Notes: generated from the sequence alone by a model not told the origin. A DNA stretch of 64,000 nt from Flavobacteriales bacterium (GCA_023251075.1 JAHEZM010000010.1:12784-76783); one strand, 5' to 3'; positions 1-64,000 are shown, numbered from the stretch's first letter. Made by a program: numbers and translations.

Positions 1-1068
1 ATCATTTGATCCTGTTGTTCCATAAATCACCAACTCTCCTTTTGAATTCACTACCAAACTATGTGGCACTTCGCACAAACTACCTCCAATGTAAGTGGAG
101 TAAATTCGCTTGGTTCCCGATGTATCGTATTTGGTAATGGCTACATCGGAATTACTGAATCCTGCATTTATCCATCCGAAAAAAGGATCCCAAACCACAG
201 CGAATCCTGATTTAGGATTGCTGTTGAATGAAATATCATAGGCACCCAATGTAGTTGGATAACCTATATCAAAGGTGGAGCTTCCGGCATATAAAAAACC
301 ATCCTCATCATAAGTTGCAGTATAACCAAAATTATCAGCAGTAGAGCCCGAGTAAGTTGAAAAAATCAATAAAGGATCTATCACTAAATCAATTTCCTTA
401 TTGTAATCTCCTAATACAAATGATACTATTCCATCCTGAATTTTAAAAACACAATTCACCTCTACTTTTCTACCATTTATTTCCTGGTAAGCGTAAGGTT
501 TTTGTTCTATGATTTGAGAAAATGATAAGTTAATTTTCAGTTCATTATTTTCAATAAAGTACTTATTGGCTCCGTTGTATTTCCATTTAACTAATGAAGG
601 ATTTGCACCTGGATGCACAATAAAATCGTACTTCAACCCTTTTTCAGAAGCATAAAATAAAAAGTCAATTCCCTCAAAAATCTGATGGTAATTAAGAGTT
701 CTGTAAGAAGATAAATTAGAAGCCCATCTTCGCTGGTCATTTCCTATGTAAAAATTGAATTTATCGGAAGAAGTACTTGCCGATTCTATCTTCGCTTTTT
801 CGTTGGCATTTAAAAAACTCATTTCAAAAGCATGAAAGCGAATAGAGGTATCTGCTTCATTAATTCGGGAAGCATGACCGTGAATCTTTTCTTTATCGAC
901 CGGATGAATGAAATTATAGGTAAGCTTACTTTGTTCGAAAAACAACAAACCGCCCGGAACTTCAGCACGATATTTTACCTTACTTAACCATTGTCCGCCA
1001 TTGGGTATAAACTGCGCAAAAACCCCAAGGAATATAAAATTCAGAACTAAAAGTATTTTGTATCGCAT
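1..1068 (-). CDS. Exported SBBP-type beta-propeller surface protein, partial (C-terminus beyond window)
   Basis: The minus-strand frame is open from an ATG at 1068 to the left edge, giving 356 codons without a stop, so the C-terminus is missing. The N-terminus (MRYKILLVLNFIFLGVFAQ) is a signal peptide. It is followed by FIPNGGQW, the opening of the N-terminal domain (DUF7948-like) that precedes SBBP beta-propeller repeats in Bacteroidota surface proteins. Propeller-like blades begin near residue 255 (FSTYSGSTADNFGY) and recur near residue 325 (YSTYIGGS). Such proteins usually end in a T9SS sorting domain, which would lie outside the window. It is divergent from the exported protein at 1231. 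The family call is from motif memory; the binding target is unknown. Confidence 0.75.
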   Translation of the reverse strand, partial: MRYKILLVLNFIFLGVFAQFIPNGGQWLSKVKYRAEVPGGLLFFEQSKLTYNFIHPVDKEKIHGHASRINEADTSIRFHAFEMSFLNANEKAKIESASTSSDKFNFYIGNDQRRWASNLSSYRTLNYHQIFEGIDFLFYASEKGLKYDFIVHPGANPSLVKWKYNGANKYFIENNELKINLSFSQIIEQKPYAYQEINGRKVEVNCVFKIQDGIVSFVLGDYNKEIDLVIDPLLIFSTYSGSTADNFGYTATYDEDGFLYAGSSTFDIGYPTTLGAYDISFNSNPKSGFAVVWDPFFGWINAGFSNSDVAITKYDTSGTKRIYSTYIGGSLCEVPHSLVVNSKGELVIYGTTGSND

Positions 1069-1230
1069 GGCTAAATTTAACTTACAAAATGTACAATGAC
1101 AAACCTTTGTTTAATTTAAGACCGGAAACATTAATTTTGCTGCTTTCCACGTTATTGAACAATACACTATTAATAATTGTAACCATTAAGGGTTTATTAT
1201 TGTTCTAAATACAAGTATTATTGATTTAAG

Positions 1231-3792
1231 ATGTTGTTTTTGCGTAAAAATATATTACTCATACTAAGCTTTTTCCTTAGTGAATTGGCCTATACGCAAG
1301 ATTTTATAATGACCAATAATACCACCGATAATACCTGTACCGGTTTCTTTTACGATACTGGCGGGCCATCGGGAGCGGGCTACACTGCCGGAGAAAACAA
1401 AACACATACTTTATGTTCCGATGGAAGTGCCGGTGCTGCAATTAAAATAAATTTCAGTGCTTTTCATCTTGATTCTAAAGACACTTTAAGGATTTACGAC
1501 GGGCCCAATACTAGCGCTACTTTGTTTGGAAAATTCACCAACGACGATCTATTAGGACTTACTGTTGTTCCTACCACCACCAATCCTGGTGGTTGTTTAA
1601 CTTTTAATTTTACCAGCGATAATTCAACTCAAGGTTTTTGGGAAGGAGATATTTCCTGTGGTGCAAAATGTACTTTTCCTACGGCAGATATCAATAACAC
1701 TGGAAATATTTTGCGGCTTTGCCCTGGAAATTCTTTGAATCTCTCTGCTACCAATTCTACTGCAGGATCTGGATCCATCACAGAATACAAATGGTTTAGC
1801 AAAATAGATACTGTAGTGGGAAGTAGTTTTAGCACTACTTTCCCGGATCCTACCGGACTCAATGTTGAATTAAGAGTAACCAACTCTTTAGGATGTACCA
1901 GTATTAATAAAAAACAAGTGAAAGTAATGGTGAGCACTCCTCCCGACTTTACAGGAACAACAGGGGATAATGAAATATGTCTAGGCGAACAAGCTTGCTT
2001 TACCGGTGTTGCCACAGGCGTTGCTTACAAAGAACCTATTCCTAAATATACCGGTGGTTCGTTGGCTTTACCCGACGGACAAGGAGTATGTTTCTCCTCG
2101 GTGATGACTTATAACATTTTTACTTCCGGACAAAAACTAACCAACATTAATGACTTTCTGGGGATTTGTGTGGATATGGAACACTCCTACATTCAGGATT
2201 TAAAAATTTCAATTACCTGTCCGAACGGCCAATCAGTTAAACTTACCAATGTTGCCGGTGGCGGAAGATTTATGGGTGTTCCTATTGACGATGATGCCCG
2301 ACCAAATGATATGGGAACCTGTGGCCATTATTGTTGGACTCCCTCTGCTTCAGGCTATTTGCATCAAGCCGGATCAGAAGGTCAAACTATACCTTACGGA
2401 GATTATAAAAGTATTGAATCACTTTCTGGCTTATTGGGTTGTCCGCTCAATGGTGAATGGAAATTTGAAGTATGCGACAATCTGCATTCTGATAATGGAT
2501 TTCTTTGTGCCTGGGATTTGAATATTAATCCAGCTATCATTCCATCAGGAATTAGCTTCACTCCCACTTTCAATGCTAATGCTACCGATTCTACTGCCTG
2601 GGTAAATGATCCTACTATTATTACAACATCGGCCAATGCCGATCAAATTTGTGCAGAACCTACTGCACCTGGAAATAAATCATACACCTATCGTGTAATC
2701 AATAATTTTGGTTGTACTTACGACACTACTCTTAGTGTGAAAGTATATGATTATCCTACTTCCGATTTAATGGATACTCTTTTCATCTGTAGTAGTGTTT
2801 TACAATCACAGTTAAACGTAAACATTTCACCCAATGCAACAGGAACTTATCAATATCAATGGTTGCCGGCAACAGGATTAAATCCTAACAACATAAAAAA
2901 TCCAAACTTAACAGTCGCTAATGCACAAAATTTTTACGAGTTAAATGTTACCGATGATGCTTCTCCTGGCTGTACTTTAAAAGACACCATCTACATTCAA
3001 AAAATACCTGTTCCTACTGCCTCACTCACCATGAGTGAAGATTCGGGATGCGTGCCTTTAAAAATTACTTATAAAGACAACACCGTTCCAACAGCAGCCA
3101 AATTCACCTGGAACTTTAGTGATGGAACAAGCACTACAGGAACTATTGATACTGCCGTGCATACCTTCAACGATTGGGGAGATAAAACTATAGAATACAT
3201 TATTGAAACTAGCGACGGATGTAAAGACACTTCCTATTATACTGCTTATGCTGCCCCATTGCCATTGGTACTTTTCAATGTTACTCCTCCTTATGCCTAC
3301 AAAGATTATCCATATTTCTGTTTTCAAAATGTAACAGAAATGGGGGGAACTAATTACCAATGGATTTTTGGAACTGAGGGAACCTCTAACCAAACCCACG
3401 ATTGTTTTATGTTCTCCGATTCTGTTAAATGTCATAACGTGTCTTTAATATCTCAAAATGCTTCGGGTTGTATTGATACTTTAACCAAACCTGTTTGCGT
3501 AAAAAATTATCGTGAAAAAATATATGTACCCACTGCTTTCACTCCTAATAAAGATGGAGTGAATGATGTGTTCACTTTTGTTAGTGAATCAATTCCGGAA
3601 ACAGATTACGTAGCTTATATCTATGATAGATGGGGCAACGAATTTTACAAAAGCACCAAACCCAATTCATCGTGGGATGGAACCACTGCTGCCGGTGATG
3701 CACAACAAGATGTATATGTATATATCATCTATTACAGAGATGAATATGGCAACAAACAAAAATTGATGGGCCATATTTCTCTGATCAGATAA
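1231..3792 (+). CDS. Large T9SS-exported protein with CUB-like, P-domain and PKD modules and a gliding-type (type B) C-terminal domain
   Basis: This 853-residue secreted protein has a signal peptide at residues 1-23 (cleavage near AYTQ). Residues about 27-145 resemble a CUB domain (LRIYDGP core). Residues about 290-435 resemble a proprotein-convertase P-domain: an LTNINDFLGICVDMEHSYIQ stretch, then a cysteine-rich part ending in EWKFEVCDN and GFLCAWDL. A PKD-like domain lies near 600-680 (FTWNFSDG). The last 85 residues (FTPNKDGVNDVF, IYDRWGNEFY, SSWDGT) form the gliding-motility-associated type B sorting domain recognised by T9SS. P-domains normally accompany peptidases or adhesins; no catalytic domain is visible, so a surface adhesion or binding role is inferred. 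Confidence 0.8.
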   Translation: MLFLRKNILLILSFFLSELAYTQDFIMTNNTTDNTCTGFFYDTGGPSGAGYTAGENKTHTLCSDGSAGAAIKINFSAFHLDSKDTLRIYDGPNTSATLFGKFTNDDLLGLTVVPTTTNPGGCLTFNFTSDNSTQGFWEGDISCGAKCTFPTADINNTGNILRLCPGNSLNLSATNSTAGSGSITEYKWFSKIDTVVGSSFSTTFPDPTGLNVELRVTNSLGCTSINKKQVKVMVSTPPDFTGTTGDNEICLGEQACFTGVATGVAYKEPIPKYTGGSLALPDGQGVCFSSVMTYNIFTSGQKLTNINDFLGICVDMEHSYIQDLKISITCPNGQSVKLTNVAGGGRFMGVPIDDDARPNDMGTCGHYCWTPSASGYLHQAGSEGQTIPYGDYKSIESLSGLLGCPLNGEWKFEVCDNLHSDNGFLCAWDLNINPAIIPSGISFTPTFNANATDSTAWVNDPTIITTSANADQICAEPTAPGNKSYTYRVINNFGCTYDTTLSVKVYDYPTSDLMDTLFICSSVLQSQLNVNISPNATGTYQYQWLPATGLNPNNIKNPNLTVANAQNFYELNVTDDASPGCTLKDTIYIQKIPVPTASLTMSEDSGCVPLKITYKDNTVPTAAKFTWNFSDGTSTTGTIDTAVHTFNDWGDKTIEYIIETSDGCKDTSYYTAYAAPLPLVLFNVTPPYAYKDYPYFCFQNVTEMGGTNYQWIFGTEGTSNQTHDCFMFSDSVKCHNVSLISQNASGCIDTLTKPVCVKNYREKIYVPTAFTPNKDGVNDVFTFVSESIPETDYVAYIYDRWGNEFYKSTKPNSSWDGTTAAGDAQQDVYVYIIYYRDEYGNKQKLMGHISLIR

Positions 3793-3802
3793 GCTAGATT
3801 AT

Positions 3803-3810
3803 TATCTTTG
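3803..3810 (+). promoter_or_regulatory. -7 box TATCTTTG upstream of fmt
   Basis: This is an exact match to the Bacteroidota -7 consensus TAnnTTTG, 23 nt before the GTG start of fmt. No good TTG -33 element is visible at the usual distance, so the promoter is only probable. Confidence 0.5.
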
Positions 3811-3833
3811 CTCCATCATCAACCAATAATCTT

Positions 3834-4796
3834 GTGTCTTTGAACTCATCATTTAAAATAGTATTCATGGGAACTCCCGATTTCGCAGTTCCTTCTTTAC
3901 AAATATTAGTGGATAATGGATACGATGTAGTAGCTGTAATTACTGCACCCGATAAACCTGCTGGTAGAGGACATAAATTACAAATGTCGGCTGTAAAAAA
4001 GTATGCCGTTGAAAAAGGATTGAATGTTTTACAACCTACCCATTTAAAAGACGAAAATTTTGTAGCAGAATTAAAGACATTGAAAGCCGACTTGCAAGTA
4101 GTAGTTGCTTTTAGAATGTTACCTAAAGTTATTTGGGCCATGCCTAAAAACGGAACCTTTAATTTACATGCATCATTACTACCACAATACAGAGGTGCCG
4201 CTCCTATCAACTGGGCTGTGATTAATGGAGAAAAAGAAAGTGGCGTTACTACTTTTTTCTTAAATGATACTATTGATACGGGCGCTATTATTCTTCAAGA
4301 AAAAGTAAAATTACAAAACGACACTACTGCCGGTGAATTACACGACACCTTAATGAACCTCGGAAAAAATGTAGTACTTGATACGGTATACAGAATACAA
4401 ACTAATAATTTGAATTTACTCTATCAGGAAGATTTGTTGGTGAAAGAATTAAAACCTGCTCCGAAAATTTTTAAAGACACCTGCAAAATAAATTGGAGTG
4501 AAAATGCTCACACTATATATAATAGAGTAAGAGGCTTATCTCCTTATCCAACCGCATGGACTAACCTGATAAAAGATGGGGCAGAAATATTAATGAAAAT
4601 ATATAGTTCAGAAATTTCTGAGGAAAAATTAGAAGTAGGAAAAATTAAAACCGACAATAAAACGCACTTACTCATAGGCTGTGGTAACGGGGCTTTGAAG
4701 ATCAACGAGCTCCAGCTGGCGGGTAAAAACAGGATGAAGACAGAAGACTTTTTAAAAGGATACAATGTTATAGACACATACGTAACACCGAGTTAA
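3834..4796 (+). CDS. fmt: Methionyl-tRNA formyltransferase
   Basis: The enzyme transfers a formyl group from 10-formyl-tetrahydrofolate to initiator Met-tRNA in the cytoplasm. The 320-residue length is normal for the family. The N-terminal formyltransferase fold starts with KIVFMGTPDFAVPSL. The folate-site region NGTFNLHASLLPQYRGAAPI contains the N-H motif, followed by a GVTTFFLNDTIDTGAII segment. The C-terminal half, including NRVRGLSPYPTAWT, is the tRNA-binding domain. The start chosen is GTG at 3834, which gives a normal short lead into the fold; a TTG two codons later is the alternative. An imperfect hairpin overlaps the stop codon. Confidence 0.95.
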   Translation: MSLNSSFKIVFMGTPDFAVPSLQILVDNGYDVVAVITAPDKPAGRGHKLQMSAVKKYAVEKGLNVLQPTHLKDENFVAELKTLKADLQVVVAFRMLPKVIWAMPKNGTFNLHASLLPQYRGAAPINWAVINGEKESGVTTFFLNDTIDTGAIILQEKVKLQNDTTAGELHDTLMNLGKNVVLDTVYRIQTNNLNLLYQEDLLVKELKPAPKIFKDTCKINWSENAHTIYNRVRGLSPYPTAWTNLIKDGAEILMKIYSSEISEEKLEVGKIKTDNKTHLLIGCGNGALKINELQLAGKNRMKTEDFLKGYNVIDTYVTPS

Positions 4797-4831
4797 CAAT
4801 AGTGAATGTAATTGGTATGTTCACTTGTTAA
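4793..4831 (+). terminator. Imperfect hairpin at the end of fmt
   Basis: TTAACAA plus GTGAA (4793-4806, with a 2-nt bulge) pairs with TTCAC plus TTGTTAA (4820-4831) across a 13-nt loop. The stem overlaps the fmt stop codon. There is no U-run afterwards, so it could be a weak terminator or an RNA 3'-end stabiliser. Confidence 0.35.
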
Positions 4832-4926
4832 ACATGCGGAAAGAGGCTATTTCACTACGATTTCCGTGCAAGTTATTAACAATACCCCCCATTTTTCAAC
4901 ATTTCCATGCTTTTTCGCTTTTGCTA

Positions 4927-4957
4927 TTTGCATAAACTCATAGGATATATATATTTG
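4927..4957 (+). promoter_or_regulatory. Promoter of the HU gene (TTTG-N19-TATATTTG)
   Basis: TTTG at 4927-4930, a 19-nt spacer and TATATTTG at 4950-4957 match both elements of the Bacteroidota sigma-A-type promoter. The ATG at 5005 lies 47 nt downstream of the box. The leader is AT-rich with no obvious Shine-Dalgarno sequence. Confidence 0.75.
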
Positions 4958-5004
4958 ACTCCGGATAGTCAATTTATTTATTAACCATTAAATGTTTTTA
5001 TAAC

Positions 5005-5283
5005 ATGGCAAACAAAGCAGAATTAATCGAAGCAATCGCAGCTGAAGCGAAAATTACTAAAGCTGATGCAAAAAGAGCGTTAGACGCTTTTGTAACTGCA
5101 ACTACTAAAGCTCTTAAAAAAGGAGACAGAGTTGCTCTAGTTGGATTCGGTACTTTCGGTATCTCTAAAAGAGCTGCTAGAAAAGGAAGAAACCCACAAA
5201 CTGGTAAAGAAATTAAAATCGCTGCTAAAAAAGTGGTTAAGTTCAAAGCTGGTGCTGAGCTTTCTGGTGTAGTTAACAAATAA
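5005..5283 (+). CDS. HU-family histone-like DNA-binding protein
   Basis: This small basic nucleoid protein bends and wraps DNA as a dimer. Its 92 residues are the normal HU length. It opens with the helical [20 protein letters not shown], continues with [20 protein letters not shown] and ends with the DNA-contacting arm [11 protein letters not shown] and its flanks. Codon use is strongly biased and the promoter fits consensus well, consistent with high expression. It is monocistronic, with its own promoter and a clear terminator. Confidence 0.95.
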
Positions 5284-5308
5284 TTGTTACTGCTTCAAAA
5301 AACAAAAG

Positions 5309-5336
5309 TCCCTCGTCGTTGACGGGGGATTTTTTT
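5309..5336 (+). terminator. Rho-independent terminator of the HU gene
   Basis: TCCCTCGTC (5309-5317) pairs with GACGGGGGA (5321-5329), with one G-U pair and a GTT loop. A run of seven T follows immediately. Confidence 0.85.
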
Positions 5337-5388
5337 GTATCTTATTCATTCACCGCGTCGTCATTACTTCATCAAGAGAGTAAAGTAA

Positions 5389-5416
5389 ATTGCCGTCGGT
5401 TGAAACCGACGGCAAT
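5389..5416. repeat. Perfect GC-rich hairpin between two terminators
   Basis: ATTGCCGTCGGTT (5389-5401) is followed after only 2 nt by its exact reverse complement (5404-5416). In practice this gives a 12-bp stem with a TGAA tetraloop. It has no U-run and sits between the HU terminator and the next bidirectional terminator. Confidence 0.7.
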
Positions 5417-5426
5417 TGAAAAACAA

Positions 5427-5458
5427 AAAAAGGATTTCAATTTCTTGAAATCCTTTTT
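5427..5458. terminator. Bidirectional terminator between HU and the glycosyltransferase operon
   Basis: AAAAAGGATTTCAA (5427-5440) pairs with TTGAAATCCTTTTT (5445-5458) across a TTTC loop. The A-run and T-run let it act on both strands. It is 20 nt past the stop of the minus-strand gene at 5479. Confidence 0.8.
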
Positions 5459-5478
5459 CTATGTTTTATAAAATGAAA

Positions 5479-6477
5479 TTATAGTTTCGAAATATCACTC
5501 AACCAAGCTTTCAACAATCCCATTTCTTCTTTTCCAATCACTTCTATATCTACTAATTTTTGATAGCAGCTTATCATATTCTCTGCAATATTCTCTACAC
5601 CTTTTTTCAAAGGAAGTGCTTGTAGTTCTTTACAAATTCTGAAGTTGTTAGAATATCCTGGAATTTCATCTTCAAAATCTTTCATTAAGTTGTGCTCATT
5701 TCTTTCTTGCCAAACTGTTGGTTCATGATACAAAATACTCCAACCGCATTCCCAGGAAATTCTTTGCGCTACATAACTTCTCCATATATCTGTCATTCTA
5801 AAACTACAAAATGATGGAAGATATAATAAAGGAAAAGCTTCTTTGTACCAATAAGTGTTCTGACTATTAAAAGGACTCCAGGCATTTTTACCCAACAACA
5901 AACGGGTTTTAATTTCAAAACTCAAAGGCAAAGGATATGTTAAACGATATACCGCATCCACATCCGGATTTTCATCAGCCAATCCTTGTTGAATCGGACT
6001 CACCACTGTTTTTTCTGCACCTGCCGGAATTTGTTTTTTTTGTAATTCTTCCAAAGGATAACCGCGGGCCCAAATCATTTTCTCTGTGAAGTAATGATAA
6101 ATATTCACCCAACCAGCATCTTCAAAATAATGTCCTTTAGCCTCTTTTTGTTTTGCTTTCCAAAACTCTTCACGAGGAATATTATCATCATCCGTCTCTA
6201 CAATTTCTTCTGCGCCATTTTTAATAGCAATAAGATATCCTAAGTTTTTTCTTGAATAATGTTTTGTAGGAGTAATTTTCGCCAATTCAAAAGGAAGGGT
6301 TAATTGTTTATCTACACTCCAAAAATCACAACCCTCTAAATTAAAACTAGAAGGTGATTTGGTATCCCCAATTACAATAAATGGAACTCCTCTTTGATTA
6401 CACTCTTTCGCAAACAAATTCAACACAGGATGTTGATCGTTAGCAATAGAAGTAATAATTAATGTTTGTTTAGTCAT
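5479..6477 (-). CDS. STELLO-like glycosyltransferase (DUF288-type)
   Basis: This 332-residue soluble protein has no signal peptide or membrane segment. The N-terminus LIITSIANDQHPVLNLFAKE and the block YSRKNLGYLIAIKNGAEEIV followed at once by ETDDDN match the STELLO/DUF288 family of GT-A-like glycosyltransferases; the TDDDN is the likely metal/nucleotide-sugar binding acidic motif. The gene follows the DPM1-like transferase by 3 nt in the same direction, so both are probably co-transcribed from 7232-7259. The sugar donor and acceptor cannot be read from sequence. An involvement in glycan or glycolipid assembly is inferred from the neighbour. Confidence 0.7.
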   Translation of the reverse strand: MTKQTLIITSIANDQHPVLNLFAKECNQRGVPFIVIGDTKSPSSFNLEGCDFWSVDKQLTLPFELAKITPTKHYSRKNLGYLIAIKNGAEEIVETDDDNIPREEFWKAKQKEAKGHYFEDAGWVNIYHYFTEKMIWARGYPLEELQKKQIPAGAEKTVVSPIQQGLADENPDVDAVYRLTYPLPLSFEIKTRLLLGKNAWSPFNSQNTYWYKEAFPLLYLPSFCSFRMTDIWRSYVAQRISWECGWSILYHEPTVWQERNEHNLMKDFEDEIPGYSNNFRICKELQALPLKKGVENIAENMISCYQKLVDIEVIGKEEMGLLKAWLSDISKL

Positions 6478-6480
6478 AAA

Positions 6481-7215
6481 CTATATTTTAGGGGAACGCC
6501 CTGTAATTCTCAAAATAAAATAGTAAAACAATGTTTTGTACGCATTTTTAATGGCGTTAGGAGAAACTCTGGGTGATGGCGCCTGATAGTGAATAGGTAC
6601 TTCTGCCATTCTCTTGTTACGCAACAAATATCGAATTTCTGTTTGGTAAAAATGTGCCTTTGATTTTAAAGGATAATTAATCAGTTTCTCCACTATATTT
6701 CTGTGAAATCCCTGATACCCGGAAGTCATATCGGCCAATTTAGTGCCCAATAAAACATTCGCCAAAACGGTTCCTGTTTTAGATAACAACTTACGTTTAA
6801 ACGGAGAATCGCCCATTGAACCACCATTCATAAAACGACTACCGAAAGCACATTCATTACCTTCATTCAACACTCTTAAAAACATAGGAATAGCTCGCGG
6901 ATCATGTGATAAACCAGCATCCATTTCAATAATAATTTCGTGTCCGGCTTCAAAAGCCACCCTAAATCCATGAATATAAGCATCTACCACATTCTTGTTG
7001 TTGGGGGCCCAAACGGTGATATATCTTGAATCGTTTTTTGATTTTTCCTGACAAAGTTCTAAGGTTCTATCCTTAGAGGCATTATCGATAATGAAATATA
7101 CATTCCCTGGTTTCAATGTATTAATAACCATATCGAGCACATCAATGAAAGCCTGAAAATCTTGCTCCTCATTGGCCATTGGCACTACAATCGCCCAGTT
7201 ATTATAATAATACAT
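6481..7215 (-). CDS. Family 2 glycosyltransferase, dolichol-phosphate mannosyltransferase-like
   Basis: This 244-residue GT-A enzyme begins with the GT2 pattern WAIVVPMANEE, followed by FIIDNASKDRT. It has the acidic metal-binding segment IEMDAGLSHDP and the acceptor-side GYQGFHRNIV. These resemble DPM1-like enzymes that load a sugar onto a polyprenyl phosphate. There is no C-terminal membrane domain, so it should be cytoplasmic or peripheral. It is first in a two-gene operon with the STELLO-like enzyme and divergent from a polytopic membrane protein that could use a lipid-linked sugar; the substrate is inferred only by class. Confidence 0.8.
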   Translation of the reverse strand: MYYYNNWAIVVPMANEEQDFQAFIDVLDMVINTLKPGNVYFIIDNASKDRTLELCQEKSKNDSRYITVWAPNNKNVVDAYIHGFRVAFEAGHEIIIEMDAGLSHDPRAIPMFLRVLNEGNECAFGSRFMNGGSMGDSPFKRKLLSKTGTVLANVLLGTKLADMTSGYQGFHRNIVEKLINYPLKSKAHFYQTEIRYLLRNKRMAEVPIHYQAPSPRVSPNAIKNAYKTLFYYFILRITGRSPKI

Positions 7216-7231
7216 ATTCTTGAGTTTGAAG

Positions 7232-7259
7232 CAAATTTAATCCTTCTTGCGAGACCAAA
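7232..7259 (-). promoter_or_regulatory. Probable promoter of the glycosyltransferase pair
   Basis: On the minus strand TAAATTTG (7239-7232) matches TAnnTTTG, with a TTTG at 7259-7256 upstream. The 16-nt spacer is shorter than the usual 19-21 nt, which lowers confidence. The box is 16 nt from the ATG at 7215. Confidence 0.5.
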
Positions 7260-7362
7260 AAGCTATTTTATAAAAAAAATGAAAATATATCTAAAATCAC
7301 GAATAAACAACCATTTCAAATAATAATGTAATTCCTTATTATTGTAGCAAATAACGAAGAAG

Positions 7363-8340
7363 ATGGAAGAACAAAAAAAAGCAAAAATAGCCTTAATAAT
7401 TTTCCTTGTTGTAGGTGCTATATTACTTACTTACAACTACATGCTTCTTACCTACTATCCCTATGAACAAAGTGTTCAATCGATGTGTAATGAAATTATT
7501 AACCACACTGCTCTTTCTCCTTTACGCTATAGAATATTACTGCCTACCCTGATTCATATAGGTGAAAACGTATTTCAGCATATTTCAGCAAACAATGCTT
7601 TTATGTTTGCATATATTGGTGTAGTTTTTTGCTGCTACCTCTTCTCTTTATCTTCCGCATTTTACTTATTCAAACAATTTCACGAAAACAAAAACAGCAT
7701 TATATTGTTGCTCCTTTTTACAGTATCTCTGGTAGTAGCTCAAAAAAATAATTTCTTTCAGCCCTGGAGTATTCTTGAACCCGGATTATATACATTGGGT
7801 ATTGTAATGGCGATAAAAAAGCGCATATTTCCTTTTATTGTTATTACGATTCTCGCAGTGTTAAATAGAGAAACCGGGATCTTTTTATCGGCAGCTTACA
7901 TCTTAGCTCAAAACAGCGTGATGGATTATCTTAAAAAAATCACTTTGATTTTCAGTGAAAAAATGGCCATTCTTACCATGATTATTGCTGTTGCAATTTA
8001 TGCCTTATTGAGAATGTCTTTTGGTGATGCCGCCGATGAAATTACTGTTCAGGATGTAATGAAACAAAATCTTCAACCTTTCTCTATGATCATTTTAGCC
8101 ATTAACATAGCTACCTACTTTCATCTTTATTTAATCTTGGGGTTAAAATGGAACTTGGTTCCCGATGTATTAAAAAGAATGTGGCCCATTGTTCTTCTAT
8201 GCTCTTTCTTTATTGCCGTTTATGGAATTTGGTACGAAATAAGAATGTTTAATTCTGTTTTACCATTGCTGTTGTGTGTGTTGGGATTTGGGTTGAATAC
8301 TTTAGTTGCAGAAAAAGAAAATTGTTTTGTAGGACGATAG
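7363..8340 (+). CDS. Polytopic membrane protein of unknown function (possibly GT-C-like)
   Basis: I do not recognise the family. The 325-residue product has a first membrane helix at about residues 8-28 and some eight or nine hydrophobic segments in all, with a loop containing LSPLRYRILLPTLIH after the first helix and NRETGIF near residue 169. A long first extracytoplasmic loop followed by many helices is seen in GT-C enzymes using polyprenyl-phosphate sugars. The divergent DPM1-like and STELLO-like genes would suit that, but it is inference. The last codons (VGR and the TAG stop) lie inside the left arm of a large inverted repeat, so the C-terminal tail may have been shaped by insertion of that element. 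Confidence 0.65.
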   Translation: MEEQKKAKIALIIFLVVGAILLTYNYMLLTYYPYEQSVQSMCNEIINHTALSPLRYRILLPTLIHIGENVFQHISANNAFMFAYIGVVFCCYLFSLSSAFYLFKQFHENKNSIILLLLFTVSLVVAQKNNFFQPWSILEPGLYTLGIVMAIKKRIFPFIVITILAVLNRETGIFLSAAYILAQNSVMDYLKKITLIFSEKMAILTMIIAVAIYALLRMSFGDAADEITVQDVMKQNLQPFSMIILAINIATYFHLYLILGLKWNLVPDVLKRMWPIVLLCSFFIAVYGIWYEIRMFNSVLPLLLCVLGFGLNTLVAEKENCFVGR

Positions 8341-8436
8341 TTCCTTCGTACCTCAGGATGACAATCACGCTAAATACAGAGTGAGAGTGAGTTTTGAGAG
8401 TGATTGTCATCCTGAGGCACGAAGGAACTATCGTCC
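8332..8436. repeat. Large inverted repeat (37-bp arms) between convergent genes, overlapping a stop codon
   Basis: The left arm (8332-8368) and right arm (8400-8436) are reverse complements with one mismatch, separated by 31 bp. The core includes CCTCAGGATGACA and GTTCCTTCG. It resembles a family of dispersed palindromes I recall from Bacteroidota intergenic regions. It contains the stop codon of the membrane protein on the left and ends 6 bp from the stop of the L,D-transpeptidase on the right. As RNA it would form a very stable hairpin on either transcript. Confidence 0.9.
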
Positions 8437-8442
8437 CATTTA

Positions 8443-8982
8443 TCAGGGTCTAATCTCAATCACGATTCCATTGTCCACCGCTTTCCATATTTCATCTATC
8501 TCCTCATTCGTAACCGCAATACAGCCATCGGTCCAATTGTGTAATAAATGCCCTTTACCCAATTTAGCCCATTTCTTCGGCAAACCATGAATCATAATAT
8601 CTCCGCCAGGGGAAACTCCTCGTTTTGCTGCCTGATCTTTATCGACTTGATTAGGATAAGAAATATGCAACGATAAATGATAACTACTTTTTGAATTTCT
8701 ATAATCAATGGTGTATTTTCCTTCCGGTGTTTTCTCATCACCCTCTTGTGTTTTATGTCCTTTGGGATGCTCACCTAATGAAATAGAATAGGTAGCAATT
8801 ATAGTATCTCTTCGCAACAAGTAAAGTTTACGCTTGCTTTTTTCCACCAGAATTTTATCTGCTTTACCAATGGGAGCTTTTCTTTTTTGACTCTCGGAAG
8901 TCACTACCTTTTCCTGTGTATTTCCACAGGCTAACGATAGCATTAAAAACAAAACCAACTTCATCATCCTCCCTTTTTTCAT
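8443..8982 (-). CDS. L,D-transpeptidase (YkuD-type) lipoprotein
   Basis: This family forms 3-3 peptidoglycan cross-links or attaches proteins to peptidoglycan. The chosen ATG at 8982 gives 179 residues; a GTG three codons upstream is less likely. The N-terminus has a short basic stretch, a hydrophobic core and a lipobox-like SLAC, so it should be an outer or inner membrane lipoprotein. A catalytic-domain histidine is in IHGLP and the nucleophile cysteine is in TDGCIAVTNEE, at the normal spacing of the YkuD fold. It starts 20 bp after the response regulator stop, so it is probably the last gene of the kinase-regulator operon and possibly its target. Confidence 0.88.
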   Translation of the reverse strand: MKKGRMMKLVLFLMLSLACGNTQEKVVTSESQKRKAPIGKADKILVEKSKRKLYLLRRDTIIATYSISLGEHPKGHKTQEGDEKTPEGKYTIDYRNSKSSYHLSLHISYPNQVDKDQAAKRGVSPGGDIMIHGLPKKWAKLGKGHLLHNWTDGCIAVTNEEIDEIWKAVDNGIVIEIRP

Positions 8983-9002
8983 GAAACGCACAGAAACAGA
9001 AA

Positions 9003-9752
9003 TTATTCAAACTTCATCAAAAATTCATCTCGCTTGTTAGGCGACACATCCACCTGCGATCCATCGCTCATGGTAATAAATCCACCCTTTCCTTTAGTGT
9101 ATTTAATCACATATTGCATATTAATCAAATGTGATTTATGTATGCGCACAAAATCAAAATCAACCAAACATTCTTCGTAGAATTTCAGTGTTCTGCAGAT
9201 CAATAATTTCTTTCCCGACTTTAAATGAAACTGGGTAAAATTATCTTGCGCTTCACAACGAATGACTTCAGAAATAGAAATCACTTCAAAACCTTCCAGT
9301 ATGGGCAATATAATTTTCTTACTTTGGTTATTGATGCTTTTTAAATTATCGATCAATACTTTAGTATGACTAGGCATCTCGCTTTTCGATAATTTCTTCT
9401 CTTTTATTTTTTCTACTGCTGCCACCAACTCATCAATATCTACGGGTTTCAAAATATAATAGGAAGCACTGAGATTTAAGGCTTTAATGGCATACTGACT
9501 AAAAGCCGTTACAAATACCACTTCAAATTGAATATTATCGAACTGCTCCAGCAAATCAAAACCGTTGCCATAAGGCATTTCCACATCCAGAAAAACGATG
9601 TCGGGATTTTTTTCCTTAATCAAGGGAACACCCGATTTTACCGAATCGGCCATACCCACCAATTCAACATCTTTACAATAAGTAGAAAGATAATTTTTTA
9701 AAGTTTCTCTTCCCGATTCTTCGTCTTCAACGATCACAGCTTTCAATTGCAT
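9003..9752 (-). CDS. LytTR-family response regulator
   Basis: The 249-residue protein has an N-terminal receiver domain (VIVEDEESGRE; phosphoacceptor Asp in VFLDVEMP; switch region VTAFSQYAIKAL) and a C-terminal LytTR DNA-binding domain (CEAQDNFTQFHLKSGKKLLI; FVRIHKSHLINMQYV). It is the usual cytoplasmic partner of LytS-type histidine kinases. It is preceded by the kinase gene after only 2 bp and followed by an L,D-transpeptidase, which suggests a cell-envelope signal. Targets are not deducible. Confidence 0.95.
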   Translation of the reverse strand: MQLKAVIVEDEESGRETLKNYLSTYCKDVELVGMADSVKSGVPLIKEKNPDIVFLDVEMPYGNGFDLLEQFDNIQFEVVFVTAFSQYAIKALNLSASYYILKPVDIDELVAAVEKIKEKKLSKSEMPSHTKVLIDNLKSINNQSKKIILPILEGFEVISISEVIRCEAQDNFTQFHLKSGKKLLICRTLKFYEECLVDFDFVRIHKSHLINMQYVIKYTKGKGGFITMSDGSQVDVSPNKRDEFLMKFE

Positions 9753-9754
9753 AA

Positions 9755-11662
9755 CTATTGTTTTTGAAAGGGAATTAAAATAGTAACTATTGTTCCTTCC
9801 CCATTTTGTTTATTGGCATCTTCAATATTAACCTTAAGGTTGGTTTTGTATAATTCGTTGATGATATGCAATCGCGTTTCAATATTTTTTAACGCCATTG
9901 ATTCGTTTTGCTTTTGATTTTTTGTTTTTAAAGCCTGCGATTTTTTTCTACCAATTCCATCGTCTTCTATCAACACCTTTAAATGATTTTGTTCGGCACT
10001 CACTCTCACCTTCAACATCCCCTTATCATCTTTATAGCGCAAGCCATGCCACACCGCATTCTCAATATAAGGCTGCACCAACATAGGCGGAACTTTGTAT
10101 TGATCAACCACCATCTCCTCATCCACTTCAAAAGTGTAATCAAACTTATTGCTAAACCTGAAATGCTCTAATTTCATATACAACTTTAACACCTCTATTT
10201 CCTCAGAAAGAGGAACAAAATCTTTTTGAGAATTCTCTAAAACAGAACGCATCAACTTCGAAAAATCACCCAAATATTTATTTGCCGTTTTTTGGTCGTT
10301 GGCAGAAATAAAACTATTTACTGAATTTAATGCGTTGAAAATAAAATGAGGGTTCATCTGACTTCTCAATGATTTTAATGCTAAAATTTGATTGGCCATT
10401 TTTTTCTGACGAATATTTTTCACCAGCAAATAAGAAGAAATAGTGATGACCAATAAAATCAAAACCAAAGCATAAATAAGATAACGCTGATTCTCTTTGT
10501 CTTTTTTCAACCCAGCAATCACCTGCGCCGTAATCTCCTTATCTTTTTCTAAAACTCCAATGTTTTTATTGATCGTAGTAACCCTTTCAATTACATTATT
10601 CATCTCCTTCAAATCACGTTCCTTCATTGCATAAATAGAATCCTGATATCTTGAATATTGCTTATAGCTTTCTAAAGCTTTATCGTAATCACCTGTTTGC
10701 TGATAAGCCTTAGACAAGGTTTTATAAGCTTCTGTTTTTTGCACCACATTTTTAAGCTCATCGGCCTTCTTAATACTTTTCTGCAAAGTAGGAATCGCTT
10801 CTTTCGCCCGTTCTTTCTCTACCAAAATCGTAGCATTCTCTATAGTTATTTTATTCGCTGCCGTTGGTGTTATTTGCTGCGACATCGTACTTTGGTTCAT
10901 TTCATAAACCTTATCGTACTCTTTATCCTGATATAATTGCTCTTTTAACTTTTCTTTTTTCTCCTCTACCAAATCTTCATTCTCCGATTTTTCTGCGGCT
11001 CTAACCGATTTACGATAATAATCCTGTGATTTAGCTTTATCATCGTTTTGCGAATACATCTTTCCTAAATACTCATTCGCCTCTGCTACCAATACCTGAT
11101 TCTTAATATTTTTCTCATCAACAGAAACCAGCTTAAAATATTTCATAGCTTCCGTTTCATTTCCCGATTTATAAGCCAATCTACCGTAGAAATTATTTAT
11201 CCAGGCTTTTCTATCCGAAGTGTTCTGATAAGCAGAGTTTATTGATTTAAGTATTCCTTTTGCTTTTTCAATTTGATTGGAAGCCTCATAAGCCAGCGCC
11301 AAATTTTCTTCTAAAGAATAATCAGATTTAAATTTTACTGCCGCCCTTTTTCTATAATATACTTTTTCAAAATACTGAGTGGATTGCACATACAATTTCA
11401 AATTGTAATTGGCTTTACCTAATAAAAAATAACAACGATCTTCTTTATTTAAATCACCTTCCTGGATGGCAATTTTAAGGGCCCTCTCCAATAAAGCAAC
11501 CGACTTCGCCGGATTCTTTGTCAGAAAAGATTCTGCTGAATCGGTGATCAAAGTAAATTCATCCGCATAAACATTCGATCTCAACGAAGCTATTTTCGTT
11601 TGCGCAAAAACACAGTTCACCGAGAACAACAAAAAGAAAACAAATAATAGCTTTTTAATCAT
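9755..11662 (-). CDS. TPR-sensor LytS-type histidine kinase
   Basis: With the ATG at 11662 (MIKKLLFVFFLLF) the product has 635 residues and a clean signal sequence; an upstream TTG would add 11 poorly placed residues. The periplasmic part (about residues 25-390) is TPR-like and ends in coiled-coil. A membrane helix follows near 393-415 (YLIYALVLILLVITISSYLL). The cytoplasmic kinase has the His_kinase motif SQMNPHFIFNALNSVNSFI with the phosphorylated His, the N-box QPYIENAVWHGL and the G-box EDDGIGRKKS. It signals to the LytTR regulator immediately downstream. Confidence 0.93.
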   Translation of the reverse strand: MIKKLLFVFFLLFSVNCVFAQTKIASLRSNVYADEFTLITDSAESFLTKNPAKSVALLERALKIAIQEGDLNKEDRCYFLLGKANYNLKLYVQSTQYFEKVYYRKRAAVKFKSDYSLEENLALAYEASNQIEKAKGILKSINSAYQNTSDRKAWINNFYGRLAYKSGNETEAMKYFKLVSVDEKNIKNQVLVAEANEYLGKMYSQNDDKAKSQDYYRKSVRAAEKSENEDLVEEKKEKLKEQLYQDKEYDKVYEMNQSTMSQQITPTAANKITIENATILVEKERAKEAIPTLQKSIKKADELKNVVQKTEAYKTLSKAYQQTGDYDKALESYKQYSRYQDSIYAMKERDLKEMNNVIERVTTINKNIGVLEKDKEITAQVIAGLKKDKENQRYLIYALVLILLVITISSYLLVKNIRQKKMANQILALKSLRSQMNPHFIFNALNSVNSFISANDQKTANKYLGDFSKLMRSVLENSQKDFVPLSEEIEVLKLYMKLEHFRFSNKFDYTFEVDEEMVVDQYKVPPMLVQPYIENAVWHGLRYKDDKGMLKVRVSAEQNHLKVLIEDDGIGRKKSQALKTKNQKQNESMALKNIETRLHIINELYKTNLKVNIEDANKQNGEGTIVTILIPFQKQ

Positions 11663-11803
11663 ACTGCAATTTAGCTTCCATTTGTCACACCTCAAAATTC
11701 TACCCTAAGTCGGGCATTTTTTTCACTAAGTCAAAAGCTCATTTTGCTAATTGTGGGTTTTTAAAGCCCCCGATAAAGCTCAACTTTTCGAAAAACAAGG
11801 CTT

Positions 11804-12541
11804 ATGAAATACTTTATTATTATCGCTGTTCTTACAGCACTTTCTTTCACCACCCTCAACTTTAAACAACAACAAAAAGGCTATCAACGGGTACGTGTGG
11901 CTTATAAAGAAAAAGAGGCCGTGATAACCACCGATCTTCAAAAGAAAAAGATTACAGTGGATAGTTTAAATATTTTGATCAACATCTATAAAGCAGAGAA
12001 ACAATTAGAGTTATGGGTAAAAAACAAAAAAGATACTTCCTATCAATTATTAAAATCCTATGCTATCTGTTCTATGTCGGGAGGTTTGGGTCCGAAAAGG
12101 AAACAAGGCGACTACCAGGTGCCTGAAGGGTTTTATCATATCAGTGTTTTTAATCCCTCTAGTTCTTATTATCTATCCATGGGAATTAATTATCCTAATT
12201 CTGCCGACAAAATTTTATGCTCTGACAATACCGGTGGAGATATTTTTATTCATGGAGATTGTTGTTCTATTGGTTGCGTTGCCATCACCGATAACCAGAT
12301 AAAAGAACTTTACTTATTCGCTTTGGAAGCTTTTAATAACAGACAAACAAAAATCCCTGTTTATATTTTTCCTACACGATTAAACAGCGAACGATACAAT
12401 ATATTGAATGCAGCCTATGCCGATAAAAAACCATTGATAACACTATGGAATCAGTTAAAAAAAGGCTACGATAAATTTCAACTTAACCATAAAGAATTAG
12501 AGTTTACCACCAATGCTCAGGGAGAATATATCTTTCACTAA
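11804..12541 (+). CDS. YafK-like L,D-transpeptidase family protein
   Basis: The 245-residue exported protein begins with a signal peptide (MKYFIIIAVLTALSF). The YkuD domain spans about residues 50-190. The signature IHGDCCSIGCVAITD carries the active-site His and Cys and is the YafK type. In Proteobacteria YafK family members act on protein-peptidoglycan links rather than only 3-3 cross-links, so a role in wall attachment or release is plausible but inferred. It is divergent from the histidine kinase operon, which itself ends in another L,D-transpeptidase, and is followed 88 bp later by a VWA lipoprotein. Confidence 0.85.
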   Translation: MKYFIIIAVLTALSFTTLNFKQQQKGYQRVRVAYKEKEAVITTDLQKKKITVDSLNILINIYKAEKQLELWVKNKKDTSYQLLKSYAICSMSGGLGPKRKQGDYQVPEGFYHISVFNPSSSYYLSMGINYPNSADKILCSDNTGGDIFIHGDCCSIGCVAITDNQIKELYLFALEAFNNRQTKIPVYIFPTRLNSERYNILNAAYADKKPLITLWNQLKKGYDKFQLNHKELEFTTNAQGEYIFH

Positions 12542-12629
12542 GTGGAAAGCTATTTTCACTAAGTACAGGTTTTCTTGCCTTAAGTTTTATACGAATTTCA
12601 CCACAGTTAAACCAATAAATACTATAGCC

Positions 12630-13787
12630 ATGAAAAATTTAATCTGTTTTGCATTATGCCTGTTTCTAATAATAACAGAAGGATGCGCACAACCACCAGT
12701 AACCGACAACAATGTTGATCCAACTCCATTGGCCAGCAACGTAAAAAAGAAGAAAATAAAATTGGCTCTTCTTTTAGATACCAGCAACAGTATGGATGGC
12801 TTAATTGAACAAGCTAAATCTCAGTTATGGAAAATTGTAAATGAATTGAGTTTGGCAAAATGCGATGGATTAAAACCCGATATTGAAATTGCCTTGTTCG
12901 AATATGGCAACGATGGCCTCTCCGCTGAAACTGGTTTTATCAGAATGGTTTGTCCGCTAAGCAGCGATTTGGATAATCTTTCTAAAAATTTATTTAGTTT
13001 GAAAACCAATGGTGGTAGTGAGTTTTGCGGACAAGTAATTCAATCGGCTATTAAATTATTGAATTGGAGTAATGATACTGCCGATTTACAAATGATTTTC
13101 ATCGCTGGCAACGAAGCCTTCGATCAAGGTTCGGTAAACTATGCACAATCATGTGTAGAAGCCAAAAACAAAAATATAGTGGTAAACTCTATCTACTGCG
13201 GAAATTTCAATGAAGGCATCAATTCATTTTGGAAAAACGGAGCTGATATTACTTCTGGTTCTTATATGAGTATTGACCACAATAGCAAAACAATTTTTAT
13301 TGCAACACCTTACGACAATCAGATTGCAGCATTGAACGACAGCCTAAATAAAACCTATATCGGCTATGGAAAAGAAGGTGAGAGAAAAAAACAAATGCAG
13401 GAAGAACAAGACAGAAATGCCGATCAATATGGAACAGCGAATAAAGTTTCCAGAACAGTGAGCAAGAGCTCTTCGGTATATAAAAATGAATCGTGGGATT
13501 TGATAGATGCACAAAAAGTAGGTGCAGTTGAAGTAGAAAAATTAACAGCCGACCAGTTGCCTGCAGAAATGAAAAGCATGTCGGTAACAGAACGCAAAGT
13601 TTACATTGATGCCAATGCAAAAAAACGAGAAGAGATTAATGTAAAAATTGCAGAATTGAATATAAACCGAACAAAATACATTGCCGAGCAAGAAAACAAA
13701 ACCACTACAAATACCAACACTTTAGAAAACACAATGATTCAATCGATAAGAAAACAAGCAAGTAAAAAGAATATGGTGTTTGAATAG
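12630..13787 (+). CDS. VWA-domain lipoprotein
   Basis: The start chosen is ATG at 12630 (385 residues), which gives an ideal lipoprotein signal with the lipobox-like TEGC; a longer frame beginning inside the previous gene lacks any leader. The von Willebrand A domain (about residues 48-240) has the MIDAS motif LLDTSNSMDG and a second acidic segment DLQMIFIAGNEAFDQG. The C-terminal third is lysine/glutamate-rich and predicted helical. VWA lipoproteins bind protein partners through a metal ion; the partner is unknown. It is downstream of the YafK-like gene and may share a transcript with it. Confidence 0.85.
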   Translation: MKNLICFALCLFLIITEGCAQPPVTDNNVDPTPLASNVKKKKIKLALLLDTSNSMDGLIEQAKSQLWKIVNELSLAKCDGLKPDIEIALFEYGNDGLSAETGFIRMVCPLSSDLDNLSKNLFSLKTNGGSEFCGQVIQSAIKLLNWSNDTADLQMIFIAGNEAFDQGSVNYAQSCVEAKNKNIVVNSIYCGNFNEGINSFWKNGADITSGSYMSIDHNSKTIFIATPYDNQIAALNDSLNKTYIGYGKEGERKKQMQEEQDRNADQYGTANKVSRTVSKSSSVYKNESWDLIDAQKVGAVEVEKLTADQLPAEMKSMSVTERKVYIDANAKKREEINVKIAELNINRTKYIAEQENKTTTNTNTLENTMIQSIRKQASKKNMVFE

Positions 13788-13823
13788 TTGGTTGTTCAAT
13801 CGGCGCATGGCTGCCGATAACCA

Positions 13824-13851
13824 AAAAGGGCTGTCGATCGACAGCCCTTTT
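13824..13851. terminator. Perfect palindromic terminator after the VWA gene
   Basis: AAAAGGGCTGTCGA (13824-13837) is followed directly by its reverse complement ending in TTTT (13851). The 28-bp palindrome is 36 bp after the stop codon. The U-run is short (four T). Confidence 0.7.
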
Positions 13852-13934
13852 AATTATATATCGTAATTACATTCAAGTACAACACTAAAAAAATACAGGA
13901 AAATAGCTCTGAAAAAAATAGTTATTTTTAAATC

Positions 13935-14201
13935 ATGGCTACCATTCAAGCGAAAGTTAAACCTGGTTCGTTCAAAGATGAAATAAGCATTGACGAAAAC
14001 AATCAGTGGATTATCAAAATCCGCGAGAAACCTATTGATGGTGCTGCGAATGAATATTTGATCAAATTTCTTTCGAAGGAATTAAAAGTGAGGAAAAGTG
14101 ATGTGGTGATTGAAAAAGGCTTGACGAGTCAGTTTAAAAAAATAGAAATTAATTTAAGTAATGAAGAACTCGATGCTATTTTAGCGCGATACAAAAAATA
14201 A
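13935..14201 (+). CDS. DUF167 (YggU-family) protein
   Basis: This 88-residue small soluble protein shows the family core VKPGSFKDEISIDENN, IREKPIDGAANEYLIKFLS and VVIEKGLTSQFKKIEI. The family is conserved from bacteria to eukaryotes and its biochemical role is unsettled. It is monocistronic here and convergent with clpS across an inverted-repeat element. Confidence 0.9.
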   Translation: MATIQAKVKPGSFKDEISIDENNQWIIKIREKPIDGAANEYLIKFLSKELKVRKSDVVIEKGLTSQFKKIEINLSNEELDAILARYKK

Positions 14202-14288
14202 AGCCCCCTCCCTCCCACCAGTTTCAATTTTGGTAGCATAGCTGTTCGAAACTTTACATGTCCTTTACCAATGATGTATTGTGTAAAA

Positions 14289-14502
14289 TTAACCACAGTG
14301 GCACAGAGAAACAGAGTTTCACAGAGAAATTTAAGAACACAAAGACGCCTTGCTTTGCGGAGTTCACAGAGTGCAGTACCTTAAACTTCGCGCATTTTCA
14401 AGTGCTACACTCTGTGAGCTCATTTTAAATGCAATGCCTCTGTGTACAAAAATTATTTTTATTTCTCTGTGAAACTCTGTTTCTCTGTGCCACTGTGGTT
14501 AA
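14289..14502. repeat. Nested inverted-repeat element (perfect 42-bp arms) in a gene-free stretch
   Basis: The gene-free stretch 14202-14570 holds two exact 42-bp reverse-complement arms (14289-14330 and 14461-14502), rich in CACAGAG / CTCTGTG. Inside the 130-bp centre is a second pair, TCACAGAGTG (14364-14373) and CACTCTGTGA (14408-14417). No open frame or transposase is present, so it looks like a non-autonomous miniature element or an RNA-hairpin element. The flanks (14202-14288, 14503-14570) show nothing else recognisable apart from a shared GTTTCAATTT. Confidence 0.9.
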
Positions 14503-14570
14503 AAAATCGTCATGCTATTTTGTGTGGTTTCAATTTGTTACCTCTCGCAATGACTTGCAGGATACAAATC

Positions 14571-14858
14571 CTACTCCACCTTTGCGCTCAATCCTTTTTC
14601 CAATAGTGCTTCACACATTACACGCAGTTCATCAAACTCACCGCGTTTAACACCGCATCTACCTTTATAGTGAATTAAAATAGTACATTGTTCGGCTTGT
14701 AATTCATCGTGATCACAAATTTCAATCAAACATTTTATTACATGATCAAATGTATTAACATCATCGTTGTAAATGACTAAATCGTAGAGCGGAGTTTCCT
14801 CCACCAATACATCTGTTTCATATTGTTCTTTTGTTTGTCGGCCGAATAAAATTGACAT
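14571..14858 (-). CDS. clpS: ATP-dependent Clp protease adaptor ClpS
   Basis: ClpS delivers N-degron substrates to the ClpA/ClpC unfoldase. The 95-residue length is typical: a flexible N-terminal tail, then the core LYDLVIYNDDVNTFDHVIKC with the N-D-D and T-F-D-H substrate-pocket residues. HYKGRCGVKRGEFDEL replaces the commoner V-H-x-x-G segment and still aligns. It lies 19 bp downstream of the giant SPOR protein gene on the same strand but has a good promoter of its own whose -7 box is 4 nt before the ATG. Confidence 0.93.
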   Translation of the reverse strand: MSILFGRQTKEQYETDVLVEETPLYDLVIYNDDVNTFDHVIKCLIEICDHDELQAEQCTILIHYKGRCGVKRGEFDELRVMCEALLEKGLSAKVE

Positions 14859-14862
14859 GTAG

Positions 14863-14892
14863 CTAAAATACTAAAAATTACTTTTTCAGCAA
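14863..14892 (-). promoter_or_regulatory. clpS promoter (TTG-N19-TATTTTAG-N4-ATG)
   Basis: On the minus strand TTG (14892-14890), a 19-nt spacer and TATTTTAG (14870-14863) are followed by 4 nt and the clpS ATG. The box has A instead of the third T of TTTG. The -33 element lies inside the 3' end of the upstream gene. A leaderless clpS mRNA is predicted. Confidence 0.55.
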
Positions 14893-17800
14893 TTCCAATG
14901 CTTTATCTACACTTATTTTATCTTTTCCTTGGTAGGCTACCAAGAAAGCATCTTTCAATCCGCTAGCCGTTACCTGATCTTTTAATTTTCTTGCTTCTTC
15001 CACAGAAGTAAAATTACCTATCGTGAAGATGGTGATTCCGGCAGCATCTTTATAGTATTCCACTTTCGCAGGTAAATTAAAAAACTGAGTAGTGGTTTCT
15101 ACCGGAACTTCTTTGGCGAAAGCACCCACCTGAACTTTAAATACAATGGCTCCGGCAGCAGGAGTTGCAGCGTTGGTAGCTACATTAGTATTGGTAGTAG
15201 CCGCTAGATTGGCTTGCGCTTCGTTCACTGTAATTCTTTGTCCGTTTCTATATACCGTTACAAAAGCATCAGGAATTCCCGACGCATTAATTTCTGCTTT
15301 CTTCGCATTCGCCGAATTCAAATCATCGTATTTCCCTACCGAATAACGATACAATCCGTTGGCCGTCATTTCTTCATTCAAGGGCTGACGATCGTAAATA
15401 CTTCCTTTTTTAATTGGTCGCGATAACACTCCAATTTGTACAGTATAGAATAGTTTATCACTCGCTTTAATTGATTCACTGTTTGCTTTATTTTCACCAG
15501 CTTCAGCCGCCGTAACAGTGTTTGCAATATTCACCGGATTTTTAACTTCCACTTTATTGATGGTTTCTACCTCTCTCGCTTCAATCACCTGTAAAGCATT
15601 TTGTTGTTGCTGAGAAGCTTTGGCAGTTACCTGATCGGCCTGATCCATTGAAATACGTTTGCCATTGTAGTAAGGCACCACAAAGGCATCAGGATAACCC
15701 ATTTGTCGGATTTTATCTTTCGCAATTGCAGCCGCTTTAAATGACCTGAAAGTTCCTGCAGTATAACGAATAAAGCCCATAGGTGTTTTTTCACCAAACA
15801 AAGGAGAAATACCTTTAAACAAATCTTGCGGAATAGGATTTCTGAATGCTCCTACCTGAACGGTATATACTAATCCTTCTGGAAGCGGAGCATCTAAAGG
15901 AATTGGTTTATTCTCATTATACTCAGCGTTGCCTTTAATTTCAAACTGATCTTTTAACACAGCTGCTTGGGGCTCTTGTGAAGTAGAACCAAACAAAGGA
16001 GCATTGTTTACATCAATTTTAGTAACACCATTATTTGTGTTTTGGTTGGGGTTAGTAGTTACCGGATTGGTATTAGCTGGAGCAGTAGTTACAGGCACAG
16101 TAACTTTAGCAACTTCTTTTTGGGTGTTGTCTTTATAGTTCGCAAAAGTATCGGTAGTTGTGTTTTTATCGTTTGATTTATTTTTCACTTCAGCAGCCAA
16201 CTGAGGATTTAAAGACTCTGCAAATAACTTTGCTTCTTTTCTTTTCGCATCCGCTTCAGCTCTTGAATTATCAATCAACTGAGAACTTTGTAAAGCTTGC
16301 TCTTCTTTTTGATCAGCTAATTTTTTCAACTTTTCTGCTTCCGCTACATTTCCTTTCGCCAAAGCTTGTTCCGATTGTAACTGATAGCTTTTGGCATCTT
16401 TTTTCAACTGAGTATATTTCTCTACTTCCTTCGCAATTTCATTTTCCATTTTTTTAGCTTCCGCTAATAAATCGTTGTATTGCTTACTTGCAGCAGCTGG
16501 TGTAATGGTAGTGGTTGCTGTATTCGTTGCAGTAGCAGTATTAGCATTAACAGGATTAGTAACAACAACATTCGTAGTAGCCGGAATATCTTTAATAGCA
16601 ATCATTTGCTCTTGTTTTTTCTCAGCTTGTTTTTTCAACTCCATAGCATAATTTAAAGTTGAAGTTGCAAGTATAGGATCATTAATAGTTGCTGCTTCTT
16701 TTTCCTTTTCTTTCGATTTAGTTAAAAGGTCATTGACTTCTTTGTGTAATTTTTCAAATTCTGTTTTTTGCGCCGGACTTAAAGTTTCTTTTTTGATTGC
16801 ATCAATTTTCTTTTGGTTGTTTTCTATTAATAACTGATCGTTTTTCAACTCAGTATTGATGGCAACATTTTTTGCTTTAACAGAATCTTCTTTAGAAACT
16901 TTTACAGCGCTAGGAATCACATCAGGTTTACTTTCAATAATTTTCTTTTGTGTTTCGAGTGCCTTATTTTCTAATGCAAAAGCTTGATTGTTCAAATCTG
17001 TTTGTCCGGCAAACGATTTTGTTTTCTTCGCTTTCTCCCTAATTTCTTTCGCCTTATCAAAATCATCTTGCGCTGCTTTCAATTCTTTGTTTTGTTTATC
17101 CGTTAGCTTCAAACCATTTTTTTCAATCGCTTGCTGAACTTTCAACTTATTGGCTTTGTTTTCCGCTTCATTCAACTCGCCTTGTTTAACCATGGCTTGT
17201 TTCATTTTTAAGCGTCCGAATTTTGTTTTCTTATTGGCCTCTTTATTGAATTTTTTAATTTCCGATTTCTTCTTAGTATCACTGGCTTTCTTTTTTAATT
17301 CTTGCGCTTCTTCATAATACTTTGCTGCATCGGTTTGAAGTACATTAACTTCATTGGCTATGATTTGCACCGATTCATCTTTAGCGTAGGTATAATCAGG
17401 ATTTTGTTTTACGCCATAAGCGCTGGAAATCGTGGAAGCTAAATCGGCTTTAGGATTAGTAGATGTTTTTTTAGAAGTGTCAACGGCAGACACCATAGTA
17501 TTAGGATTTACAGCAACAGTAGTAGCACCTTGGTTTTTCAAAGCCAATAAATCAGCCTCTTTCATTCGTTTTAAAATCTCATGTTGCTTTGCAATAACTT
17601 CTGTTTCTTTTTGATAGGCTTCATTGATATTAGTCACTTTGGCTTTAAAATCTTTTGCTGTTTTATTTTTTTCACGAACCAGTAAAGCTTGTAACCATTT
17701 GTTTTCTGTTGAACTTAATTCTTGTGGATCAACGGTAAGTTTACCTTCATCAATAGCTTTATTAATTAACGATTGGTTGTAATCGTATTCTGCACGGTTG

Positions 17801-20800
17801 GCATAAAAATAATTTTCAGAAGCCACCAATTGTTTTTCTTGCGATTGCTTATCCAGCTCCTCTATTTCTTTATTCAATTTCTTTTTAGTGGCAACATCAT
17901 TTGTTTTTAAAGCTTCATTTCTTTTTTGCTCAGCAGAGGAATATAGGTTTAATGCTTCGTTTTCCGATTGGCGCGCATTGTCTCTGTTGGCGGTAACCAC
18001 CACAATAGAAGTGTATTCTACTTTGGTGGAAGTTTTAATACCAAAAGCAGTTAAAGCAGCTTGAGAAATTTGTTCCTCACTGGCTTTTTCTGCTTTGAAT
18101 TCAGGAGTAAAAACAGATTTATTTTTTGAAGTATCTACCGACACAACAGGGTTGCTTGTATTATTGGTTGAAATATTAGTTGTTGTTGGATTGGTTGCAG
18201 AATTTGTAGAATTGACCTGAGTGTTAGTTCCATTTGAAACTACAGTATTTGTATTTGTTGTAGTATTTGTATTATTAGGATTCACCTGAGCATTGGTTGT
18301 ATTCGTTGTTGTAACAGTATTGTTAGGATTTGTTGTATTTGGAGTTGTTGTTTCTACTATGGCAACAGTAGCAGTAGATTTAGTGTAGCTATCAATTTCA
18401 GCAATTGTTTTTGCATCTACTTTATTTGGAGCCGCAGCAATTTGATCATTGGTTAATTTTTCATTGTCCTTGATTTTATTGGCATTGCTCAAATGCAAAG
18501 TAATTTCTTCTTTTTTCTTTTCTTGTTGAACTTTAAGATCATCAATATTTTTTTGCGCTTGTGCTTTAGCATTAGGTGAAGTTGCCGAAGTCATTGCTTT
18601 TTCTAAAATCGTTTGTTCTTGCTTAAGCGAAGCGAGCATATCCATACTCATCTTTGCTTTTTTCAATTCATCGTTGTATTTCTCTGCCGGAGATTCCGCT
18701 TTACTAGCACTATCTATGATGGCAATTTTAGTATTAACTCCTTCCTTGGTGTTGGGCTGTTGTGCAACCGAATTTTGTAAATTCTTTTGTTGATCTTGTT
18801 GCTGTTTTAATTTCTCAGCTTTCTGTTGCTCTAACCTTTCTTTTTCCAAAGCAGCAACATCTTGTGTTTTAGCAGTATTCACTTGTTGTTGCAAATTACT
18901 TACCACCTGATTGTCGGCTACTACATCTCCTCCATCCGCTTTGATCGCAGCCAATTGTGCTTCAGCAATAGTTTTATCGGCCTGGCGTGCAGCCAATTCT
19001 TCCTTCAATTCATCTTGCTGTAATTTTAATTCATCTTTAATTTGCTGACTCTTGGTTCCGTCGATTTGTTTTTTCAAATTTTTCTGATCGTTCTCAATTG
19101 TTTTTATCGATTCATCCGTTTTTTGAATGGTTAATTCCATTTGTTTTATTTCGGCATCTTTCGATTGTTTAGATACCAATGCAATTTTCTCTAAACTCAC
19201 CTCGCCATTACTTTCATTTCTTTCCTGAATTTCATCTAATTTTTTTCTTTCGGCCTCTAGTTTTGTAATAGCTTGTGTGTTGTTTTTCGAATTCAAAGCC
19301 TCTTTAATTGCAGAAGCATAACTTTTTGCAGCATCAGCTTCTTCCTTTTTATTTTTTAATTCTTCTTTTTTCTGATCGGCATATAAATCGGTGATGGCTT
19401 CTTCTCTGGCCATTCTTCTCATACCTTTTACTTTCTCATCAATTTGGATTTGGATTTTCTTTTTCTCTTCAGCATTTTGAGTTTGGTTTAATTTTCTGGT
19501 GAGTTCAACCACATCTTGTTTTTCTTGCTCAATATCATCTTTTTTCAAATTAGAAACATACTCAGCCGCTTCGGCTTCATCTTTCAATTGATAATATTCT
19601 TTTTCCAAATCAGCTGCATCGTTGGCCGCTTCCTGAACCATTTCTTCATTGTTCATTTCCTTATTCTCCACACCAACAGGTGGAGTAACTATGGTATTAG
19701 TAGAATTAATTCCACTACTCACCACTGTTTGATTTTTAATTTCTGTTTTAGGAGGAATTGGCGCAGAGTTGAATCCAACATCTTTCACTGCATTTACATC
19801 GAGTGAAGCACTTTTTTTATACACTTCATTAAATGCAACTTCATCGATAGTGGCTTGCATCACATTGTTTAGCACCATTGTTTCACTAGGGGATTTTTTC
19901 AATTCAATTTTTTGCTTCACAATGGGTGCAATTTTTTTGGTAGGTAAACTCACAAACTCCTCATGAGGAGCATAACCTACCGCAACCACTTTAAACTGAT
20001 ATTTTTTATTGGATTGGAGCGTCATGGTATAAGCTCCAGATTTTTCGTTGGATTTATAAACACCCACTACAGCTCCCAATTCAACATCTGTAACAGTGAT
20101 GGTAGCATTCTTTTGCTTATTTCCTTCGGCAGTTAATTCACCTCTGATTATTGTGCTTTCGATATGCTCTTTATTCGGAACAATTTTGTAAACCGTAATT
20201 TCATCTTTTGCAGAACTTCTTGATGAAGCGAAATAGGCTACATTTTCATACATATCGGTAACATACAATAGATCATCGTCGGGAGAATTTACTGCAAACC
20301 CTAAATTCACGGGAGCACCCCATAACTTTGTATTAGTATCCAATTCACTTCGAAAAATATCATACCCCCCTAAACTATTATGACCTTTTGAAGCGAAATA
20401 TAAAATTCTACCATTGGGATGTAAGTAAGGATAATCCTCATCCAACGACGTGTTAATCATTGGACCAAGATTGATAGGTGTGCTCTTCGTTTTATCGGCA
20501 AAAAGAACCACTTTATAAATATCTCTTCCCGCTTCCCCTTTTTCACCATAGCTGGAAAAATAAACTTCTTCCACTGTTGGATTATGAACAATGATTGAGT
20601 TTTCGTTCAGTTTTTTATCGAGCTTGGTTTTGAAATCATCTGGTTTAACAATTATTTTTCTATCGAATTGTCCTAAATCATAAGCCCTGAAAAACTCGGC
20701 TTTAGAAGCTTCTTTTTTCGATAATACATGAATCAACTGCACATCTTGAATTACCGACTTACCTTCTTCGCACTGTTTTATCAATTGTGTTACATCATAT

Positions 20801-21210
20801 TCCTTACTCACCTTAACAGGAGCTTTTAATTTAAAATCGGTATAGGATTTAATTGCTTCTTTAAAAAAATAATTGAGCTGATACGATCTGCCCAAATAGT
20901 AAAAAGCCATAGGATCAACACCCGATTTGGTAACTGCGTATTTCAAATGTTTTAATGATTCCTCCTTATCAGCACTAGCATAAAGTAAACAGGTTCCGTA
21001 TTTGTAATTGTAATTAGCATCATCACTATGCAAACTCAATAATTGAGAATAAAGAGGCAGGGCTTCTGAATAATTCTTTTGTTCAAAAAGCTTTTCAGCT
21101 GTTTTGATCATATCGGCTTCCGATTTGGGATCGTCCATGAAAGAAAAAAGAAGGAAAAAGGTAGTCAAAAAAAGTACCGGCTGAGAAAACCTCCTCAACA
21201 ATTGAAACAT
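14878..21210 (-). CDS. Giant periplasmic TPR-PD40-coiled-coil protein with three C-terminal SPOR domains
   Basis: The ATG at 21210 (2110 residues) gives a proper signal peptide (MFQLLRRFSQPVLFLTTFFL); the TTG eight codons upstream adds nothing. Order: TPRs about 30-150; PD40 propeller strands about 200-365 (DYPYLHPNGRILYFASKG); a carboxypeptidase-regulatory-like fold about 350-430; charged coiled coils from about 520 to 1650, broken by Asn/Thr-rich linkers (largest about 950-1025); SPOR domains starting near 1780 (YTVQVGAF), 1921 (YTVQIGVL) and 2026 (VQVGAF). SPOR domains bind glycan strands stripped of peptides. The N-terminal half is built like the PorE-like protein at 38579, but the OmpA anchor is replaced. 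A long periplasmic link between peptidoglycan and the outer membrane or T9SS is inferred. Confidence 0.85.
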   Translation of the reverse strand: MFQLLRRFSQPVLFLTTFFLLFSFMDDPKSEADMIKTAEKLFEQKNYSEALPLYSQLLSLHSDDANYNYKYGTCLLYASADKEESLKHLKYAVTKSGVDPMAFYYLGRSYQLNYFFKEAIKSYTDFKLKAPVKVSKEYDVTQLIKQCEEGKSVIQDVQLIHVLSKKEASKAEFFRAYDLGQFDRKIIVKPDDFKTKLDKKLNENSIIVHNPTVEEVYFSSYGEKGEAGRDIYKVVLFADKTKSTPINLGPMINTSLDEDYPYLHPNGRILYFASKGHNSLGGYDIFRSELDTNTKLWGAPVNLGFAVNSPDDDLLYVTDMYENVAYFASSRSSAKDEITVYKIVPNKEHIESTIIRGELTAEGNKQKNATITVTDVELGAVVGVYKSNEKSGAYTMTLQSNKKYQFKVVAVGYAPHEEFVSLPTKKIAPIVKQKIELKKSPSETMVLNNVMQATIDEVAFNEVYKKSASLDVNAVKDVGFNSAPIPPKTEIKNQTVVSSGINSTNTIVTPPVGVENKEMNNEEMVQEAANDAADLEKEYYQLKDEAEAAEYVSNLKKDDIEQEKQDVVELTRKLNQTQNAEEKKKIQIQIDEKVKGMRRMAREEAITDLYADQKKEELKNKKEEADAAKSYASAIKEALNSKNNTQAITKLEAERKKLDEIQERNESNGEVSLEKIALVSKQSKDAEIKQMELTIQKTDESIKTIENDQKNLKKQIDGTKSQQIKDELKLQQDELKEELAARQADKTIAEAQLAAIKADGGDVVADNQVVSNLQQQVNTAKTQDVAALEKERLEQQKAEKLKQQQDQQKNLQNSVAQQPNTKEGVNTKIAIIDSASKAESPAEKYNDELKKAKMSMDMLASLKQEQTILEKAMTSATSPNAKAQAQKNIDDLKVQQEKKKEEITLHLSNANKIKDNEKLTNDQIAAAPNKVDAKTIAEIDSYTKSTATVAIVETTTPNTTNPNNTVTTTNTTNAQVNPNNTNTTTNTNTVVSNGTNTQVNSTNSATNPTTTNISTNNTSNPVVSVDTSKNKSVFTPEFKAEKASEEQISQAALTAFGIKTSTKVEYTSIVVVTANRDNARQSENEALNLYSSAEQKRNEALKTNDVATKKKLNKEIEELDKQSQEKQLVASENYFYANRAEYDYNQSLINKAIDEGKLTVDPQELSSTENKWLQALLVREKNKTAKDFKAKVTNINEAYQKETEVIAKQHEILKRMKEADLLALKNQGATTVAVNPNTMVSAVDTSKKTSTNPKADLASTISSAYGVKQNPDYTYAKDESVQIIANEVNVLQTDAAKYYEEAQELKKKASDTKKKSEIKKFNKEANKKTKFGRLKMKQAMVKQGELNEAENKANKLKVQQAIEKNGLKLTDKQNKELKAAQDDFDKAKEIREKAKKTKSFAGQTDLNNQAFALENKALETQKKIIESKPDVIPSAVKVSKEDSVKAKNVAINTELKNDQLLIENNQKKIDAIKKETLSPAQKTEFEKLHKEVNDLLTKSKEKEKEAATINDPILATSTLNYAMELKKQAEKKQEQMIAIKDIPATTNVVVTNPVNANTATATNTATTTITPAAASKQYNDLLAEAKKMENEIAKEVEKYTQLKKDAKSYQLQSEQALAKGNVAEAEKLKKLADQKEEQALQSSQLIDNSRAEADAKRKEAKLFAESLNPQLAAEVKNKSNDKNTTTDTFANYKDNTQKEVAKVTVPVTTAPANTNPVTTNPNQNTNNGVTKIDVNNAPLFGSTSQEPQAAVLKDQFEIKGNAEYNENKPIPLDAPLPEGLVYTVQVGAFRNPIPQDLFKGISPLFGEKTPMGFIRYTAGTFRSFKAAAIAKDKIRQMGYPDAFVVPYYNGKRISMDQADQVTAKASQQQQNALQVIEAREVETINKVEVKNPVNIANTVTAAEAGENKANSESIKASDKLFYTVQIGVLSRPIKKGSIYDRQPLNEEMTANGLYRYSVGKYDDLNSANAKKAEINASGIPDAFVTVYRNGQRITVNEAQANLAATTNTNVATNAATPAAGAIVFKVQVGAFAKEVPVETTTQFFNLPAKVEYYKDAAGITIFTIGNFTSVEEARKLKDQVTASGLKDAFLVAYQGKDKISVDKALELLKK

Positions 21211-21263
21211 TGATTTATGACCGTTCGAATTCAAATTCTGTTACGTCTTACGACCGATATAAA

Positions 21264-21271
21264 CAAAAGTA
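21264..21271 (-). promoter_or_regulatory. -7 box TACTTTTG upstream of the giant SPOR gene
   Basis: The exact TAnnTTTG match on the minus strand lies 53 nt upstream of the ATG at 21210. No TTG lies at the ideal distance, so support is moderate. Confidence 0.45.
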
Positions 21272-21325
21272 ACAATTTTAACACGCGAAAATCAGGGAAA
21301 GCCAATAGATACTAACAGGAATAGG

Positions 21326-21964
21326 TTAAGTTCTCTTCTTAAAAAGGTAGGTTTTATTCTCATTACCTTGGATCAATCGGGTAATATTTTTTTGATGGGT
21401 AACCAACACCAGCACTGAAATCACACCTGAAAATACTTTTAACGATGGAGCAGGTACTTTAAAAACAAAAATTACCAATACAGGAAAAAGCAATCCTGCT
21501 AACATTGAGCCTAATGAAACATACTTGGTGGTAATTAAAATTACCAGGAAAAGCACTATCGAGATCAACGCCACTTCCCACATTAAAGCACAAACAATTC
21601 CTAACAAAGTAGCAATTCCTTTCCCTCCTCTAAATGCAGCAAATACAGGAAAAATATGACCTAACAAAGCTGATATACCCAAGGCCAACTCAAGATTTAC
21701 AAAAGAATTATTAGTAATAAGATGAGGATAAGCATTTTGCAAAAGAGCCAATTTAACAGCCACCAATCCTTTTAATACATCAATAGCAAAAACAGGAATC
21801 CCGGCTTTCTTGCCCAAAACCCTAAAAGTATTGGTAGCACCGGCATTACCAGATCCATACTCTCTAACATCAGTATTGAAAAAATACTTTCCAATCCAAA
21901 CCGCCGAAGGAATAGAACCCAACAAATACGCCGATAATAACAAAAGAATATTTACTAAAGTCAT
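21326..21964 (-). CDS. plsY: Glycerol-3-phosphate acyltransferase PlsY
   Basis: This inner-membrane enzyme transfers an acyl group from acyl-phosphate to glycerol 3-phosphate, the first step of phospholipid synthesis. The 212-residue product shows the three conserved loops: LLGSIPSAVWIGKYF, GSGNAGATNTFRVLGKKAG and FRGGKGIATLLG, with several membrane helices between them. Length is normal. It is monocistronic on the minus strand, between the giant SPOR gene and the SiaB/SiaC pair. Confidence 0.95.
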   Translation of the reverse strand: MTLVNILLLLSAYLLGSIPSAVWIGKYFFNTDVREYGSGNAGATNTFRVLGKKAGIPVFAIDVLKGLVAVKLALLQNAYPHLITNNSFVNLELALGISALLGHIFPVFAAFRGGKGIATLLGIVCALMWEVALISIVLFLVILITTKYVSLGSMLAGLLFPVLVIFVFKVPAPSLKVFSGVISVLVLVTHQKNITRLIQGNENKTYLFKKRT

Positions 21965-22049
21965 GCGTTAGTTTTCACGGCGGTGAAGGTAAGTAATTAA
22001 GCCAATTCTACAAAGCCACCTGTTTTCAAGAAATCAACATCGAATTCTT

Positions 22050-22090
22050 AAAAAAATAAATCCCTACTCCTTCATCAGGAATAGGGATTT
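22050..22090 (-). terminator. Terminator of the SiaB/SiaC operon
   Basis: Read on the minus strand, AAATCCCTATTCC (22090-22078) pairs with GGAGTAGGGATTT (22070-22058) with one mismatch, followed by A and seven T. It lies 20 bp after the SiaC-like stop codon. Confidence 0.85.
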
Positions 22091-22109
22091 CTACAACTTT
22101 ATTGGGCTT

Positions 22110-22490
22110 CTAGCTACCTACTTCAATCATTTTAAAGGGAACCTTAATAATGGCTTGATAATCTTCGCCAGCCTCTAACATATCCTCATCATCCTCTTCA
22201 TAGAACCAGTTGATTACAACATCTTTACCTGTTTTATGAATCGTCTCTAATTTTTTAAACAAATCCAAAATACATTTTGATGAACTTGTATTGAAATACT
22301 CCAATTGGATATTTACACTTGTTTTTTCTTTAGGCTCGTGAGAATACTTATCCAGTGATTCCACCACCGGCTTATAAAACTCGATCGAGTTCTCAGGAAT
22401 TGATCTTCCTTTTAACTCCAACAACCCTGCATCTGAATCAAACACTATAGTTGGTGTCTTTGATGTTCCTTCAATTGTAATCTTGTCCAT
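22110..22490 (-). CDS. SiaC-like regulatory phosphoprotein (DUF1987)
   Basis: The 126-residue STAS-like protein starts with MDKITIEGTSKTPTIVFD and has the block LEYFNTSSSKCILDLFKKLE, which matches SiaC/DUF1987. In Pseudomonas SiaC is phosphorylated by SiaB and dephosphorylated by SiaA, and the unphosphorylated form activates a diguanylate cyclase. The NTSSS segment is the likely phosphosite by analogy. It follows the SiaB-like kinase by 3 bp in one operon with a terminator. No diguanylate cyclase is in the window, so the output is unknown. Confidence 0.85.
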   Translation of the reverse strand: MDKITIEGTSKTPTIVFDSDAGLLELKGRSIPENSIEFYKPVVESLDKYSHEPKEKTSVNIQLEYFNTSSSKCILDLFKKLETIHKTGKDVVINWFYEEDDEDMLEAGEDYQAIIKVPFKMIEVGS

Positions 22491-22493
22491 AAT

Positions 22494-23045
22494 CTATTGT
22501 GAAATTTTAATATATAAACTGAAAAACGAAAACTCTTCATCTATTTGCAGAAACTCATAATTTAATTTCTGACCACTTTTTCTGGCGATATCTATAAAAC
22601 CTAAGCCACCACCACCTTTTTCTGAAAACCCTTCTAAACTCAACACATCCTGATAATGTTGTTTGAGTTCATCTTTATCCATACCGTTGATCTTATCTAT
22701 TCTGGCTTTCAAACCAGCTACCTTTTCACTTTTCACAAAATTGCCAGTCATTATGTTGTATTCAACCGCATTTTTGCTGATCATGAAAATGGCCTGTTTC
22801 TTATTTTCATCATTGCCGGTAGCAATTCTTATTTCGTCTCTGTGGTGATATAGATTTTGAAGACACTCTACCAAAACGTTATAAACCTTCTTTCTAACTT
22901 TTGGCTGTTCATCTAAATTTTCAAGCTTGGTTTCCATGATTTGTAACATGGAAGAAAGGAGTTCTGAGGTAATATCGCCCTTAAAAGAAAGCATGATATC
23001 GTTATGCTCCATTTTTTTGTAGAAACTGTAAATATCAAACTTCAT
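22494..23045 (-). CDS. SiaB-family protein kinase (DUF6272)
   Basis: This is a 183-residue GHKL-like kinase. The chosen ATG at 23045 (MKFDIYSFYKKMEHNDIMLS) fits the family; a GTG at 23072 would add nine residues but lies inside a palindrome in the leader. The block NVLVECLQNLYHH corresponds to the N-box and EKGGGGLGFIDIARKSG to the G-box of the ATP site. The partner substrate is the SiaC-like protein encoded 3 bp downstream. A SpoIIE-type phosphatase, the third part of SiaABC-type switches, is found only at the far right end of the window. Confidence 0.82.
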   Translation of the reverse strand: MKFDIYSFYKKMEHNDIMLSFKGDITSELLSSMLQIMETKLENLDEQPKVRKKVYNVLVECLQNLYHHRDEIRIATGNDENKKQAIFMISKNAVEYNIMTGNFVKSEKVAGLKARIDKINGMDKDELKQHYQDVLSLEGFSEKGGGGLGFIDIARKSGQKLNYEFLQIDEEFSFFSLYIKISQ

Positions 23046-23063
23046 CGAGGTCTTTTCTGAAAT

Positions 23064-23079
23064 ATTACTCACGAGTAAT
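23064..23079. promoter_or_regulatory. Operator-like palindrome in the SiaB leader
   Basis: ATTACTC (23064-23070) and GAGTAAT (23073-23079) form a perfect 7-bp inverted repeat with a 2-bp spacer. It lies between the promoter box and the ATG at 23045, where a repressor could bind or the RNA could fold. Confidence 0.4.
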
Positions 23080-23129
23080 GTATTTAACTTGGTTCAACGG
23101 GCGAAACTGATTTGGGTTTCACTCTATAA

Positions 23130-23159
23130 CAAATCTAACGATTTTCGGCTATTTTCAAA
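23130..23159 (-). promoter_or_regulatory. Promoter of the SiaB/SiaC operon
   Basis: On the minus strand a TTTTG ending at 23156, an 18-nt spacer and TAGATTTG (23137-23130) match the Bacteroidota consensus. The leader to ATG 23045 is about 80 nt and includes the palindrome at 23064-23079. Confidence 0.6.
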
Positions 23160-23173
23160 ATATTCTACACATT

Positions 23174-23941
23174 ATGTTCAAGAATATTACTTTTGCGGAA
23201 AGCCCAGAAAATATGGAATGGTTTGAATCATGGTTTAATTGTCCTTATTATCATCTCCTCTATAAAAACAGAAATTCGGCTGAGGCCAATGCTTTTCTTC
23301 ATCAACTCATTCCCTACCTTAATCCTTCCAAAGAGGCTAAATTCCTAGACATTTGCTGTGGAAAAGGTAGGCATTCACTTACCATCAACGAAATGGGATA
23401 CGATACTATAGGCTTTGATTTAGCTATGGAAAGTATTGAGGAGGCAAAAAAACTAGAGAATGATACATTGAAGTTTTATGTACACGACATGCGCAAACTC
23501 TTCTTTACCAATTATTTCGATTTCGCTCTAAACCTCTTTACCAGCTTTGGATACTTCAACTCTTCACGCGACAATCTCAACACCCTTCACTCCTTTAACA
23601 AGGCATTGAAGCCTGGGGGGAAATTGGTAATCGATTATTTCAATGCTGTTAAGGTTCGTAAAGAGCTGATCAACAATGAAACAAAACAAATAGAGGATAT
23701 CACTTTTCACATTTCTAAAAAAATTGAGAACAATAGAATAGTTAAACAGATTCAATTCAATAAAGACGGAAAACCTTATGAATATTTGGAAAGAGTAGAA
23801 TTAATAGATTTAGATCAATTCACAAATTTGCTTAACACCTGTGGATTTAGAATTATGGAAACTTTTGGGAATTACCAATTGAATTCATTCCATAGCGAAG
23901 AATCCGACAGATTAATTATTTTAGCGGTCAAAGAAAAATGA
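23174..23941 (+). CDS. Class I SAM-dependent methyltransferase
   Basis: The 255-residue cytoplasmic enzyme has the Rossmann-fold SAM site: motif I LDICCGKGRHSLTINEMGYD, then GFDLAMESIEEAK, HDMRKLFF and the post-motif ALKPGGKLVIDYF. The N-terminus (MEWFESWFNCPYYHLLYKNR) is typical of a Bacteroidota subgroup with no assigned substrate. Its stop overlaps the start of the ZIP transporter by 4 bp (ATGA), so the two are translationally coupled. It is divergent from the SiaB/SiaC operon. Confidence 0.85.
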   Translation: MFKNITFAESPENMEWFESWFNCPYYHLLYKNRNSAEANAFLHQLIPYLNPSKEAKFLDICCGKGRHSLTINEMGYDTIGFDLAMESIEEAKKLENDTLKFYVHDMRKLFFTNYFDFALNLFTSFGYFNSSRDNLNTLHSFNKALKPGGKLVIDYFNAVKVRKELINNETKQIEDITFHISKKIENNRIVKQIQFNKDGKPYEYLERVELIDLDQFTNLLNTCGFRIMETFGNYQLNSFHSEESDRLIILAVKEK

Positions 23942-24642
23942 GTTTTATTGAATATGCCATATTAATAGGAGCTGTAATGCTTGTTGCTGTTATGTTTTTG
24001 TACGGCAAAAGCCTCTCCTCCAGTAACACTAAATTATTGAATGCTTTTAGTGCTGCCTTTTTGATTGGAATATGCTTTACCGAGCTTTTACCCGAAAGTT
24101 ATGGGTTGAACCACACTCAAACAGGAATCTTTGTTTTAATAGGCTTTTTACTGCAATTAATTCTAGGTGTTTTTTCGGAAGGAATTGAACACGGACATGC
24201 CCATCCCCACAAACACGGAATTCCATACGGTGTTCTTTTCAGTTTAGGAGCCCATGCTTTTATAGAAGGAATGCCCTTAAATAGTCATACCCATGAACAT
24301 TTAGAGAATTTGCATCATGCGTTAATGACAGGAATTTTGATTCACAACGTACCGATCACCATTGTTTTAGCAACCATGCTTCTGCATTCAGGGATAAGCA
24401 AAGGAAAGATTCTGCTCATCCTTTTTCTATTTTCTTTATTGAGTCCGCTGGGCGCTACAGTAGCTAACTATTTTGTAATCACAGAACAATTTATTGCCAT
24501 TCCTTTAGCTTTAGTTGCGGGAATTCTATTACACATTTCTACTACCATTTTATTTGAAGCTGCTGATTCGCATAAATTTAATCTCATTAAGATGTTAGTG
24601 ATTGTATTAGGATTGGCGGGCGCTTTATTAGCACATCATTAA
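23938..24642 (+). CDS. ZIP-family divalent metal transporter
   Basis: The 234-residue inner-membrane protein has about eight helices. The transport-site motifs are visible: HAFIEGMPL in helix IV and ILIHNVPITIVLA in helix V, with the H-N-x-P pattern. Between helices III and IV is a histidine-rich loop (EHGHAHPHKHG) typical of zinc or iron ZIP carriers. Metal specificity cannot be read. It is coupled to the upstream methyltransferase through an ATGA overlap. Confidence 0.88.
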   Translation: MSFIEYAILIGAVMLVAVMFLYGKSLSSSNTKLLNAFSAAFLIGICFTELLPESYGLNHTQTGIFVLIGFLLQLILGVFSEGIEHGHAHPHKHGIPYGVLFSLGAHAFIEGMPLNSHTHEHLENLHHALMTGILIHNVPITIVLATMLLHSGISKGKILLILFLFSLLSPLGATVANYFVITEQFIAIPLALVAGILLHISTTILFEAADSHKFNLIKMLVIVLGLAGALLAHH

Positions 24643-24682
24643 AATCTATTAACCAGTTCATTTTATTTTAATTCTCATAGTT

Positions 24683-24690
24683 TACATTTG
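24683..24690 (+). promoter_or_regulatory. -7 box TACATTTG upstream of the peroxiredoxin gene
   Basis: An exact TAnnTTTG match, 25 nt before the ATG at 24716. The -33 region lacks a clear TTG. Confidence 0.5.
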
Positions 24691-24715
24691 ATCTCATAAT
24701 TAAAAAAAAACAGTC

Positions 24716-25348
24716 ATGGCAGTATTAGTAGGAAAAAAAGCTCCTTTATTTAAAGCAAACGCCGTTGTTAACGGTGGTGAATTTGTTAGTGGATATTCTT
24801 TAGAACAATTCATTGGAAAGAAAAATGTTGTGTTTTTCTTCTATCCATTGGATTTTACTTTCGTTTGTCCTACAGAATTGCACGCATTTCAAGAAAGACT
24901 AAGTGATTTCGAAAGCAAAGACACAGTAGTAGTAGGTTGTTCAGTAGATTCTAAATACTCACACTGGGCTTGGTTGCAAACCCCTAAAGCAAAAGGTGGA
25001 ATTCAAGGAGTAACTTATCCATTAGTTGCCGATTTATCTAAATCAATTGCTGAAAACTACGATGTTTTAGCTGGTGAATATAGCTTAAACGAAGCAGGTG
25101 AAACTACATTTGAAGGTGCTCCTCAGTCATACAGAGGTTTATTCTTAATAGATAAAAAAGGAGTTGTTCGTCACCAGGTAGTGAATGACTTCCCACTAGG
25201 AAGAAGTATTGATGAAGCCTTAAGAATGGTAGATGCTTTAAACTTCTTCGAAGTAAACGGTGAAGTTTGTCCGGCTAACTGGACTCAAGGTAAAGATGCC
25301 CTTAAAGAAAATGCAGGAAGTGTTGCTAACTACTTGGCGAAACACTAA
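24716..25348 (+). CDS. Typical 2-Cys peroxiredoxin (AhpC/Prx1 type)
   Basis: This cytoplasmic enzyme reduces H2O2 and organic peroxides. The 210-residue protein has the peroxidatic Cys51 in FYPLDFTFVCPTELHAF and the resolving Cys near residue 185 in GEVCPANW, the arrangement of Prx1-class 2-Cys enzymes. The active-site arginine segment is DFPLGRSIDEALRMVDAL. Codon use is strongly biased and the gene is monocistronic with its own terminator, consistent with high expression. No AhpF partner is nearby. Confidence 0.95.
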   Translation: MAVLVGKKAPLFKANAVVNGGEFVSGYSLEQFIGKKNVVFFFYPLDFTFVCPTELHAFQERLSDFESKDTVVVGCSVDSKYSHWAWLQTPKAKGGIQGVTYPLVADLSKSIAENYDVLAGEYSLNEAGETTFEGAPQSYRGLFLIDKKGVVRHQVVNDFPLGRSIDEALRMVDALNFFEVNGEVCPANWTQGKDALKENAGSVANYLAKH

Positions 25349-25368
25349 GAGCAAAATAGCTACAAAAG

Positions 25369-25399
25369 AAATCCCGCCTAATTATAGGCGGGATTTTTT
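25369..25399 (+). terminator. Peroxiredoxin terminator
   Basis: AAATCCCGCCTA (25369-25380) pairs perfectly with TAGGCGGGATTT (25385-25396) across ATTA, followed by further T. Confidence 0.9.
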
Positions 25400-25420
25400 G
25401 TTACTTAATATGAAGACATA

Positions 25421-25453
25421 AAAAAAGCTTCCATCAATGATGGAAGCTTTTTT
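25421..25453. terminator. Bidirectional terminator between peroxiredoxin and L31
   Basis: AAAAAAGCTTCCATCA (25421-25436) and its reverse complement (25438-25453) form a long stem with A- and T-runs on both sides. It serves the minus-strand L31 gene, whose stop is at 25472, and backs up the peroxiredoxin terminator. Confidence 0.85.
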
Positions 25454-25471
25454 AGTATAGTTTTAAAAATA

Positions 25472-25732
25472 CTACTCAGCTTTTTTAGTATGCTTCGCGT
25501 ATCTCGTTTTGAATTTGTCAATTCTACCCGCTGTATCCACCAAGTTCATTTTACCAGTAAAGTACGGGTGAGATGACATGGAGATATCTAATTTGTACAA
25601 AGGATATTGTTTTCCTTCGTATTCAACTGTTTCAGTAGTGTTAGCACATGACTTGGTAAGGTACATATCACCGTTAGTCATATCTTTAAATACTACTTCT
25701 CTGTATTCTGTTGGATGCGTGTCTTTCTTCAT
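25472..25732 (-). CDS. rpmE2: 50S ribosomal protein L31 type B
   Basis: The 86-residue protein begins MKKDTHPTEYREVVFKDM and contains SSHPYFTGKMNLVDTAGRID, the L31 signature. It lacks the zinc-binding CxxC pair and has the length of the type B (zinc-independent) form, which is usual in Bacteroidota. It has a consensus promoter 20 nt upstream and a strong terminator. Confidence 0.95.
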   Translation of the reverse strand: MKKDTHPTEYREVVFKDMTNGDMYLTKSCANTTETVEYEGKQYPLYKLDISMSSHPYFTGKMNLVDTAGRIDKFKTRYAKHTKKAE

Positions 25733-25752
25733 ATAAAAACTTTAATGGGCGA

Positions 25753-25783
25753 CAAAAATAAGGAGAGTTTTTTGTTTTACCAA
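25753..25783 (-). promoter_or_regulatory. L31 gene promoter (TTG-N20-TATTTTTG)
   Basis: On the minus strand TTG (25783-25781), a 20-nt spacer and TATTTTTG (25760-25753) match both consensus elements. The ATG is 20 nt downstream of the box. Confidence 0.7.
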
Positions 25784-25787
25784 GTTT

Positions 25788-27218
25788 TTAGTCCAACAAA
25801 ATTTCTTCTACTCTCTTAATTCCCTTTTTATTGAGCACTAATCGATATCTTTTGAGGAAGACTTCATTATGACTTTCAAACTGCAATACCACGTTAATAT
25901 GGTAAACTCTATCGGCCTTTACCTTTTTAATGTTGTTTTCATAGAGATAATACAATTCTCTATCGTTGTCTTCCATGTTTTTGGTAAAACCAGTTAAATT
26001 AAATCTTAAAATATCGGTTAGTTCATTAATTCCTACCTCGCTAAACACCTCCTCTATCTTATCGGTATATAAATTGGTGTGTTTTTCAAATAACATAATG
26101 TTTTGTCCCACTCCTTCTGTCTCCACTTCAAGCATTTTATATTTTTGTCGGCAAGCCAATATCTCCTCAGGAATAGCCTCTTCCTGAATGAAAGACAAAC
26201 GTTGTGTTCGATGCCCAACCTTCACTTTGTTATCACTAAACAACTCATATTTCACGTCGTACATCTTTCCCATCATCTTTTGGGCAGCATAATTCCGCAC
26301 CCACTCTTTAATTCTATCTTTTAAGATATAGCCCCCCACTAGAGCGCTAAAGAACATGAAAGAAATTTGGCCATAGGTTTGCTGGAAATAAAAAGCAATA
26401 CCCGTTGCAAAAATCATAGCTACTGCGGCTCCTATAGCAAACGAGAATTCACGAGCTCTGTTTATTTCCTTACTATCTACCTTAGGGCGAAGGAACAATC
26501 CATTTAAAAAGTACTTTCTAAAGGTGTTCATTCTATATACCTGAATCTCATTTTCTCCCTCCGCCTCTATCATCGACTCATATTTATTAGCATGCTGGTA
26601 ACTATTGGTAGATCTAATAAAATCTTTCAGCACTTGCTCCTCTTTCACGCGCAACATCTGATAAGTGAAGGAAAGCATGAAAATGCATATATACTCATTG
26701 GCATAATGGAAAACATTTAATCGATGTTTCACGAAATTGAATCGGTAAAGAGTATCCTTCAATTTCCTGAACTCACTCCATATTTCTTCTGTTTCAGTAA
26801 TAAATAAAGAATAATCCAACGCTTCACCTACCTGAGCTTTTCTCAAATGTTCAACAGCCCACTCTTTAAAAGAGATCACAAACAACTTCACTGTAAATTC
26901 AAAATCCTGTAAAAGACCCTGATCTTCTCTATTTTCAACCGATTGATGAATAATATCTTCTATGTGTCGAATAGAAAATGCTGCGCTGGAAATTAATTCA
27001 TCCTTTGTTTTTAGAGGGACTGAAAAATGCAGAAGATTCTGAACATCCTTTAAAAAATCATCTTCCCTATAATTGTAACGATCAACCAATAAATTTCTTG
27101 GTAAAAAATAATACAACCTAACTTTGTATTTATCCTTCTGCATAGAAGGATGAAAGGGATATCGAAGCACAATATCAAACTGAAACTTATCGATTAATTC
27201 TGTTTGGATATCTATCAT
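25788..27218 (-). CDS. Conserved protein of unknown function with two membrane helices
   Basis: I do not recognise a named family. The 476-residue product has a soluble N-terminal half (about 1-265), two adjacent membrane helices near 266-305 (FAIGAAVAMIFATGIAFYF and ISFMFFSALVGGYIL), then a soluble C-terminal half of mixed alpha/beta character. There is no signal peptide, so both large parts should lie in the cytoplasm with a membrane hairpin between them. It is monocistronic, divergent from the lipoprotein at 27293. No catalytic motif is evident. Confidence 0.7.
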   Translation of the reverse strand: MIDIQTELIDKFQFDIVLRYPFHPSMQKDKYKVRLYYFLPRNLLVDRYNYREDDFLKDVQNLLHFSVPLKTKDELISSAAFSIRHIEDIIHQSVENREDQGLLQDFEFTVKLFVISFKEWAVEHLRKAQVGEALDYSLFITETEEIWSEFRKLKDTLYRFNFVKHRLNVFHYANEYICIFMLSFTYQMLRVKEEQVLKDFIRSTNSYQHANKYESMIEAEGENEIQVYRMNTFRKYFLNGLFLRPKVDSKEINRAREFSFAIGAAVAMIFATGIAFYFQQTYGQISFMFFSALVGGYILKDRIKEWVRNYAAQKMMGKMYDVKYELFSDNKVKVGHRTQRLSFIQEEAIPEEILACRQKYKMLEVETEGVGQNIMLFEKHTNLYTDKIEEVFSEVGINELTDILRFNLTGFTKNMEDNDRELYYLYENNIKKVKADRVYHINVVLQFESHNEVFLKRYRLVLNKKGIKRVEEILLD

Positions 27219-27277
27219 CTATACTAAATTTAGCAATAAAACGTATTCAAACCTTCAAAGTTTAAATATTGGAAGCT

Positions 27278-27285
27278 TATATTTG
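27278..27285 (+). promoter_or_regulatory. -7 box TATATTTG seven nt before a start codon
   Basis: An exact TAnnTTTG match ends 7 nt before the ATG at 27293, predicting a leader of only a few nt. It rules out the in-frame start at 27269, which lies upstream of the box. The -33 element is poor. Confidence 0.5.
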
Positions 27286-27292
27286 TAAGCGA

Positions 27293-28726
27293 ATGAGAAA
27301 AGTTATTCAGTATAGTATATTCATATTTTCAATCAGCCTGGCAATATTAGGTTGCAGAAGAGATATAATCACTACCGATTCTAACGATAAATTAACCTTT
27401 TCCACCGACACGGTACATTTCGATACAGTTTTTGCCACGGTAGGTTCAAGTACCAAAAGCTTTATCGTAAGCAATCCTCATAACAAAGCCATTAAAATTT
27501 CAAGTATTAAAATGAAAAACGGAAGCACTTCTTTTTTTCGTTTGAACGTGGATGGCCTTTCTGGATTGAGTCACAGCGACGTTGTGATTCCGGCCAACGA
27601 TTACATTTATGTTTTTGTGGAAGTAACTATTGATCCTCAAAACACCAACACGCCCTATGTTGTTGAGGAACAGATTGAGTTTGAAACCAATGGAAATCTT
27701 CAGGCAGTAAATTTATTGGCATGGGGACAAAAAGCAATATTCCACCGACCACCAGCCGGCTACAGCGCCTTTGCCATTGGAAATGAAATATGGAAAAGTG
27801 ATACTCCTCACGTAGTTTATGGTGTAGCGGTAGTTGATTCAGGATACAAACTAACTATTTCTGCCGGAGCAAAAGTGTTTTTCCACGGCGGAAGCACCTT
27901 GTATGTGAACAAACACGCAACACTTGAAATCCAGGGGAATCAGAGTCAGATAGTAGAATTACAAGGAGATCGATTAGATCCTGAATACGAAGAAATACCC
28001 GGACAATGGAATGGAATTTATCTTTCTCCTTTAAGCAAAGACAATAAAATAATTTATGCCCTTATTAAAAATGCTACTACGGGAATTCAAGCCGATACGG
28101 TAAATGGATCAAACCCCACCTTAGAACTACGAAACTCAAACATTCGAAACATGAGTAAAATTGGCCTCTTTGCCAGAGGCGCAAAAATTAAAGTTTACAA
28201 CTCTACTATCTCCAATTGCGGAACCCATTGTGTGGCACTAACTATTGGTGGTGATTATTTGTTTCAACATTGCGATATTATTGACAACTGGCAGAGTGGT
28301 TATGGGCAAAGAAAAACAAGTGCTTTGATTATCAACAACTGGTTTCAGGCAACAAGCTTAGCTTATATTCCACGTGATTTGGTGCAAGCGCAATTCGACA
28401 ATTGTATTATTTACGGAAATTTAGAAGGTGAACTTACGTTAAGTAAAAACGACGGGGCTCTTTTTAACTATGAATTTAACCATTGCATTATTAAAAATGA
28501 CGAATCGAAAACACCTACCACAGGAATCGAATTTATTTCATGTAAAATCAATCAAGATCCTAAATTCGTTAATGATGCAGGAGACTATCATCTAAACGAC
28601 AATTCTCCTGCGATAGATGCGGGTGACGGAGCAGTAGTTAGCGCCAACTTACTTCGTTTGGCATTTGATCAGGAAGGTAAATCAAGAAGTACCTCGACAC
28701 CAGAGATAGGAGCTTTAGAAAAATAA
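27293..28726 (+). CDS. Right-handed beta-helix (choice-of-anchor Q type) lipoprotein
   Basis: The 477-residue product starts at ATG 27293, giving a lipoprotein signal MRKVIQYSIFIFSISLAILG with Cys next (LAILGC). After an Ig-like region (about 35-150) come parallel beta-helix coils (residues about 190-420; GTHCVALTIGGDYLFQHCDI). It ends with the C-terminal pattern HLNDNSPAIDAGDG...PEIGALEK found in choice-of-anchor Q proteins. Beta-helices often bind or cut polysaccharides; no catalytic site can be assigned. It should sit on the outer membrane. It converges with the helicase gene, with 3 bp between the stop codons. Confidence 0.78.
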   Translation: MRKVIQYSIFIFSISLAILGCRRDIITTDSNDKLTFSTDTVHFDTVFATVGSSTKSFIVSNPHNKAIKISSIKMKNGSTSFFRLNVDGLSGLSHSDVVIPANDYIYVFVEVTIDPQNTNTPYVVEEQIEFETNGNLQAVNLLAWGQKAIFHRPPAGYSAFAIGNEIWKSDTPHVVYGVAVVDSGYKLTISAGAKVFFHGGSTLYVNKHATLEIQGNQSQIVELQGDRLDPEYEEIPGQWNGIYLSPLSKDNKIIYALIKNATTGIQADTVNGSNPTLELRNSNIRNMSKIGLFARGAKIKVYNSTISNCGTHCVALTIGGDYLFQHCDIIDNWQSGYGQRKTSALIINNWFQATSLAYIPRDLVQAQFDNCIIYGNLEGELTLSKNDGALFNYEFNHCIIKNDESKTPTTGIEFISCKINQDPKFVNDAGDYHLNDNSPAIDAGDGAVVSANLLRLAFDQEGKSRSTSTPEIGALEK

Positions 28727-28729
28727 AAA

Positions 28730-30034
28730 CTATTTCGAAATTTCCATTTTCAATTTCTTTCCTTTGATTTTCTCATTTCTCAAAACATTTAGAAGATCCT
28801 TAATTTTAGTGCTTTTTACAGCAACATAAGAGGCATGATCCTGAACTTCTATTAATCCCAATTCATCTTTCAATAAATTTCCTTTTTGGATTAATAATCC
28901 CACCACATCTCCTTTACTAATCTTTTCTTTTTTACCACCTCCAATATAAAGAGTAGTCCACTTGGTTTTTTCAGGCATTATATTCTTCTCCGGAAGAGCA
29001 ACACGTTCTATTGTTTGATCAACATATTCAGGTAAATACTCATCCTCAGACAATACCAAGTAAGAAGTTCCTTCTGCATGCATTCGGGCAGTTCTTCCGT
29101 TTCTGTGTATGAATGAACTTTCCTGAGGAGGCAGTTGATAATGAATAATATTTTTTATTTCAGGAATATCTAATCCTCGTGAAGCCAAATCGGTAGTTAA
29201 CAAAAGTTGAGCGCTACCATTTCTAAATTTAATCAAAGCCCTTTCTCTATCTTCCTGTTCCATTCCACCGTGAAAAACAGCGTGGGGCAAACCATAATCC
29301 CCCAACAAATCACCTATTCTATCTACCGCTTCTCTATGATTACAAAACACAATAGTACCCTGATTTCCGATATTACAAATCAAACTAAACAATAAGGCTA
29401 ATTTATTGTCATCCTCCGATTGCACATATTTTTGAACCAACCCTTTAGGGGCCGTATGGGTTAAAAAATTAAGAATCTTTGGCTCAACAATACCCGTAAA
29501 TAAAGGGATTTCCTGAGCATCCGTAGCCGATGTCAGCAATCGTTTTTGAAGATTAGATAATTGAGAAATAATTGCCGACATATCTTCCTGAAAACCAAAC
29601 TCCAGTGCCTTATCAAACTCATCCAACACCAATGTTTTAATATTTTTGGTATCTATTCTCCTTTCTCTTAAATGAGCCGCAATTCTTCCCGGAGTTCCTA
29701 TCAACAAAGCTGGAGGAAATTCCAAACTATTTTTTTCATCGCGCATTGAATGTCCGCCATAACAACAATTTACTTTAAAACCAGAACCAATGCTTTTAAA
29801 AACCTTTTCAATCTGCAACGCTAATTCTCTCGAAGGAGCTAGTATCAATGCCTGAACACCTGAGATTTCGAAATTTAAATTTGATAATAGCGGAAGTAAA
29901 AAACCCAATGTTTTACCCGATCCTGTTGGAGATAATAAAACTATATTGTTTTCTTTTTTGAACGCATCCAACGCAGCTTTCTGCATTTCATTTAAAGATG
30001 CAATTTTTAAATTGCTAAGTGCTTTTTCGATCAT
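28730..30034 (-). CDS. DEAD-box RNA helicase with DbpA-type RNA-binding domain
   Basis: Starting at ATG 30034 (MIEKALSNLKIASLNEMQKA) the product has 434 residues. Helicase motifs: Q-motif region, I SPTGSGKT, Ia PSRELALQI, Ib GTPGRI, II VLDEFD (F instead of the usual A), III SAT, VI HRNGRTAR. The last 75 residues (WTTLYIGGGKKEKISKGDVV) are a DbpA-like RNA-binding domain, which in E. coli DbpA targets hairpin 92 of 23S rRNA. A role in 50S subunit assembly is therefore likely. The promoter box TACCTTCG ends 4 nt before the ATG. It is 25 nt downstream of the E1 gene. Confidence 0.92.
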   Translation of the reverse strand: MIEKALSNLKIASLNEMQKAALDAFKKENNIVLLSPTGSGKTLGFLLPLLSNLNFEISGVQALILAPSRELALQIEKVFKSIGSGFKVNCCYGGHSMRDEKNSLEFPPALLIGTPGRIAAHLRERRIDTKNIKTLVLDEFDKALEFGFQEDMSAIISQLSNLQKRLLTSATDAQEIPLFTGIVEPKILNFLTHTAPKGLVQKYVQSEDDNKLALLFSLICNIGNQGTIVFCNHREAVDRIGDLLGDYGLPHAVFHGGMEQEDRERALIKFRNGSAQLLLTTDLASRGLDIPEIKNIIHYQLPPQESSFIHRNGRTARMHAEGTSYLVLSEDEYLPEYVDQTIERVALPEKNIMPEKTKWTTLYIGGGKKEKISKGDVVGLLIQKGNLLKDELGLIEVQDHASYVAVKSTKIKDLLNVLRNEKIKGKKLKMEISK

Positions 30035-30038
30035 GCAG

Positions 30039-30046
30039 CGAAGGTA
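30039..30046 (-). promoter_or_regulatory. -7-like box TACCTTCG with N4 before the helicase ATG
   Basis: On the minus strand TACCTTCG (30046-30039) is followed by 4 nt and ATG 30034. It has C in place of the third T of TAnnTTTG. A TTG at 30071-30069 gives a 22-nt spacer. A leaderless mRNA is predicted if it is used. Confidence 0.4.
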
Positions 30047-30059
30047 CACTAAAAACAAA

Positions 30060-32030
30060 TCAGAAAGCCAATAGACTCTCTATTTTACTACGAAGAATAC
30101 TATTTCCTAAAAATTGTTTTTCAAGCTCTAAATTGAAAGGTACAGCGGTATCCATACTCGCCGCACGCATTACAGGTGCATCTAAATCCTGAAAGCAATG
30201 TTCAGTAATTAACGCACTGATTTCCGCGCCAATTCCACCGGTTAAAGTGTCTTCATGTAAAACCAACACTCTACCTGTTTTTTTAGCCGCCTTAAATATC
30301 GCTTCTTTATCGAGAGGCAACAAGGTTCTTAAATCAACTATTTCTGCAGAGACATTCATTTCTTCAACAGCCTTCAATGCCCAATGAACACCCATTCCGT
30401 ATGTTATAATCGACAATTGCGTTCCCTCTTTCACCACAGCTGCTTTTCCAATAGGAATAGTGTAATAATCATCAGGAATATCCTGCATCAAACTTCTGTA
30501 CAGAACCTTATGTTCAAAGAACATTACCGGATTGGGATCATTGATAGCAGAGATTAGCAAGCCCTTAGCATCATAAGGAAAAGCAGGATAAACAATTTTC
30601 AATCCGGGAACATGAAAAAACCAGGCTTCATTGCTCTGACTATGAAATGGTCCGGCCCCCACTCCCGCACCTGTTGGCATGCGCACCACTACATCGGCAT
30701 TTTGTTGCCAACGGTAATTACTTTTAGCCAAATTGTTTACTATTTGTGTGAACCCACAGGTCACAAAATCGGCAAATTGCATTTCTACCACCGACTTCCA
30801 ACCTTTAATACTCAAACCCATCGCGGCACCCAATACGGCTGATTCACACAAAGGAGTATTTCTGATTTTATCTTTTCCGAATTCTTCTAGCAATCCTTCC
30901 GTTACTTTAAAAGCTCCTCCATACTCCGCAATATCTTGTCCCATCACCACCAAATTCTCATGCTTTTGTAAAGAAGATTTCAAACCTTCTGTAATTGCAT
31001 CTATAAATCGGGCTGAATGAACTTCAGCAGAAGGAGTTACTGAAACAGGATTAGATACCGCATAAACATCATCCAATTCAGCCAGTAAATCAGGAATAAT
31101 TTCTTCTTCTTCCAACACTTCATTCACCGCATCGCTAATGTTCTTTTTAATTTCATTACGGATATTTTCAACCTCTTTAGAAGCCGCTATTTTATTATCG
31201 ATGATCCATTTTTCAAAAGTATTGATGGGATCTTTTAACGCCCATTCATCAAAAAGATGTTGCGGAATATATTTTGTACCCGATGCCTCTTCATGCCCGC
31301 GCATCCTGAAAGTTCTACATTCTATCAAATATGGATGAGGATTTTTACGAATAGATTCAGCCACTTTAAGCATGGTTTGATATACTTCTACTACATTATT
31401 TCCATCAATGCTAATGGCCTCTATTCCATAGCCAGCTGCTTTTTCAACAAAACTGGAATTTAAAAACTGTTCTTTGGAAGGGGTTGATAAAGCATAGCCA
31501 TTGCTCTCCACAATAAAAACTACGGGCAATTGCCAAACAGCTGCAACATTTAATGCTTCATGAAATTCTCCTTCACTTGCACCACCATCTCCGGTGAAAG
31601 TTACCGTTACCTTTTTTTCTTTGTTGAGTTTACAGGCTAACGCCACCCCATCGGCCAATGAAAGTTGCGGGCCCAAATGAGAAATCATTCCTACAATAGC
31701 ATATTCATTCGTTCCGAAATGGAAAGATCTTTCTCTTCCTTTAGAGAAACCGCTTGCTTTACCCTGAAATTGAGCAAACAAACGATTGAAGGGAATATCT
31801 CTTCCTGTAAACACCCCTAAATTACGATGCATTGGAAAAATATATTCGTCTTTATGAAGAGCTGCAGTAACACCTACAGAAATGGCTTCCTGACCAATAC
31901 CTGAAAACCATTTCGATATTTTTCCTTGTCGCAAAAGCACCAACATCTTCTCCTCGAACAAACGAGGAGCAATGAGTCGCTCATATAGATTTAGCAAAGT
32001 TTCCTTTGCTAAGGAATTAGTGAAATTCAA
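30060..32030 (-). CDS. Fused E1 alpha/beta 2-oxoacid dehydrogenase (branched-chain/pyruvate type)
   Basis: This thiamine-diphosphate enzyme is the E1 component of a 2-oxoacid dehydrogenase complex, with alpha and beta chains fused in 656 residues. The alpha part (about 1-330) has the ThDP motif GDGGASEGEFHEAL...VESNGYA and the phosphorylation-loop-like RMRGHEE. The beta part (about 340-656) has VVMGQDIAEYGGAFKVTEGL, LCESAVLGAAMGLSIKGWKS and HEDTLTGGIGAEI. Fusion is common in Bacteroidota branched-chain enzymes; substrate choice between branched-chain and pyruvate is unsettled. The start must be non-ATG: an in-frame stop lies 3 nt upstream and TTG 32030 fits. No E2/E3 genes are adjacent. Confidence 0.9.
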   Translation of the reverse strand: MNFTNSLAKETLLNLYERLIAPRLFEEKMLVLLRQGKISKWFSGIGQEAISVGVTAALHKDEYIFPMHRNLGVFTGRDIPFNRLFAQFQGKASGFSKGRERSFHFGTNEYAIVGMISHLGPQLSLADGVALACKLNKEKKVTVTFTGDGGASEGEFHEALNVAAVWQLPVVFIVESNGYALSTPSKEQFLNSSFVEKAAGYGIEAISIDGNNVVEVYQTMLKVAESIRKNPHPYLIECRTFRMRGHEEASGTKYIPQHLFDEWALKDPINTFEKWIIDNKIAASKEVENIRNEIKKNISDAVNEVLEEEEIIPDLLAELDDVYAVSNPVSVTPSAEVHSARFIDAITEGLKSSLQKHENLVVMGQDIAEYGGAFKVTEGLLEEFGKDKIRNTPLCESAVLGAAMGLSIKGWKSVVEMQFADFVTCGFTQIVNNLAKSNYRWQQNADVVVRMPTGAGVGAGPFHSQSNEAWFFHVPGLKIVYPAFPYDAKGLLISAINDPNPVMFFEHKVLYRSLMQDIPDDYYTIPIGKAAVVKEGTQLSIITYGMGVHWALKAVEEMNVSAEIVDLRTLLPLDKEAIFKAAKKTGRVLVLHEDTLTGGIGAEISALITEHCFQDLDAPVMRAASMDTAVPFNLELEKQFLGNSILRSKIESLLAF

Positions 32031-32033
32031 ATC

Positions 32034-32264
32034 TTAATTTTTATCCGCTGATTTTACTGCCGCTTTGTTCGAATCTGTTTTTGATGAATCCGTTGTTTCT
32101 TCAGCAAAACCGCTTTCCAATTCCTTCTCCCATTCTTTATCCACCTTCACACTATCAGCCTCCATTTTTTTATCAAATTCTTTTAATTCTTCTTCCGACG
32201 GACCACAAGACAAAACAAATAGTGCAAATGTTGATACGGCTAAATAAGCTAAGTTCTTTTTCAT
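32034..32264 (-). CDS. Small acidic/lysine-rich lipoprotein of unknown function
   Basis: The 76-residue product has a lipoprotein signal (MKKNLAYLAVSTFALFVLSC) with the lipidated Cys at 20. The remainder is highly charged (E, K, D, S) and probably disordered or helical. The fused E1 gene starts 3 nt after its stop in the same frame, so E1 translation is probably coupled to this gene. No function is evident; such short lipoproteins are common in this phylum. Confidence 0.7.
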   Translation of the reverse strand: MKKNLAYLAVSTFALFVLSCGPSEEELKEFDKKMEADSVKVDKEWEKELESGFAEETTDSSKTDSNKAAVKSADKN

Positions 32265-32339
32265 TATTTTCTAGTTAAATGGATTGATGGCTAAAAATAT
32301 GTATTAAAAATAGAAAAAGAAAGATCAAGAACAATTCTT

Positions 32340-32347
32340 TATCTTCG
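32340..32347 (+). promoter_or_regulatory. -7-like box TATCTTCG upstream of the YqgE gene
   Basis: TATCTTCG differs from TAnnTTTG by one base and ends 13 nt before ATG 32361. No -33 TTG is visible. Confidence 0.35.
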
Positions 32348-32360
32348 GGGCCGAAATCAC

Positions 32361-32918
32361 ATGGCCTTACCCAAAATAGAACAAGGAAAACTAATTATTG
32401 CTGAGCCGTTTTTACACGACCCATACTTTAAGCGTGCAGTTGTATTATTGACCGAACACAGTAAAAAAGGAACAATGGGATTCGTTATCAATTCTCCTTC
32501 AGACCTAAAGATTTCCGATGCTATTAAAGATTTTCCTAAAGTAGATTTGAAGGTCTTCATTGGCGGACCGGTAGATCAGGATGTGGTTTTTTACATCCAT
32601 TCTTTTGGAGAAAAGGTACCCAATAGTATCAAGATCAGAAAGGGAGTTTATTGGGGTGGTGATTTTTCTAAAATTCAGGAATTCGCAAAAGAAAACAGAC
32701 TCAACGACGATAATATCAGATTCTTTGTTGGATACGCTGGTTGGGGTCCTTCTCAAATCAGAGATGAAATGAAAAGAAATGCCTGGTTTATTTACAGTTG
32801 TAAATCACAATATGTATTTTATAAAAAACCAAAACGCTTGTGGGGTAAAATTCTAAGAGACAACAAATCTCCTTTTTCTCTATTAAGTAAATTCCCCGAT
32901 AGTCCGTCGCTAAATTAA
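32361..32918 (+). CDS. YqgE/AlgH family protein
   Basis: The 185-residue protein matches the UPF0301/YqgE family: PKIEQGKLIIAEPFLHDPYF, VVLLTEHSKKGTMGFVIN, FIGGPVDQD and RFFVGYAGWGPSQIRDEM. Length is normal. The family is widespread, has been linked to alginate regulation in Pseudomonas, and lacks a settled biochemical role. It is soluble with no leader and precedes the PKD/PorP operon, which has its own promoter. Confidence 0.92.
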   Translation: MALPKIEQGKLIIAEPFLHDPYFKRAVVLLTEHSKKGTMGFVINSPSDLKISDAIKDFPKVDLKVFIGGPVDQDVVFYIHSFGEKVPNSIKIRKGVYWGGDFSKIQEFAKENRLNDDNIRFFVGYAGWGPSQIRDEMKRNAWFIYSCKSQYVFYKKPKRLWGKILRDNKSPFSLLSKFPDSPSLN

Positions 32919-32920
32919 AA

Positions 32921-32951
32921 TTGCCTTTAAATGGTTTAATACTTATTTTCG
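32921..32951 (+). promoter_or_regulatory. Promoter of the PKD-PorP-OmpA-YCF48 operon (TTG-N20-TATTTTCG)
   Basis: TTG at 32921-32923, a 20-nt spacer and TATTTTCG at 32944-32951 sit just after the YqgE stop and 25 nt before ATG 32977. The third T of TAnnTTTG is C. Confidence 0.55.
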
Positions 32952-32976
32952 TTAAATATTGATTTAGCGGCCTCAA

Positions 32977-35900
32977 ATGTTTATTTATTTGTATCGAAAA
33001 CTTTTCTTAATTCCATCACTTCTTCTCACGAGTTTATATGCCTGGGCACAACCCGTCGCAAGCTTCACTCCCGATAAATTAACAGGCTGCTCTCCGGTGA
33101 TGATTAATTTCACCAATAACTCTTCAAATGCTACTTCTTTTCATTGGGATTTCGGAAATGGAAATACCTCATTAGGAAATCAGGTTTCTGCTTTTTATGC
33201 TCAACCAGGAATTTACAAAGTATCGTTAATTGCAACACAAAACTCGCTGCATGATACTACTTCCGCTAATATTGTTGTATATGCTTCACCTACTGCTGGA
33301 TTAAGTTCAAGTGCAAATAACTTATGTGGTAAAAGCCCCATTCAATTTACCGATCAGTCTATTCCCAATTCAGCCAATATCACAGAGTGGTTTTGGAGCT
33401 TTGGAGATGGTCAATTCTCCTCTTCACAAAATCCATTACACAACTATGATGCGGAAGGGAAATTCACTGTTTATTTGCAGGTAAAAGATGGAAATAGTTG
33501 TACTGCCAGTATTACAAAAAATAATTTTATAGATGTAAATCAACCTAAAGCCGATTTTAGTACAGATACCATTATTTGTAAAATACCAACTACCCTTAAT
33601 TTCACCAATCAATCAACCGGTTTAAACCTTAGCTATCAATGGAATTTGGGAGAAGGTAGTACTTCTACTTTAAGCAATCCGCAAAAAACCTACTTCAATT
33701 ATGATACTATTCCCGTCACACTAATAGTTACCAGTGGAAATTCGGGCTGTGTTGATTCTATCAAACGAAATATTAGAATTGGAGAATATAAGGTTGATTA
33801 TAATTATACTGTAAACTGTATCTCAAAAAATCAATTCACTATTAATTTCACTAACACATCCAATCCAATAGGAGTTACATCAAAATGGGATTTTGGAGAT
33901 AATTCCACATCGAGTTCAATCAACACCTCGCACACCTACAATGCAACGGGCGCTTACACCATTTCGCTCACTTCTACTCTCAATAATTATTGCAAAAATA
34001 CTATGGTGAAAACGTATCAAAGTCCACATGCCGCTTTCACCTATTCTAATTTGCCCTGTAAAGCACCCTTCAAAGCTGATTTTACCAATACATCAACTGG
34101 TACAGCATTAACATACTTTTGGCAATTTCAGGGAGGACAAAGCTCTACCTTAGAAAATCCAAGCCATTTATTCTCTGCCCCACCAGCTTACCAAACAACA
34201 TCACTTAGAGTAACCAATACATGGGGATGTACAGATGCCGATACCACAGAATTATATTTCCCTATTCCATATGCAGATTTTTCTACCGATACGCCCTATA
34301 CAGGTTGTGCACCATTAACTATTAATTTTTATGACAAAAGCTCATCCTATTTGAATAATATCAAAAAAACAACCTGGGATTTTGGCGATCCTCTTAGTGG
34401 TAATAATCAATCTTTACTGAGTAATCCTAATCACGTTTATACAAACACAGGGAAATACGACATTACTTTAATTGCCGAAAATGATTCAGGATGTATTGAT
34501 ACTATTATCAGGACAGAATACATTAAAGTGGGAACAAAACCTTCTGTAGCACAATTCACCACCACCGCTGATACCGTATGTTACAACAGCACTTATGGTT
34601 TTAGCGACAACTCCACTTACACTGATCCTAGTGTTCAATCGAACTATTGGTGTTGGGGCTGGTATGAAAACAGCTCAAACCTATTGGGGATTAATGGAGA
34701 ATTACCAACAAGCTGCCCGGATTCAGGATTTTCCGATCCAAATCTGGATTACTCTTCTGTTCCTAATCCATTGAAAAAATTCAACAAGTATAATGCTTAC
34801 GACACTACTTTAGTAAATGGTACTTTATATATTGATAGTCCATCACCCGTTAGTGGATTGTATTATGTACATATGATTGTGGGTAATGACGGTTGCTATG
34901 CTGAAACCAAAAAACCGGTTTACATCAGAAACACAATGGCCATGCCCTCCTATATTTTTCCAAGTGGCGAATTTAATCTGAACAGTTGCAGCTCCCCTTA
35001 TTACTTTGGTTTGTTTAATGGGTCTTCGGGATATGATCAATTTAATTATTTAAAAGTCACCAATACTCAAACCAATCAAGTGATAGCCAATGTACCTGAT
35101 CATGATACCGCATATATTAATTTAACCAAAGCGGGTGTTTATAGAATTGATGTTGATGTATCTAACATAGCCGATCAATGCAATGATATGGCCTACAAAA
35201 CAATAGTGATAGACTCTTTTGTTTCAAATACAATCATGCCTAAAAAAGCGTGTATTAACGAATTGGTGAAAATCAAAGACAAATCAATTAGCAACTTTGG
35301 ACAAATTGTAAATTATTTTTATCTATTTGGAGATGGCAGTAGTGTTGGGCATAACATTGATAGCACTGCTCATGTTTATGAAGACACCGGAACATTCGTT
35401 ATTAAAACTATAGTAACCACGTTAATCACAAACAATACGGGAAATGGAATTTCTTATTGTGATCACGAACGATACGACACCATAAGAGTAGAAGGCATTC
35501 AGGCAGAAATATTTGCTGAAAACAAGAATTTTTGCCCGGGTGAAAATATTCAGTTTTCCGATTCATCCTTCAGTTCCAAATCTGTTACATACAGAAAATG
35601 GTATTTTGGCGACAATCAAACATCAACAGTACAAGATCCGGTTCACTCCTACAGCGACAAAGGAACTTATTCCGTGAGGTATTCTATTAAAAATGCAAGT
35701 TGTGCCGACTCGATCAATCTCACCAACTATATCAATGTAGTTAAGCCTATCGCTGATTTTAGTGCTGTGAAATCTATACTGTGCGAAGGAGACAGCACTA
35801 AGTTTTTAAATGCTTCATCACCTGATGGATTGATTTACCATTGGGATTTCGGACAAGGAGATACTGCAAATACAAAACATCCTAAAGCAACCTACCTAAC

Positions 35901-37518
35901 AGAAAATCTATATACTGTTGAATTAACAGTAATGGATTCAGATGGCTGTAAAGATACCGTTACAAAAGTCAATATGATCGATGTGGCTGCTTATCCTATT
36001 GTTGATTTTACAGTGAGTGATACCGTTTCAGATTGCGCACCCTATTTAGCAAGTTTTACTGATCAATCTACTAAAAATATTGACACTTGGGATTGGACTT
36101 TTGAAACCAATGCTACTTCAACCAATAAAAACCCTTTTCACAATTATACATTCCCCGGAAAATATGATGTTACTTTAAAAGTAACCAACACCAACCATTG
36201 CAGTTCAACACTTACTAAAAGCAATTACATAACAGTTCATGGTCCGCACGGAACCTATATAGCATCTCCTGATTCGGGATGTTCTCCACTTAATGTATTG
36301 TTTGATTTAGATTTCTATGAAACTAAATACCACACCTGGGATTTTGGAGATGGAAGCGTGGCAAACAATCTTTACGCTGATGTGCCCGACTCGATTTATC
36401 ATGTTTACAGCAACAAGGGAATTATTACTCCTTATGTTGTACTCCTCGACTCTAACAATTGCTCAAGTACTTTGAGTACTGGGAATATTTTCTTAGAAGA
36501 TCTCCATGCTAATTTTGGATTGAGTGATTCTTTACTTTGTTCTTTCAGTGCATTGAAAATTCACGATTCAACACAACATGTTTTTCCAATAACTTACAAT
36601 TGGTCGTTTGGCGACAATGAATCCAGCACCAACCAAAACCCTACGCATCTTTATACTTCAGAAAATTCTTTCAATGTTCAATTGATCGTTAAAAGTCCGA
36701 TGGGTTGTAGCGATACACTTAGCAAACAAATTCAGGTTTTTAAAGCTCCTTCATTGTTAATCGACACCATCACCGCATCATTTTGCGTTCCATTTAATGC
36801 CGAATTTAATGTGGTAAGTACCGACCCCAATGTTACTATCAATAAATTATTCTGGAAGTATAATGCCGATCAGCAAGACAGTACTTATGCAAAATTTTTA
36901 ATGACCATAGTGGGTTCACATAGTTTTCATTTAGTAGTGCAATATGCTGGCAATCTATGTACAATAGATTCTGTCATTACACTTCAAGCTCTTCTTGCCC
37001 CAACTGCACAATTTACATTTAGTCCGGAACACCCTTCCGTAAACACAATAATAACTTTAAACAATGAATCGCAAAACGCGAGTTCTTTCCTTTGGGATTA
37101 TAAAGACAATAGTACAGGAACAGAAATTAGTCCGGAACATACTTTCACCAAAAAAGGCAATTACGATGTTCAGTTAATTGCAGCTAATTCTGCCAATTGT
37201 TTCGATACAACTCACACATTAGTAAATATTGCAAAAGAAGATTTTGTAAAAGTTGTTTCTGGTTTTACCCCTAATGGAGATGGCATAAATGATTATGTTA
37301 AAATTTTAAATGGTGGTGAAGTAAGTTTAGTAGAATTCACTATTTACAACCGATGGGGACAACTTGTTTTCAGAAGCAATGATATTAATTCTTATTGGGA
37401 TGGAACCTTTAATGGCAGCCTGCAAGATGCGGGAACCTTCGTTTATTATGTTACTGCCAAAAACAACAAAACTCAACAAGTGTTAACCGAAAAAGGCAAT
37501 ATCACTTTACTGCGATGA
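32977..37518 (+). CDS. Giant PKD-repeat adhesin with type B T9SS C-terminal domain
   Basis: The 1513-residue exported protein has a signal peptide (MFIYLYRKLFLIPSLLLTSL, cleavage after AWAQ). About thirteen PKD-like modules follow, each with a WDFGDG-type core (for example FHWDFGNG near residue 50, WSFGDGQFSS near 142, HTWDFGDGSVA near 1126). The final 90 residues (VVSGFTPNGDGINDYVKI, IYNRWGQLVF, SYWDGTF) are the gliding-associated type B sorting domain. SprB-like PKD adhesins of this kind are exported by T9SS with a cognate PorP/SprF protein, which is encoded next with a 4-bp overlap. A surface adhesin role is inferred. Confidence 0.88.
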   Translation: MFIYLYRKLFLIPSLLLTSLYAWAQPVASFTPDKLTGCSPVMINFTNNSSNATSFHWDFGNGNTSLGNQVSAFYAQPGIYKVSLIATQNSLHDTTSANIVVYASPTAGLSSSANNLCGKSPIQFTDQSIPNSANITEWFWSFGDGQFSSSQNPLHNYDAEGKFTVYLQVKDGNSCTASITKNNFIDVNQPKADFSTDTIICKIPTTLNFTNQSTGLNLSYQWNLGEGSTSTLSNPQKTYFNYDTIPVTLIVTSGNSGCVDSIKRNIRIGEYKVDYNYTVNCISKNQFTINFTNTSNPIGVTSKWDFGDNSTSSSINTSHTYNATGAYTISLTSTLNNYCKNTMVKTYQSPHAAFTYSNLPCKAPFKADFTNTSTGTALTYFWQFQGGQSSTLENPSHLFSAPPAYQTTSLRVTNTWGCTDADTTELYFPIPYADFSTDTPYTGCAPLTINFYDKSSSYLNNIKKTTWDFGDPLSGNNQSLLSNPNHVYTNTGKYDITLIAENDSGCIDTIIRTEYIKVGTKPSVAQFTTTADTVCYNSTYGFSDNSTYTDPSVQSNYWCWGWYENSSNLLGINGELPTSCPDSGFSDPNLDYSSVPNPLKKFNKYNAYDTTLVNGTLYIDSPSPVSGLYYVHMIVGNDGCYAETKKPVYIRNTMAMPSYIFPSGEFNLNSCSSPYYFGLFNGSSGYDQFNYLKVTNTQTNQVIANVPDHDTAYINLTKAGVYRIDVDVSNIADQCNDMAYKTIVIDSFVSNTIMPKKACINELVKIKDKSISNFGQIVNYFYLFGDGSSVGHNIDSTAHVYEDTGTFVIKTIVTTLITNNTGNGISYCDHERYDTIRVEGIQAEIFAENKNFCPGENIQFSDSSFSSKSVTYRKWYFGDNQTSTVQDPVHSYSDKGTYSVRYSIKNASCADSINLTNYINVVKPIADFSAVKSILCEGDSTKFLNASSPDGLIYHWDFGQGDTANTKHPKATYLTENLYTVELTVMDSDGCKDTVTKVNMIDVAAYPIVDFTVSDTVSDCAPYLASFTDQSTKNIDTWDWTFETNATSTNKNPFHNYTFPGKYDVTLKVTNTNHCSSTLTKSNYITVHGPHGTYIASPDSGCSPLNVLFDLDFYETKYHTWDFGDGSVANNLYADVPDSIYHVYSNKGIITPYVVLLDSNNCSSTLSTGNIFLEDLHANFGLSDSLLCSFSALKIHDSTQHVFPITYNWSFGDNESSTNQNPTHLYTSENSFNVQLIVKSPMGCSDTLSKQIQVFKAPSLLIDTITASFCVPFNAEFNVVSTDPNVTINKLFWKYNADQQDSTYAKFLMTIVGSHSFHLVVQYAGNLCTIDSVITLQALLAPTAQFTFSPEHPSVNTIITLNNESQNASSFLWDYKDNSTGTEISPEHTFTKKGNYDVQLIAANSANCFDTTHTLVNIAKEDFVKVVSGFTPNGDGINDYVKILNGGEVSLVEFTIYNRWGQLVFRSNDINSYWDGTFNGSLQDAGTFVYYVTAKNNKTQQVLTEKGNITLLR

Positions 37519-38579
37519 GAAAAAAAGATTTGATAAATTGGAGATTCAATTTGAAAATGGACTATGCTTCCATGATCATATTGTTTTTCATTTTTCTATC
37601 TTCTTCTGTATTCTCTCAAGATGCTCAATTCACCCAATTCACCAATACTCCCATTTTATTAAACCCTGGTCAAACAGGCGATATAAATGGAGAATTCCGG
37701 GTAGGGTATTTATACCGCAATCAATGGAACTCTATCTCCTCCCCTTTTACTACTTCTCATTTTTTTACCGATAAAAAATTTTTAGAAGAACGATTGAAAG
37801 GAAATTTTGTGGGGGGTGGATTAAGCATGGTTTACGATAATACCGGTGGCGGAGCTTTAACTACTACACAAATTGGATTGAATACTTCTTATCATCATTA
37901 CCTCGATAGAAGTTTAAGTAGTAAAATTTATGGCGGAATTCAAATCAGTTTCTTTCAAAAAAGTTTAAATGCCAATCTCCTCGCCTTTGAAAATCAATTC
38001 AACTATAGCAATTCTGATTTTAGTAATACCAGCAATACCGATAATATCGTAAGCTCTAACATTGTTCGTCCCGACTTTACTTTGGGTGCAGGCTACTGGA
38101 AAAGTGAAAAAAAATATTACATCAATGCTGGTTTATCGGCCGCACATTTTACGCGCCCGAATTTATCTTTCACAGGTGGTAAAGATTTGTTAGCTACCAA
38201 ATGGACTCTTCATGCCGACGGGCAATACAACCTTTCAAAATTCCTATTTGTTACCCCTGCCCTTATGATTAAATTTCAAAATATGGCCACTCAATTTAAT
38301 TTTGGAGCCATGCTGAATTATGGATTTGGAAAAACATTCACCGATAATATTTATGTTAAAACCGGAATGTGGTTTCGTGTGGGTGATGCTGTTAATTTTG
38401 TGGTGGGATTGAATCATAACAATTGGCAATTCAATGTATCATATGATATCAACGCATCAAGTTTACATACTGCCAGTCACTACAACGGAGCCATAGAATT
38501 ATCCATTCTATACACACATAACTTATTCAACATTCAAAAAAACAAAACAAGAACTATTCCTTGTAAGCGATTATTTTAA
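37515..38579 (+). CDS. PorP/SprF-family type IX secretion membrane protein
   Basis: The 354-residue outer-membrane beta-barrel has a signal sequence ending FLSSSVFSQ and the family opening DAQFTQFTNTPILLNPGQTG followed by YRNQWNSI. PorP/SprF proteins are needed to export or anchor a specific type B adhesin. It overlaps the PKD adhesin by 4 bp (ATGA) and its stop overlaps the next start by 1 bp, so the adhesin and its dedicated partner are translationally coupled. The C-terminus (LYTHNLFNIQKNK...) is slightly unusual in continuing past the last strand. Confidence 0.9.
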   Translation: MRKKDLINWRFNLKMDYASMIILFFIFLSSSVFSQDAQFTQFTNTPILLNPGQTGDINGEFRVGYLYRNQWNSISSPFTTSHFFTDKKFLEERLKGNFVGGGLSMVYDNTGGGALTTTQIGLNTSYHHYLDRSLSSKIYGGIQISFFQKSLNANLLAFENQFNYSNSDFSNTSNTDNIVSSNIVRPDFTLGAGYWKSEKKYYINAGLSAAHFTRPNLSFTGGKDLLATKWTLHADGQYNLSKFLFVTPALMIKFQNMATQFNFGAMLNYGFGKTFTDNIYVKTGMWFRVGDAVNFVVGLNHNNWQFNVSYDINASSLHTASHYNGAIELSILYTHNLFNIQKNKTRTIPCKRLF

Positions 38580-40534
38580 TGAAACAATTATTACTTAAAT
38601 ATGGTTTACTCTTTTTATTCGCTTTTCAATACAGCGGAGTATTTTCGCAGGTAAGAAACACGAATACTAAACTGGCAGACCATACTTTGCTGGAAGGAAA
38701 TTATTACGAAGCCATTGAAATATATAAGGAGGAATTAGTAAAACGAAACGACAATGTTTATTTACTCATTCAGCTAGGAACTACTTACCAAAAAATTGGG
38801 GAATTTAAAGAAGCCCATGCTTGTTTTGAAAAAGCATTTTCTTTAAACAATCCTGAATTCCCTCTTTGTGAAATGTATTTGGCTCAATCATATAAAACAT
38901 TGGGAAATTATGAAAAAGCAAAAGAATTATTCGAACACTTTAAAAAGAATTACAAAGGCAACAACTCATCGTTCTATACCAGCAAAGCGAAAGATGAAAT
39001 TAAAAATTGTGACTTAGCTATCAAAGCCAAAACTTTACCCGATTATACTTTAAAACCATTAGATCACATTAACAAAAGGTATAGCGAATTGAGCCCTTTT
39101 TTCTATCAGGATTCTTTATTGCTTTTTTCTGCTCTGCCCTCTGATTCATTAATCAAAATTCCATTTGAACAATCCACACCCAAAAACAAAATATACTTCG
39201 CCAATTGGAAAGACAGTGTTTCAAAAATGAATTTGTTTCTCCCTCACTTTTTTACTGAAACAGCAGGTGATGTGAGCGACTTGGTGATATCTGGCGACGG
39301 ACAACGAATGTATTTCACTGAGTGTAAAATGAATTCTTCAGGAAGATTAATTTGTGAAATTTATGGTAGCAGTAGCATTAAAGGAGAATGGCAATTGCCC
39401 GTTAAATTGGGTCCGCTAGTAAACGAGGAATCAGGAGAATTTAACGCCACTCACCCATCTTTAAGTTATGATGCAAAAAACAAACAAGATATTTTGTATT
39501 TCGCTTCCGATCGACCGGGGGGAAATGGTGGTTATGATATTTGGTACGCTGAAGTAGGTAGTTCTTTCAACATCGATAAAGCTTACAACTTAGGAAGAAA
39601 GTTCAATTCAGCTGAAAATGAAATTACTCCTTTCATAGAAGCCAATTCAGGAAACTTATTTTATAGTTCTAACGGATTTGAAAACTACGGAGGTTACGAT
39701 ATTTTAATGGCTGCCGATAAAGGCAAGAGCTTTGAAAAACCAAAAAATATTGGCAAGCCTTTCAACACTAGTTACGATGAGTTTTACTATCGTACCAACA
39801 CCAAAAACTCAGGCGTATTTGTTTCTAACAGAGTTGATTTACAAAAGAAAAATTGTTGTGATGACATTTTTTATTTCAGTAAAGAGGAATACAAATATTA
39901 CAGTATTAAAGCGATTGAAAAAGTAAACGACACCTTAAACAAAGAACTAAGCGATGCTACTTTTTTCATTGTAAACAAAAAAGATTCTACTTATAAAGCA
40001 GGAAATACCTACAAAGGAAACATCAATGATTCTTTAGTGGTTGAAGTAAGCAAAAAAGGATACCTGAAAAAATCAACCACTGTTCAACTGAAATCTTTAA
40101 TGAACGACACTTCCCTCATCACAGTGCAATTGGAAGAAATTAAAGTGAACAAAGAATATCGATTGAATAACTTATACTTTGAATACAACAAAGCGGAACT
40201 CACCCCAGAATCACTTACAGAATTACAAAGCCTGCTTAAGTTTTTACAAGATAATCCTGAATTAATTATTGAGGTTGCAGCACACACCGACAATAAAGGT
40301 AATGCCGCTTACAACCTCAAACTATCGCAAGAAAGAGCTAAAAGCGTAGTAGATTATCTAGTCACTAATGGAGTTCCAGGCGAACGTTTAGTGGCTAAAG
40401 GTTATGGTATGAATCAACCTATTGCTTTCAATACCAATCCTGATGGAAGTGACAATCCGGAAGGCCGGCAACAAAACAGAAGAATTATTTTTAAAGTGGT
40501 AGGACAATTAAATACCGTGAACAATGAAAAATAA
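38579..40534 (+). CDS. PorE-like TPR-PD40-OmpA outer-membrane protein
   Basis: The 651-residue product has a signal peptide (about 1-23), TPRs about 30-140 (LLEGNYYEAIEIYKEELVKR), PD40 propeller strands about 220-430 (ILYFASDRPGGNGGYDIWYA, LFYSSNGFENYGGYDILMA), a carboxypeptidase-regulatory-like segment about 440-530, and an OmpA peptidoglycan-binding domain about 540-648 (AAHTDNKGNAAYNLKLSQER). This is the architecture of PorE, the T9SS component that ties the outer-membrane complex to peptidoglycan. Being within an adhesin-PorP operon it may be a dedicated paralogue rather than the core PorE. Confidence 0.88.
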   Translation: MKQLLLKYGLLFLFAFQYSGVFSQVRNTNTKLADHTLLEGNYYEAIEIYKEELVKRNDNVYLLIQLGTTYQKIGEFKEAHACFEKAFSLNNPEFPLCEMYLAQSYKTLGNYEKAKELFEHFKKNYKGNNSSFYTSKAKDEIKNCDLAIKAKTLPDYTLKPLDHINKRYSELSPFFYQDSLLLFSALPSDSLIKIPFEQSTPKNKIYFANWKDSVSKMNLFLPHFFTETAGDVSDLVISGDGQRMYFTECKMNSSGRLICEIYGSSSIKGEWQLPVKLGPLVNEESGEFNATHPSLSYDAKNKQDILYFASDRPGGNGGYDIWYAEVGSSFNIDKAYNLGRKFNSAENEITPFIEANSGNLFYSSNGFENYGGYDILMAADKGKSFEKPKNIGKPFNTSYDEFYYRTNTKNSGVFVSNRVDLQKKNCCDDIFYFSKEEYKYYSIKAIEKVNDTLNKELSDATFFIVNKKDSTYKAGNTYKGNINDSLVVEVSKKGYLKKSTTVQLKSLMNDTSLITVQLEEIKVNKEYRLNNLYFEYNKAELTPESLTELQSLLKFLQDNPELIIEVAAHTDNKGNAAYNLKLSQERAKSVVDYLVTNGVPGERLVAKGYGMNQPIAFNTNPDGSDNPEGRQQNRRIIFKVVGQLNTVNNEK

Positions 40535-41693
40535 AATATTCATCGTAACACTTTGTTTTCTTTCCTTGTGTGTACAGGCACAATGGAACAAAATTAATGT
40601 GAATACCACCAAAAGCCTAAACTCTATTGCTCAAATTGACGCCAATAATTTGATGGTAGTGGGCGATACAGGAACGTTAATTAAACTTACCAATAAAGGA
40701 CAAAGTTTTTCAACCATTACTTCTAGTATTACAAAAAACTTAAACGACGTTTGTTTTGTTAGTAGCTCTATTGGTTATGCCGTTGGAAATTCAGGTACCA
40801 TTATCAAAACCATCAATGGCGGAAGCACATGGAATCCACAAACATCTAATACTTCATCGGATTTAAATGGAGTTAAATTTTTAGATGCAAATAACGGATT
40901 AGCCGTAGGAAGCAATGGAACTATTCTGCGAACACAAAACGGAGGAAGTACCTGGACTGTCATCAGTCCTATTACCATTTATATTTTAAATAAGGTTACC
41001 TACATTTCCTCTACGGTTGCAATTGCCTGCGGTGGAAATGGGTTGTTATTAAAATCAACCAATGGAGGTAAAAACTGGACGATCAAAAGTACAGGAACTA
41101 CCAAGGTTATTTCGAATATGTACTATTATCCCGAGGAGCAAAAATTAATGGCTGTGGGCAACAAAGGTTTATTACTCACTTGCGATTCGGCATTAACAAC
41201 CTTTTCTAAAGACAGCATTTCATCTCAATGGCTTTTTGGTATTGCTAAAGAAGGATATACCGATAGTATTTTCGTAGTAGGTAAAAATGCAAACATTCTT
41301 TACTCACCTAATTGGGCGAAAGCCAATACAACAGAAACAGCAGATTTACATTCTGTAGCATTTATAAACGATACTATGGGAATTATTGTGGGGGCAAATG
41401 GCTTGGTTCTACGCACTATTACGGGAGGGGTTTGGAATGAAATAAGCGATATCAATTCTGTTTCTGTTCAAGTTTATCCTAATCCATCAAGCGATCAGTT
41501 TAATATTGAAAGTACAACGCTTGGTTCCAATTTTCAAGTGATGATCTATAGCGTCAACGGATCATTAGTATTTCAGCAGAATTGTGTTTCTGCTTCTATA
41601 ACAACCATTCATCATAACCTCAGTGATGGGTTGTATTTACTGCAGATCATTTCTGATACTTCACTTTACTCGCAATCAATCTTAATTCAATAG
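40524..41693 (+). CDS. YCF48-repeat protein with type A T9SS sorting domain
   Basis: The 389-residue exported protein has a signal peptide (MKNKIFIVTLCFLSLCVQAQ), then repeats of the YCF48/photosystem-assembly propeller type: GSTWNPQTSNT, GSTWTVISP, KNWTIKSTG, each with VGxxGTI(I/L) strands. Residues about 315-389 are a type A sorting domain (VQVYPNPSSDQFNIES ... LSDGLYLLQI). It overlaps the OmpA gene by 11 bp and ends the operon. The propeller is probably a surface-exposed binding unit; its ligand is unknown. Confidence 0.87.
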   Translation: MKNKIFIVTLCFLSLCVQAQWNKINVNTTKSLNSIAQIDANNLMVVGDTGTLIKLTNKGQSFSTITSSITKNLNDVCFVSSSIGYAVGNSGTIIKTINGGSTWNPQTSNTSSDLNGVKFLDANNGLAVGSNGTILRTQNGGSTWTVISPITIYILNKVTYISSTVAIACGGNGLLLKSTNGGKNWTIKSTGTTKVISNMYYYPEEQKLMAVGNKGLLLTCDSALTTFSKDSISSQWLFGIAKEGYTDSIFVVGKNANILYSPNWAKANTTETADLHSVAFINDTMGIIVGANGLVLRTITGGVWNEISDINSVSVQVYPNPSSDQFNIESTTLGSNFQVMIYSVNGSLVFQQNCVSASITTIHHNLSDGLYLLQIISDTSLYSQSILIQ

Positions 41694-41700
41694 CTTAAGA

Positions 41701-41767
41701 ACCCTGTACTTCAGGGTATGCTGAGCTAAGTTTTCAACTTAGCTCAGCATGGGTGAATCGTACACCC
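41701..41767. repeat. Three exactly abutting hairpins after the PKD-PorP operon
   Basis: Hairpin 1 (41701-41717) is ACCCTG/CAGGGT with a 5-nt loop. Hairpin 2 (41718-41750) has perfect 15-bp arms and a TTC loop. Hairpin 3 (41751-41767) is GGGTG/CACCC. They touch end to end with no spare base. GCTT (41693-41696) and AAGC (41770-41773) could close the three into one multi-branched structure. No U-run follows. Confidence 0.65.
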
Positions 41768-41790
41768 GGAAGCACATATAAACAAGGCAT

Positions 41791-41817
41791 AAAAAAAGGC
41801 CATCCTTCGATGGCCTT
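41791..41817 (-). terminator. Terminator of the minus-strand gene at 41837
   Basis: Read on the minus strand, AAGGCCATC pairs with GATGGCCTT across GAAG, and the transcript continues into a run of T. It is 20 bp after the stop codon. Confidence 0.8.
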
Positions 41818-41836
41818 CTCTTCTTCCTTCTTGTAA

Positions 41837-42325
41837 TTATTTTCTAATTGAATAAACCGTAAGGTTTTTAGACTTGAATGTACTTCTGCTGATTTTGCTC
41901 TCCAACCACATTTCAAATAGATAAGTTTCTATTTTATGTTTTTGTGTTTCAAAGAATTTAGGGTCTTCTGCTTTAAATCTTGCCATTACCCATTCCAATG
42001 ATTTAACGGGCTCTGTTTCATCCATCAAAAGCACTAATAATTGAGCTTTAGCATCATCTACCTCTTTCACCACTTTTTTAGTGTAAGTACGAGCTACCAT
42101 AGTTAATTGCTCCATGAACTCTTTACCGGTCATAACATCCTTAAAACGGATCTTAACTGCACCTTGCTTTTTGTTCTCGTCAGTACTAGAAAACAGATAT
42201 TTTTTATCAATCACTCTGCAATATTGGCGACCGCCAGCAGTTGCTTCAGGATTTTCAAAAGTTAAAATTCTGTTATCAAGATACTCTGTGTCCTTGATGA
42301 TTTTTTTGGCTTCTGTTTGGTTCAT
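41837..42325 (-). CDS. Conserved hypothetical soluble protein
   Basis: I do not recognise this family. The ATG at 42325 (MNQTEAKKIIKDTEYLDNRI) gives 162 residues; a longer GTG-started frame would include a non-coding-like leader and is rejected. The protein is basic and mixed alpha/beta, with no signal peptide or membrane helix. It contains AGGRQYCRVIDKKYLFSST and a helical C-terminal half. It has a consensus promoter and terminator and stands alone, so it is a genuine independent unit. Confidence 0.65.
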   Translation of the reverse strand: MNQTEAKKIIKDTEYLDNRILTFENPEATAGGRQYCRVIDKKYLFSSTDENKKQGAVKIRFKDVMTGKEFMEQLTMVARTYTKKVVKEVDDAKAQLLVLLMDETEPVKSLEWVMARFKAEDPKFFETQKHKIETYLFEMWLESKISRSTFKSKNLTVYSIRK

Positions 42326-42367
42326 TGTTGTACTAGGTTTAACGCAAAGTCCCTCACTTTGCGGAAT

Positions 42368-42400
42368 CAAAGGTAACAGTAAAAACACCTAACATGCAAA
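42368..42400 (-). promoter_or_regulatory. Promoter of the gene at 41837 (TTTG-N21-TACCTTTG)
   Basis: On the minus strand TTTG (42400-42397), a 21-nt spacer and TACCTTTG (42375-42368) match consensus. The 42-nt leader contains a hairpin, CGCAAAGT/ACTTTGCG (42343-42363). Confidence 0.6.
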
Positions 42401-42439
42401 TTTTTCAACAAGTATTCGAGAAATTGTTAATATTGTTGT

Positions 42440-42904
42440 ATGCTTTTCAGTTTCAAATACTTCCTACCATCCTTGTTGCTGCTAATGTCTTGCTCAGAAC
42501 CAAGCATTATAAAACATTCTTACTCGGTTAACAACCCTCAAAAGAATCTAAAATTAGAAGGAACACTCTATGGTTTGGAAGAAATGGATCACTACAATAC
42601 CCTACAATTAAGCACTATTGAGCATGAGTTAGTGGATAACACCAGTGCCAAAGCCAAAATAACGGGAGTAGTCGTTGGATTCTCTAGTAATAGTGCCCTA
42701 ATCAAGGGGGATAAAGATTATTTTTTTATTGAAATTGAAGAACCTTTAACCCTTCCCAAGGAAAGTTTAGGAAAAGAATGTCTTTTTCAAGGTTTGGCTC
42801 AAATGAGAGATAGCTCTGAGATGAGCAGTGAAATAAAAGCTCTTAATCCGAACAAAAAGAGATATTTGCATTTCACTGTATCCTCCATGATAGTATTGAA
42901 ATGA
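42440..42904 (+). CDS. Small lipoprotein of unknown function upstream of menE
   Basis: The 154-residue product has a lipoprotein signal (MLFSFKYFLPSLLLLMSCS) with the lipobox LMSC. The mature part is beta-rich (VVVGFSSNSALIKGDKDYFF) and not recognisable as a named domain. Its stop overlaps the menE start by 4 bp (ATGA), so they are translationally coupled, though no functional link to menaquinone synthesis is evident. A TAATATTG sequence 4 nt before the ATG could be a degenerate -7 box. Confidence 0.7.
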   Translation: MLFSFKYFLPSLLLLMSCSEPSIIKHSYSVNNPQKNLKLEGTLYGLEEMDHYNTLQLSTIEHELVDNTSAKAKITGVVVGFSSNSALIKGDKDYFFIEIEEPLTLPKESLGKECLFQGLAQMRDSSEMSSEIKALNPNKKRYLHFTVSSMIVLK

Positions 42905-43932
42905 ATGCGATTTTAAACATAGACTTCTCCAAAATCAGTAAAGCAGAACTTTTAGAGTACTGCTCCGTTCTTCATTCCAGTGGCAATGAATGGCAAAAAA
43001 ACATTACCGATTTCGTACAAGAATGGTTCAATACAAATGACCAAATAGCCCTTAAAACCTCAGGAACAACAGGGAAATCTAAAAACATAGAAGTAGAAAA
43101 AAGCCGAATGAAAGTAAGTGCATCAATGACTGGTGAATACTTTCAATTACATAAAGGAAGCAAAGTACTTTTGGCTTTATCTCCCAATTTTATTGCTGGC
43201 AAAATGATGCTGGTAAGAGCCATTGAATTGCAATGGAATTTGTATGCTGTAGAGCCATCGGGTAATCCCTTAAAAGATTTGAAAATGGATTTTGACTTCA
43301 CCGCTTTGGTCCCCAATCAATTGTACGAAATACTACAATCCAATGAGCGTAATGAACTCAAAAAAATACAGAAGGTATTGATTGGTGGAGGAAGTATATC
43401 TCCTGCCCTTCTAAAGGAAATTAGAGATTTCCCTAATCAATTCTACCAAAGCTATGGAATGACGGAAACCGTGAGTCATGTGGCGATTAAACAACTTTAC
43501 CCTAATGAGCAGCTTACTTATCATGCTTTAAAAAATGTGAGCTTTCAATGCGATGAAAGAAACTGTTTAATTATTAACGCCCCTCACCTTTCACCTTCCC
43601 CCATTGTTACCAATGATATTGTTAAACTGATTTCTGAAACTGAAATGGAATGGTTGGGTCGCTATGATAATATCATAAACTCAGGAGGCATAAAAATCAA
43701 TCCCGAAGAAGTAGAGCGAAAAATACAACATCTAATTGATACTCCTTTTATTGTATCTTCTATCAACGATGAAAAACTACAAAATAAATTGATCTTATTA
43801 GTGGAAGGAAATACAAACATTCATCTTGAAACAATCAATCAACATCTTTCCAAATTCGAAAAAATAAAGGAAGTACGTTTGAATTGCTCTTTTGAAAGAA
43901 CCAATAGCGGTAAAATCAAAAGGCCCAATTAA
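42901..43932 (+). CDS. menE: O-succinylbenzoate-CoA ligase (menaquinone synthesis)
   Basis: This AMP-forming acyl-CoA synthetase activates o-succinylbenzoate with CoA in menaquinone synthesis. The 343-residue protein is short for the superfamily but typical for Bacteroidota MenE. Motifs: P-loop LKTSGTTGKSK, LSPNFIAGKMMLVRAIELQW, FYQSYGMTETVSHVA and the hinge GRYDNIINSGGIKINPEEVE with the C-terminal catalytic lysine in TNSGKIKRPN. The specific MenE assignment rests on length and these motifs; other men genes are not adjacent. Confidence 0.85.
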   Translation: MNAILNIDFSKISKAELLEYCSVLHSSGNEWQKNITDFVQEWFNTNDQIALKTSGTTGKSKNIEVEKSRMKVSASMTGEYFQLHKGSKVLLALSPNFIAGKMMLVRAIELQWNLYAVEPSGNPLKDLKMDFDFTALVPNQLYEILQSNERNELKKIQKVLIGGGSISPALLKEIRDFPNQFYQSYGMTETVSHVAIKQLYPNEQLTYHALKNVSFQCDERNCLIINAPHLSPSPIVTNDIVKLISETEMEWLGRYDNIINSGGIKINPEEVERKIQHLIDTPFIVSSINDEKLQNKLILLVEGNTNIHLETINQHLSKFEKIKEVRLNCSFERTNSGKIKRPN

Positions 43933-43961
43933 TTTTGGGCACCCGCGAGGGGTGCCCAAAA
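43933..43961 (+). terminator. Stable hairpin after menE
   Basis: TTTTGGGCACCC (43933-43944) pairs with GGGTGCCCAAAA (43950-43961) across a 5-nt loop, directly after the menE stop. The downstream side is A-rich, so it lacks a classical U-run and may act as a processing or pausing hairpin. Confidence 0.5.
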
Positions 43962-44005
43962 CAAATAAATTTAGTAGCTTCGTTCAAACCATTTTATAGT
44001 ATATT

Positions 44006-45460
44006 TTGTTATTCAATTCATTTGAGTTTGTAGTCTTTTTACCCATTGTATTTGCACTTTACTGGTTTGTGGTAAACCAATCGTTAAAGTGGCAAAATGC
44101 TTTGTTGTTAGTAGCAAGCTACGTGTTTTATGGTTGGTGGAGCTGGAAATTCCTTTTACTCTTAATGCTTAGTACTTCCTTAGATTTTTTCTACGGATTT
44201 TCTGTAGCCTCAGTGGATAAAAGAAAAGCCCGACTTTATTTATTGCTGAGCGTGATTAACAATCTTGGAATTCTGGCCGTGTTCAAATATTACAATTTTT
44301 TTATTGCTGAAACACATCAATTCCTGGAGATGATGGGCTTAAATGCTAGTCCGCTTGTACTTGAAATCGCACTTCCTGTAGGTATTTCTTTTTATACATT
44401 TCATGGTATGTCGTATGTTTTCGACATTTATAGAGGCATTCAAAAACCAGTGCGAAACGTAGTGGATTATGCTGTTTTTGTAGGATTCTTTCCTTTGCTG
44501 GTAGCTGGTCCTATAGAAAGAGCCAACCATCTTTTACCACAAATTCAAAAATCGAGAATTTTTAATATCTCTCAAGCGAATGAAGGGGTAAAATTGATTT
44601 TGTGGGGATTATTTAAAAAGGTAGTCATTGCCGATTCATTAGCTGTTATCGTAAATAGTATTTTCGAAAATTATCAGGATCACAACGCCTTTGCATTGAT
44701 TATTGGAGCTATTGGTTTTAGTTTTCAAATTTATGGTGACTTTAGTGGTTACTCTGATATTGCTATTGGAACAGCTAAATTGTTTGGTTTCGAATTGCTG
44801 AGCAATTTTAAGTTTCCTTATTTCTCAAGGAATATTATTGAGTTTTGGAAAAGATGGCATATTTCTCTTACGTCTTGGTTTCGCGATTATTTATATCTGC
44901 CCTTGGGTGGATCAAAAAAAGGAAATGGTACTACTTTAAGAAATATCGTTTTGGTTTTTTTACTCAGCGGATTATGGCATGGAGCCAATATGAAATTCAT
45001 TTTTTGGGGACTCTTACACGCATCGGCTTATCTCCTGTTCCGTTGGTTTCAAAAAGGATCAAAAACACCCGATCATATTATTGGATACCACTCTAAACTT
45101 CCCTCCATAAAAGAATTGTTTCAAGTACTCATCACTTTTAGTTTTGTAACTTTTGCATGGATTTTCTTTAGAGCGCCTAACCTTGAAGTAGCAAGTAATT
45201 ATTGTAAAAAAATATTTAATGGATTAATTTTCCATCCGGCACAATTCCTCGAAATACCAGTTGGCTTAAGCATTTTTGAATTCATCATCGTTTTTGTTTT
45301 AATGGATTGGTGGTTCAGAAAAGACAGCAGAAGTTTAAGAACATCTTCCGTAAAATATTTGAACTACGCTATCTATATTGTGATGGCAAGCATGGTGCTT
45401 ACTCACTTGAATTTTTTCGTGAATCATAAAGAAGTCGAATTTATTTATTTTCAATTCTGA
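44006..45460 (+). CDS. MBOAT-family O-acyltransferase (AlgI-like)
   Basis: The 484-residue polytopic membrane enzyme passes acyl (usually acetyl) groups across the membrane for polysaccharide O-acetylation. The N-terminus MLFNSFEFVVFLPIVFALYW is the near-universal start of the family, which fixes the initiation codon as TTG at 44006. Conserved parts include LPVGISFYTFHGMSYVFDIY, FYGDFSGYSDIAIG-like FQIYGDFSGYSDIAIGTAKL and the catalytic histidine in LWHGANMKFIFWG. It starts an operon with two SGNH/AlgX-like proteins and a Wzy-like ligase, all overlapping or nearly so, indicating acetylation of an exported polysaccharide. Confidence 0.92.
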   Translation: MLFNSFEFVVFLPIVFALYWFVVNQSLKWQNALLLVASYVFYGWWSWKFLLLLMLSTSLDFFYGFSVASVDKRKARLYLLLSVINNLGILAVFKYYNFFIAETHQFLEMMGLNASPLVLEIALPVGISFYTFHGMSYVFDIYRGIQKPVRNVVDYAVFVGFFPLLVAGPIERANHLLPQIQKSRIFNISQANEGVKLILWGLFKKVVIADSLAVIVNSIFENYQDHNAFALIIGAIGFSFQIYGDFSGYSDIAIGTAKLFGFELLSNFKFPYFSRNIIEFWKRWHISLTSWFRDYLYLPLGGSKKGNGTTLRNIVLVFLLSGLWHGANMKFIFWGLLHASAYLLFRWFQKGSKTPDHIIGYHSKLPSIKELFQVLITFSFVTFAWIFFRAPNLEVASNYCKKIFNGLIFHPAQFLEIPVGLSIFEFIIVFVLMDWWFRKDSRSLRTSSVKYLNYAIYIVMASMVLTHLNFFVNHKEVEFIYFQF

Positions 45461-46500
45461 TGAAAAAATTTTTACGAAAATTCCTTTTGATCATTGGTTC
45501 GGTAATACTGATCAATTTATTACTAGGTCTTATTCGGTTAATGGTTGATGACAGAAATATTCCCTACATCATTAATCAAAAAGAAAACACCATGGTGTTG
45601 GATTATGAAAAGAAAGAAAGCTTCTATTCTGAAAAACAATTTGCAGTAAGTAATTTATCGAGAGATACTTTGTATTCTATCACCAAAACAAGAGATGCTT
45701 ACGGATTTAGCAATGCTATGGAAAACAAAAATCCTGAATTATTATTTATTGGTGACAGCTATTTTTACGATACACATATTTCTACCAATGAAGGATTACA
45801 GGCTTCATGTAACAAAATGTTAGGGGGAAATATCTCATACAACTTAGGCTCTGTTGACAACAGTAATTTCAAAGTATATAATGAATTGCTGCAAGCTAAA
45901 TACATTACGAAACCAAAGGTTATTGTAATGGAAATTCTGGAAGAATATTTACACACCTGGCTCGATTTAAAAAATCAAATTGAAAACAACAGCATCAAAA
46001 CCCAAAATGTGAATTATTATGGATTGGATTTGGTTTTTGGAAATAACTTCAGCAATTGGAAAGATTCTAAAATATTTCCCGACAACAGAACTTTAAAAAG
46101 TGGTATTTCACGTGAAATTGATGGCGAAACAATACACTTTTTAAGGGGAACTCAGAAAAAATTCTCTGCGAATGAAATTGATTCTTTGGTAAAAGTTTTA
46201 AAATATGTTCAACAACATTTCGAAAAACAAAACACAAAAATAATTTTTATTCTCGTGCCCAATAAAGAAAGTCTTTATCCTAATTTATTTGGTAAATCTC
46301 AGTTTGAAGAGATTCAGAAATCATGGGAAAACAATAAAATAAAACACATCAACCTCTTCTCTTATTTTTGGCAAAATCCTTTTCAATACTATTTCAAAGG
46401 CGATACACACTGGAATAAAAACGCAACAGATTTGCTATTGCGCAAATTATATGAGTTGGAGGAGATAAAATCGTTAGAAAGAAAAGATATACTACAATGA
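45460..46500 (+). CDS. SGNH/AlgX-AlgJ-like O-acetyltransferase partner, copy 1
   Basis: The 346-residue product has one N-terminal membrane anchor (about residues 6-26) and an extracytoplasmic SGNH-hydrolase-like domain. The nucleophile Ser is in ELLFIGDSYFYDTHIS and the Asp/His pair in FKGDTHWNKNATDLLL, as in the AlgJ/AlgX class that accepts acetyl groups from MBOAT proteins. Its ATG overlaps the MBOAT stop by 1 bp and its stop overlaps the next gene by 4 bp. It is clearly a paralogue of the next protein (shared KVYNELL, DWLDLKNQ-like, DLVFGNNF segments). Confidence 0.8.
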   Translation: MKKFLRKFLLIIGSVILINLLLGLIRLMVDDRNIPYIINQKENTMVLDYEKKESFYSEKQFAVSNLSRDTLYSITKTRDAYGFSNAMENKNPELLFIGDSYFYDTHISTNEGLQASCNKMLGGNISYNLGSVDNSNFKVYNELLQAKYITKPKVIVMEILEEYLHTWLDLKNQIENNSIKTQNVNYYGLDLVFGNNFSNWKDSKIFPDNRTLKSGISREIDGETIHFLRGTQKKFSANEIDSLVKVLKYVQQHFEKQNTKIIFILVPNKESLYPNLFGKSQFEEIQKSWENNKIKHINLFSYFWQNPFQYYFKGDTHWNKNATDLLLRKLYELEEIKSLERKDILQ

Positions 46501-47510
46501 AAAAGTATCTATTGAAATTTCTAATCCTCTTTTTGTTGTGTTTGTTACCTAACATCATTATTGGTTTTGTTCGCATTTATTTCGGTGATGAAAATATTGC
46601 TTACCTCAAAAACAAAAAACAAAATCACTTGGTGTACAATTTCGAAGAACAGGATTCTTTTACAAAAATTAAAACTTATGCCATTACCGATTTATCAAGA
46701 GATACTTTAGGTGAAGTAAATCTGACTTACGATTATTTTGGTTTCACCAATCAAACAGAAAACAACAAACCTGAAATACTTTTTATTGGTGATAGTTTTT
46801 TTAGAAATATCATCAACCCTACCGATTCCAGCATTCAAGCCCGGGGAAATAACATTTTAAAAAGAAATGCATGCTACAACATAGGATCCAGCGGCAACAG
46901 CACCTTTAAAGTTTACAACGAATTATTAGAAAGAGAATATTTACATAAACCTAAAATCATTGTACTTGAAATTGTAGAGCGTTATTTAACGGATTGGTTA
47001 GATTTAAAAAATCAATTAGAAAATTCATTAACTAAAACCAATAGGGGAAATTTTGGATTGGATTTTGTTTTTGGAAACAACTTCTATGATTTCGGAAATT
47101 TCAAGACTCATTCCCCTACCAAAGATTTACATCAGGGAACTCCACACTATATCAACAAAAGAAAAGTTTACTTTTTAAAAGACCAGCTGAGTCATTTGAA
47201 CAAAAATCAAATAGATTCCTTAATCATCAATTTAAAATACGCTCATGATTTTTTTAAAAAAGAGAATATTAAAATCCATTTTGTAATTGTTCCCGATAAA
47301 GAAAGTGTATATCCAAAAATGTATGGAGTATCACAATTAAGCGAAATTCAAAAACATATAAAAGAAAACAATTTACCATTTATTGATTTATATTCTGAAT
47401 TCATTAAAGATCCTTTACAATTTTACGTTGATGGTGATACACACTGGAACAACAGGGGTATTGCTTTGTTTTTTGATCTGTTAAAGGAAAAAGGTATTTT
47501 CAAACTCTAG
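46497..47510 (+). CDS. SGNH/AlgX-AlgJ-like O-acetyltransferase partner, copy 2
   Basis: The 337-residue paralogue of the preceding protein has the same plan: membrane anchor about residues 5-25, GDS nucleophile motif in EILFIGDSFFRNIIN, and the catalytic Asp/His in VDGDTHWNNRGIALFF. Segments SGNSTFKVYNELLEREYLHK and FGLDFVFGNNFYDFGNF align with copy 1, so a tandem duplication is evident. Divergence of the residues after GDS (YFYDTHIS against FFRNIINP) may mean different acceptor positions on the glycan. The Wzy-like gene begins 9 nt after the stop. Confidence 0.8.
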   Translation: MKKYLLKFLILFLLCLLPNIIIGFVRIYFGDENIAYLKNKKQNHLVYNFEEQDSFTKIKTYAITDLSRDTLGEVNLTYDYFGFTNQTENNKPEILFIGDSFFRNIINPTDSSIQARGNNILKRNACYNIGSSGNSTFKVYNELLEREYLHKPKIIVLEIVERYLTDWLDLKNQLENSLTKTNRGNFGLDFVFGNNFYDFGNFKTHSPTKDLHQGTPHYINKRKVYFLKDQLSHLNKNQIDSLIINLKYAHDFFKKENIKIHFVIVPDKESVYPKMYGVSQLSEIQKHIKENNLPFIDLYSEFIKDPLQFYVDGDTHWNNRGIALFFDLLKEKGIFKL

Positions 47511-47519
47511 TTAAACAAC

Positions 47520-49457
47520 ATGAATAGTTTAAAGCCCTTTCTTTTTTTTGCTATACTTCCTTTGGTTATTTTAACAAGAAGTTACGAATGTTTAGATCCG
47601 TTTTGGACTACCCGGTATCTCGCCCTATCTCTAGGCACAACAGTTTTAGGTATTGTATTTTACCTTTCTTCAAAAAAAATTAAACTCTCCCTTTTTCATT
47701 GGCTATTTACATCATTTGTTGTTTTCTCCTGCACTTCTACTTACTGGAGCATCAATGCTGCGGAAGGAATTTTTGAAAATCAGAATTTAATGGTTGGCTT
47801 ACTTTTTAGTGTGGTATTATTCAGTACTATTCAAGAAGATTTTCGAGAAGACATCCTCCTCAAATCTATGTTAATTTCCATCATCATTGTAGAGTTGTAT
47901 GCAGTCTACACTTTAGTTGAATTACTAAAAACCAAGTTTACTTCTTTTCAGGGAATTTATTCCATCACAGGAAATTTCGGGCATAAAAATTTACTGAGCT
48001 GTTTCCTTGCTGCATCTTTACCCTTTTCTATTTGGAGTTTATTGCAAATGAAAGGTACCTGGAAAACTATTTCAGCATTCTGTATTTCATTCGCTCTTTT
48101 CTTCATTATCCTTTTACAATCTCGTTCCACCTGGTTGGGTATTGTAGCATTTTTTCTATTTGCAGTGCTTGCATTAATTTACCTGAAAAAATTAAAAGAC
48201 CTAAGTTCTGCTATTAAAACATTAAAAAAAGAATTGCTCATCATCATTACTATTCCTGTGATATTACTAATAGGTATTTTCAACGCAAAACCTTTTTTAT
48301 TCAGCGCGAGTTCCGATCATTTACAAAGTGTAGTACAGCAATCACAAAACGATAAAAGCACGCATAGCACAAGTATTTATGAAAGATATTTTCTTTGGAA
48401 CAACACCAAAGAAATGATCAAAGAATATCCTATTGCGGGTGTAGGTGCAGGATCGTGGAAATATTATTTCCCTAAATATGGCGTAGCCGGTTCGCGCGCT
48501 GAAGAAGGCTTTACTATATTTCAACGTCCGCACAACGATTATCTCTGGGTTCTTTCTGAACTAGGAATTATTGGCTTCTCCCTCCTGCTATTCATTATTG
48601 TTTTTTTAGTGAGTACTATATGGAAAGCACTTCGTTCATCAGAAGATTTTATCTTAAAAAGAAAAATCATTCTCCTTTCCGGAACATTGATCGTTTTGGG
48701 AATTGACTCCATTTTCTCCTTTCCGAAAGAAAGAGCAGAAATACTGGTGTTATTGCTCACTACTATAGTGGTGTTACTACACTTGAGTAAAGTTAAAACA
48801 CATTCTTTTTCATATAAATTTACTTTGCCCATTATAGCTATTTTAATTTTCGCCTCCTTCTCCAATTACAAAAGAGTACAAGGAGAAAAGCTATCTCTTA
48901 AAATGATTAACGCACATAGCAGAGGTAAACTGGAACCACTGAGTGATTGGAGCAACGAAGCAGAAAGCTTTGTGTACAACAACGATCCTTTTCTTTCGCC
49001 TTGCACCTGGTATTCAGGATTAAGTTATTACCAACAGGGCGACTTTAAAATGGCAGCAAATGAATTTAAAAAATCAATTGAAATTCATCCTTATCATTTA
49101 CACTCATTAAATAATTTAGCGGGGACTTATGTACAGTTAGGTGATTTGCAATCAGCCGAAAAATATTATTTAGAGGCATTGAAAATATCTCCTTTTTATG
49201 ATGAACCCTTAATTAATTTAGGTTCTATTTATTTCAACAACAAAGAATACAACAAGGCATTTGAAACTCTAAAAAAATGTTCGGTAAATAGCACGCACAT
49301 CAACTACCATCGTAACATCAATGCTATATTTCCATTAATATTGGAAGAAAAACTAAAAAATAAAAATTTGAAAAAAGAAGATCGCTTGAAGTACGAAGAG
49401 GCCATAAAAAATCCCGACAAATTAATTGAATTATTCAAAGAATTCGTCGGGAAATAA
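47520..49457 (+). CDS. O-antigen ligase/polymerase (Wzy_C family) with C-terminal TPR
   Basis: The 645-residue inner-membrane protein has about eleven helices (residues 1-450). The large periplasmic loop holds the Wzy_C motif GVGAGSWKYYFPKYG followed by RPHNDYLWVLSELGIIGFSL. Residues about 500-600 form TPRs (NNLAGTYVQLGDLQSAEKYY). Such proteins polymerise or ligate lipid-linked glycans. It completes the operon with the MBOAT and SGNH genes, so the acetylated glycan is probably its product. Ligase and polymerase roles cannot be separated by sequence. Its stop is 4 bp from that of the convergent T9SS cargo gene. Confidence 0.85.
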   Translation: MNSLKPFLFFAILPLVILTRSYECLDPFWTTRYLALSLGTTVLGIVFYLSSKKIKLSLFHWLFTSFVVFSCTSTYWSINAAEGIFENQNLMVGLLFSVVLFSTIQEDFREDILLKSMLISIIIVELYAVYTLVELLKTKFTSFQGIYSITGNFGHKNLLSCFLAASLPFSIWSLLQMKGTWKTISAFCISFALFFIILLQSRSTWLGIVAFFLFAVLALIYLKKLKDLSSAIKTLKKELLIIITIPVILLIGIFNAKPFLFSASSDHLQSVVQQSQNDKSTHSTSIYERYFLWNNTKEMIKEYPIAGVGAGSWKYYFPKYGVAGSRAEEGFTIFQRPHNDYLWVLSELGIIGFSLLLFIIVFLVSTIWKALRSSEDFILKRKIILLSGTLIVLGIDSIFSFPKERAEILVLLLTTIVVLLHLSKVKTHSFSYKFTLPIIAILIFASFSNYKRVQGEKLSLKMINAHSRGKLEPLSDWSNEAESFVYNNDPFLSPCTWYSGLSYYQQGDFKMAANEFKKSIEIHPYHLHSLNNLAGTYVQLGDLQSAEKYYLEALKISPFYDEPLINLGSIYFNNKEYNKAFETLKKCSVNSTHINYHRNINAIFPLILEEKLKNKNLKKEDRLKYEEAIKNPDKLIELFKEFVGK

Positions 49458-49461
49458 TTTG

Positions 49462-51534
49462 CTATTTCACCACTACAAAAGAAGTCGTAACCGGTGTTGA
49501 TCCATTGATATAATTCACAAAATACATTCCTGCACTCCATTCACTTACATTTAAAGTGAATTTACTTCCACTACCTGAATTGTAAGGATAGTTCATCACC
49601 TCTTCACCTATTGAATTGTATATATATATATAACTCAAGTGCTGAGTAGTTGGTATTACAATAGTCAATTGGCTAACTGCCGGATTAGGATAAACGCCCA
49701 ACGCTTCATTTGTTGTTGGTTTCTGAATACTTGTCAAAATATCAAAACTTCCACCAGAAGTGGTAAGCGCTAAAGCATTGTTATCATCATCGTTAACAAA
49801 AACAGGCACCGATCCATTGGCAATACCTTTGATCTTCATCGTGTATTGTCCGTTAGGAACCTGAATAAATTCAAAATACAAATTGGCATTTAAGGTATCT
49901 GTTGCAATGGTGTCGTTATTATTATCAATTAAATAAATAATATCTCCTTCCACTAAATCTGTTACTGTACCTGAAATAACATTTCCAGAAGCATCTACTA
50001 AAAGAGCTGAATTTTTTTGAAGAGTAGTATAACCCGATAAAGTTAATTGATAATCACCCAAGAAAGCATCTGCCGGAATAGTGAACTCAGCAGTTAAAGT
50101 AGTATCATCAATTACAGAAATATTGGTTCCGCTAAAATGCGTTGGATTGTTTAACAGGTAGCCATTTTGAAAAGAATATTCAACATTACTTACTCCCGAA
50201 GTAAACGAAGTATTTTTACCTATTACCGTTAAAACAAAAGACTCTCCTTTGGTCGCCACAGTTTTTGATACCGATTTAATGGATTCAACAACAGCTGTTA
50301 TTAAAAATGAACTGTACTTCATTAAAGGAGTTCCATTATTATTTAATGCCACATCATAATAACCCAGGGGTGCATTCGCCGGAATAGAGAATGTGGCTGT
50401 TACCGATGTATTAGAATTAATCACAATATTAGAACCTGTGTATATGGTTGGAGACCCACTGTTATAAATCAATTGAACATTCGATACTCCACTTTGAAAA
50501 TCGGTATTTAACCCCACTATCGTAACATTAAGCGTATTGTTTCTCTCGGATGAGGAAGGACTAATAGAAGAAAGTGCAGAATTATTCTGACTCGTTACCT
50601 GAAAGGCATTCGATTTGGTAATGATCTCGCTGTTACTATTCACTTCAACTTGATAATAACCAAAAGGTGCATCTATAGGAATCGTAAAATCTGCCGTTAA
50701 ACTGGTATTGGAATTTACTACGATATTTGTTCCTACGTAAGTAGTAGACGAGCCACTACTATATTTTAATTGCACAGAAGCTACTCCCCCAATTTGAAAG
50801 CTGGTATTTAACCCAACCAATGAAACACTAAGTGATTGATTTCTTCCTGATGACGAAGGACTAACAGAAGAAATTTGGGGTGCATTTGGATAAATTACTT
50901 CAAATGAATTTGATTTGGTAAGTAACTGACTATTCGTGTTTACTTCAAGATTATAAAAACCTAAAGGTGCATTAGATGGAATGGTAAAAGATGCAGAAGC
51001 TTCGGTCTCCGATGTAATTTGAATATTAGAACCTATATAAGTGGTGGGTGAACCATTACCATACAATAATTTTATTGACGAAACTCCCCCGCTTTGAAAA
51101 CTTGTGTTGGCACCAACAATTGATACAGTAAGAGTATTATTTACTGTAGATGTAGAAGGACTAATAGAGGCAATTGATGGAGCGCTGCTGAGTATTTCAA
51201 AAGAATTCAGTTTAGAGATTAAAGTATTATTGCTATAAACCTCTACACGATAAAAACCTGTAGCCGCATACGCAGGAATGGCAAAACCCGCATCTAGCGT
51301 TGTATCTGAAGCTACCGTTACACTGGCTGCCGTGTAGAAAGTTCCTGAACCGGCTCCATAAATTAATTTTACTGAAGTTACTCCCGCATTGAAGGTAGTA
51401 TTTTGCCCCACAATGGTAATCGTTAATGATTGACCTTGTTGAGTTGAATTAGGAGTTAATGAGCTTATACTTTGCGCATAACTAGTGGCAAATAAACACA
51501 ACACACCTAGGAAAAGTAGTAGTTTTTTAGACAT
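49462..51534 (-). CDS. T9SS cargo made of five IPT/TIG-like repeats with type A sorting domain
   Basis: The 690-residue exported protein has a signal peptide (MSKKLLLFLGVLCLFATSYA). Five tandem units of about 95-100 residues follow from residue 22 to about 515; each opens with S(I/V)SP-S and contains (L/F)xVxIVGxNTxF and SNxFEV-type ends, for example IVGANTSFQSGGVSSIKLLY and LVGLNTSFQIGGVASVQLKY. A short carboxypeptidase-regulatory-like segment (NVISGTVTDLVEGDIIYLID) leads to the type A sorting domain (LGVYPNPAVSQLTIVI ... WSAGMYFVNYI). Units 2-4 are the most alike, suggesting recent internal duplication. Role: surface or secreted binding protein, ligand unknown. Confidence 0.87.
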   Translation of the reverse strand: MSKKLLLFLGVLCLFATSYAQSISSLTPNSTQQGQSLTITIVGQNTTFNAGVTSVKLIYGAGSGTFYTAASVTVASDTTLDAGFAIPAYAATGFYRVEVYSNNTLISKLNSFEILSSAPSIASISPSTSTVNNTLTVSIVGANTSFQSGGVSSIKLLYGNGSPTTYIGSNIQITSETEASASFTIPSNAPLGFYNLEVNTNSQLLTKSNSFEVIYPNAPQISSVSPSSSGRNQSLSVSLVGLNTSFQIGGVASVQLKYSSGSSTTYVGTNIVVNSNTSLTADFTIPIDAPFGYYQVEVNSNSEIITKSNAFQVTSQNNSALSSISPSSSERNNTLNVTIVGLNTDFQSGVSNVQLIYNSGSPTIYTGSNIVINSNTSVTATFSIPANAPLGYYDVALNNNGTPLMKYSSFLITAVVESIKSVSKTVATKGESFVLTVIGKNTSFTSGVSNVEYSFQNGYLLNNPTHFSGTNISVIDDTTLTAEFTIPADAFLGDYQLTLSGYTTLQKNSALLVDASGNVISGTVTDLVEGDIIYLIDNNNDTIATDTLNANLYFEFIQVPNGQYTMKIKGIANGSVPVFVNDDDNNALALTTSGGSFDILTSIQKPTTNEALGVYPNPAVSQLTIVIPTTQHLSYIYIYNSIGEEVMNYPYNSGSGSKFTLNVSEWSAGMYFVNYINGSTPVTTSFVVVK

Positions 51535-51585
51535 AAAAATCTGTTTAGTTCCACTAAAATATAAATAAAAGGGAAATTAGCAATA

Positions 51586-53346
51586 TTAATTTACCGCTTC
51601 GGCGAACTGGTAGTCGTATAACCTTTTGTAATAGCCTTCTTTCAACAACAACAACTCATCATGAGTACCTTCTTCCATAATTTGTCCTTTGTCTAAAACA
51701 ATAATTTTATCGCATCTTTTAATCGTTGATAAACGATGTGCAATAATGATGGAGGTTCTTCCTTCTGTTAATTTCAAAATAGCTTTCTGAATCAATAATT
51801 CCGATTCGGTATCGATAGAAGAGGTTGCTTCATCCAATATCAAAACTTTAGGATTGTAAACGTAAGCCCTTAAGAATGCCAATAGCTGTCGCTGACCCAC
51901 CGATAACATCGCACCACGTTCCCTCACACTATAATCGTATGCTCCTGGTAATTTTGAAATAAATTCATCTACTCCAATCATCTTAGCCGCTTTAATCACC
52001 TCTTCTCTACTTATATTATTATTACCCAATGTAATATTGCCGTAAATACTATCATCGAAAAGAAAAACATCTTGCAGAACTACAGCGATATTTTTTCTTA
52101 ACTCTTCCAATTTAAAATCATTGATATTCACTCCCTCCAACAACACTTCCCCTTTGTCTATTTCATAGAATCTTCCCAACACATTAATGATAGATGTTTT
52201 TCCGGCTCCTGTCGCACCAACCAAGGCAATACTTTGCCCCTCTTTAACATCAAAACTAATTCCTCTTAAAACCGGATGATTGGGAACATAAGAAAAATGC
52301 ACCTCTTTAAATTCTATATTTCCTTTAAATACATTGCTATCGTTATGACCTGTATCGGCAATATTTTCGTTGGTATCTAATATTTTAAAAACTCTATCAC
52401 TAGCCACCATTCCCATTTGTAAAGAATTGAAACGATCGGCTAACTGACGAATTGGTCGGTAAATTAAATAGGTATACATTACAAAAGCCTCAATCGGTAC
52501 ATTCACATTGTTATAATCTACCGCTTCAATAACTCCATACCAAATAATCAGCGACAAAGAGCAAGCCGATAAAACTTCCACCAAAGGAAAGAAAATGGAG
52601 TTGGCCCACACTGTTTTAATCCAACCCTCAGAATGTGCTTTGTTCACTTTATCAAACTTTTTCATTTCCACTTCTTCCCTGTTGAAAAGTTGCACAATAG
52701 TCATTCCGGTAACATGCTCCTGGATAAAAGTGTTGATACGCGCTACTTCTACACGAACCTCCTGAAAGGCTTTTTTAATAATCTTAGAAAAAATGCTGGT
52801 GCTCCACAACAAAATCGGAATAGGAATCAGTGTAAAAAGAGTTAACATAGGATCCATCCAAAACATAAATGCCAACGCCACTAGTAACTGAACAATATCA
52901 CTTACAATCATTAAAACACCATCAGAAAAAATTTCGGAAATAGATTGAATATCTGATGTTACTCTGGTAACCAAAGCACCCACCGGAGAATTATCGAAAA
53001 ATTTATTCTTGAAACCTAAAACTTTTGCAAACAACTCTTTTCGAATATCCAGAATAACATGTTGCCCTAGCCAAGAAGTACAATAAGACTGAAAAAACTG
53101 AATAATAGTATGCAAAAGCACCACACCAATAGTTAAAAACATTAAGTTTTGTAAACCTCCCGAATCTCCTTTTTTCACGTAATCATTCAACCCTTGCTGA
53201 ATCAAAATAATTCTATAAGGCGCCAAAAAAGCCAGTGTTATAGTAATCACACCCGTAAAAATGAAAACTTTACGGTAAGGACGAGAATACTTTAAAACTC
53301 TTTTAAGTAATCGAAAATCTATTGCTTTCCCGGTAACTTCTGACAT
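51586..53346 (-). CDS. MsbA-like ABC exporter (fused permease-ATPase)
   Basis: The 586-residue half-transporter has six helices in residues about 25-320 (ABC type 1 exporter domain) and an ATPase domain about 340-580 with Walker A GATGAGKTS, Q-loop VLQDVFLFDD, signature LSVGQRQ, Walker B VLILDEATSSID and H-loop IAHRLS. It forms a homodimer or heterodimer in the inner membrane; the family includes lipid A flippase MsbA and multidrug exporters, and the substrate here is unresolved. The promoter box TATATTTG ends 4 nt before the ATG, so the mRNA should be leaderless. It is divergent from mnmA. Confidence 0.9.
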   Translation of the reverse strand: MSEVTGKAIDFRLLKRVLKYSRPYRKVFIFTGVITITLAFLAPYRIILIQQGLNDYVKKGDSGGLQNLMFLTIGVVLLHTIIQFFQSYCTSWLGQHVILDIRKELFAKVLGFKNKFFDNSPVGALVTRVTSDIQSISEIFSDGVLMIVSDIVQLLVALAFMFWMDPMLTLFTLIPIPILLWSTSIFSKIIKKAFQEVRVEVARINTFIQEHVTGMTIVQLFNREEVEMKKFDKVNKAHSEGWIKTVWANSIFFPLVEVLSACSLSLIIWYGVIEAVDYNNVNVPIEAFVMYTYLIYRPIRQLADRFNSLQMGMVASDRVFKILDTNENIADTGHNDSNVFKGNIEFKEVHFSYVPNHPVLRGISFDVKEGQSIALVGATGAGKTSIINVLGRFYEIDKGEVLLEGVNINDFKLEELRKNIAVVLQDVFLFDDSIYGNITLGNNNISREEVIKAAKMIGVDEFISKLPGAYDYSVRERGAMLSVGQRQLLAFLRAYVYNPKVLILDEATSSIDTESELLIQKAILKLTEGRTSIIIAHRLSTIKRCDKIIVLDKGQIMEEGTHDELLLLKEGYYKRLYDYQFAEAVN

Positions 53347-53375
53347 TGCGCAAATATAAGGAATGTTTATCTTTG
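53346..53375 (+). promoter_or_regulatory. mnmA promoter (TTG-N19-TATCTTTG-N4-ATG)
   Basis: TTG at 53346-53348, a 19-nt spacer and TATCTTTG at 53368-53375 match consensus exactly, 4 nt before ATG 53380. The TTG shares a base with the ATG of the divergent ABC gene. Confidence 0.7.
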
Positions 53376-53380
53376 CTCAA
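53351..53380 (-). promoter_or_regulatory. ABC exporter promoter (TTG-N19-TATATTTG-N4-ATG), mirror of the mnmA promoter
   Basis: On the minus strand TTG (53380-53378), a 19-nt spacer and TATATTTG (53358-53351) match consensus exactly, 4 nt before ATG 53346. The TTG shares a base with the mnmA start codon. Confidence 0.7.
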
Positions 53381-54540
53381 TGGCTCGAATAGTAGTTGGC
53401 ATGTCGGGAGGTGTAGACTCCAGTGTAGCAGCGTATCTTCTCAAAAAAGAAGGTCACGAGGTAATCGGCATGTTCATGAAAAACTGGCATGATGAATCGG
53501 TTACTATCAGCAATGATTGTCCGTGGCTAGAAGACAGCACCGATGCCTTATTAGTAGCCAATAAACTAGGGATTCCTTTTCACACCATAGATTTCAGTAA
53601 GGAGTATTTCGAACGGATTGTAAATTATATGTTTAAGGAATATGAAGCCGGACGAACCCCCAACCCTGATGTACTTTGCAACAGAGAAATCAAATTCGAT
53701 GTTTTTTTTAAAAAAGCATTGGAGTTAAATGCTGATTTTGTAGCGACCGGACATTATTGTCAGCGTGAAGAATATCTGGAAAACGGTACAAAAAAATACA
53801 AACTCATTGCGGGTGCCGACCCTAATAAAGATCAAAGTTATTTCTTATGTCAAATTAGTGAAGAGCAATTATCAAAAGCCCTTTTTCCTATTGGTCATTT
53901 ACTAAAACCAGAAGTAAGGAAAATTGCGGAAGAACAAAACCTCATTACCGCAAATAAAAAAGATTCGCAAGGATTGTGTTTTATCGGTAAAGTAAAATTA
54001 CCCGAATTTTTACAACAAAAACTAAAAGCTAAAAAAGGAAAGGCTTACGAAATACCTGCTGATGCTGCAATATATAAAACAACAGATTTAGAAAATCAAA
54101 GCTCTAATTTCGAATATTCTGAAAAGGATGGAATTTATAAAGGAGAGCATGAGGGAGCGCATTTCTATACTATCGGACAACGAAAAGGTATTGGCATTGG
54201 CGGAAGTCCCCTACCCTTATTTGTTATTAAAACCGACACCCTAAAAAACATTGTGTATTTAGGGCAAGGAGAAAACCATCCTGGTTTATTTCGCAAAGGA
54301 TTAAAAATAAAAACAAACGATATTCATTGGATCAATCCTTCTCATGCCATGCAAGTGGGTGAAGAAAGAAAATACGATGTTCGCATTCGATACCGTCAGG
54401 ATCTAACCCCTGCCTTTTTGATCCTGAAAGAAGGCGGACTCTATCTTAAATTCGATGAAGCACAAAGAGCAGTAGCAGCAGGGCAGTTTGCCGCGTGGTA
54501 TGATGGAAATGTGTTGATGGGTTCGGGGGTGATTGAATAG
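53380..54540 (+). CDS. mnmA: tRNA-specific 2-thiouridylase MnmA
   Basis: MnmA adds sulfur to U34 of Lys, Glu and Gln tRNAs using ATP. The 386-residue protein shows the PP-loop GMSGGVDSSVAAYLL, the catalytic Cys in NPDVLCNREIKFD, the motif GADPNKDQSYFLCQ and the second Cys in KDSQGLCFIGKV, followed by the C-terminal beta domain (FYTIGQRKGIGIGG). An insertion (about residues 225-250, DLENQSSNFEYSEKDGIYKG) is slightly longer than in E. coli. Length is normal for the phylum. It is monocistronic, with a predicted leaderless mRNA. Confidence 0.96.
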   Translation: MARIVVGMSGGVDSSVAAYLLKKEGHEVIGMFMKNWHDESVTISNDCPWLEDSTDALLVANKLGIPFHTIDFSKEYFERIVNYMFKEYEAGRTPNPDVLCNREIKFDVFFKKALELNADFVATGHYCQREEYLENGTKKYKLIAGADPNKDQSYFLCQISEEQLSKALFPIGHLLKPEVRKIAEEQNLITANKKDSQGLCFIGKVKLPEFLQQKLKAKKGKAYEIPADAAIYKTTDLENQSSNFEYSEKDGIYKGEHEGAHFYTIGQRKGIGIGGSPLPLFVIKTDTLKNIVYLGQGENHPGLFRKGLKIKTNDIHWINPSHAMQVGEERKYDVRIRYRQDLTPAFLILKEGGLYLKFDEAQRAVAAGQFAAWYDGNVLMGSGVIE

Positions 54541-54545
54541 AATTT

Positions 54546-55637
54546 CTACTTATTCAACTCCACCTCACACATTACCGGATAATGATCCGATAAATTCCGA
54601 TGAATAGTTTTGTAATTGAAAGACGAAATTTTCTCATCGTGTAAAATATAATCAATACGAAGTAAGGGCAATTTCCCGGCATAAGTTTTTCCGTATCCCG
54701 ATCCACTCTCTACAAAAGCATCTTCTAATTTTTCCGTTAATTCATGATAGGCATAAGAAGATGCCGGATCATTCATATCAGCACATACCATTACTTTATG
54801 CGGAGACATTTTAATTAACTTACTCAAAGTGTCAATTTCTTTTGCCTTCTCTTCGTAAGCTACTTCAAAACGTTTTAACAGGCTTAACGATTGTTCAGTA
54901 GAAGGAACAGAATTACTATCTAAAACCACATCAAAAACCTTTCTTTCGTCATGTGAAAAACGAAAAGAACGCAAATGCACGTTGAATACACGAAGTGTAT
55001 CATTGTTAATTTTAATATCACAATAAGTAGCAAAAGGATAAGCAGGGTCGAAATAATATGTTTTTTTATTTACAATAGGGTAAGTAGAAAAAGTAAGCAA
55101 TCCCCAACGTGTATCATTGTAAAAACTTCCCATTTCATTCCAGTAATAATATTTTTTTTTCTTTGAGTTAGCCAGTTGAGAAATAACATCGAATTTTTTA
55201 GATTCTCTGCTATAAAACTCTTGAAAACAAACAATATCAATAGCTTCATGATCGATCATTTCACAAATACTATCTTTCACTACCGGCCTTTTTTCTATTT
55301 GCTCATAGTAATCAAATAACCTGCAATTAAACGACATCACCCTCACTCCTTTTTTGGACTCTTCACCCGAAAAATCGATTTGAATAGTATGTGAAATGGT
55401 TGGGATACTAACCACTAATAGGGAAGCCGACAATAACACTAAATAACTCTTCGCGAAAATCCAAACGATTACAAAAACAAAATTCACCACCACCATCAAA
55501 GGAAAAAGCAAACCACTGGCAGCTATCACCCATGAATCGGCAGGCGACACACTGGAAGCCGCCAGCGTAAGAACCATAGGAATTGCCGCAATGATATTGA
55601 TGATGAAAAATGTTATTTTAAGAATCAGTTTAAACAT
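54546..55637 (-). CDS. Membrane-anchored endonuclease/exonuclease/phosphatase-family protein
   Basis: The 363-residue protein has three N-terminal membrane helices (about residues 5-90) and an EEP domain from about 98. The catalytic set is visible: MSFNCRLFDYY, IVCFQEFYSR, VFNVHLRSFR, VCADMNDPASS, RIDYILHD and LSDHYPVM. The family includes DNases, sphingomyelinases and phosphoinositide phosphatases; the extracytoplasmic location (inferred from helix topology) argues for a phosphodiesterase acting on lipids or external nucleic acid. Its start overlaps the stop of the rhomboid gene by 1 bp, so it is the last gene of the mutL operon. Confidence 0.85.
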   Translation of the reverse strand: MFKLILKITFFIINIIAAIPMVLTLAASSVSPADSWVIAASGLLFPLMVVVNFVFVIVWIFAKSYLVLLSASLLVVSIPTISHTIQIDFSGEESKKGVRVMSFNCRLFDYYEQIEKRPVVKDSICEMIDHEAIDIVCFQEFYSRESKKFDVISQLANSKKKKYYYWNEMGSFYNDTRWGLLTFSTYPIVNKKTYYFDPAYPFATYCDIKINNDTLRVFNVHLRSFRFSHDERKVFDVVLDSNSVPSTEQSLSLLKRFEVAYEEKAKEIDTLSKLIKMSPHKVMVCADMNDPASSYAYHELTEKLEDAFVESGSGYGKTYAGKLPLLRIDYILHDEKISSFNYKTIHRNLSDHYPVMCEVELNK

Positions 55638-56524
55638 TACATTTTACTTGATTTATGTAAGATATCCTTTTCTTCCTGAGTTAACGAATCATAACCGGAG
55701 CGACTTATTTTATCGAGAATTTCATCTACTTTTTCCTGAAGCCTTTTTTTGGTGTAGTTGTAATCTTCATCCTTCATTTTTCTCACTTTAGAATGAGAAA
55801 TATATAAATCGGATTTGGGTTTGAATATGCCGAAAAATTTATCGAGGAATTTTGTGAATCCCTTGGTAACATCTGTGCCATGAAGGTATTTACGAGCAAA
55901 GAAAAAACCAAAAGCAGCACCAGCTATATGCGCTAAATGACCACCTAAATTTTCTCCGCCAGACCCAATAGAAACCAAATCAAGAAAGAATATTATCAAA
56001 CCAAAATATCTTAATTCAATAGGCAATATGCCAAACAAATGAACTTTTGTTAAAGGAGAATAAGTACATACGGCAATGGTTAAGGCCATCACTGCTGCCG
56101 ATGCCCCTAAGGCGATACTGTTGGTATCCTTAAAAACAGGTAAAAGCAAAACCGAAATAATTAAAAATACACCACCACTCAAACCTCCTAACAAGTAAAC
56201 CGACAATACTTTCTTTTCTCCAAAAAATTGAATGAACATTTGTCCCATAAAATAAAGCATCAACATATTGAACAAGATGTGCCATAAATCAACATGCGTA
56301 AACATATGGGTGATAATCGACCAGGGCTGAAGCATTAACTTCACTAAAGCCGTATTCAGCATAAATGTTTCTTGAATAAAAAGTATTGACTCTATTTGAA
56401 ATAGTCGAGCTATTATTCTTACCAATAACAAAGCTGCAAAAACTGCTGCATTCACATAAATAAGGCGAATCACAATATTGCTCTTTTTAAAATTTGCTTT
56501 TATATCATCAATAATACCGGGCAT
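55637..56524 (-). CDS. Rhomboid-family intramembrane serine protease (second copy)
   Basis: The 295-residue protein has six core helices in residues about 20-200 and a C-terminal cytoplasmic extension with RLQEKVDEILDKISRSGYDS, which is the small helical domain often found after Bacteroidota rhomboids. The nucleophile Ser is in IALGASAAVMA (G-A-S-A instead of the classical GxSG) and the catalytic His in LGGHLAHIAGAAFG. The conserved WHILFNMLMLYFMG segment supplies the H-x-x-x-N motif. Substrates are unknown. It follows the other rhomboid by 3 bp and precedes the EEP gene with a 1-bp overlap. Confidence 0.88.
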   Translation of the reverse strand: MPGIIDDIKANFKKSNIVIRLIYVNAAVFAALLLVRIIARLFQIESILFIQETFMLNTALVKLMLQPWSIITHMFTHVDLWHILFNMLMLYFMGQMFIQFFGEKKVLSVYLLGGLSGGVFLIISVLLLPVFKDTNSIALGASAAVMALTIAVCTYSPLTKVHLFGILPIELRYFGLIIFFLDLVSIGSGGENLGGHLAHIAGAAFGFFFARKYLHGTDVTKGFTKFLDKFFGIFKPKSDLYISHSKVRKMKDEDYNYTKKRLQEKVDEILDKISRSGYDSLTQEEKDILHKSSKM

Positions 56525-56527
56525 AAC

Positions 56528-57211
56528 TTATAAAATTGTTGTCCTTTTCCAATAATAAACAGTAATAAAACCAATTAAAGCCCCCCCTACATGAGCAAAG
56601 TGAGCTACATTATCTCCACTAAAATTAGCAACTCCGCTATATAATTCAAAAACACCATACAACACCACAAAATACTTTGCTTTAATTGGAATGGGTAACA
56701 TAATCATTATCATTTCGGCATTTGGAAAAAGCATACCGAAAGCGGCTAATAAGCCAAAAATACAACCAGAGGCTCCAACCATAGGAACATCAAAATTGCT
56801 AAGCTGAACAATCAACCCCTCTATACCAGAATCTGAATGCCCCACAAATTGATAATGATTTACTCCCAATTGTAGAAATGCAGCACCAAATCCCGAAGCC
56901 AAATAAAGAAACAAGAATTTCTTTGGACCTAATCTTTCTTCTAACGGACTACCAAACATATATAAACCCAACATGTTTGAAAAAATATGCATGATACCCA
57001 ATCCATCACCACCATCAAACAAAGAAGCATGCATAAACATATGCGTAATCAATTGAAACGGACGGAAAGAATCAAATCCAAAATAATGTAAACCCAACTC
57101 CCAATTTAAATCAATAACTTCTTTGTAAATAAGCACATTGGTTATTACAAACATTGTAATATTAATGAGTAACAAATTCTTAGTAATAGGTGGTAAATGA
57201 CGATTAAACAT
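56528..57211 (-). CDS. Rhomboid-family intramembrane serine protease (first copy)
   Basis: The ATG at 57211 (MFNRHLPPITKNLLLINITM) starts 1 nt after the mutL stop and gives 227 residues; the TTG three codons upstream overlaps mutL and is less likely. Six helices; HIFSNMLGLYMFG corresponds to the H-x-x-x-N region, the nucleophile Ser is in VGASGCIFGLLAAFG (classical GxSG) and the His in NVAHFAHVGGALIGF. A loop near residues 110-140 is longer than usual. The tandem arrangement of two rhomboids is common in Bacteroidota; substrate division is unknown. Confidence 0.9.
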   Translation of the reverse strand: MFNRHLPPITKNLLLINITMFVITNVLIYKEVIDLNWELGLHYFGFDSFRPFQLITHMFMHASLFDGGDGLGIMHIFSNMLGLYMFGSPLEERLGPKKFLFLYLASGFGAAFLQLGVNHYQFVGHSDSGIEGLIVQLSNFDVPMVGASGCIFGLLAAFGMLFPNAEMIMIMLPIPIKAKYFVVLYGVFELYSGVANFSGDNVAHFAHVGGALIGFITVYYWKRTTIL

Positions 57212-57212
57212 A

Positions 57213-59000
57213 CTACTCAAATTTATCCATTAATTCATTGCTATCGATATTCCACAAAACGGTATTTCCGTTAGGATCAACGGTTGGTTTTTCACACAAA
57301 AACAATTCGCTCACCAGCATTTGCATTTCTTCGAGAGCTAATTTTTGTCCGGATTTAATCGACGTTTGATTCGCCAACGACTTCGCTAAATTTTCGTGTC
57401 GGTTTAACTTCTCACTCTGATGCATTTTAAATTCTTCCAGTAAGCCTTCTACCAATTCTTTAGGCTGACTATCTTTTATATCTGCTGGTAATCCATTCAC
57501 CACATAAGTACTTTTACCAAACGGAGTAAGATCGAATCCTAAATTTTTGAAATCACCTTCTAAATCTTTCATCAACTCATAATCGGCAGGATTCAATTCT
57601 ATAGATTCGGGAAAAAGAATTTGCTGAGAAACTCCTTTACTATTCAATAATACATCGCTGAAATATTCAAACAAAATTCTTTTGTGTGCACGATGCTGAT
57701 CGATAATTAAAATACCTTCTCCAAAAGAAGAAATAATGTATTTGTTGCGCAATTGATGTACAAAAGTGGCTTCTTCATTTTTTTGCTGAAACATCGTTTC
57801 TGAGTCAGCACTCCTAATCGTTTCAGGCACTTTGTACAATTCTTCCCATTGCTGCTTCACATTCTTATGTTGCACAGGATTCCTTTCCTGAAAAGGATTG
57901 TAAGAAGAATCAACTTTTATTTTAGGAGCCTGAATAATATCACCCACTCTCAAATCGGGAGCATTATCAAACAAAGTTTCTCTTTCAAAATCGAGCGATG
58001 GCGCCACACTATATTTACTTAAAGCCTGCTTAACAGTAGCTTTTATAATCATATACACCGAACGTTCATCTTCAAATTTAATTTCGGTTTTGGTAGGATG
58101 AATATTAATATCAATCGATGAAGGATCAACTTCCAAATGAATGAAATAGGATGGATAAGAATCTCCCGCCAATAACTCTTCATAAGCCGCACTTACTGCA
58201 TGATTCAAGTAATTGCTTTTAATGAACCTACCATTCACAAAAAAAAATTGCTCGCCTCGTGTTTTTTTAGCGAATTCGGGTTTACCAATAAACCCTGAAA
58301 CTTTAACTATAGTATTATTCTCCTCTTCCACCGGCACCAACTTTTGGTTGTATGCCGTTCCCATCACCGCCACAATTCTTTGTCGGAATGTACCTCTCTC
58401 CAAATGATAAATCTCATCATCGTTATTGTAATACGAAAAACCAATTTCAGGATGAATCAAGGCCACCCTTTGAAATTCATCAATGATATGTTTGGTTTCT
58501 ACAGAATCAGATTTTAGAAATTTTCTTCGCGCCGGAACATTGTAAAACAGGTTTTTCACACTCATACTGGTTCCTTCAGCAGTAGCACATGGTTCCTGAT
58601 CGATGAACTGACTTCCTTCCATACGAATATGAACACCGAGTTCCTTATCGTGTAAACGGGTTTTCAAATCTATATGTGCAATAGCGGCAATAGAAGCCAA
58701 AGCTTCTCCTCTAAAACCTTTGGTAAGAATGCAAAAAAGATCTTCGGCCTTATTTATTTTGGAAGTAGCATGACGTTCAAAACTCATTCGCGCATCGGTA
58801 TCACTCATCCCCTTTCCATTATCGATCACCTGAATCAAGGTTTTGCCCGCATCCTTAATAATCATTTGAACTTGTGTTGCGCCACTATCTATTGCATTTT
58901 CGAGTAATTCTTTCACTACCGAAGCCGGCCTCTGCACTACCTCACCCGCCGCTATTTGATTGGCCACTGAATCGGGTAATAATTTTATGATATCTGACAT
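57213..59000 (-). CDS. mutL: DNA mismatch repair protein MutL
   Basis: From ATG 59000 (MSDIIKLLPDSVANQIAAGE) the product has 595 residues. The GHKL ATPase domain has ELLENAIDSGA, DNGKGMSDTDA and TKGFRGEALASI. The C-terminal dimerisation domain begins near 400. The segment DQHRAHKRILFE corresponds to the endonuclease motif DQHA(X)2E(X)4E of MutL proteins, but the Ala is Arg and the first Glu is Lys. The later C-P-H-G-R-P segment is replaced by FLCEKPTVDPNG. It begins a four-gene run with two rhomboids and an EEP gene. The box TATTTTCG ends 4 nt before the ATG. Confidence 0.93.
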   Translation of the reverse strand: MSDIIKLLPDSVANQIAAGEVVQRPASVVKELLENAIDSGATQVQMIIKDAGKTLIQVIDNGKGMSDTDARMSFERHATSKINKAEDLFCILTKGFRGEALASIAAIAHIDLKTRLHDKELGVHIRMEGSQFIDQEPCATAEGTSMSVKNLFYNVPARRKFLKSDSVETKHIIDEFQRVALIHPEIGFSYYNNDDEIYHLERGTFRQRIVAVMGTAYNQKLVPVEEENNTIVKVSGFIGKPEFAKKTRGEQFFFVNGRFIKSNYLNHAVSAAYEELLAGDSYPSYFIHLEVDPSSIDINIHPTKTEIKFEDERSVYMIIKATVKQALSKYSVAPSLDFERETLFDNAPDLRVGDIIQAPKIKVDSSYNPFQERNPVQHKNVKQQWEELYKVPETIRSADSETMFQQKNEEATFVHQLRNKYIISSFGEGILIIDQHRAHKRILFEYFSDVLLNSKGVSQQILFPESIELNPADYELMKDLEGDFKNLGFDLTPFGKSTYVVNGLPADIKDSQPKELVEGLLEEFKMHQSEKLNRHENLAKSLANQTSIKSGQKLALEEMQMLVSELFLCEKPTVDPNGNTVLWNIDSNELMDKFE

Positions 59001-59004
59001 GTAG

Positions 59005-59012
59005 CGAAAATA
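59005..59012 (-). promoter_or_regulatory. -7-like box TATTTTCG with N4 before the mutL ATG
   Basis: On the minus strand TATTTTCG (59012-59005) is followed by 4 nt and ATG 59000. A TTG at 59037-59035 would give a 22-nt spacer. The C at the seventh position departs from TAnnTTTG. Confidence 0.4.
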
Positions 59013-59105
59013 CCAATAAATAGGCAAAAGCAGCCAATTATAAGTCGTTCTGGTTTTGAAAAAATGTTAACAGGTTATTCACTTTTTTGGCAAGTGGCTA
59101 TTCCC

Positions 59106-59113
59106 TATCTTTG
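59106..59113 (+). promoter_or_regulatory. -7 box TATCTTTG seven nt before the mtaB ATG
   Basis: An exact TAnnTTTG match ends 7 nt before ATG 59121, so the leader is at most a few nt. A TTTG at 59086-59089 gives a short 16-nt spacer. Confidence 0.5.
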
Positions 59114-59120
59114 CCCCGCA

Positions 59121-60422
59121 ATGAATCAATACAAAAAAGTAGCTTTTTATACCTTGGGATGTAAACTGAATTTTTCGGAAACATCTACCATTGCCCGTGG
59201 CTTTGAGAAAGGTGGATATGCGAAAGTGGAATTTGATGAACATGCTGATATATATATCATCAACACTTGTTCGGTGACCGATAATGCCGACAAAAAATGC
59301 AAGCAAATTGTTAAGAAAGCCAGAAAACAAAATCCCGATGCTTTTGTTGCTATTATTGGTTGTTATGCCCAGTTAAAACCACAAGAAATTGCAGCAATCG
59401 AGGGGGTAAGCTTGGTTTTAGGTGCCAATGAGAAATTCAATATTCTGGAGCATGTGGAGAATATCGACAAAGAAGTGAATACCAAAATATTTGAGGGAGA
59501 AATTTCTGAGGTAAATATTTTTCATCCTTCCTACTCTTACGGAGATAGAACCAGAACATTTTTAAAAGTACAGGATGGTTGTGACTATTCTTGCGCCTTT
59601 TGTACTATTCCTTTAGCAAGAGGTAAAAGCAGAAGCAACAGCATTGCCGAAACCATGAAAGTAGCTAAAGAGGTTGCTGAAAGCGACGCCAGAGAAATTG
59701 TTTTAACAGGTGTAAATATTGGAGATTTCGGAAGATATAATGGTGAGAGTTTTTTTGGTTTGGTAAAAGAATTAGATCAATTAGAAGGAGTAGATAGAAT
59801 AAGAATTTCATCAATTGAACCCAATTTACTCACTTCTGAAATCATTGATTTTGTATCCACTTCAAAAAGATTTGTACCTCATTTCCATGTTCCCTTACAA
59901 TCGGGATCACCTGAAATATTGAAACAAATGCGTCGCCGCTACAAAAGAGAAGTGTATAGCGATCGCGTAGAAAACATAAAAAAAACAATGCCTCATTGCT
60001 GTATAGGCGTAGATGTAATAGTTGGATTTCCAGGTGAAACAGATGACTTGTTTTTAGAGACTTACAATTTCCTACATGAATTAGATATTTCTTATTTGCA
60101 TGTATTCACCTACAGCGAACGCGATAACACACATGCTATTTCAATGGGCGGAGTGGTAAACGCACAAGACCGAGCAAAGAGAAGTAAAATGCTGCACATT
60201 CTTTCAGATAAAAAAAGAAGAGCTTTTTATGAGCAAAATATCAATACCAAAGCAAAAGTATTATTTGAAACTGAACGCGATGGCGATTTCATGTATGGCT
60301 TTACTGAGAATTATGTGAAAGTAAAAACACCTTACAATGAAGCCTTGGCCAATCAGATTGTTTCGATTCAGCTTACTGAAATTGATAGAGACGGTGTGAT
60401 GAAATGTGAGTTATCAGCGTAA
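59121..60422 (+). CDS. mtaB: tRNA t6A37 methylthiotransferase MtaB
   Basis: This radical-SAM enzyme converts t6A37 to ms2t6A in ANN-decoding tRNAs. ATG 59121 (MNQYKKVAFYTLGCKLNFSE) gives 433 residues and puts the first conserved Cys in the TLGCKLN motif. The other two UPF0004-domain cysteines are in INTCSV and IGCYAQ. The radical-SAM cluster motif is CDYSCAFCTIPLARGKSRSN (CxxxCxxC). The C-terminus carries a TRAM-like domain. The TLGCKLN form and the lack of RimO/MiaB features support MtaB. The box TATCTTTG precludes an upstream start. Confidence 0.93.
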   Translation: MNQYKKVAFYTLGCKLNFSETSTIARGFEKGGYAKVEFDEHADIYIINTCSVTDNADKKCKQIVKKARKQNPDAFVAIIGCYAQLKPQEIAAIEGVSLVLGANEKFNILEHVENIDKEVNTKIFEGEISEVNIFHPSYSYGDRTRTFLKVQDGCDYSCAFCTIPLARGKSRSNSIAETMKVAKEVAESDAREIVLTGVNIGDFGRYNGESFFGLVKELDQLEGVDRIRISSIEPNLLTSEIIDFVSTSKRFVPHFHVPLQSGSPEILKQMRRRYKREVYSDRVENIKKTMPHCCIGVDVIVGFPGETDDLFLETYNFLHELDISYLHVFTYSERDNTHAISMGGVVNAQDRAKRSKMLHILSDKKRRAFYEQNINTKAKVLFETERDGDFMYGFTENYVKVKTPYNEALANQIVSIQLTEIDRDGVMKCELSA

Positions 60423-60434
60423 AGTCGAATTGCT

Positions 60435-61292
60435 TTACTTAATCAATTTCAAAGTCATGTGAATATCCTTTTTCGGGCGATTGTTTGCATCACATTCCAG
60501 AGCGGCAATTTTATCTACTACTTCGAGACCTGAAATCACTTCTCCAAATACGGTATATTGTCCATCTAAATGTGGTGTACCACCAATAGTACTATATATT
60601 CTCTTTTGTTCAGGAGTATAAGTCATGTGCGGTGTTATTGCAAAAACAGAATCAATCGACGGTGTTATTTTATCGGAAAGGATTTTTAAACTATCTGCAT
60701 TTCTGCTCATTTGATTTCGAATAAAGGCAGTTTTAAAAGCACTGTTTTGAGGCTGACTAATTAGATTTCTGAAAATGCCTTGTTTAATTGCCTGGTTGTT
60801 TCTCTGCTCCATCATTGTTAAAACTGAATCGGTATATTTCTCACCTTGTACGATGTAAAACTGACACCCTGATGACGCTCTGGATGGATTAACATTATCC
60901 CCCATACGAGCAGCGGCCAAAGCACCTTTTTTATGAATAAAATTGGCATTAAACTCTGCAGGAATAGTGTACCCTACTTCACCTGTACCCAACATTGCTC
61001 CTGGCGCAGCTGTTTTAGAATTAGGATCTCCACCCTGAATCATAAAGTTGGGAATTACACGATGAAATAAAGTACCATTAATCGTTCCTTCTTTTACCAG
61101 CTTAATAAAATTATCGCGGTGCAATGGAGTTTCATTGTAAAGTATCACTTTAATATCTCCCAAATCAGTATGAATTAAAACTTTGGTTTGTTCAGAATTA
61201 GAAACTGTTTTTCCCTTTTTGAAGGAAACAAAATGAAACGCACAAATCAATAATGTAGCTGAGAATAAAAACACAGCTGAACACTGAATCAT
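60435..61292 (-). CDS. Cyclophilin-type peptidyl-prolyl isomerase
   Basis: From ATG 61292 (MIQCSAVFLFSATLLICAFH) the product has 285 residues with an N-terminal hydrophobic signal or anchor. The cyclophilin fold shows VLIHTDLGDIKVILYNETPL, LFHRVIPNFMIQGGDP and the active-site region SSGCQFYIVQG, with QYTVFGEVISGLEVVDKIA near the end. A helical insertion (about residues 140-215, including QNSAFKTAFIRNQMSRNADS) is longer than in the minimal fold. It folds proteins in the periplasm or at the outer membrane. It follows the Wzz-topology gene by 7 nt. Confidence 0.92.
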   Translation of the reverse strand: MIQCSAVFLFSATLLICAFHFVSFKKGKTVSNSEQTKVLIHTDLGDIKVILYNETPLHRDNFIKLVKEGTINGTLFHRVIPNFMIQGGDPNSKTAAPGAMLGTGEVGYTIPAEFNANFIHKKGALAAARMGDNVNPSRASSGCQFYIVQGEKYTDSVLTMMEQRNNQAIKQGIFRNLISQPQNSAFKTAFIRNQMSRNADSLKILSDKITPSIDSVFAITPHMTYTPEQKRIYSTIGGTPHLDGQYTVFGEVISGLEVVDKIAALECDANNRPKKDIHMTLKLIK

Positions 61293-61299
61293 TTTTTGC

Positions 61300-62109
61300 T
61301 TATTCAACAAAATTAGTTCTATTTAAAAAGTTAAAAAATCTCTTTCTCAAATCAGCAGAAATCAAAATAGTTAAAGCAATGGATAATCCAAAATAAAACA
61401 AAATGCAATAAAGAATAAACATGTCTAAATGCATTTCATCTTTAATCCATTGTCCTGTTTTATCGCTTCCATAAAACAATATCACGTCATAATACATTTT
61501 TCTCTGACGTAACATTTCATCAAATTTAATTTTCAAATCAATTTTTCTCTGATATAGCTCCTCATAATAGCGACTTTGTTTATCTTTTAGAGATTTCATG
61601 ATTGAATCAAGTCGAAATATAGCAGCATCAATATTCACTTTCTCATCAAAATAAACCTGTTCTTTTAAGGTGTATTTTTCATGAATAATTGCGTGCGACT
61701 TAACTAATTGAATAAGTTTTGCCTCAATAAGACCTAGTCCATTTGTATCATTTTTAAAATCAATAAAATAAACAAATTCATACCTAATATCAGCCTCTTC
61801 CACAATATCTGTAACTCTATCTAAACTTATACTTTTTAAATTTTCAACTGCTTTCGGATTTACTTTTAAAAACTTTGCAGCGTTATCTTTTTCATTATTT
61901 AATAAAGCGGAAGTGAGTGGGAAAGTGAAATCATACAAAGAATTAAAATTCAAGTAGGAAGTACACCCATGAAGTTCAACTCTGTACTTGTAAATATTTG
62001 AATTTTGAAAAAACACATACACAGAAACAATAGTAAGAAGTACCGCACCAAGAATATACCATTTACCTCTTTGCAGCCAAATTCTTAAAAAAGAGATGAA
62101 AAATTTCAT
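61300..62109 (-). CDS. Two-helix membrane protein with Wzz-like topology
   Basis: The 269-residue product has membrane helices near residues 17-34 (WYILGAVLLTIVSVYVFF) and 229-250 (FILYCILFYFGLSIALTIL), with a large periplasmic part between, including a long coiled coil (about 145-200). This layout resembles Wzz chain-length regulators, but the usual proline-rich motif near the second helix is missing, so I do not assign the family. It sits between a TPR protein (1-bp overlap) and a cyclophilin in one operon. Function unknown. Confidence 0.6.
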   Translation of the reverse strand: MKFFISFLRIWLQRGKWYILGAVLLTIVSVYVFFQNSNIYKYRVELHGCTSYLNFNSLYDFTFPLTSALLNNEKDNAAKFLKVNPKAVENLKSISLDRVTDIVEEADIRYEFVYFIDFKNDTNGLGLIEAKLIQLVKSHAIIHEKYTLKEQVYFDEKVNIDAAIFRLDSIMKSLKDKQSRYYEELYQRKIDLKIKFDEMLRQRKMYYDVILFYGSDKTGQWIKDEMHLDMFILYCILFYFGLSIALTILISADLRKRFFNFLNRTNFVE

Positions 62110-63245
62110 TATTTCAATTCCAATAATTTTCCTGTTACTTCTTTTGCTTTATCAGGCATGTTCAGCTGATTGTATATTTGCAATAATACACGCAAAACGT
62201 CTTGATCTTTCGGATTAATTTTTTCGGCAGTTTCTAAATAACTTAAAGCTTCTGTAGTTTTCTTCCTTTGCAGTACCGGATCTTTAATTTTATTGGCGTC
62301 TAAAATAAGAATACGTGCCAAACCATAATAGGAATCAACACTTGACGGATTTAATTTCAAAGCTTGTTCATAAGAACTATTCGCCAATGTAAATTCATTC
62401 ATTTGCTCATAAATTTTGGCCATGTTTTCATACAATACAGCATCATCAGAACCTTTTTCTGAAATTCTCTTCATCTTGTCTAAAGCTTCTTTTGTTTTAT
62501 GTGTTGAAAGCAATAACGAAACTTCCTCTTTCAACAAATCAACAATACTATCTCCCGGATTGAATAATTGCAACTTATGTATTGCCGTTGCTGTATCTCC
62601 TGTTTCAACAAAAGAACGCACCAAACATCTTTTGTAATCGGTTAAACTTTTTAATTGGTTGTATGAGCTATCTATCAATAAGTTGAAATAAGGAATCGAA
62701 CGATCGTATTTTTTTGAGTAATAAGCTGCGTAAGCTACATTGTGATACACCGACAAATCCTGTAAATCTACACCAATGTGTTTTTTCAATTTTAAACACT
62801 CCTCAAACAAATCATAAGACTTTGAAAAAGTAGGCTCTTTATAATAAGTGATTGCGGTATTTTGATAAAGTATTGCCAATTGCGACATGGCATCTTTAAC
62901 TTCCGATTCATAATACTTTGTTGGATCCTTTTCGAAATAAGTATAGTCGGCTTTTTTAGCAAGATCTAATAAATTTAATTTTACTAAACTATCTTTTTCA
63001 ACGGAAGCCAGCATCAAATAGTTCTGACCTTTCAGTTTCCACAATTTATGAATGTCTTTTTCTTTTATTTTTTCACCGGCCGCCAATTTTTGATCAATTA
63101 ATTCGGTAGCCTTATCCAACGACTTCTTTGCCATTTCATAATCTCCGGCATTATAAGCCAATTGAGCATCAGTAATATATTTTCCTTGCGAAAATGCTTG
63201 CGAAAAAACAAGCAACGAAAACATTAACAAAACCATCCTTTTCAT
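62109..63245 (-). CDS. Exported TPR protein
   Basis: The 378-residue product has a signal peptide (MKRMVLLMFSLLVFSQAFSQ) and TPR units throughout: AYNAGDYEMAKKSLDKATEL near residue 30, a mid-protein group, and strong repeats near 270-375 (MNEFTLANSSYEQALKLNPS, SYLETAEKINPKDQDVLRVL). It should act as a periplasmic scaffold. It begins 6 nt after the stop of the SpoIIE phosphatase gene and overlaps the next gene by 1 bp, so the four genes at 60435-64000 form one operon. Confidence 0.8.
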   Translation of the reverse strand: MKRMVLLMFSLLVFSQAFSQGKYITDAQLAYNAGDYEMAKKSLDKATELIDQKLAAGEKIKEKDIHKLWKLKGQNYLMLASVEKDSLVKLNLLDLAKKADYTYFEKDPTKYYESEVKDAMSQLAILYQNTAITYYKEPTFSKSYDLFEECLKLKKHIGVDLQDLSVYHNVAYAAYYSKKYDRSIPYFNLLIDSSYNQLKSLTDYKRCLVRSFVETGDTATAIHKLQLFNPGDSIVDLLKEEVSLLLSTHKTKEALDKMKRISEKGSDDAVLYENMAKIYEQMNEFTLANSSYEQALKLNPSSVDSYYGLARILILDANKIKDPVLQRKKTTEALSYLETAEKINPKDQDVLRVLLQIYNQLNMPDKAKEVTGKLLELK

Positions 63246-63251
63246 TCTATC

Positions 63252-64000
63252 TTATTTTGTGATTTTAACTCCTATGATACAAACATCATCCACCTGTTCA
63301 TAATTTCCTTTCCAAGCTTCAAATGCTTCTTCAATAATTTCTTTTTGTTTTTTCATCGGTTTATCCTGAACCGATTTCAATAACTCTCTGAACTTTTTGA
63401 ATTTATATTTTTTACCCGTTGTTCCACCAAACTGATCGGTATATCCATCGGTGAACGTATATAAGGTATCTCCTTTCTCTAAACTAATTTCCTGCATGGT
63501 GAAAGGCTCTGTTTTTTCATCTACTAAATAACCCACCGGTTGTTTATTGGCACCAAACTCTAACAACTGATTATTACGCATAATCCAAAGTGGATTGTTC
63601 GCTCCTGCAAAATGTAGTTTATTGGTGTTTTTATCGAGCAAACACAAAGCTAAATCCATGCCATCCATTTGCTGATGCTGAACACCTTTTTGACGCAACG
63701 CATTAATAATTTTTGTACGCAAACGATTCAAAATCTCATCGGGCATTAACACATTATCTTCCACAATAATTTCATTCAAGAAACCAATACCCAACATACT
63801 CATGAATGCGCCCGGAACTCCATGACCAGTACAATCGGCAGCAACCCAAATAGCTTTATTATCATTGAAATAATGCGCCCAGTAGAAGTCACCTGAAACA
63901 ACATCTTTAGGTTTAAGCATTACAAAGTATTCATGACTGATAGCATCCCAATGCTCATCGCTGGTTAGCAAAGCATTTTGAATTCGTTGAGCATAACGAA
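63252..64000 (-). CDS. SpoIIE/PP2C-type phosphatase, partial (N-terminus beyond window)
   Basis: The frame is open through the right edge; residues RYAQRIQNAL read from 63998 onward precede LTSDEHWDAI, matching the linker R-Y-A-x-R-I-Q-x-A-(I/L) that normally joins a sensor part to the SpoIIE domain. So the internal TTG at 63971 is not the start. Metal-binding motifs: VVSGDFYWAHYF, VAADCTGHGVPGAFMSML, FTDGYTDQFGG and VDDVCIIGVKI. It dephosphorylates Ser/Thr on anti-sigma-antagonist-like proteins. It could be the phosphatase for the SiaB/SiaC pair 41 kb away, but that is speculative. Confidence 0.88.
   Translation of the reverse strand, partial: RYAQRIQNALLTSDEHWDAISHEYFVMLKPKDVVSGDFYWAHYFNDNKAIWVAADCTGHGVPGAFMSMLGIGFLNEIIVEDNVLMPDEILNRLRTKIINALRQKGVQHQQMDGMDLALCLLDKNTNKLHFAGANNPLWIMRNNQLLEFGANKQPVGYLVDEKTEPFTMQEISLEKGDTLYTFTDGYTDQFGGTTGKKYKFKKFRELLKSVQDKPMKKQKEIIEEAFEAWKGNYEQVDDVCIIGVKITK

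Follow-up and report, generated by a model that had tools for sequence, protein, structure and literature searches.

Introduction

In E. coli, wall synthesis and constriction of the outer membrane are coordinated by CpoB, a TPR protein (PMC4458516). Bacteroidetes are reported to have no recognizable tol-pal loci (PMC12204202), leaving the coordination of outer-membrane constriction with septal wall synthesis in Bacteroidota unclear. PorE, a T9SS outer-membrane lipoprotein of P. gingivalis, has been read as a fusion of CpoB, TolB and Pal with a possible role in tethering the outer membrane to peptidoglycan, and more such systems are expected (PMC12204202); its OmpA-like end binds the stem peptide (PMC7192894). 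A different mode of wall attachment is provided by SPOR domains. In most SPOR proteins, a linker joins the SPOR domain to a membrane anchor at the N-terminus; Q270, F274 and R309 of RlpA contact glycan, and Q251 and R285 of FtsN are required for septal targeting (PMC6895207).

Here we analyze a 64,000-nucleotide stretch of a Flavobacteriales bacterium genome (GCA_023251075.1 JAHEZM010000010.1:12784-76783; the window), which encodes a giant TPR-PD40 protein ending in three SPOR domains. Literature searches on SPOR with T9SS, Flavobacterium johnsoniae or Cytophaga yielded no paper on it. Widely conserved, and combining a PorE/Tol-like head with septum-type glycan-binding domains, the protein is a concrete candidate for division coordination.

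Results and discussion

Overall architecture

The gene is a single, uninterrupted open frame encoding 2,118 residues (Table 1). An earlier note, made from the sequence alone, had placed it at 14878-21210; the frame stands, and that start is an internal ATG, the frame itself reaching a TTG at 21234. The protein is organized into an export signal, a TPR domain, a PD40 propeller-like region, a CRD, ~1,150 residues of helical segments and three C-terminal SPOR domains. Pfam search returned PD40 (1.5e-6) and SPOR (1.1e-5, corresponding to SPOR3), both above cut-off, and no OmpA match; as the note had proposed, the three SPOR domains occupy the OmpA position. Confidence in this architecture, as in SPOR identity and conservation, is high.

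Table 1. Features of the giant gene and its immediate neighbors, in window coordinates
Feature	Residues	Position	Strand	Basis or remark
ClpS adaptor, 20 bp downstream of giant gene		14571..14858	-	conserved neighbor
Giant TPR-PD40-CRD-helical stalk-3xSPOR protein		14878..21234	-	TTG start; ATG at 21210
SPOR3; Q present, Arg position lost	2030-2118	14881..15147	-	Pfam; structural match to CwlC, RlpA SPOR
SPOR2; Q1933, R1963 invariant	1926-2011	15202..15459	-	AlphaFold; family profile
SPOR1; Q1793, F1797, R1823 invariant	1786-1872	15619..15879	-	AlphaFold; family profile
Second helical stalk segment	1078-1709	16108..18003	-	AlphaFold
Helical module copy 2	1278-1372	17119..17403	-	self-alignment
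Helical module copy 1	1070-1162	17749..18027	-	self-alignment z 8.4
N/T-rich flexible linker	955-1045	18100..18372	-	sequence composition
First helical stalk segment	529-899	18538..19650	-	AlphaFold
CRD (carboxypeptidase-regulatory-like) beta domain	376-460	19855..20109	-	AlphaFold; ortholog's weak CarboxypepD_reg match
PD40 propeller-like region	166-357	20164..20739	-	Pfam PD40; PorE profile; predicted strands
TPR domain	39-161	20752..21120	-	AlphaFold helices; TPR chains in PDB
N-terminal export signal, hydrophobic, without lipobox		21127..21210	-	sequence inspection
PlsY acyltransferase, 92 bp upstream of giant gene		21326..21964	-	conserved neighbor

AlphaFold predictions for the N-terminal (residues 36-900) and C-terminal (residues 1060-2118) halves recovered TPR, propeller-like, CRD and three SPOR folds. 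The N-terminal model displays eight TPR-type helices at residues 39-161 and a beta region extending to ~357, followed by a second beta domain at 376-460, where PorE has its CRD, and then by long helices. Foldseek with this half returned mostly TPR chains, none with E < 0.001, and CarboxypepD_reg matched one ortholog weakly, below cut-off. Residues 219-433, spanning the propeller and the CRD, match the NCBIfam PorE profile at 89.7 bits, well short of its cut-off of 600, which no protein of the window's genome passes. Together with the Pfam PD40 match, these folds bear out the PorE-like head plan proposed earlier.

Signals and lipoboxes were called by eye and by pattern. The giant protein's own signal is hydrophobic with no evident cleavage site, whereas most relatives carry a cleavable AxA-Q signal, ending in AQ, in agreement with the export claimed in the note. 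A lipobox is absent from the giant protein; of the 59 full-length proteins, just three have candidate matches. The missing AxA site would suit an FtsN/DamX-like divisome factor held by an uncleaved N-terminal inner-membrane anchor, with stalk and SPOR domains in the periplasm, and an anchor-linker-SPOR plan is usual among SPOR proteins (PMC6895207); the clear cleavable signal of most relatives and a TPR-propeller head directly after the signal, unlike in FtsN, make such a factor improbable. An exported variant with a PorE-like head, a long stalk and triple SPOR is supported.

The helical part had been described as about 1,100 residues of coiled coil. With short helices (10-60 residues each in the stalk), the linker and an internal duplication, it is not a single continuous coil, and jointed helical stalk is the more fitting description. 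The linker, in which N plus T make up 70% of residues 961-1020, divides the helical part in two, and the duplication is significant by self-alignment (1070-1162 versus 1278-1372, shuffle z 8.4). Relatives carry one to several copies of the duplicated module, and stalk length varies accordingly. About 790 stalk residues are predicted as helical. At a helix rise of 0.15 nm per residue, the predicted helices would exceed 100 nm end to end, so the stalk must double back or lie along the envelope instead of crossing the gap in a straight line.

Three SPOR domains with conserved glycan-contact residues

Three SPOR domains had been expected near residues 1780, 1921 and 2026, and a family profile locates them close by (Table 1). 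This HMM was built from the same SPOR domains and their relatives, so its scores alone are circular. In the C-terminal AlphaFold model, where helices run from 10 to 50 residues, all three appear as SPOR-type domains, mostly at pLDDT 85-95, with the beta-alpha-beta-beta-alpha-beta fold predicted for each. Structural search aligned SPOR3 with solved CwlC (Z 8.0, rmsd 2.6, 78/79 residues) and, at Z 7.5 (rmsd 2.6, 72/77 residues), with the RlpA SPOR in complex with denuded glycan; DamX and DedD came next. SPOR1 and SPOR2 were barely covered by this search; their support comes from the predicted fold, the conserved residues and the match of a SPOR1-2 profile to the CwlC SPOR through SPOR1 (E 0.005).

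Gln and Arg residues equivalent to RlpA Q270/R309 and FtsN Q251/R285 are present in SPOR1 and SPOR2 of all full-length relatives (59/59), as is, in SPOR1, the Phe equivalent to RlpA F274 (F1797; 59/59). SPOR3 keeps the Gln and lacks Arg at the conserved position, which reads TIFTIG in the giant protein. We infer that the protein likely binds peptidoglycan via its SPOR domains; judged by residues and predicted fold, septal binding is plausible. The C-terminal SPOR fold and contact residues are shared with FtsN, DamX, DedD, RlpA and CwlC, from which the giant protein differs by its three SPOR domains, very long helical stalk and TPR-propeller head. No catalytic domain was detected in it.

Three SPOR domains and a stalk varying by module duplication could also belong to a general peptidoglycan-bound scaffold that is distributed along the whole wall, outside the septum, and spaces or stiffens the envelope, with the SPOR domains giving avidity. 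A PorG-like barrel of the same genome with many SPOR-like modules suggests that SPOR serves this lineage as an anchor more generally. Such a role is nonetheless unlikely in view of SPOR1 and SPOR2, where the Gln and Arg needed for FtsN septal targeting are invariant. The barrel protein itself (PorG/DUF6089-like, 1,196 aa; L038:5164-8754, minus strand, contig C13) contains DxDxDG repeats of calcium type, and profile matches near 382, 484, 790, 881, 1001 and 1109 mark at least six SPOR-like modules. Its last three SPOR modules align with those of the giant protein, but a predicted outer-membrane beta barrel and the calcium-type repeats stand in place of the TPR-PD40 head. SPOR seems to replace OmpA as the wall anchor in this protein too.

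Family distribution and conservation

The giant protein family is conserved and spread over many families of Bacteroidota. A scan of a genome collection found 80 loci, all Bacteroidota by record titles and with one named cultured strain, Cryomorpha ignava. At least two SPOR domains were found in 59 of 62 uncut frames (window included), at about 1,700-2,450 aa; the remaining three are short and lie in apparently broken copies. Such full-length relatives across many independent assemblies, together with the conserved residues, leave almost no room for a chance open frame or an assembly error. Substitution patterns point the same way: in both the head and SPOR1, non-synonymous changes are few against heavily changed synonymous sites. 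Between the window and the nearest relative, SPOR1 is 94% identical, yet differs at 60% of its synonymous sites; identity in the linker is 38%.

Run on 396 class genomes, the SPOR1-2 profile matched 206 at 1e-15 and at least 147, counted among the matches listed, at the strong-detection level of 2.7e-38 or better, nearly all in frames of 1,700-2,600 aa. A clear copy is missing from most sampled class genomes, indicating that the protein is not a universal division factor. The earlier note had considered absence from close relatives with a full T9SS as a point against its reading; all seven sampled same-family genomes (≥90% complete) carry the protein. The requested breadth of the architecture across Bacteroidota, suggested in the same note, emerged as a conserved family with recurring neighbors.

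Relationship to PorE and the T9SS

The note had also raised a T9SS-side assembly as one end of the link. The giant protein shares with PorE and CHU_0125 a TPR, propeller and CRD in the same order, with the PorE profile match falling on the head; SprA is present in the window's genome and T9SS cargo lies within the window. On these grounds the head could sit on T9SS outer-membrane parts and the SPOR domains fix the machine to peptidoglycan. We consider this tether very unlikely. SprA occurs in 384 of the 396 class genomes, against 147 with a strong giant protein match; T9SS genes are not among the conserved neighbors in the relatives' loci examined; and the lipobox is lacking. In a tree of heads, the giants form a clade with shorter forms from the same locus (support 97/95), and seven PorE-like proteins of the window's genome fall outside it; a 475-aa form, on a long branch, is less surely placed. 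The T9SS interpretation is not supported. Further differences from PorE are the missing OmpA domain, the stalk, the triple SPOR and a shorter propeller region (~190 residues versus ~270 in PorE; PMC7192894).

Co-occurrence with SprA was rejected as T9SS evidence, SprA being near-universal in the class, so that joint presence says little. A core T9SS component was likewise rejected, as the giant protein is missing from most T9SS genomes. The window's genome encodes ~10 PorE-like proteins, the best PorE candidate lying at another locus (contig C8); with so many in one genome, the PD40/TPR plan does not imply T9SS, and a PorE-like head alone does not mark a protein as T9SS. The gene for the protein at 38579, used for comparison, lies next to one for PorP/SprF and one for a T9SS cargo, whereas the giant gene does not. 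The likely setting of the 38579 protein is a cassette at 32977-41693 (plus strand) comprising a PKD-rich type B T9SS cargo, a PorP/SprF barrel, a PorE-like TPR-PD40-OmpA protein and a sorting-domain protein.

A proposed Tol-Pal-like scaffold

Our main reading, to which we give a probability of roughly 0.5, is that the giant protein is an exported periplasmic scaffold linking an envelope partner to septal or remodeled peptidoglycan, with a coordinating role like that of Tol-Pal/CpoB. The head (TPR, TolB/PorE-like propeller and CRD) would dock on an envelope partner, probably on the outer-membrane side, and the long jointed stalk would act as a spacer that gives reach. The three SPOR domains would bind glycan strands from which amidases have removed the peptides, strands enriched at the division septum, thereby joining the partner to septal or newly processed wall. 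The stem-peptide-binding OmpA end of PorE would thus be swapped for domains that bind the stem-free glycan left by septal amidases. Odds for the septal role itself are about even.

CpoB in E. coli is the closest functional model. As in Tol-Pal (CpoB, TolB, Pal), a CpoB-type TPR and a TolB-type PD40 region are present, here in one chain, and a peptidoglycan-binding end takes the place of Pal, an analogy drawn for PorE (PMC12204202). The giant protein differs in being a single polypeptide and in its SPOR domains, which bind bare glycan; the TolB_N domain (PF04052) has no match in the window's genome. Several observations weigh against the scaffold reading: none of the neighbors PlsY, ClpS and M48 is a division gene, the stalk far exceeds the length that the outer-membrane-to-peptidoglycan gap requires, the conserved Arg is lost from SPOR3, and the shorter proteins encoded at this locus carry at most one SPOR-like end, a degenerate one. 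More speculatively, and with a low likelihood in our estimation, the family might be a septum-dedicated replacement of Tol-Pal in a large part of Bacteroidota, through which outer-membrane constriction would follow septal wall processing.

Genomic neighborhood

The locus recurs across relatives. PlsY lies upstream of the giant gene in 30 of 76 loci with sufficient flank, and a ~1,500-aa secreted protein lies upstream, adjoining the gene or past PlsY, in 37 of the 76. Of 57 loci with flank downstream, 35 have ClpS and 34 have an M48 peptidase after the gene, and NfeD and FloA follow in some families. The flotillin FloA was rejected as an obligate partner, since it is absent from the window's genome and from others with the giant protein. 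The secreted protein was set aside as a specific partner; it occurs in 93 of 109 class genomes, much more widely than the giant family. This protein (L049:11776-16284, minus strand, and L052:637-5205, plus strand) has no Pfam or NCBIfam match, sits between PrmA and PlsY in many relatives and is encoded on contig C34 in the window's genome.

In other families, the same locus beside NfeD/FloA holds a 475-aa TPR-PD40 protein without SPOR, forms of 1,160-1,183 aa, or a 1,579-aa form whose one SPOR-like end is degenerate. The 475-aa protein (L153:3154-4581, minus strand), which also lacks the long stalk, is possibly a reduced or ancestral form. Directly upstream of PlsY, the window encodes SiaC and SiaB family regulators (22110-23072, minus strand), as does the nearest relative. 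Two YkuD-family L,D-transpeptidase-like proteins also lie near the giant gene, at 8443-8991 (minus strand) and 11804-12541 (plus strand); the latter has a further match to DpaA/YafK, an enzyme whose target is the diaminopimelate of peptidoglycan.
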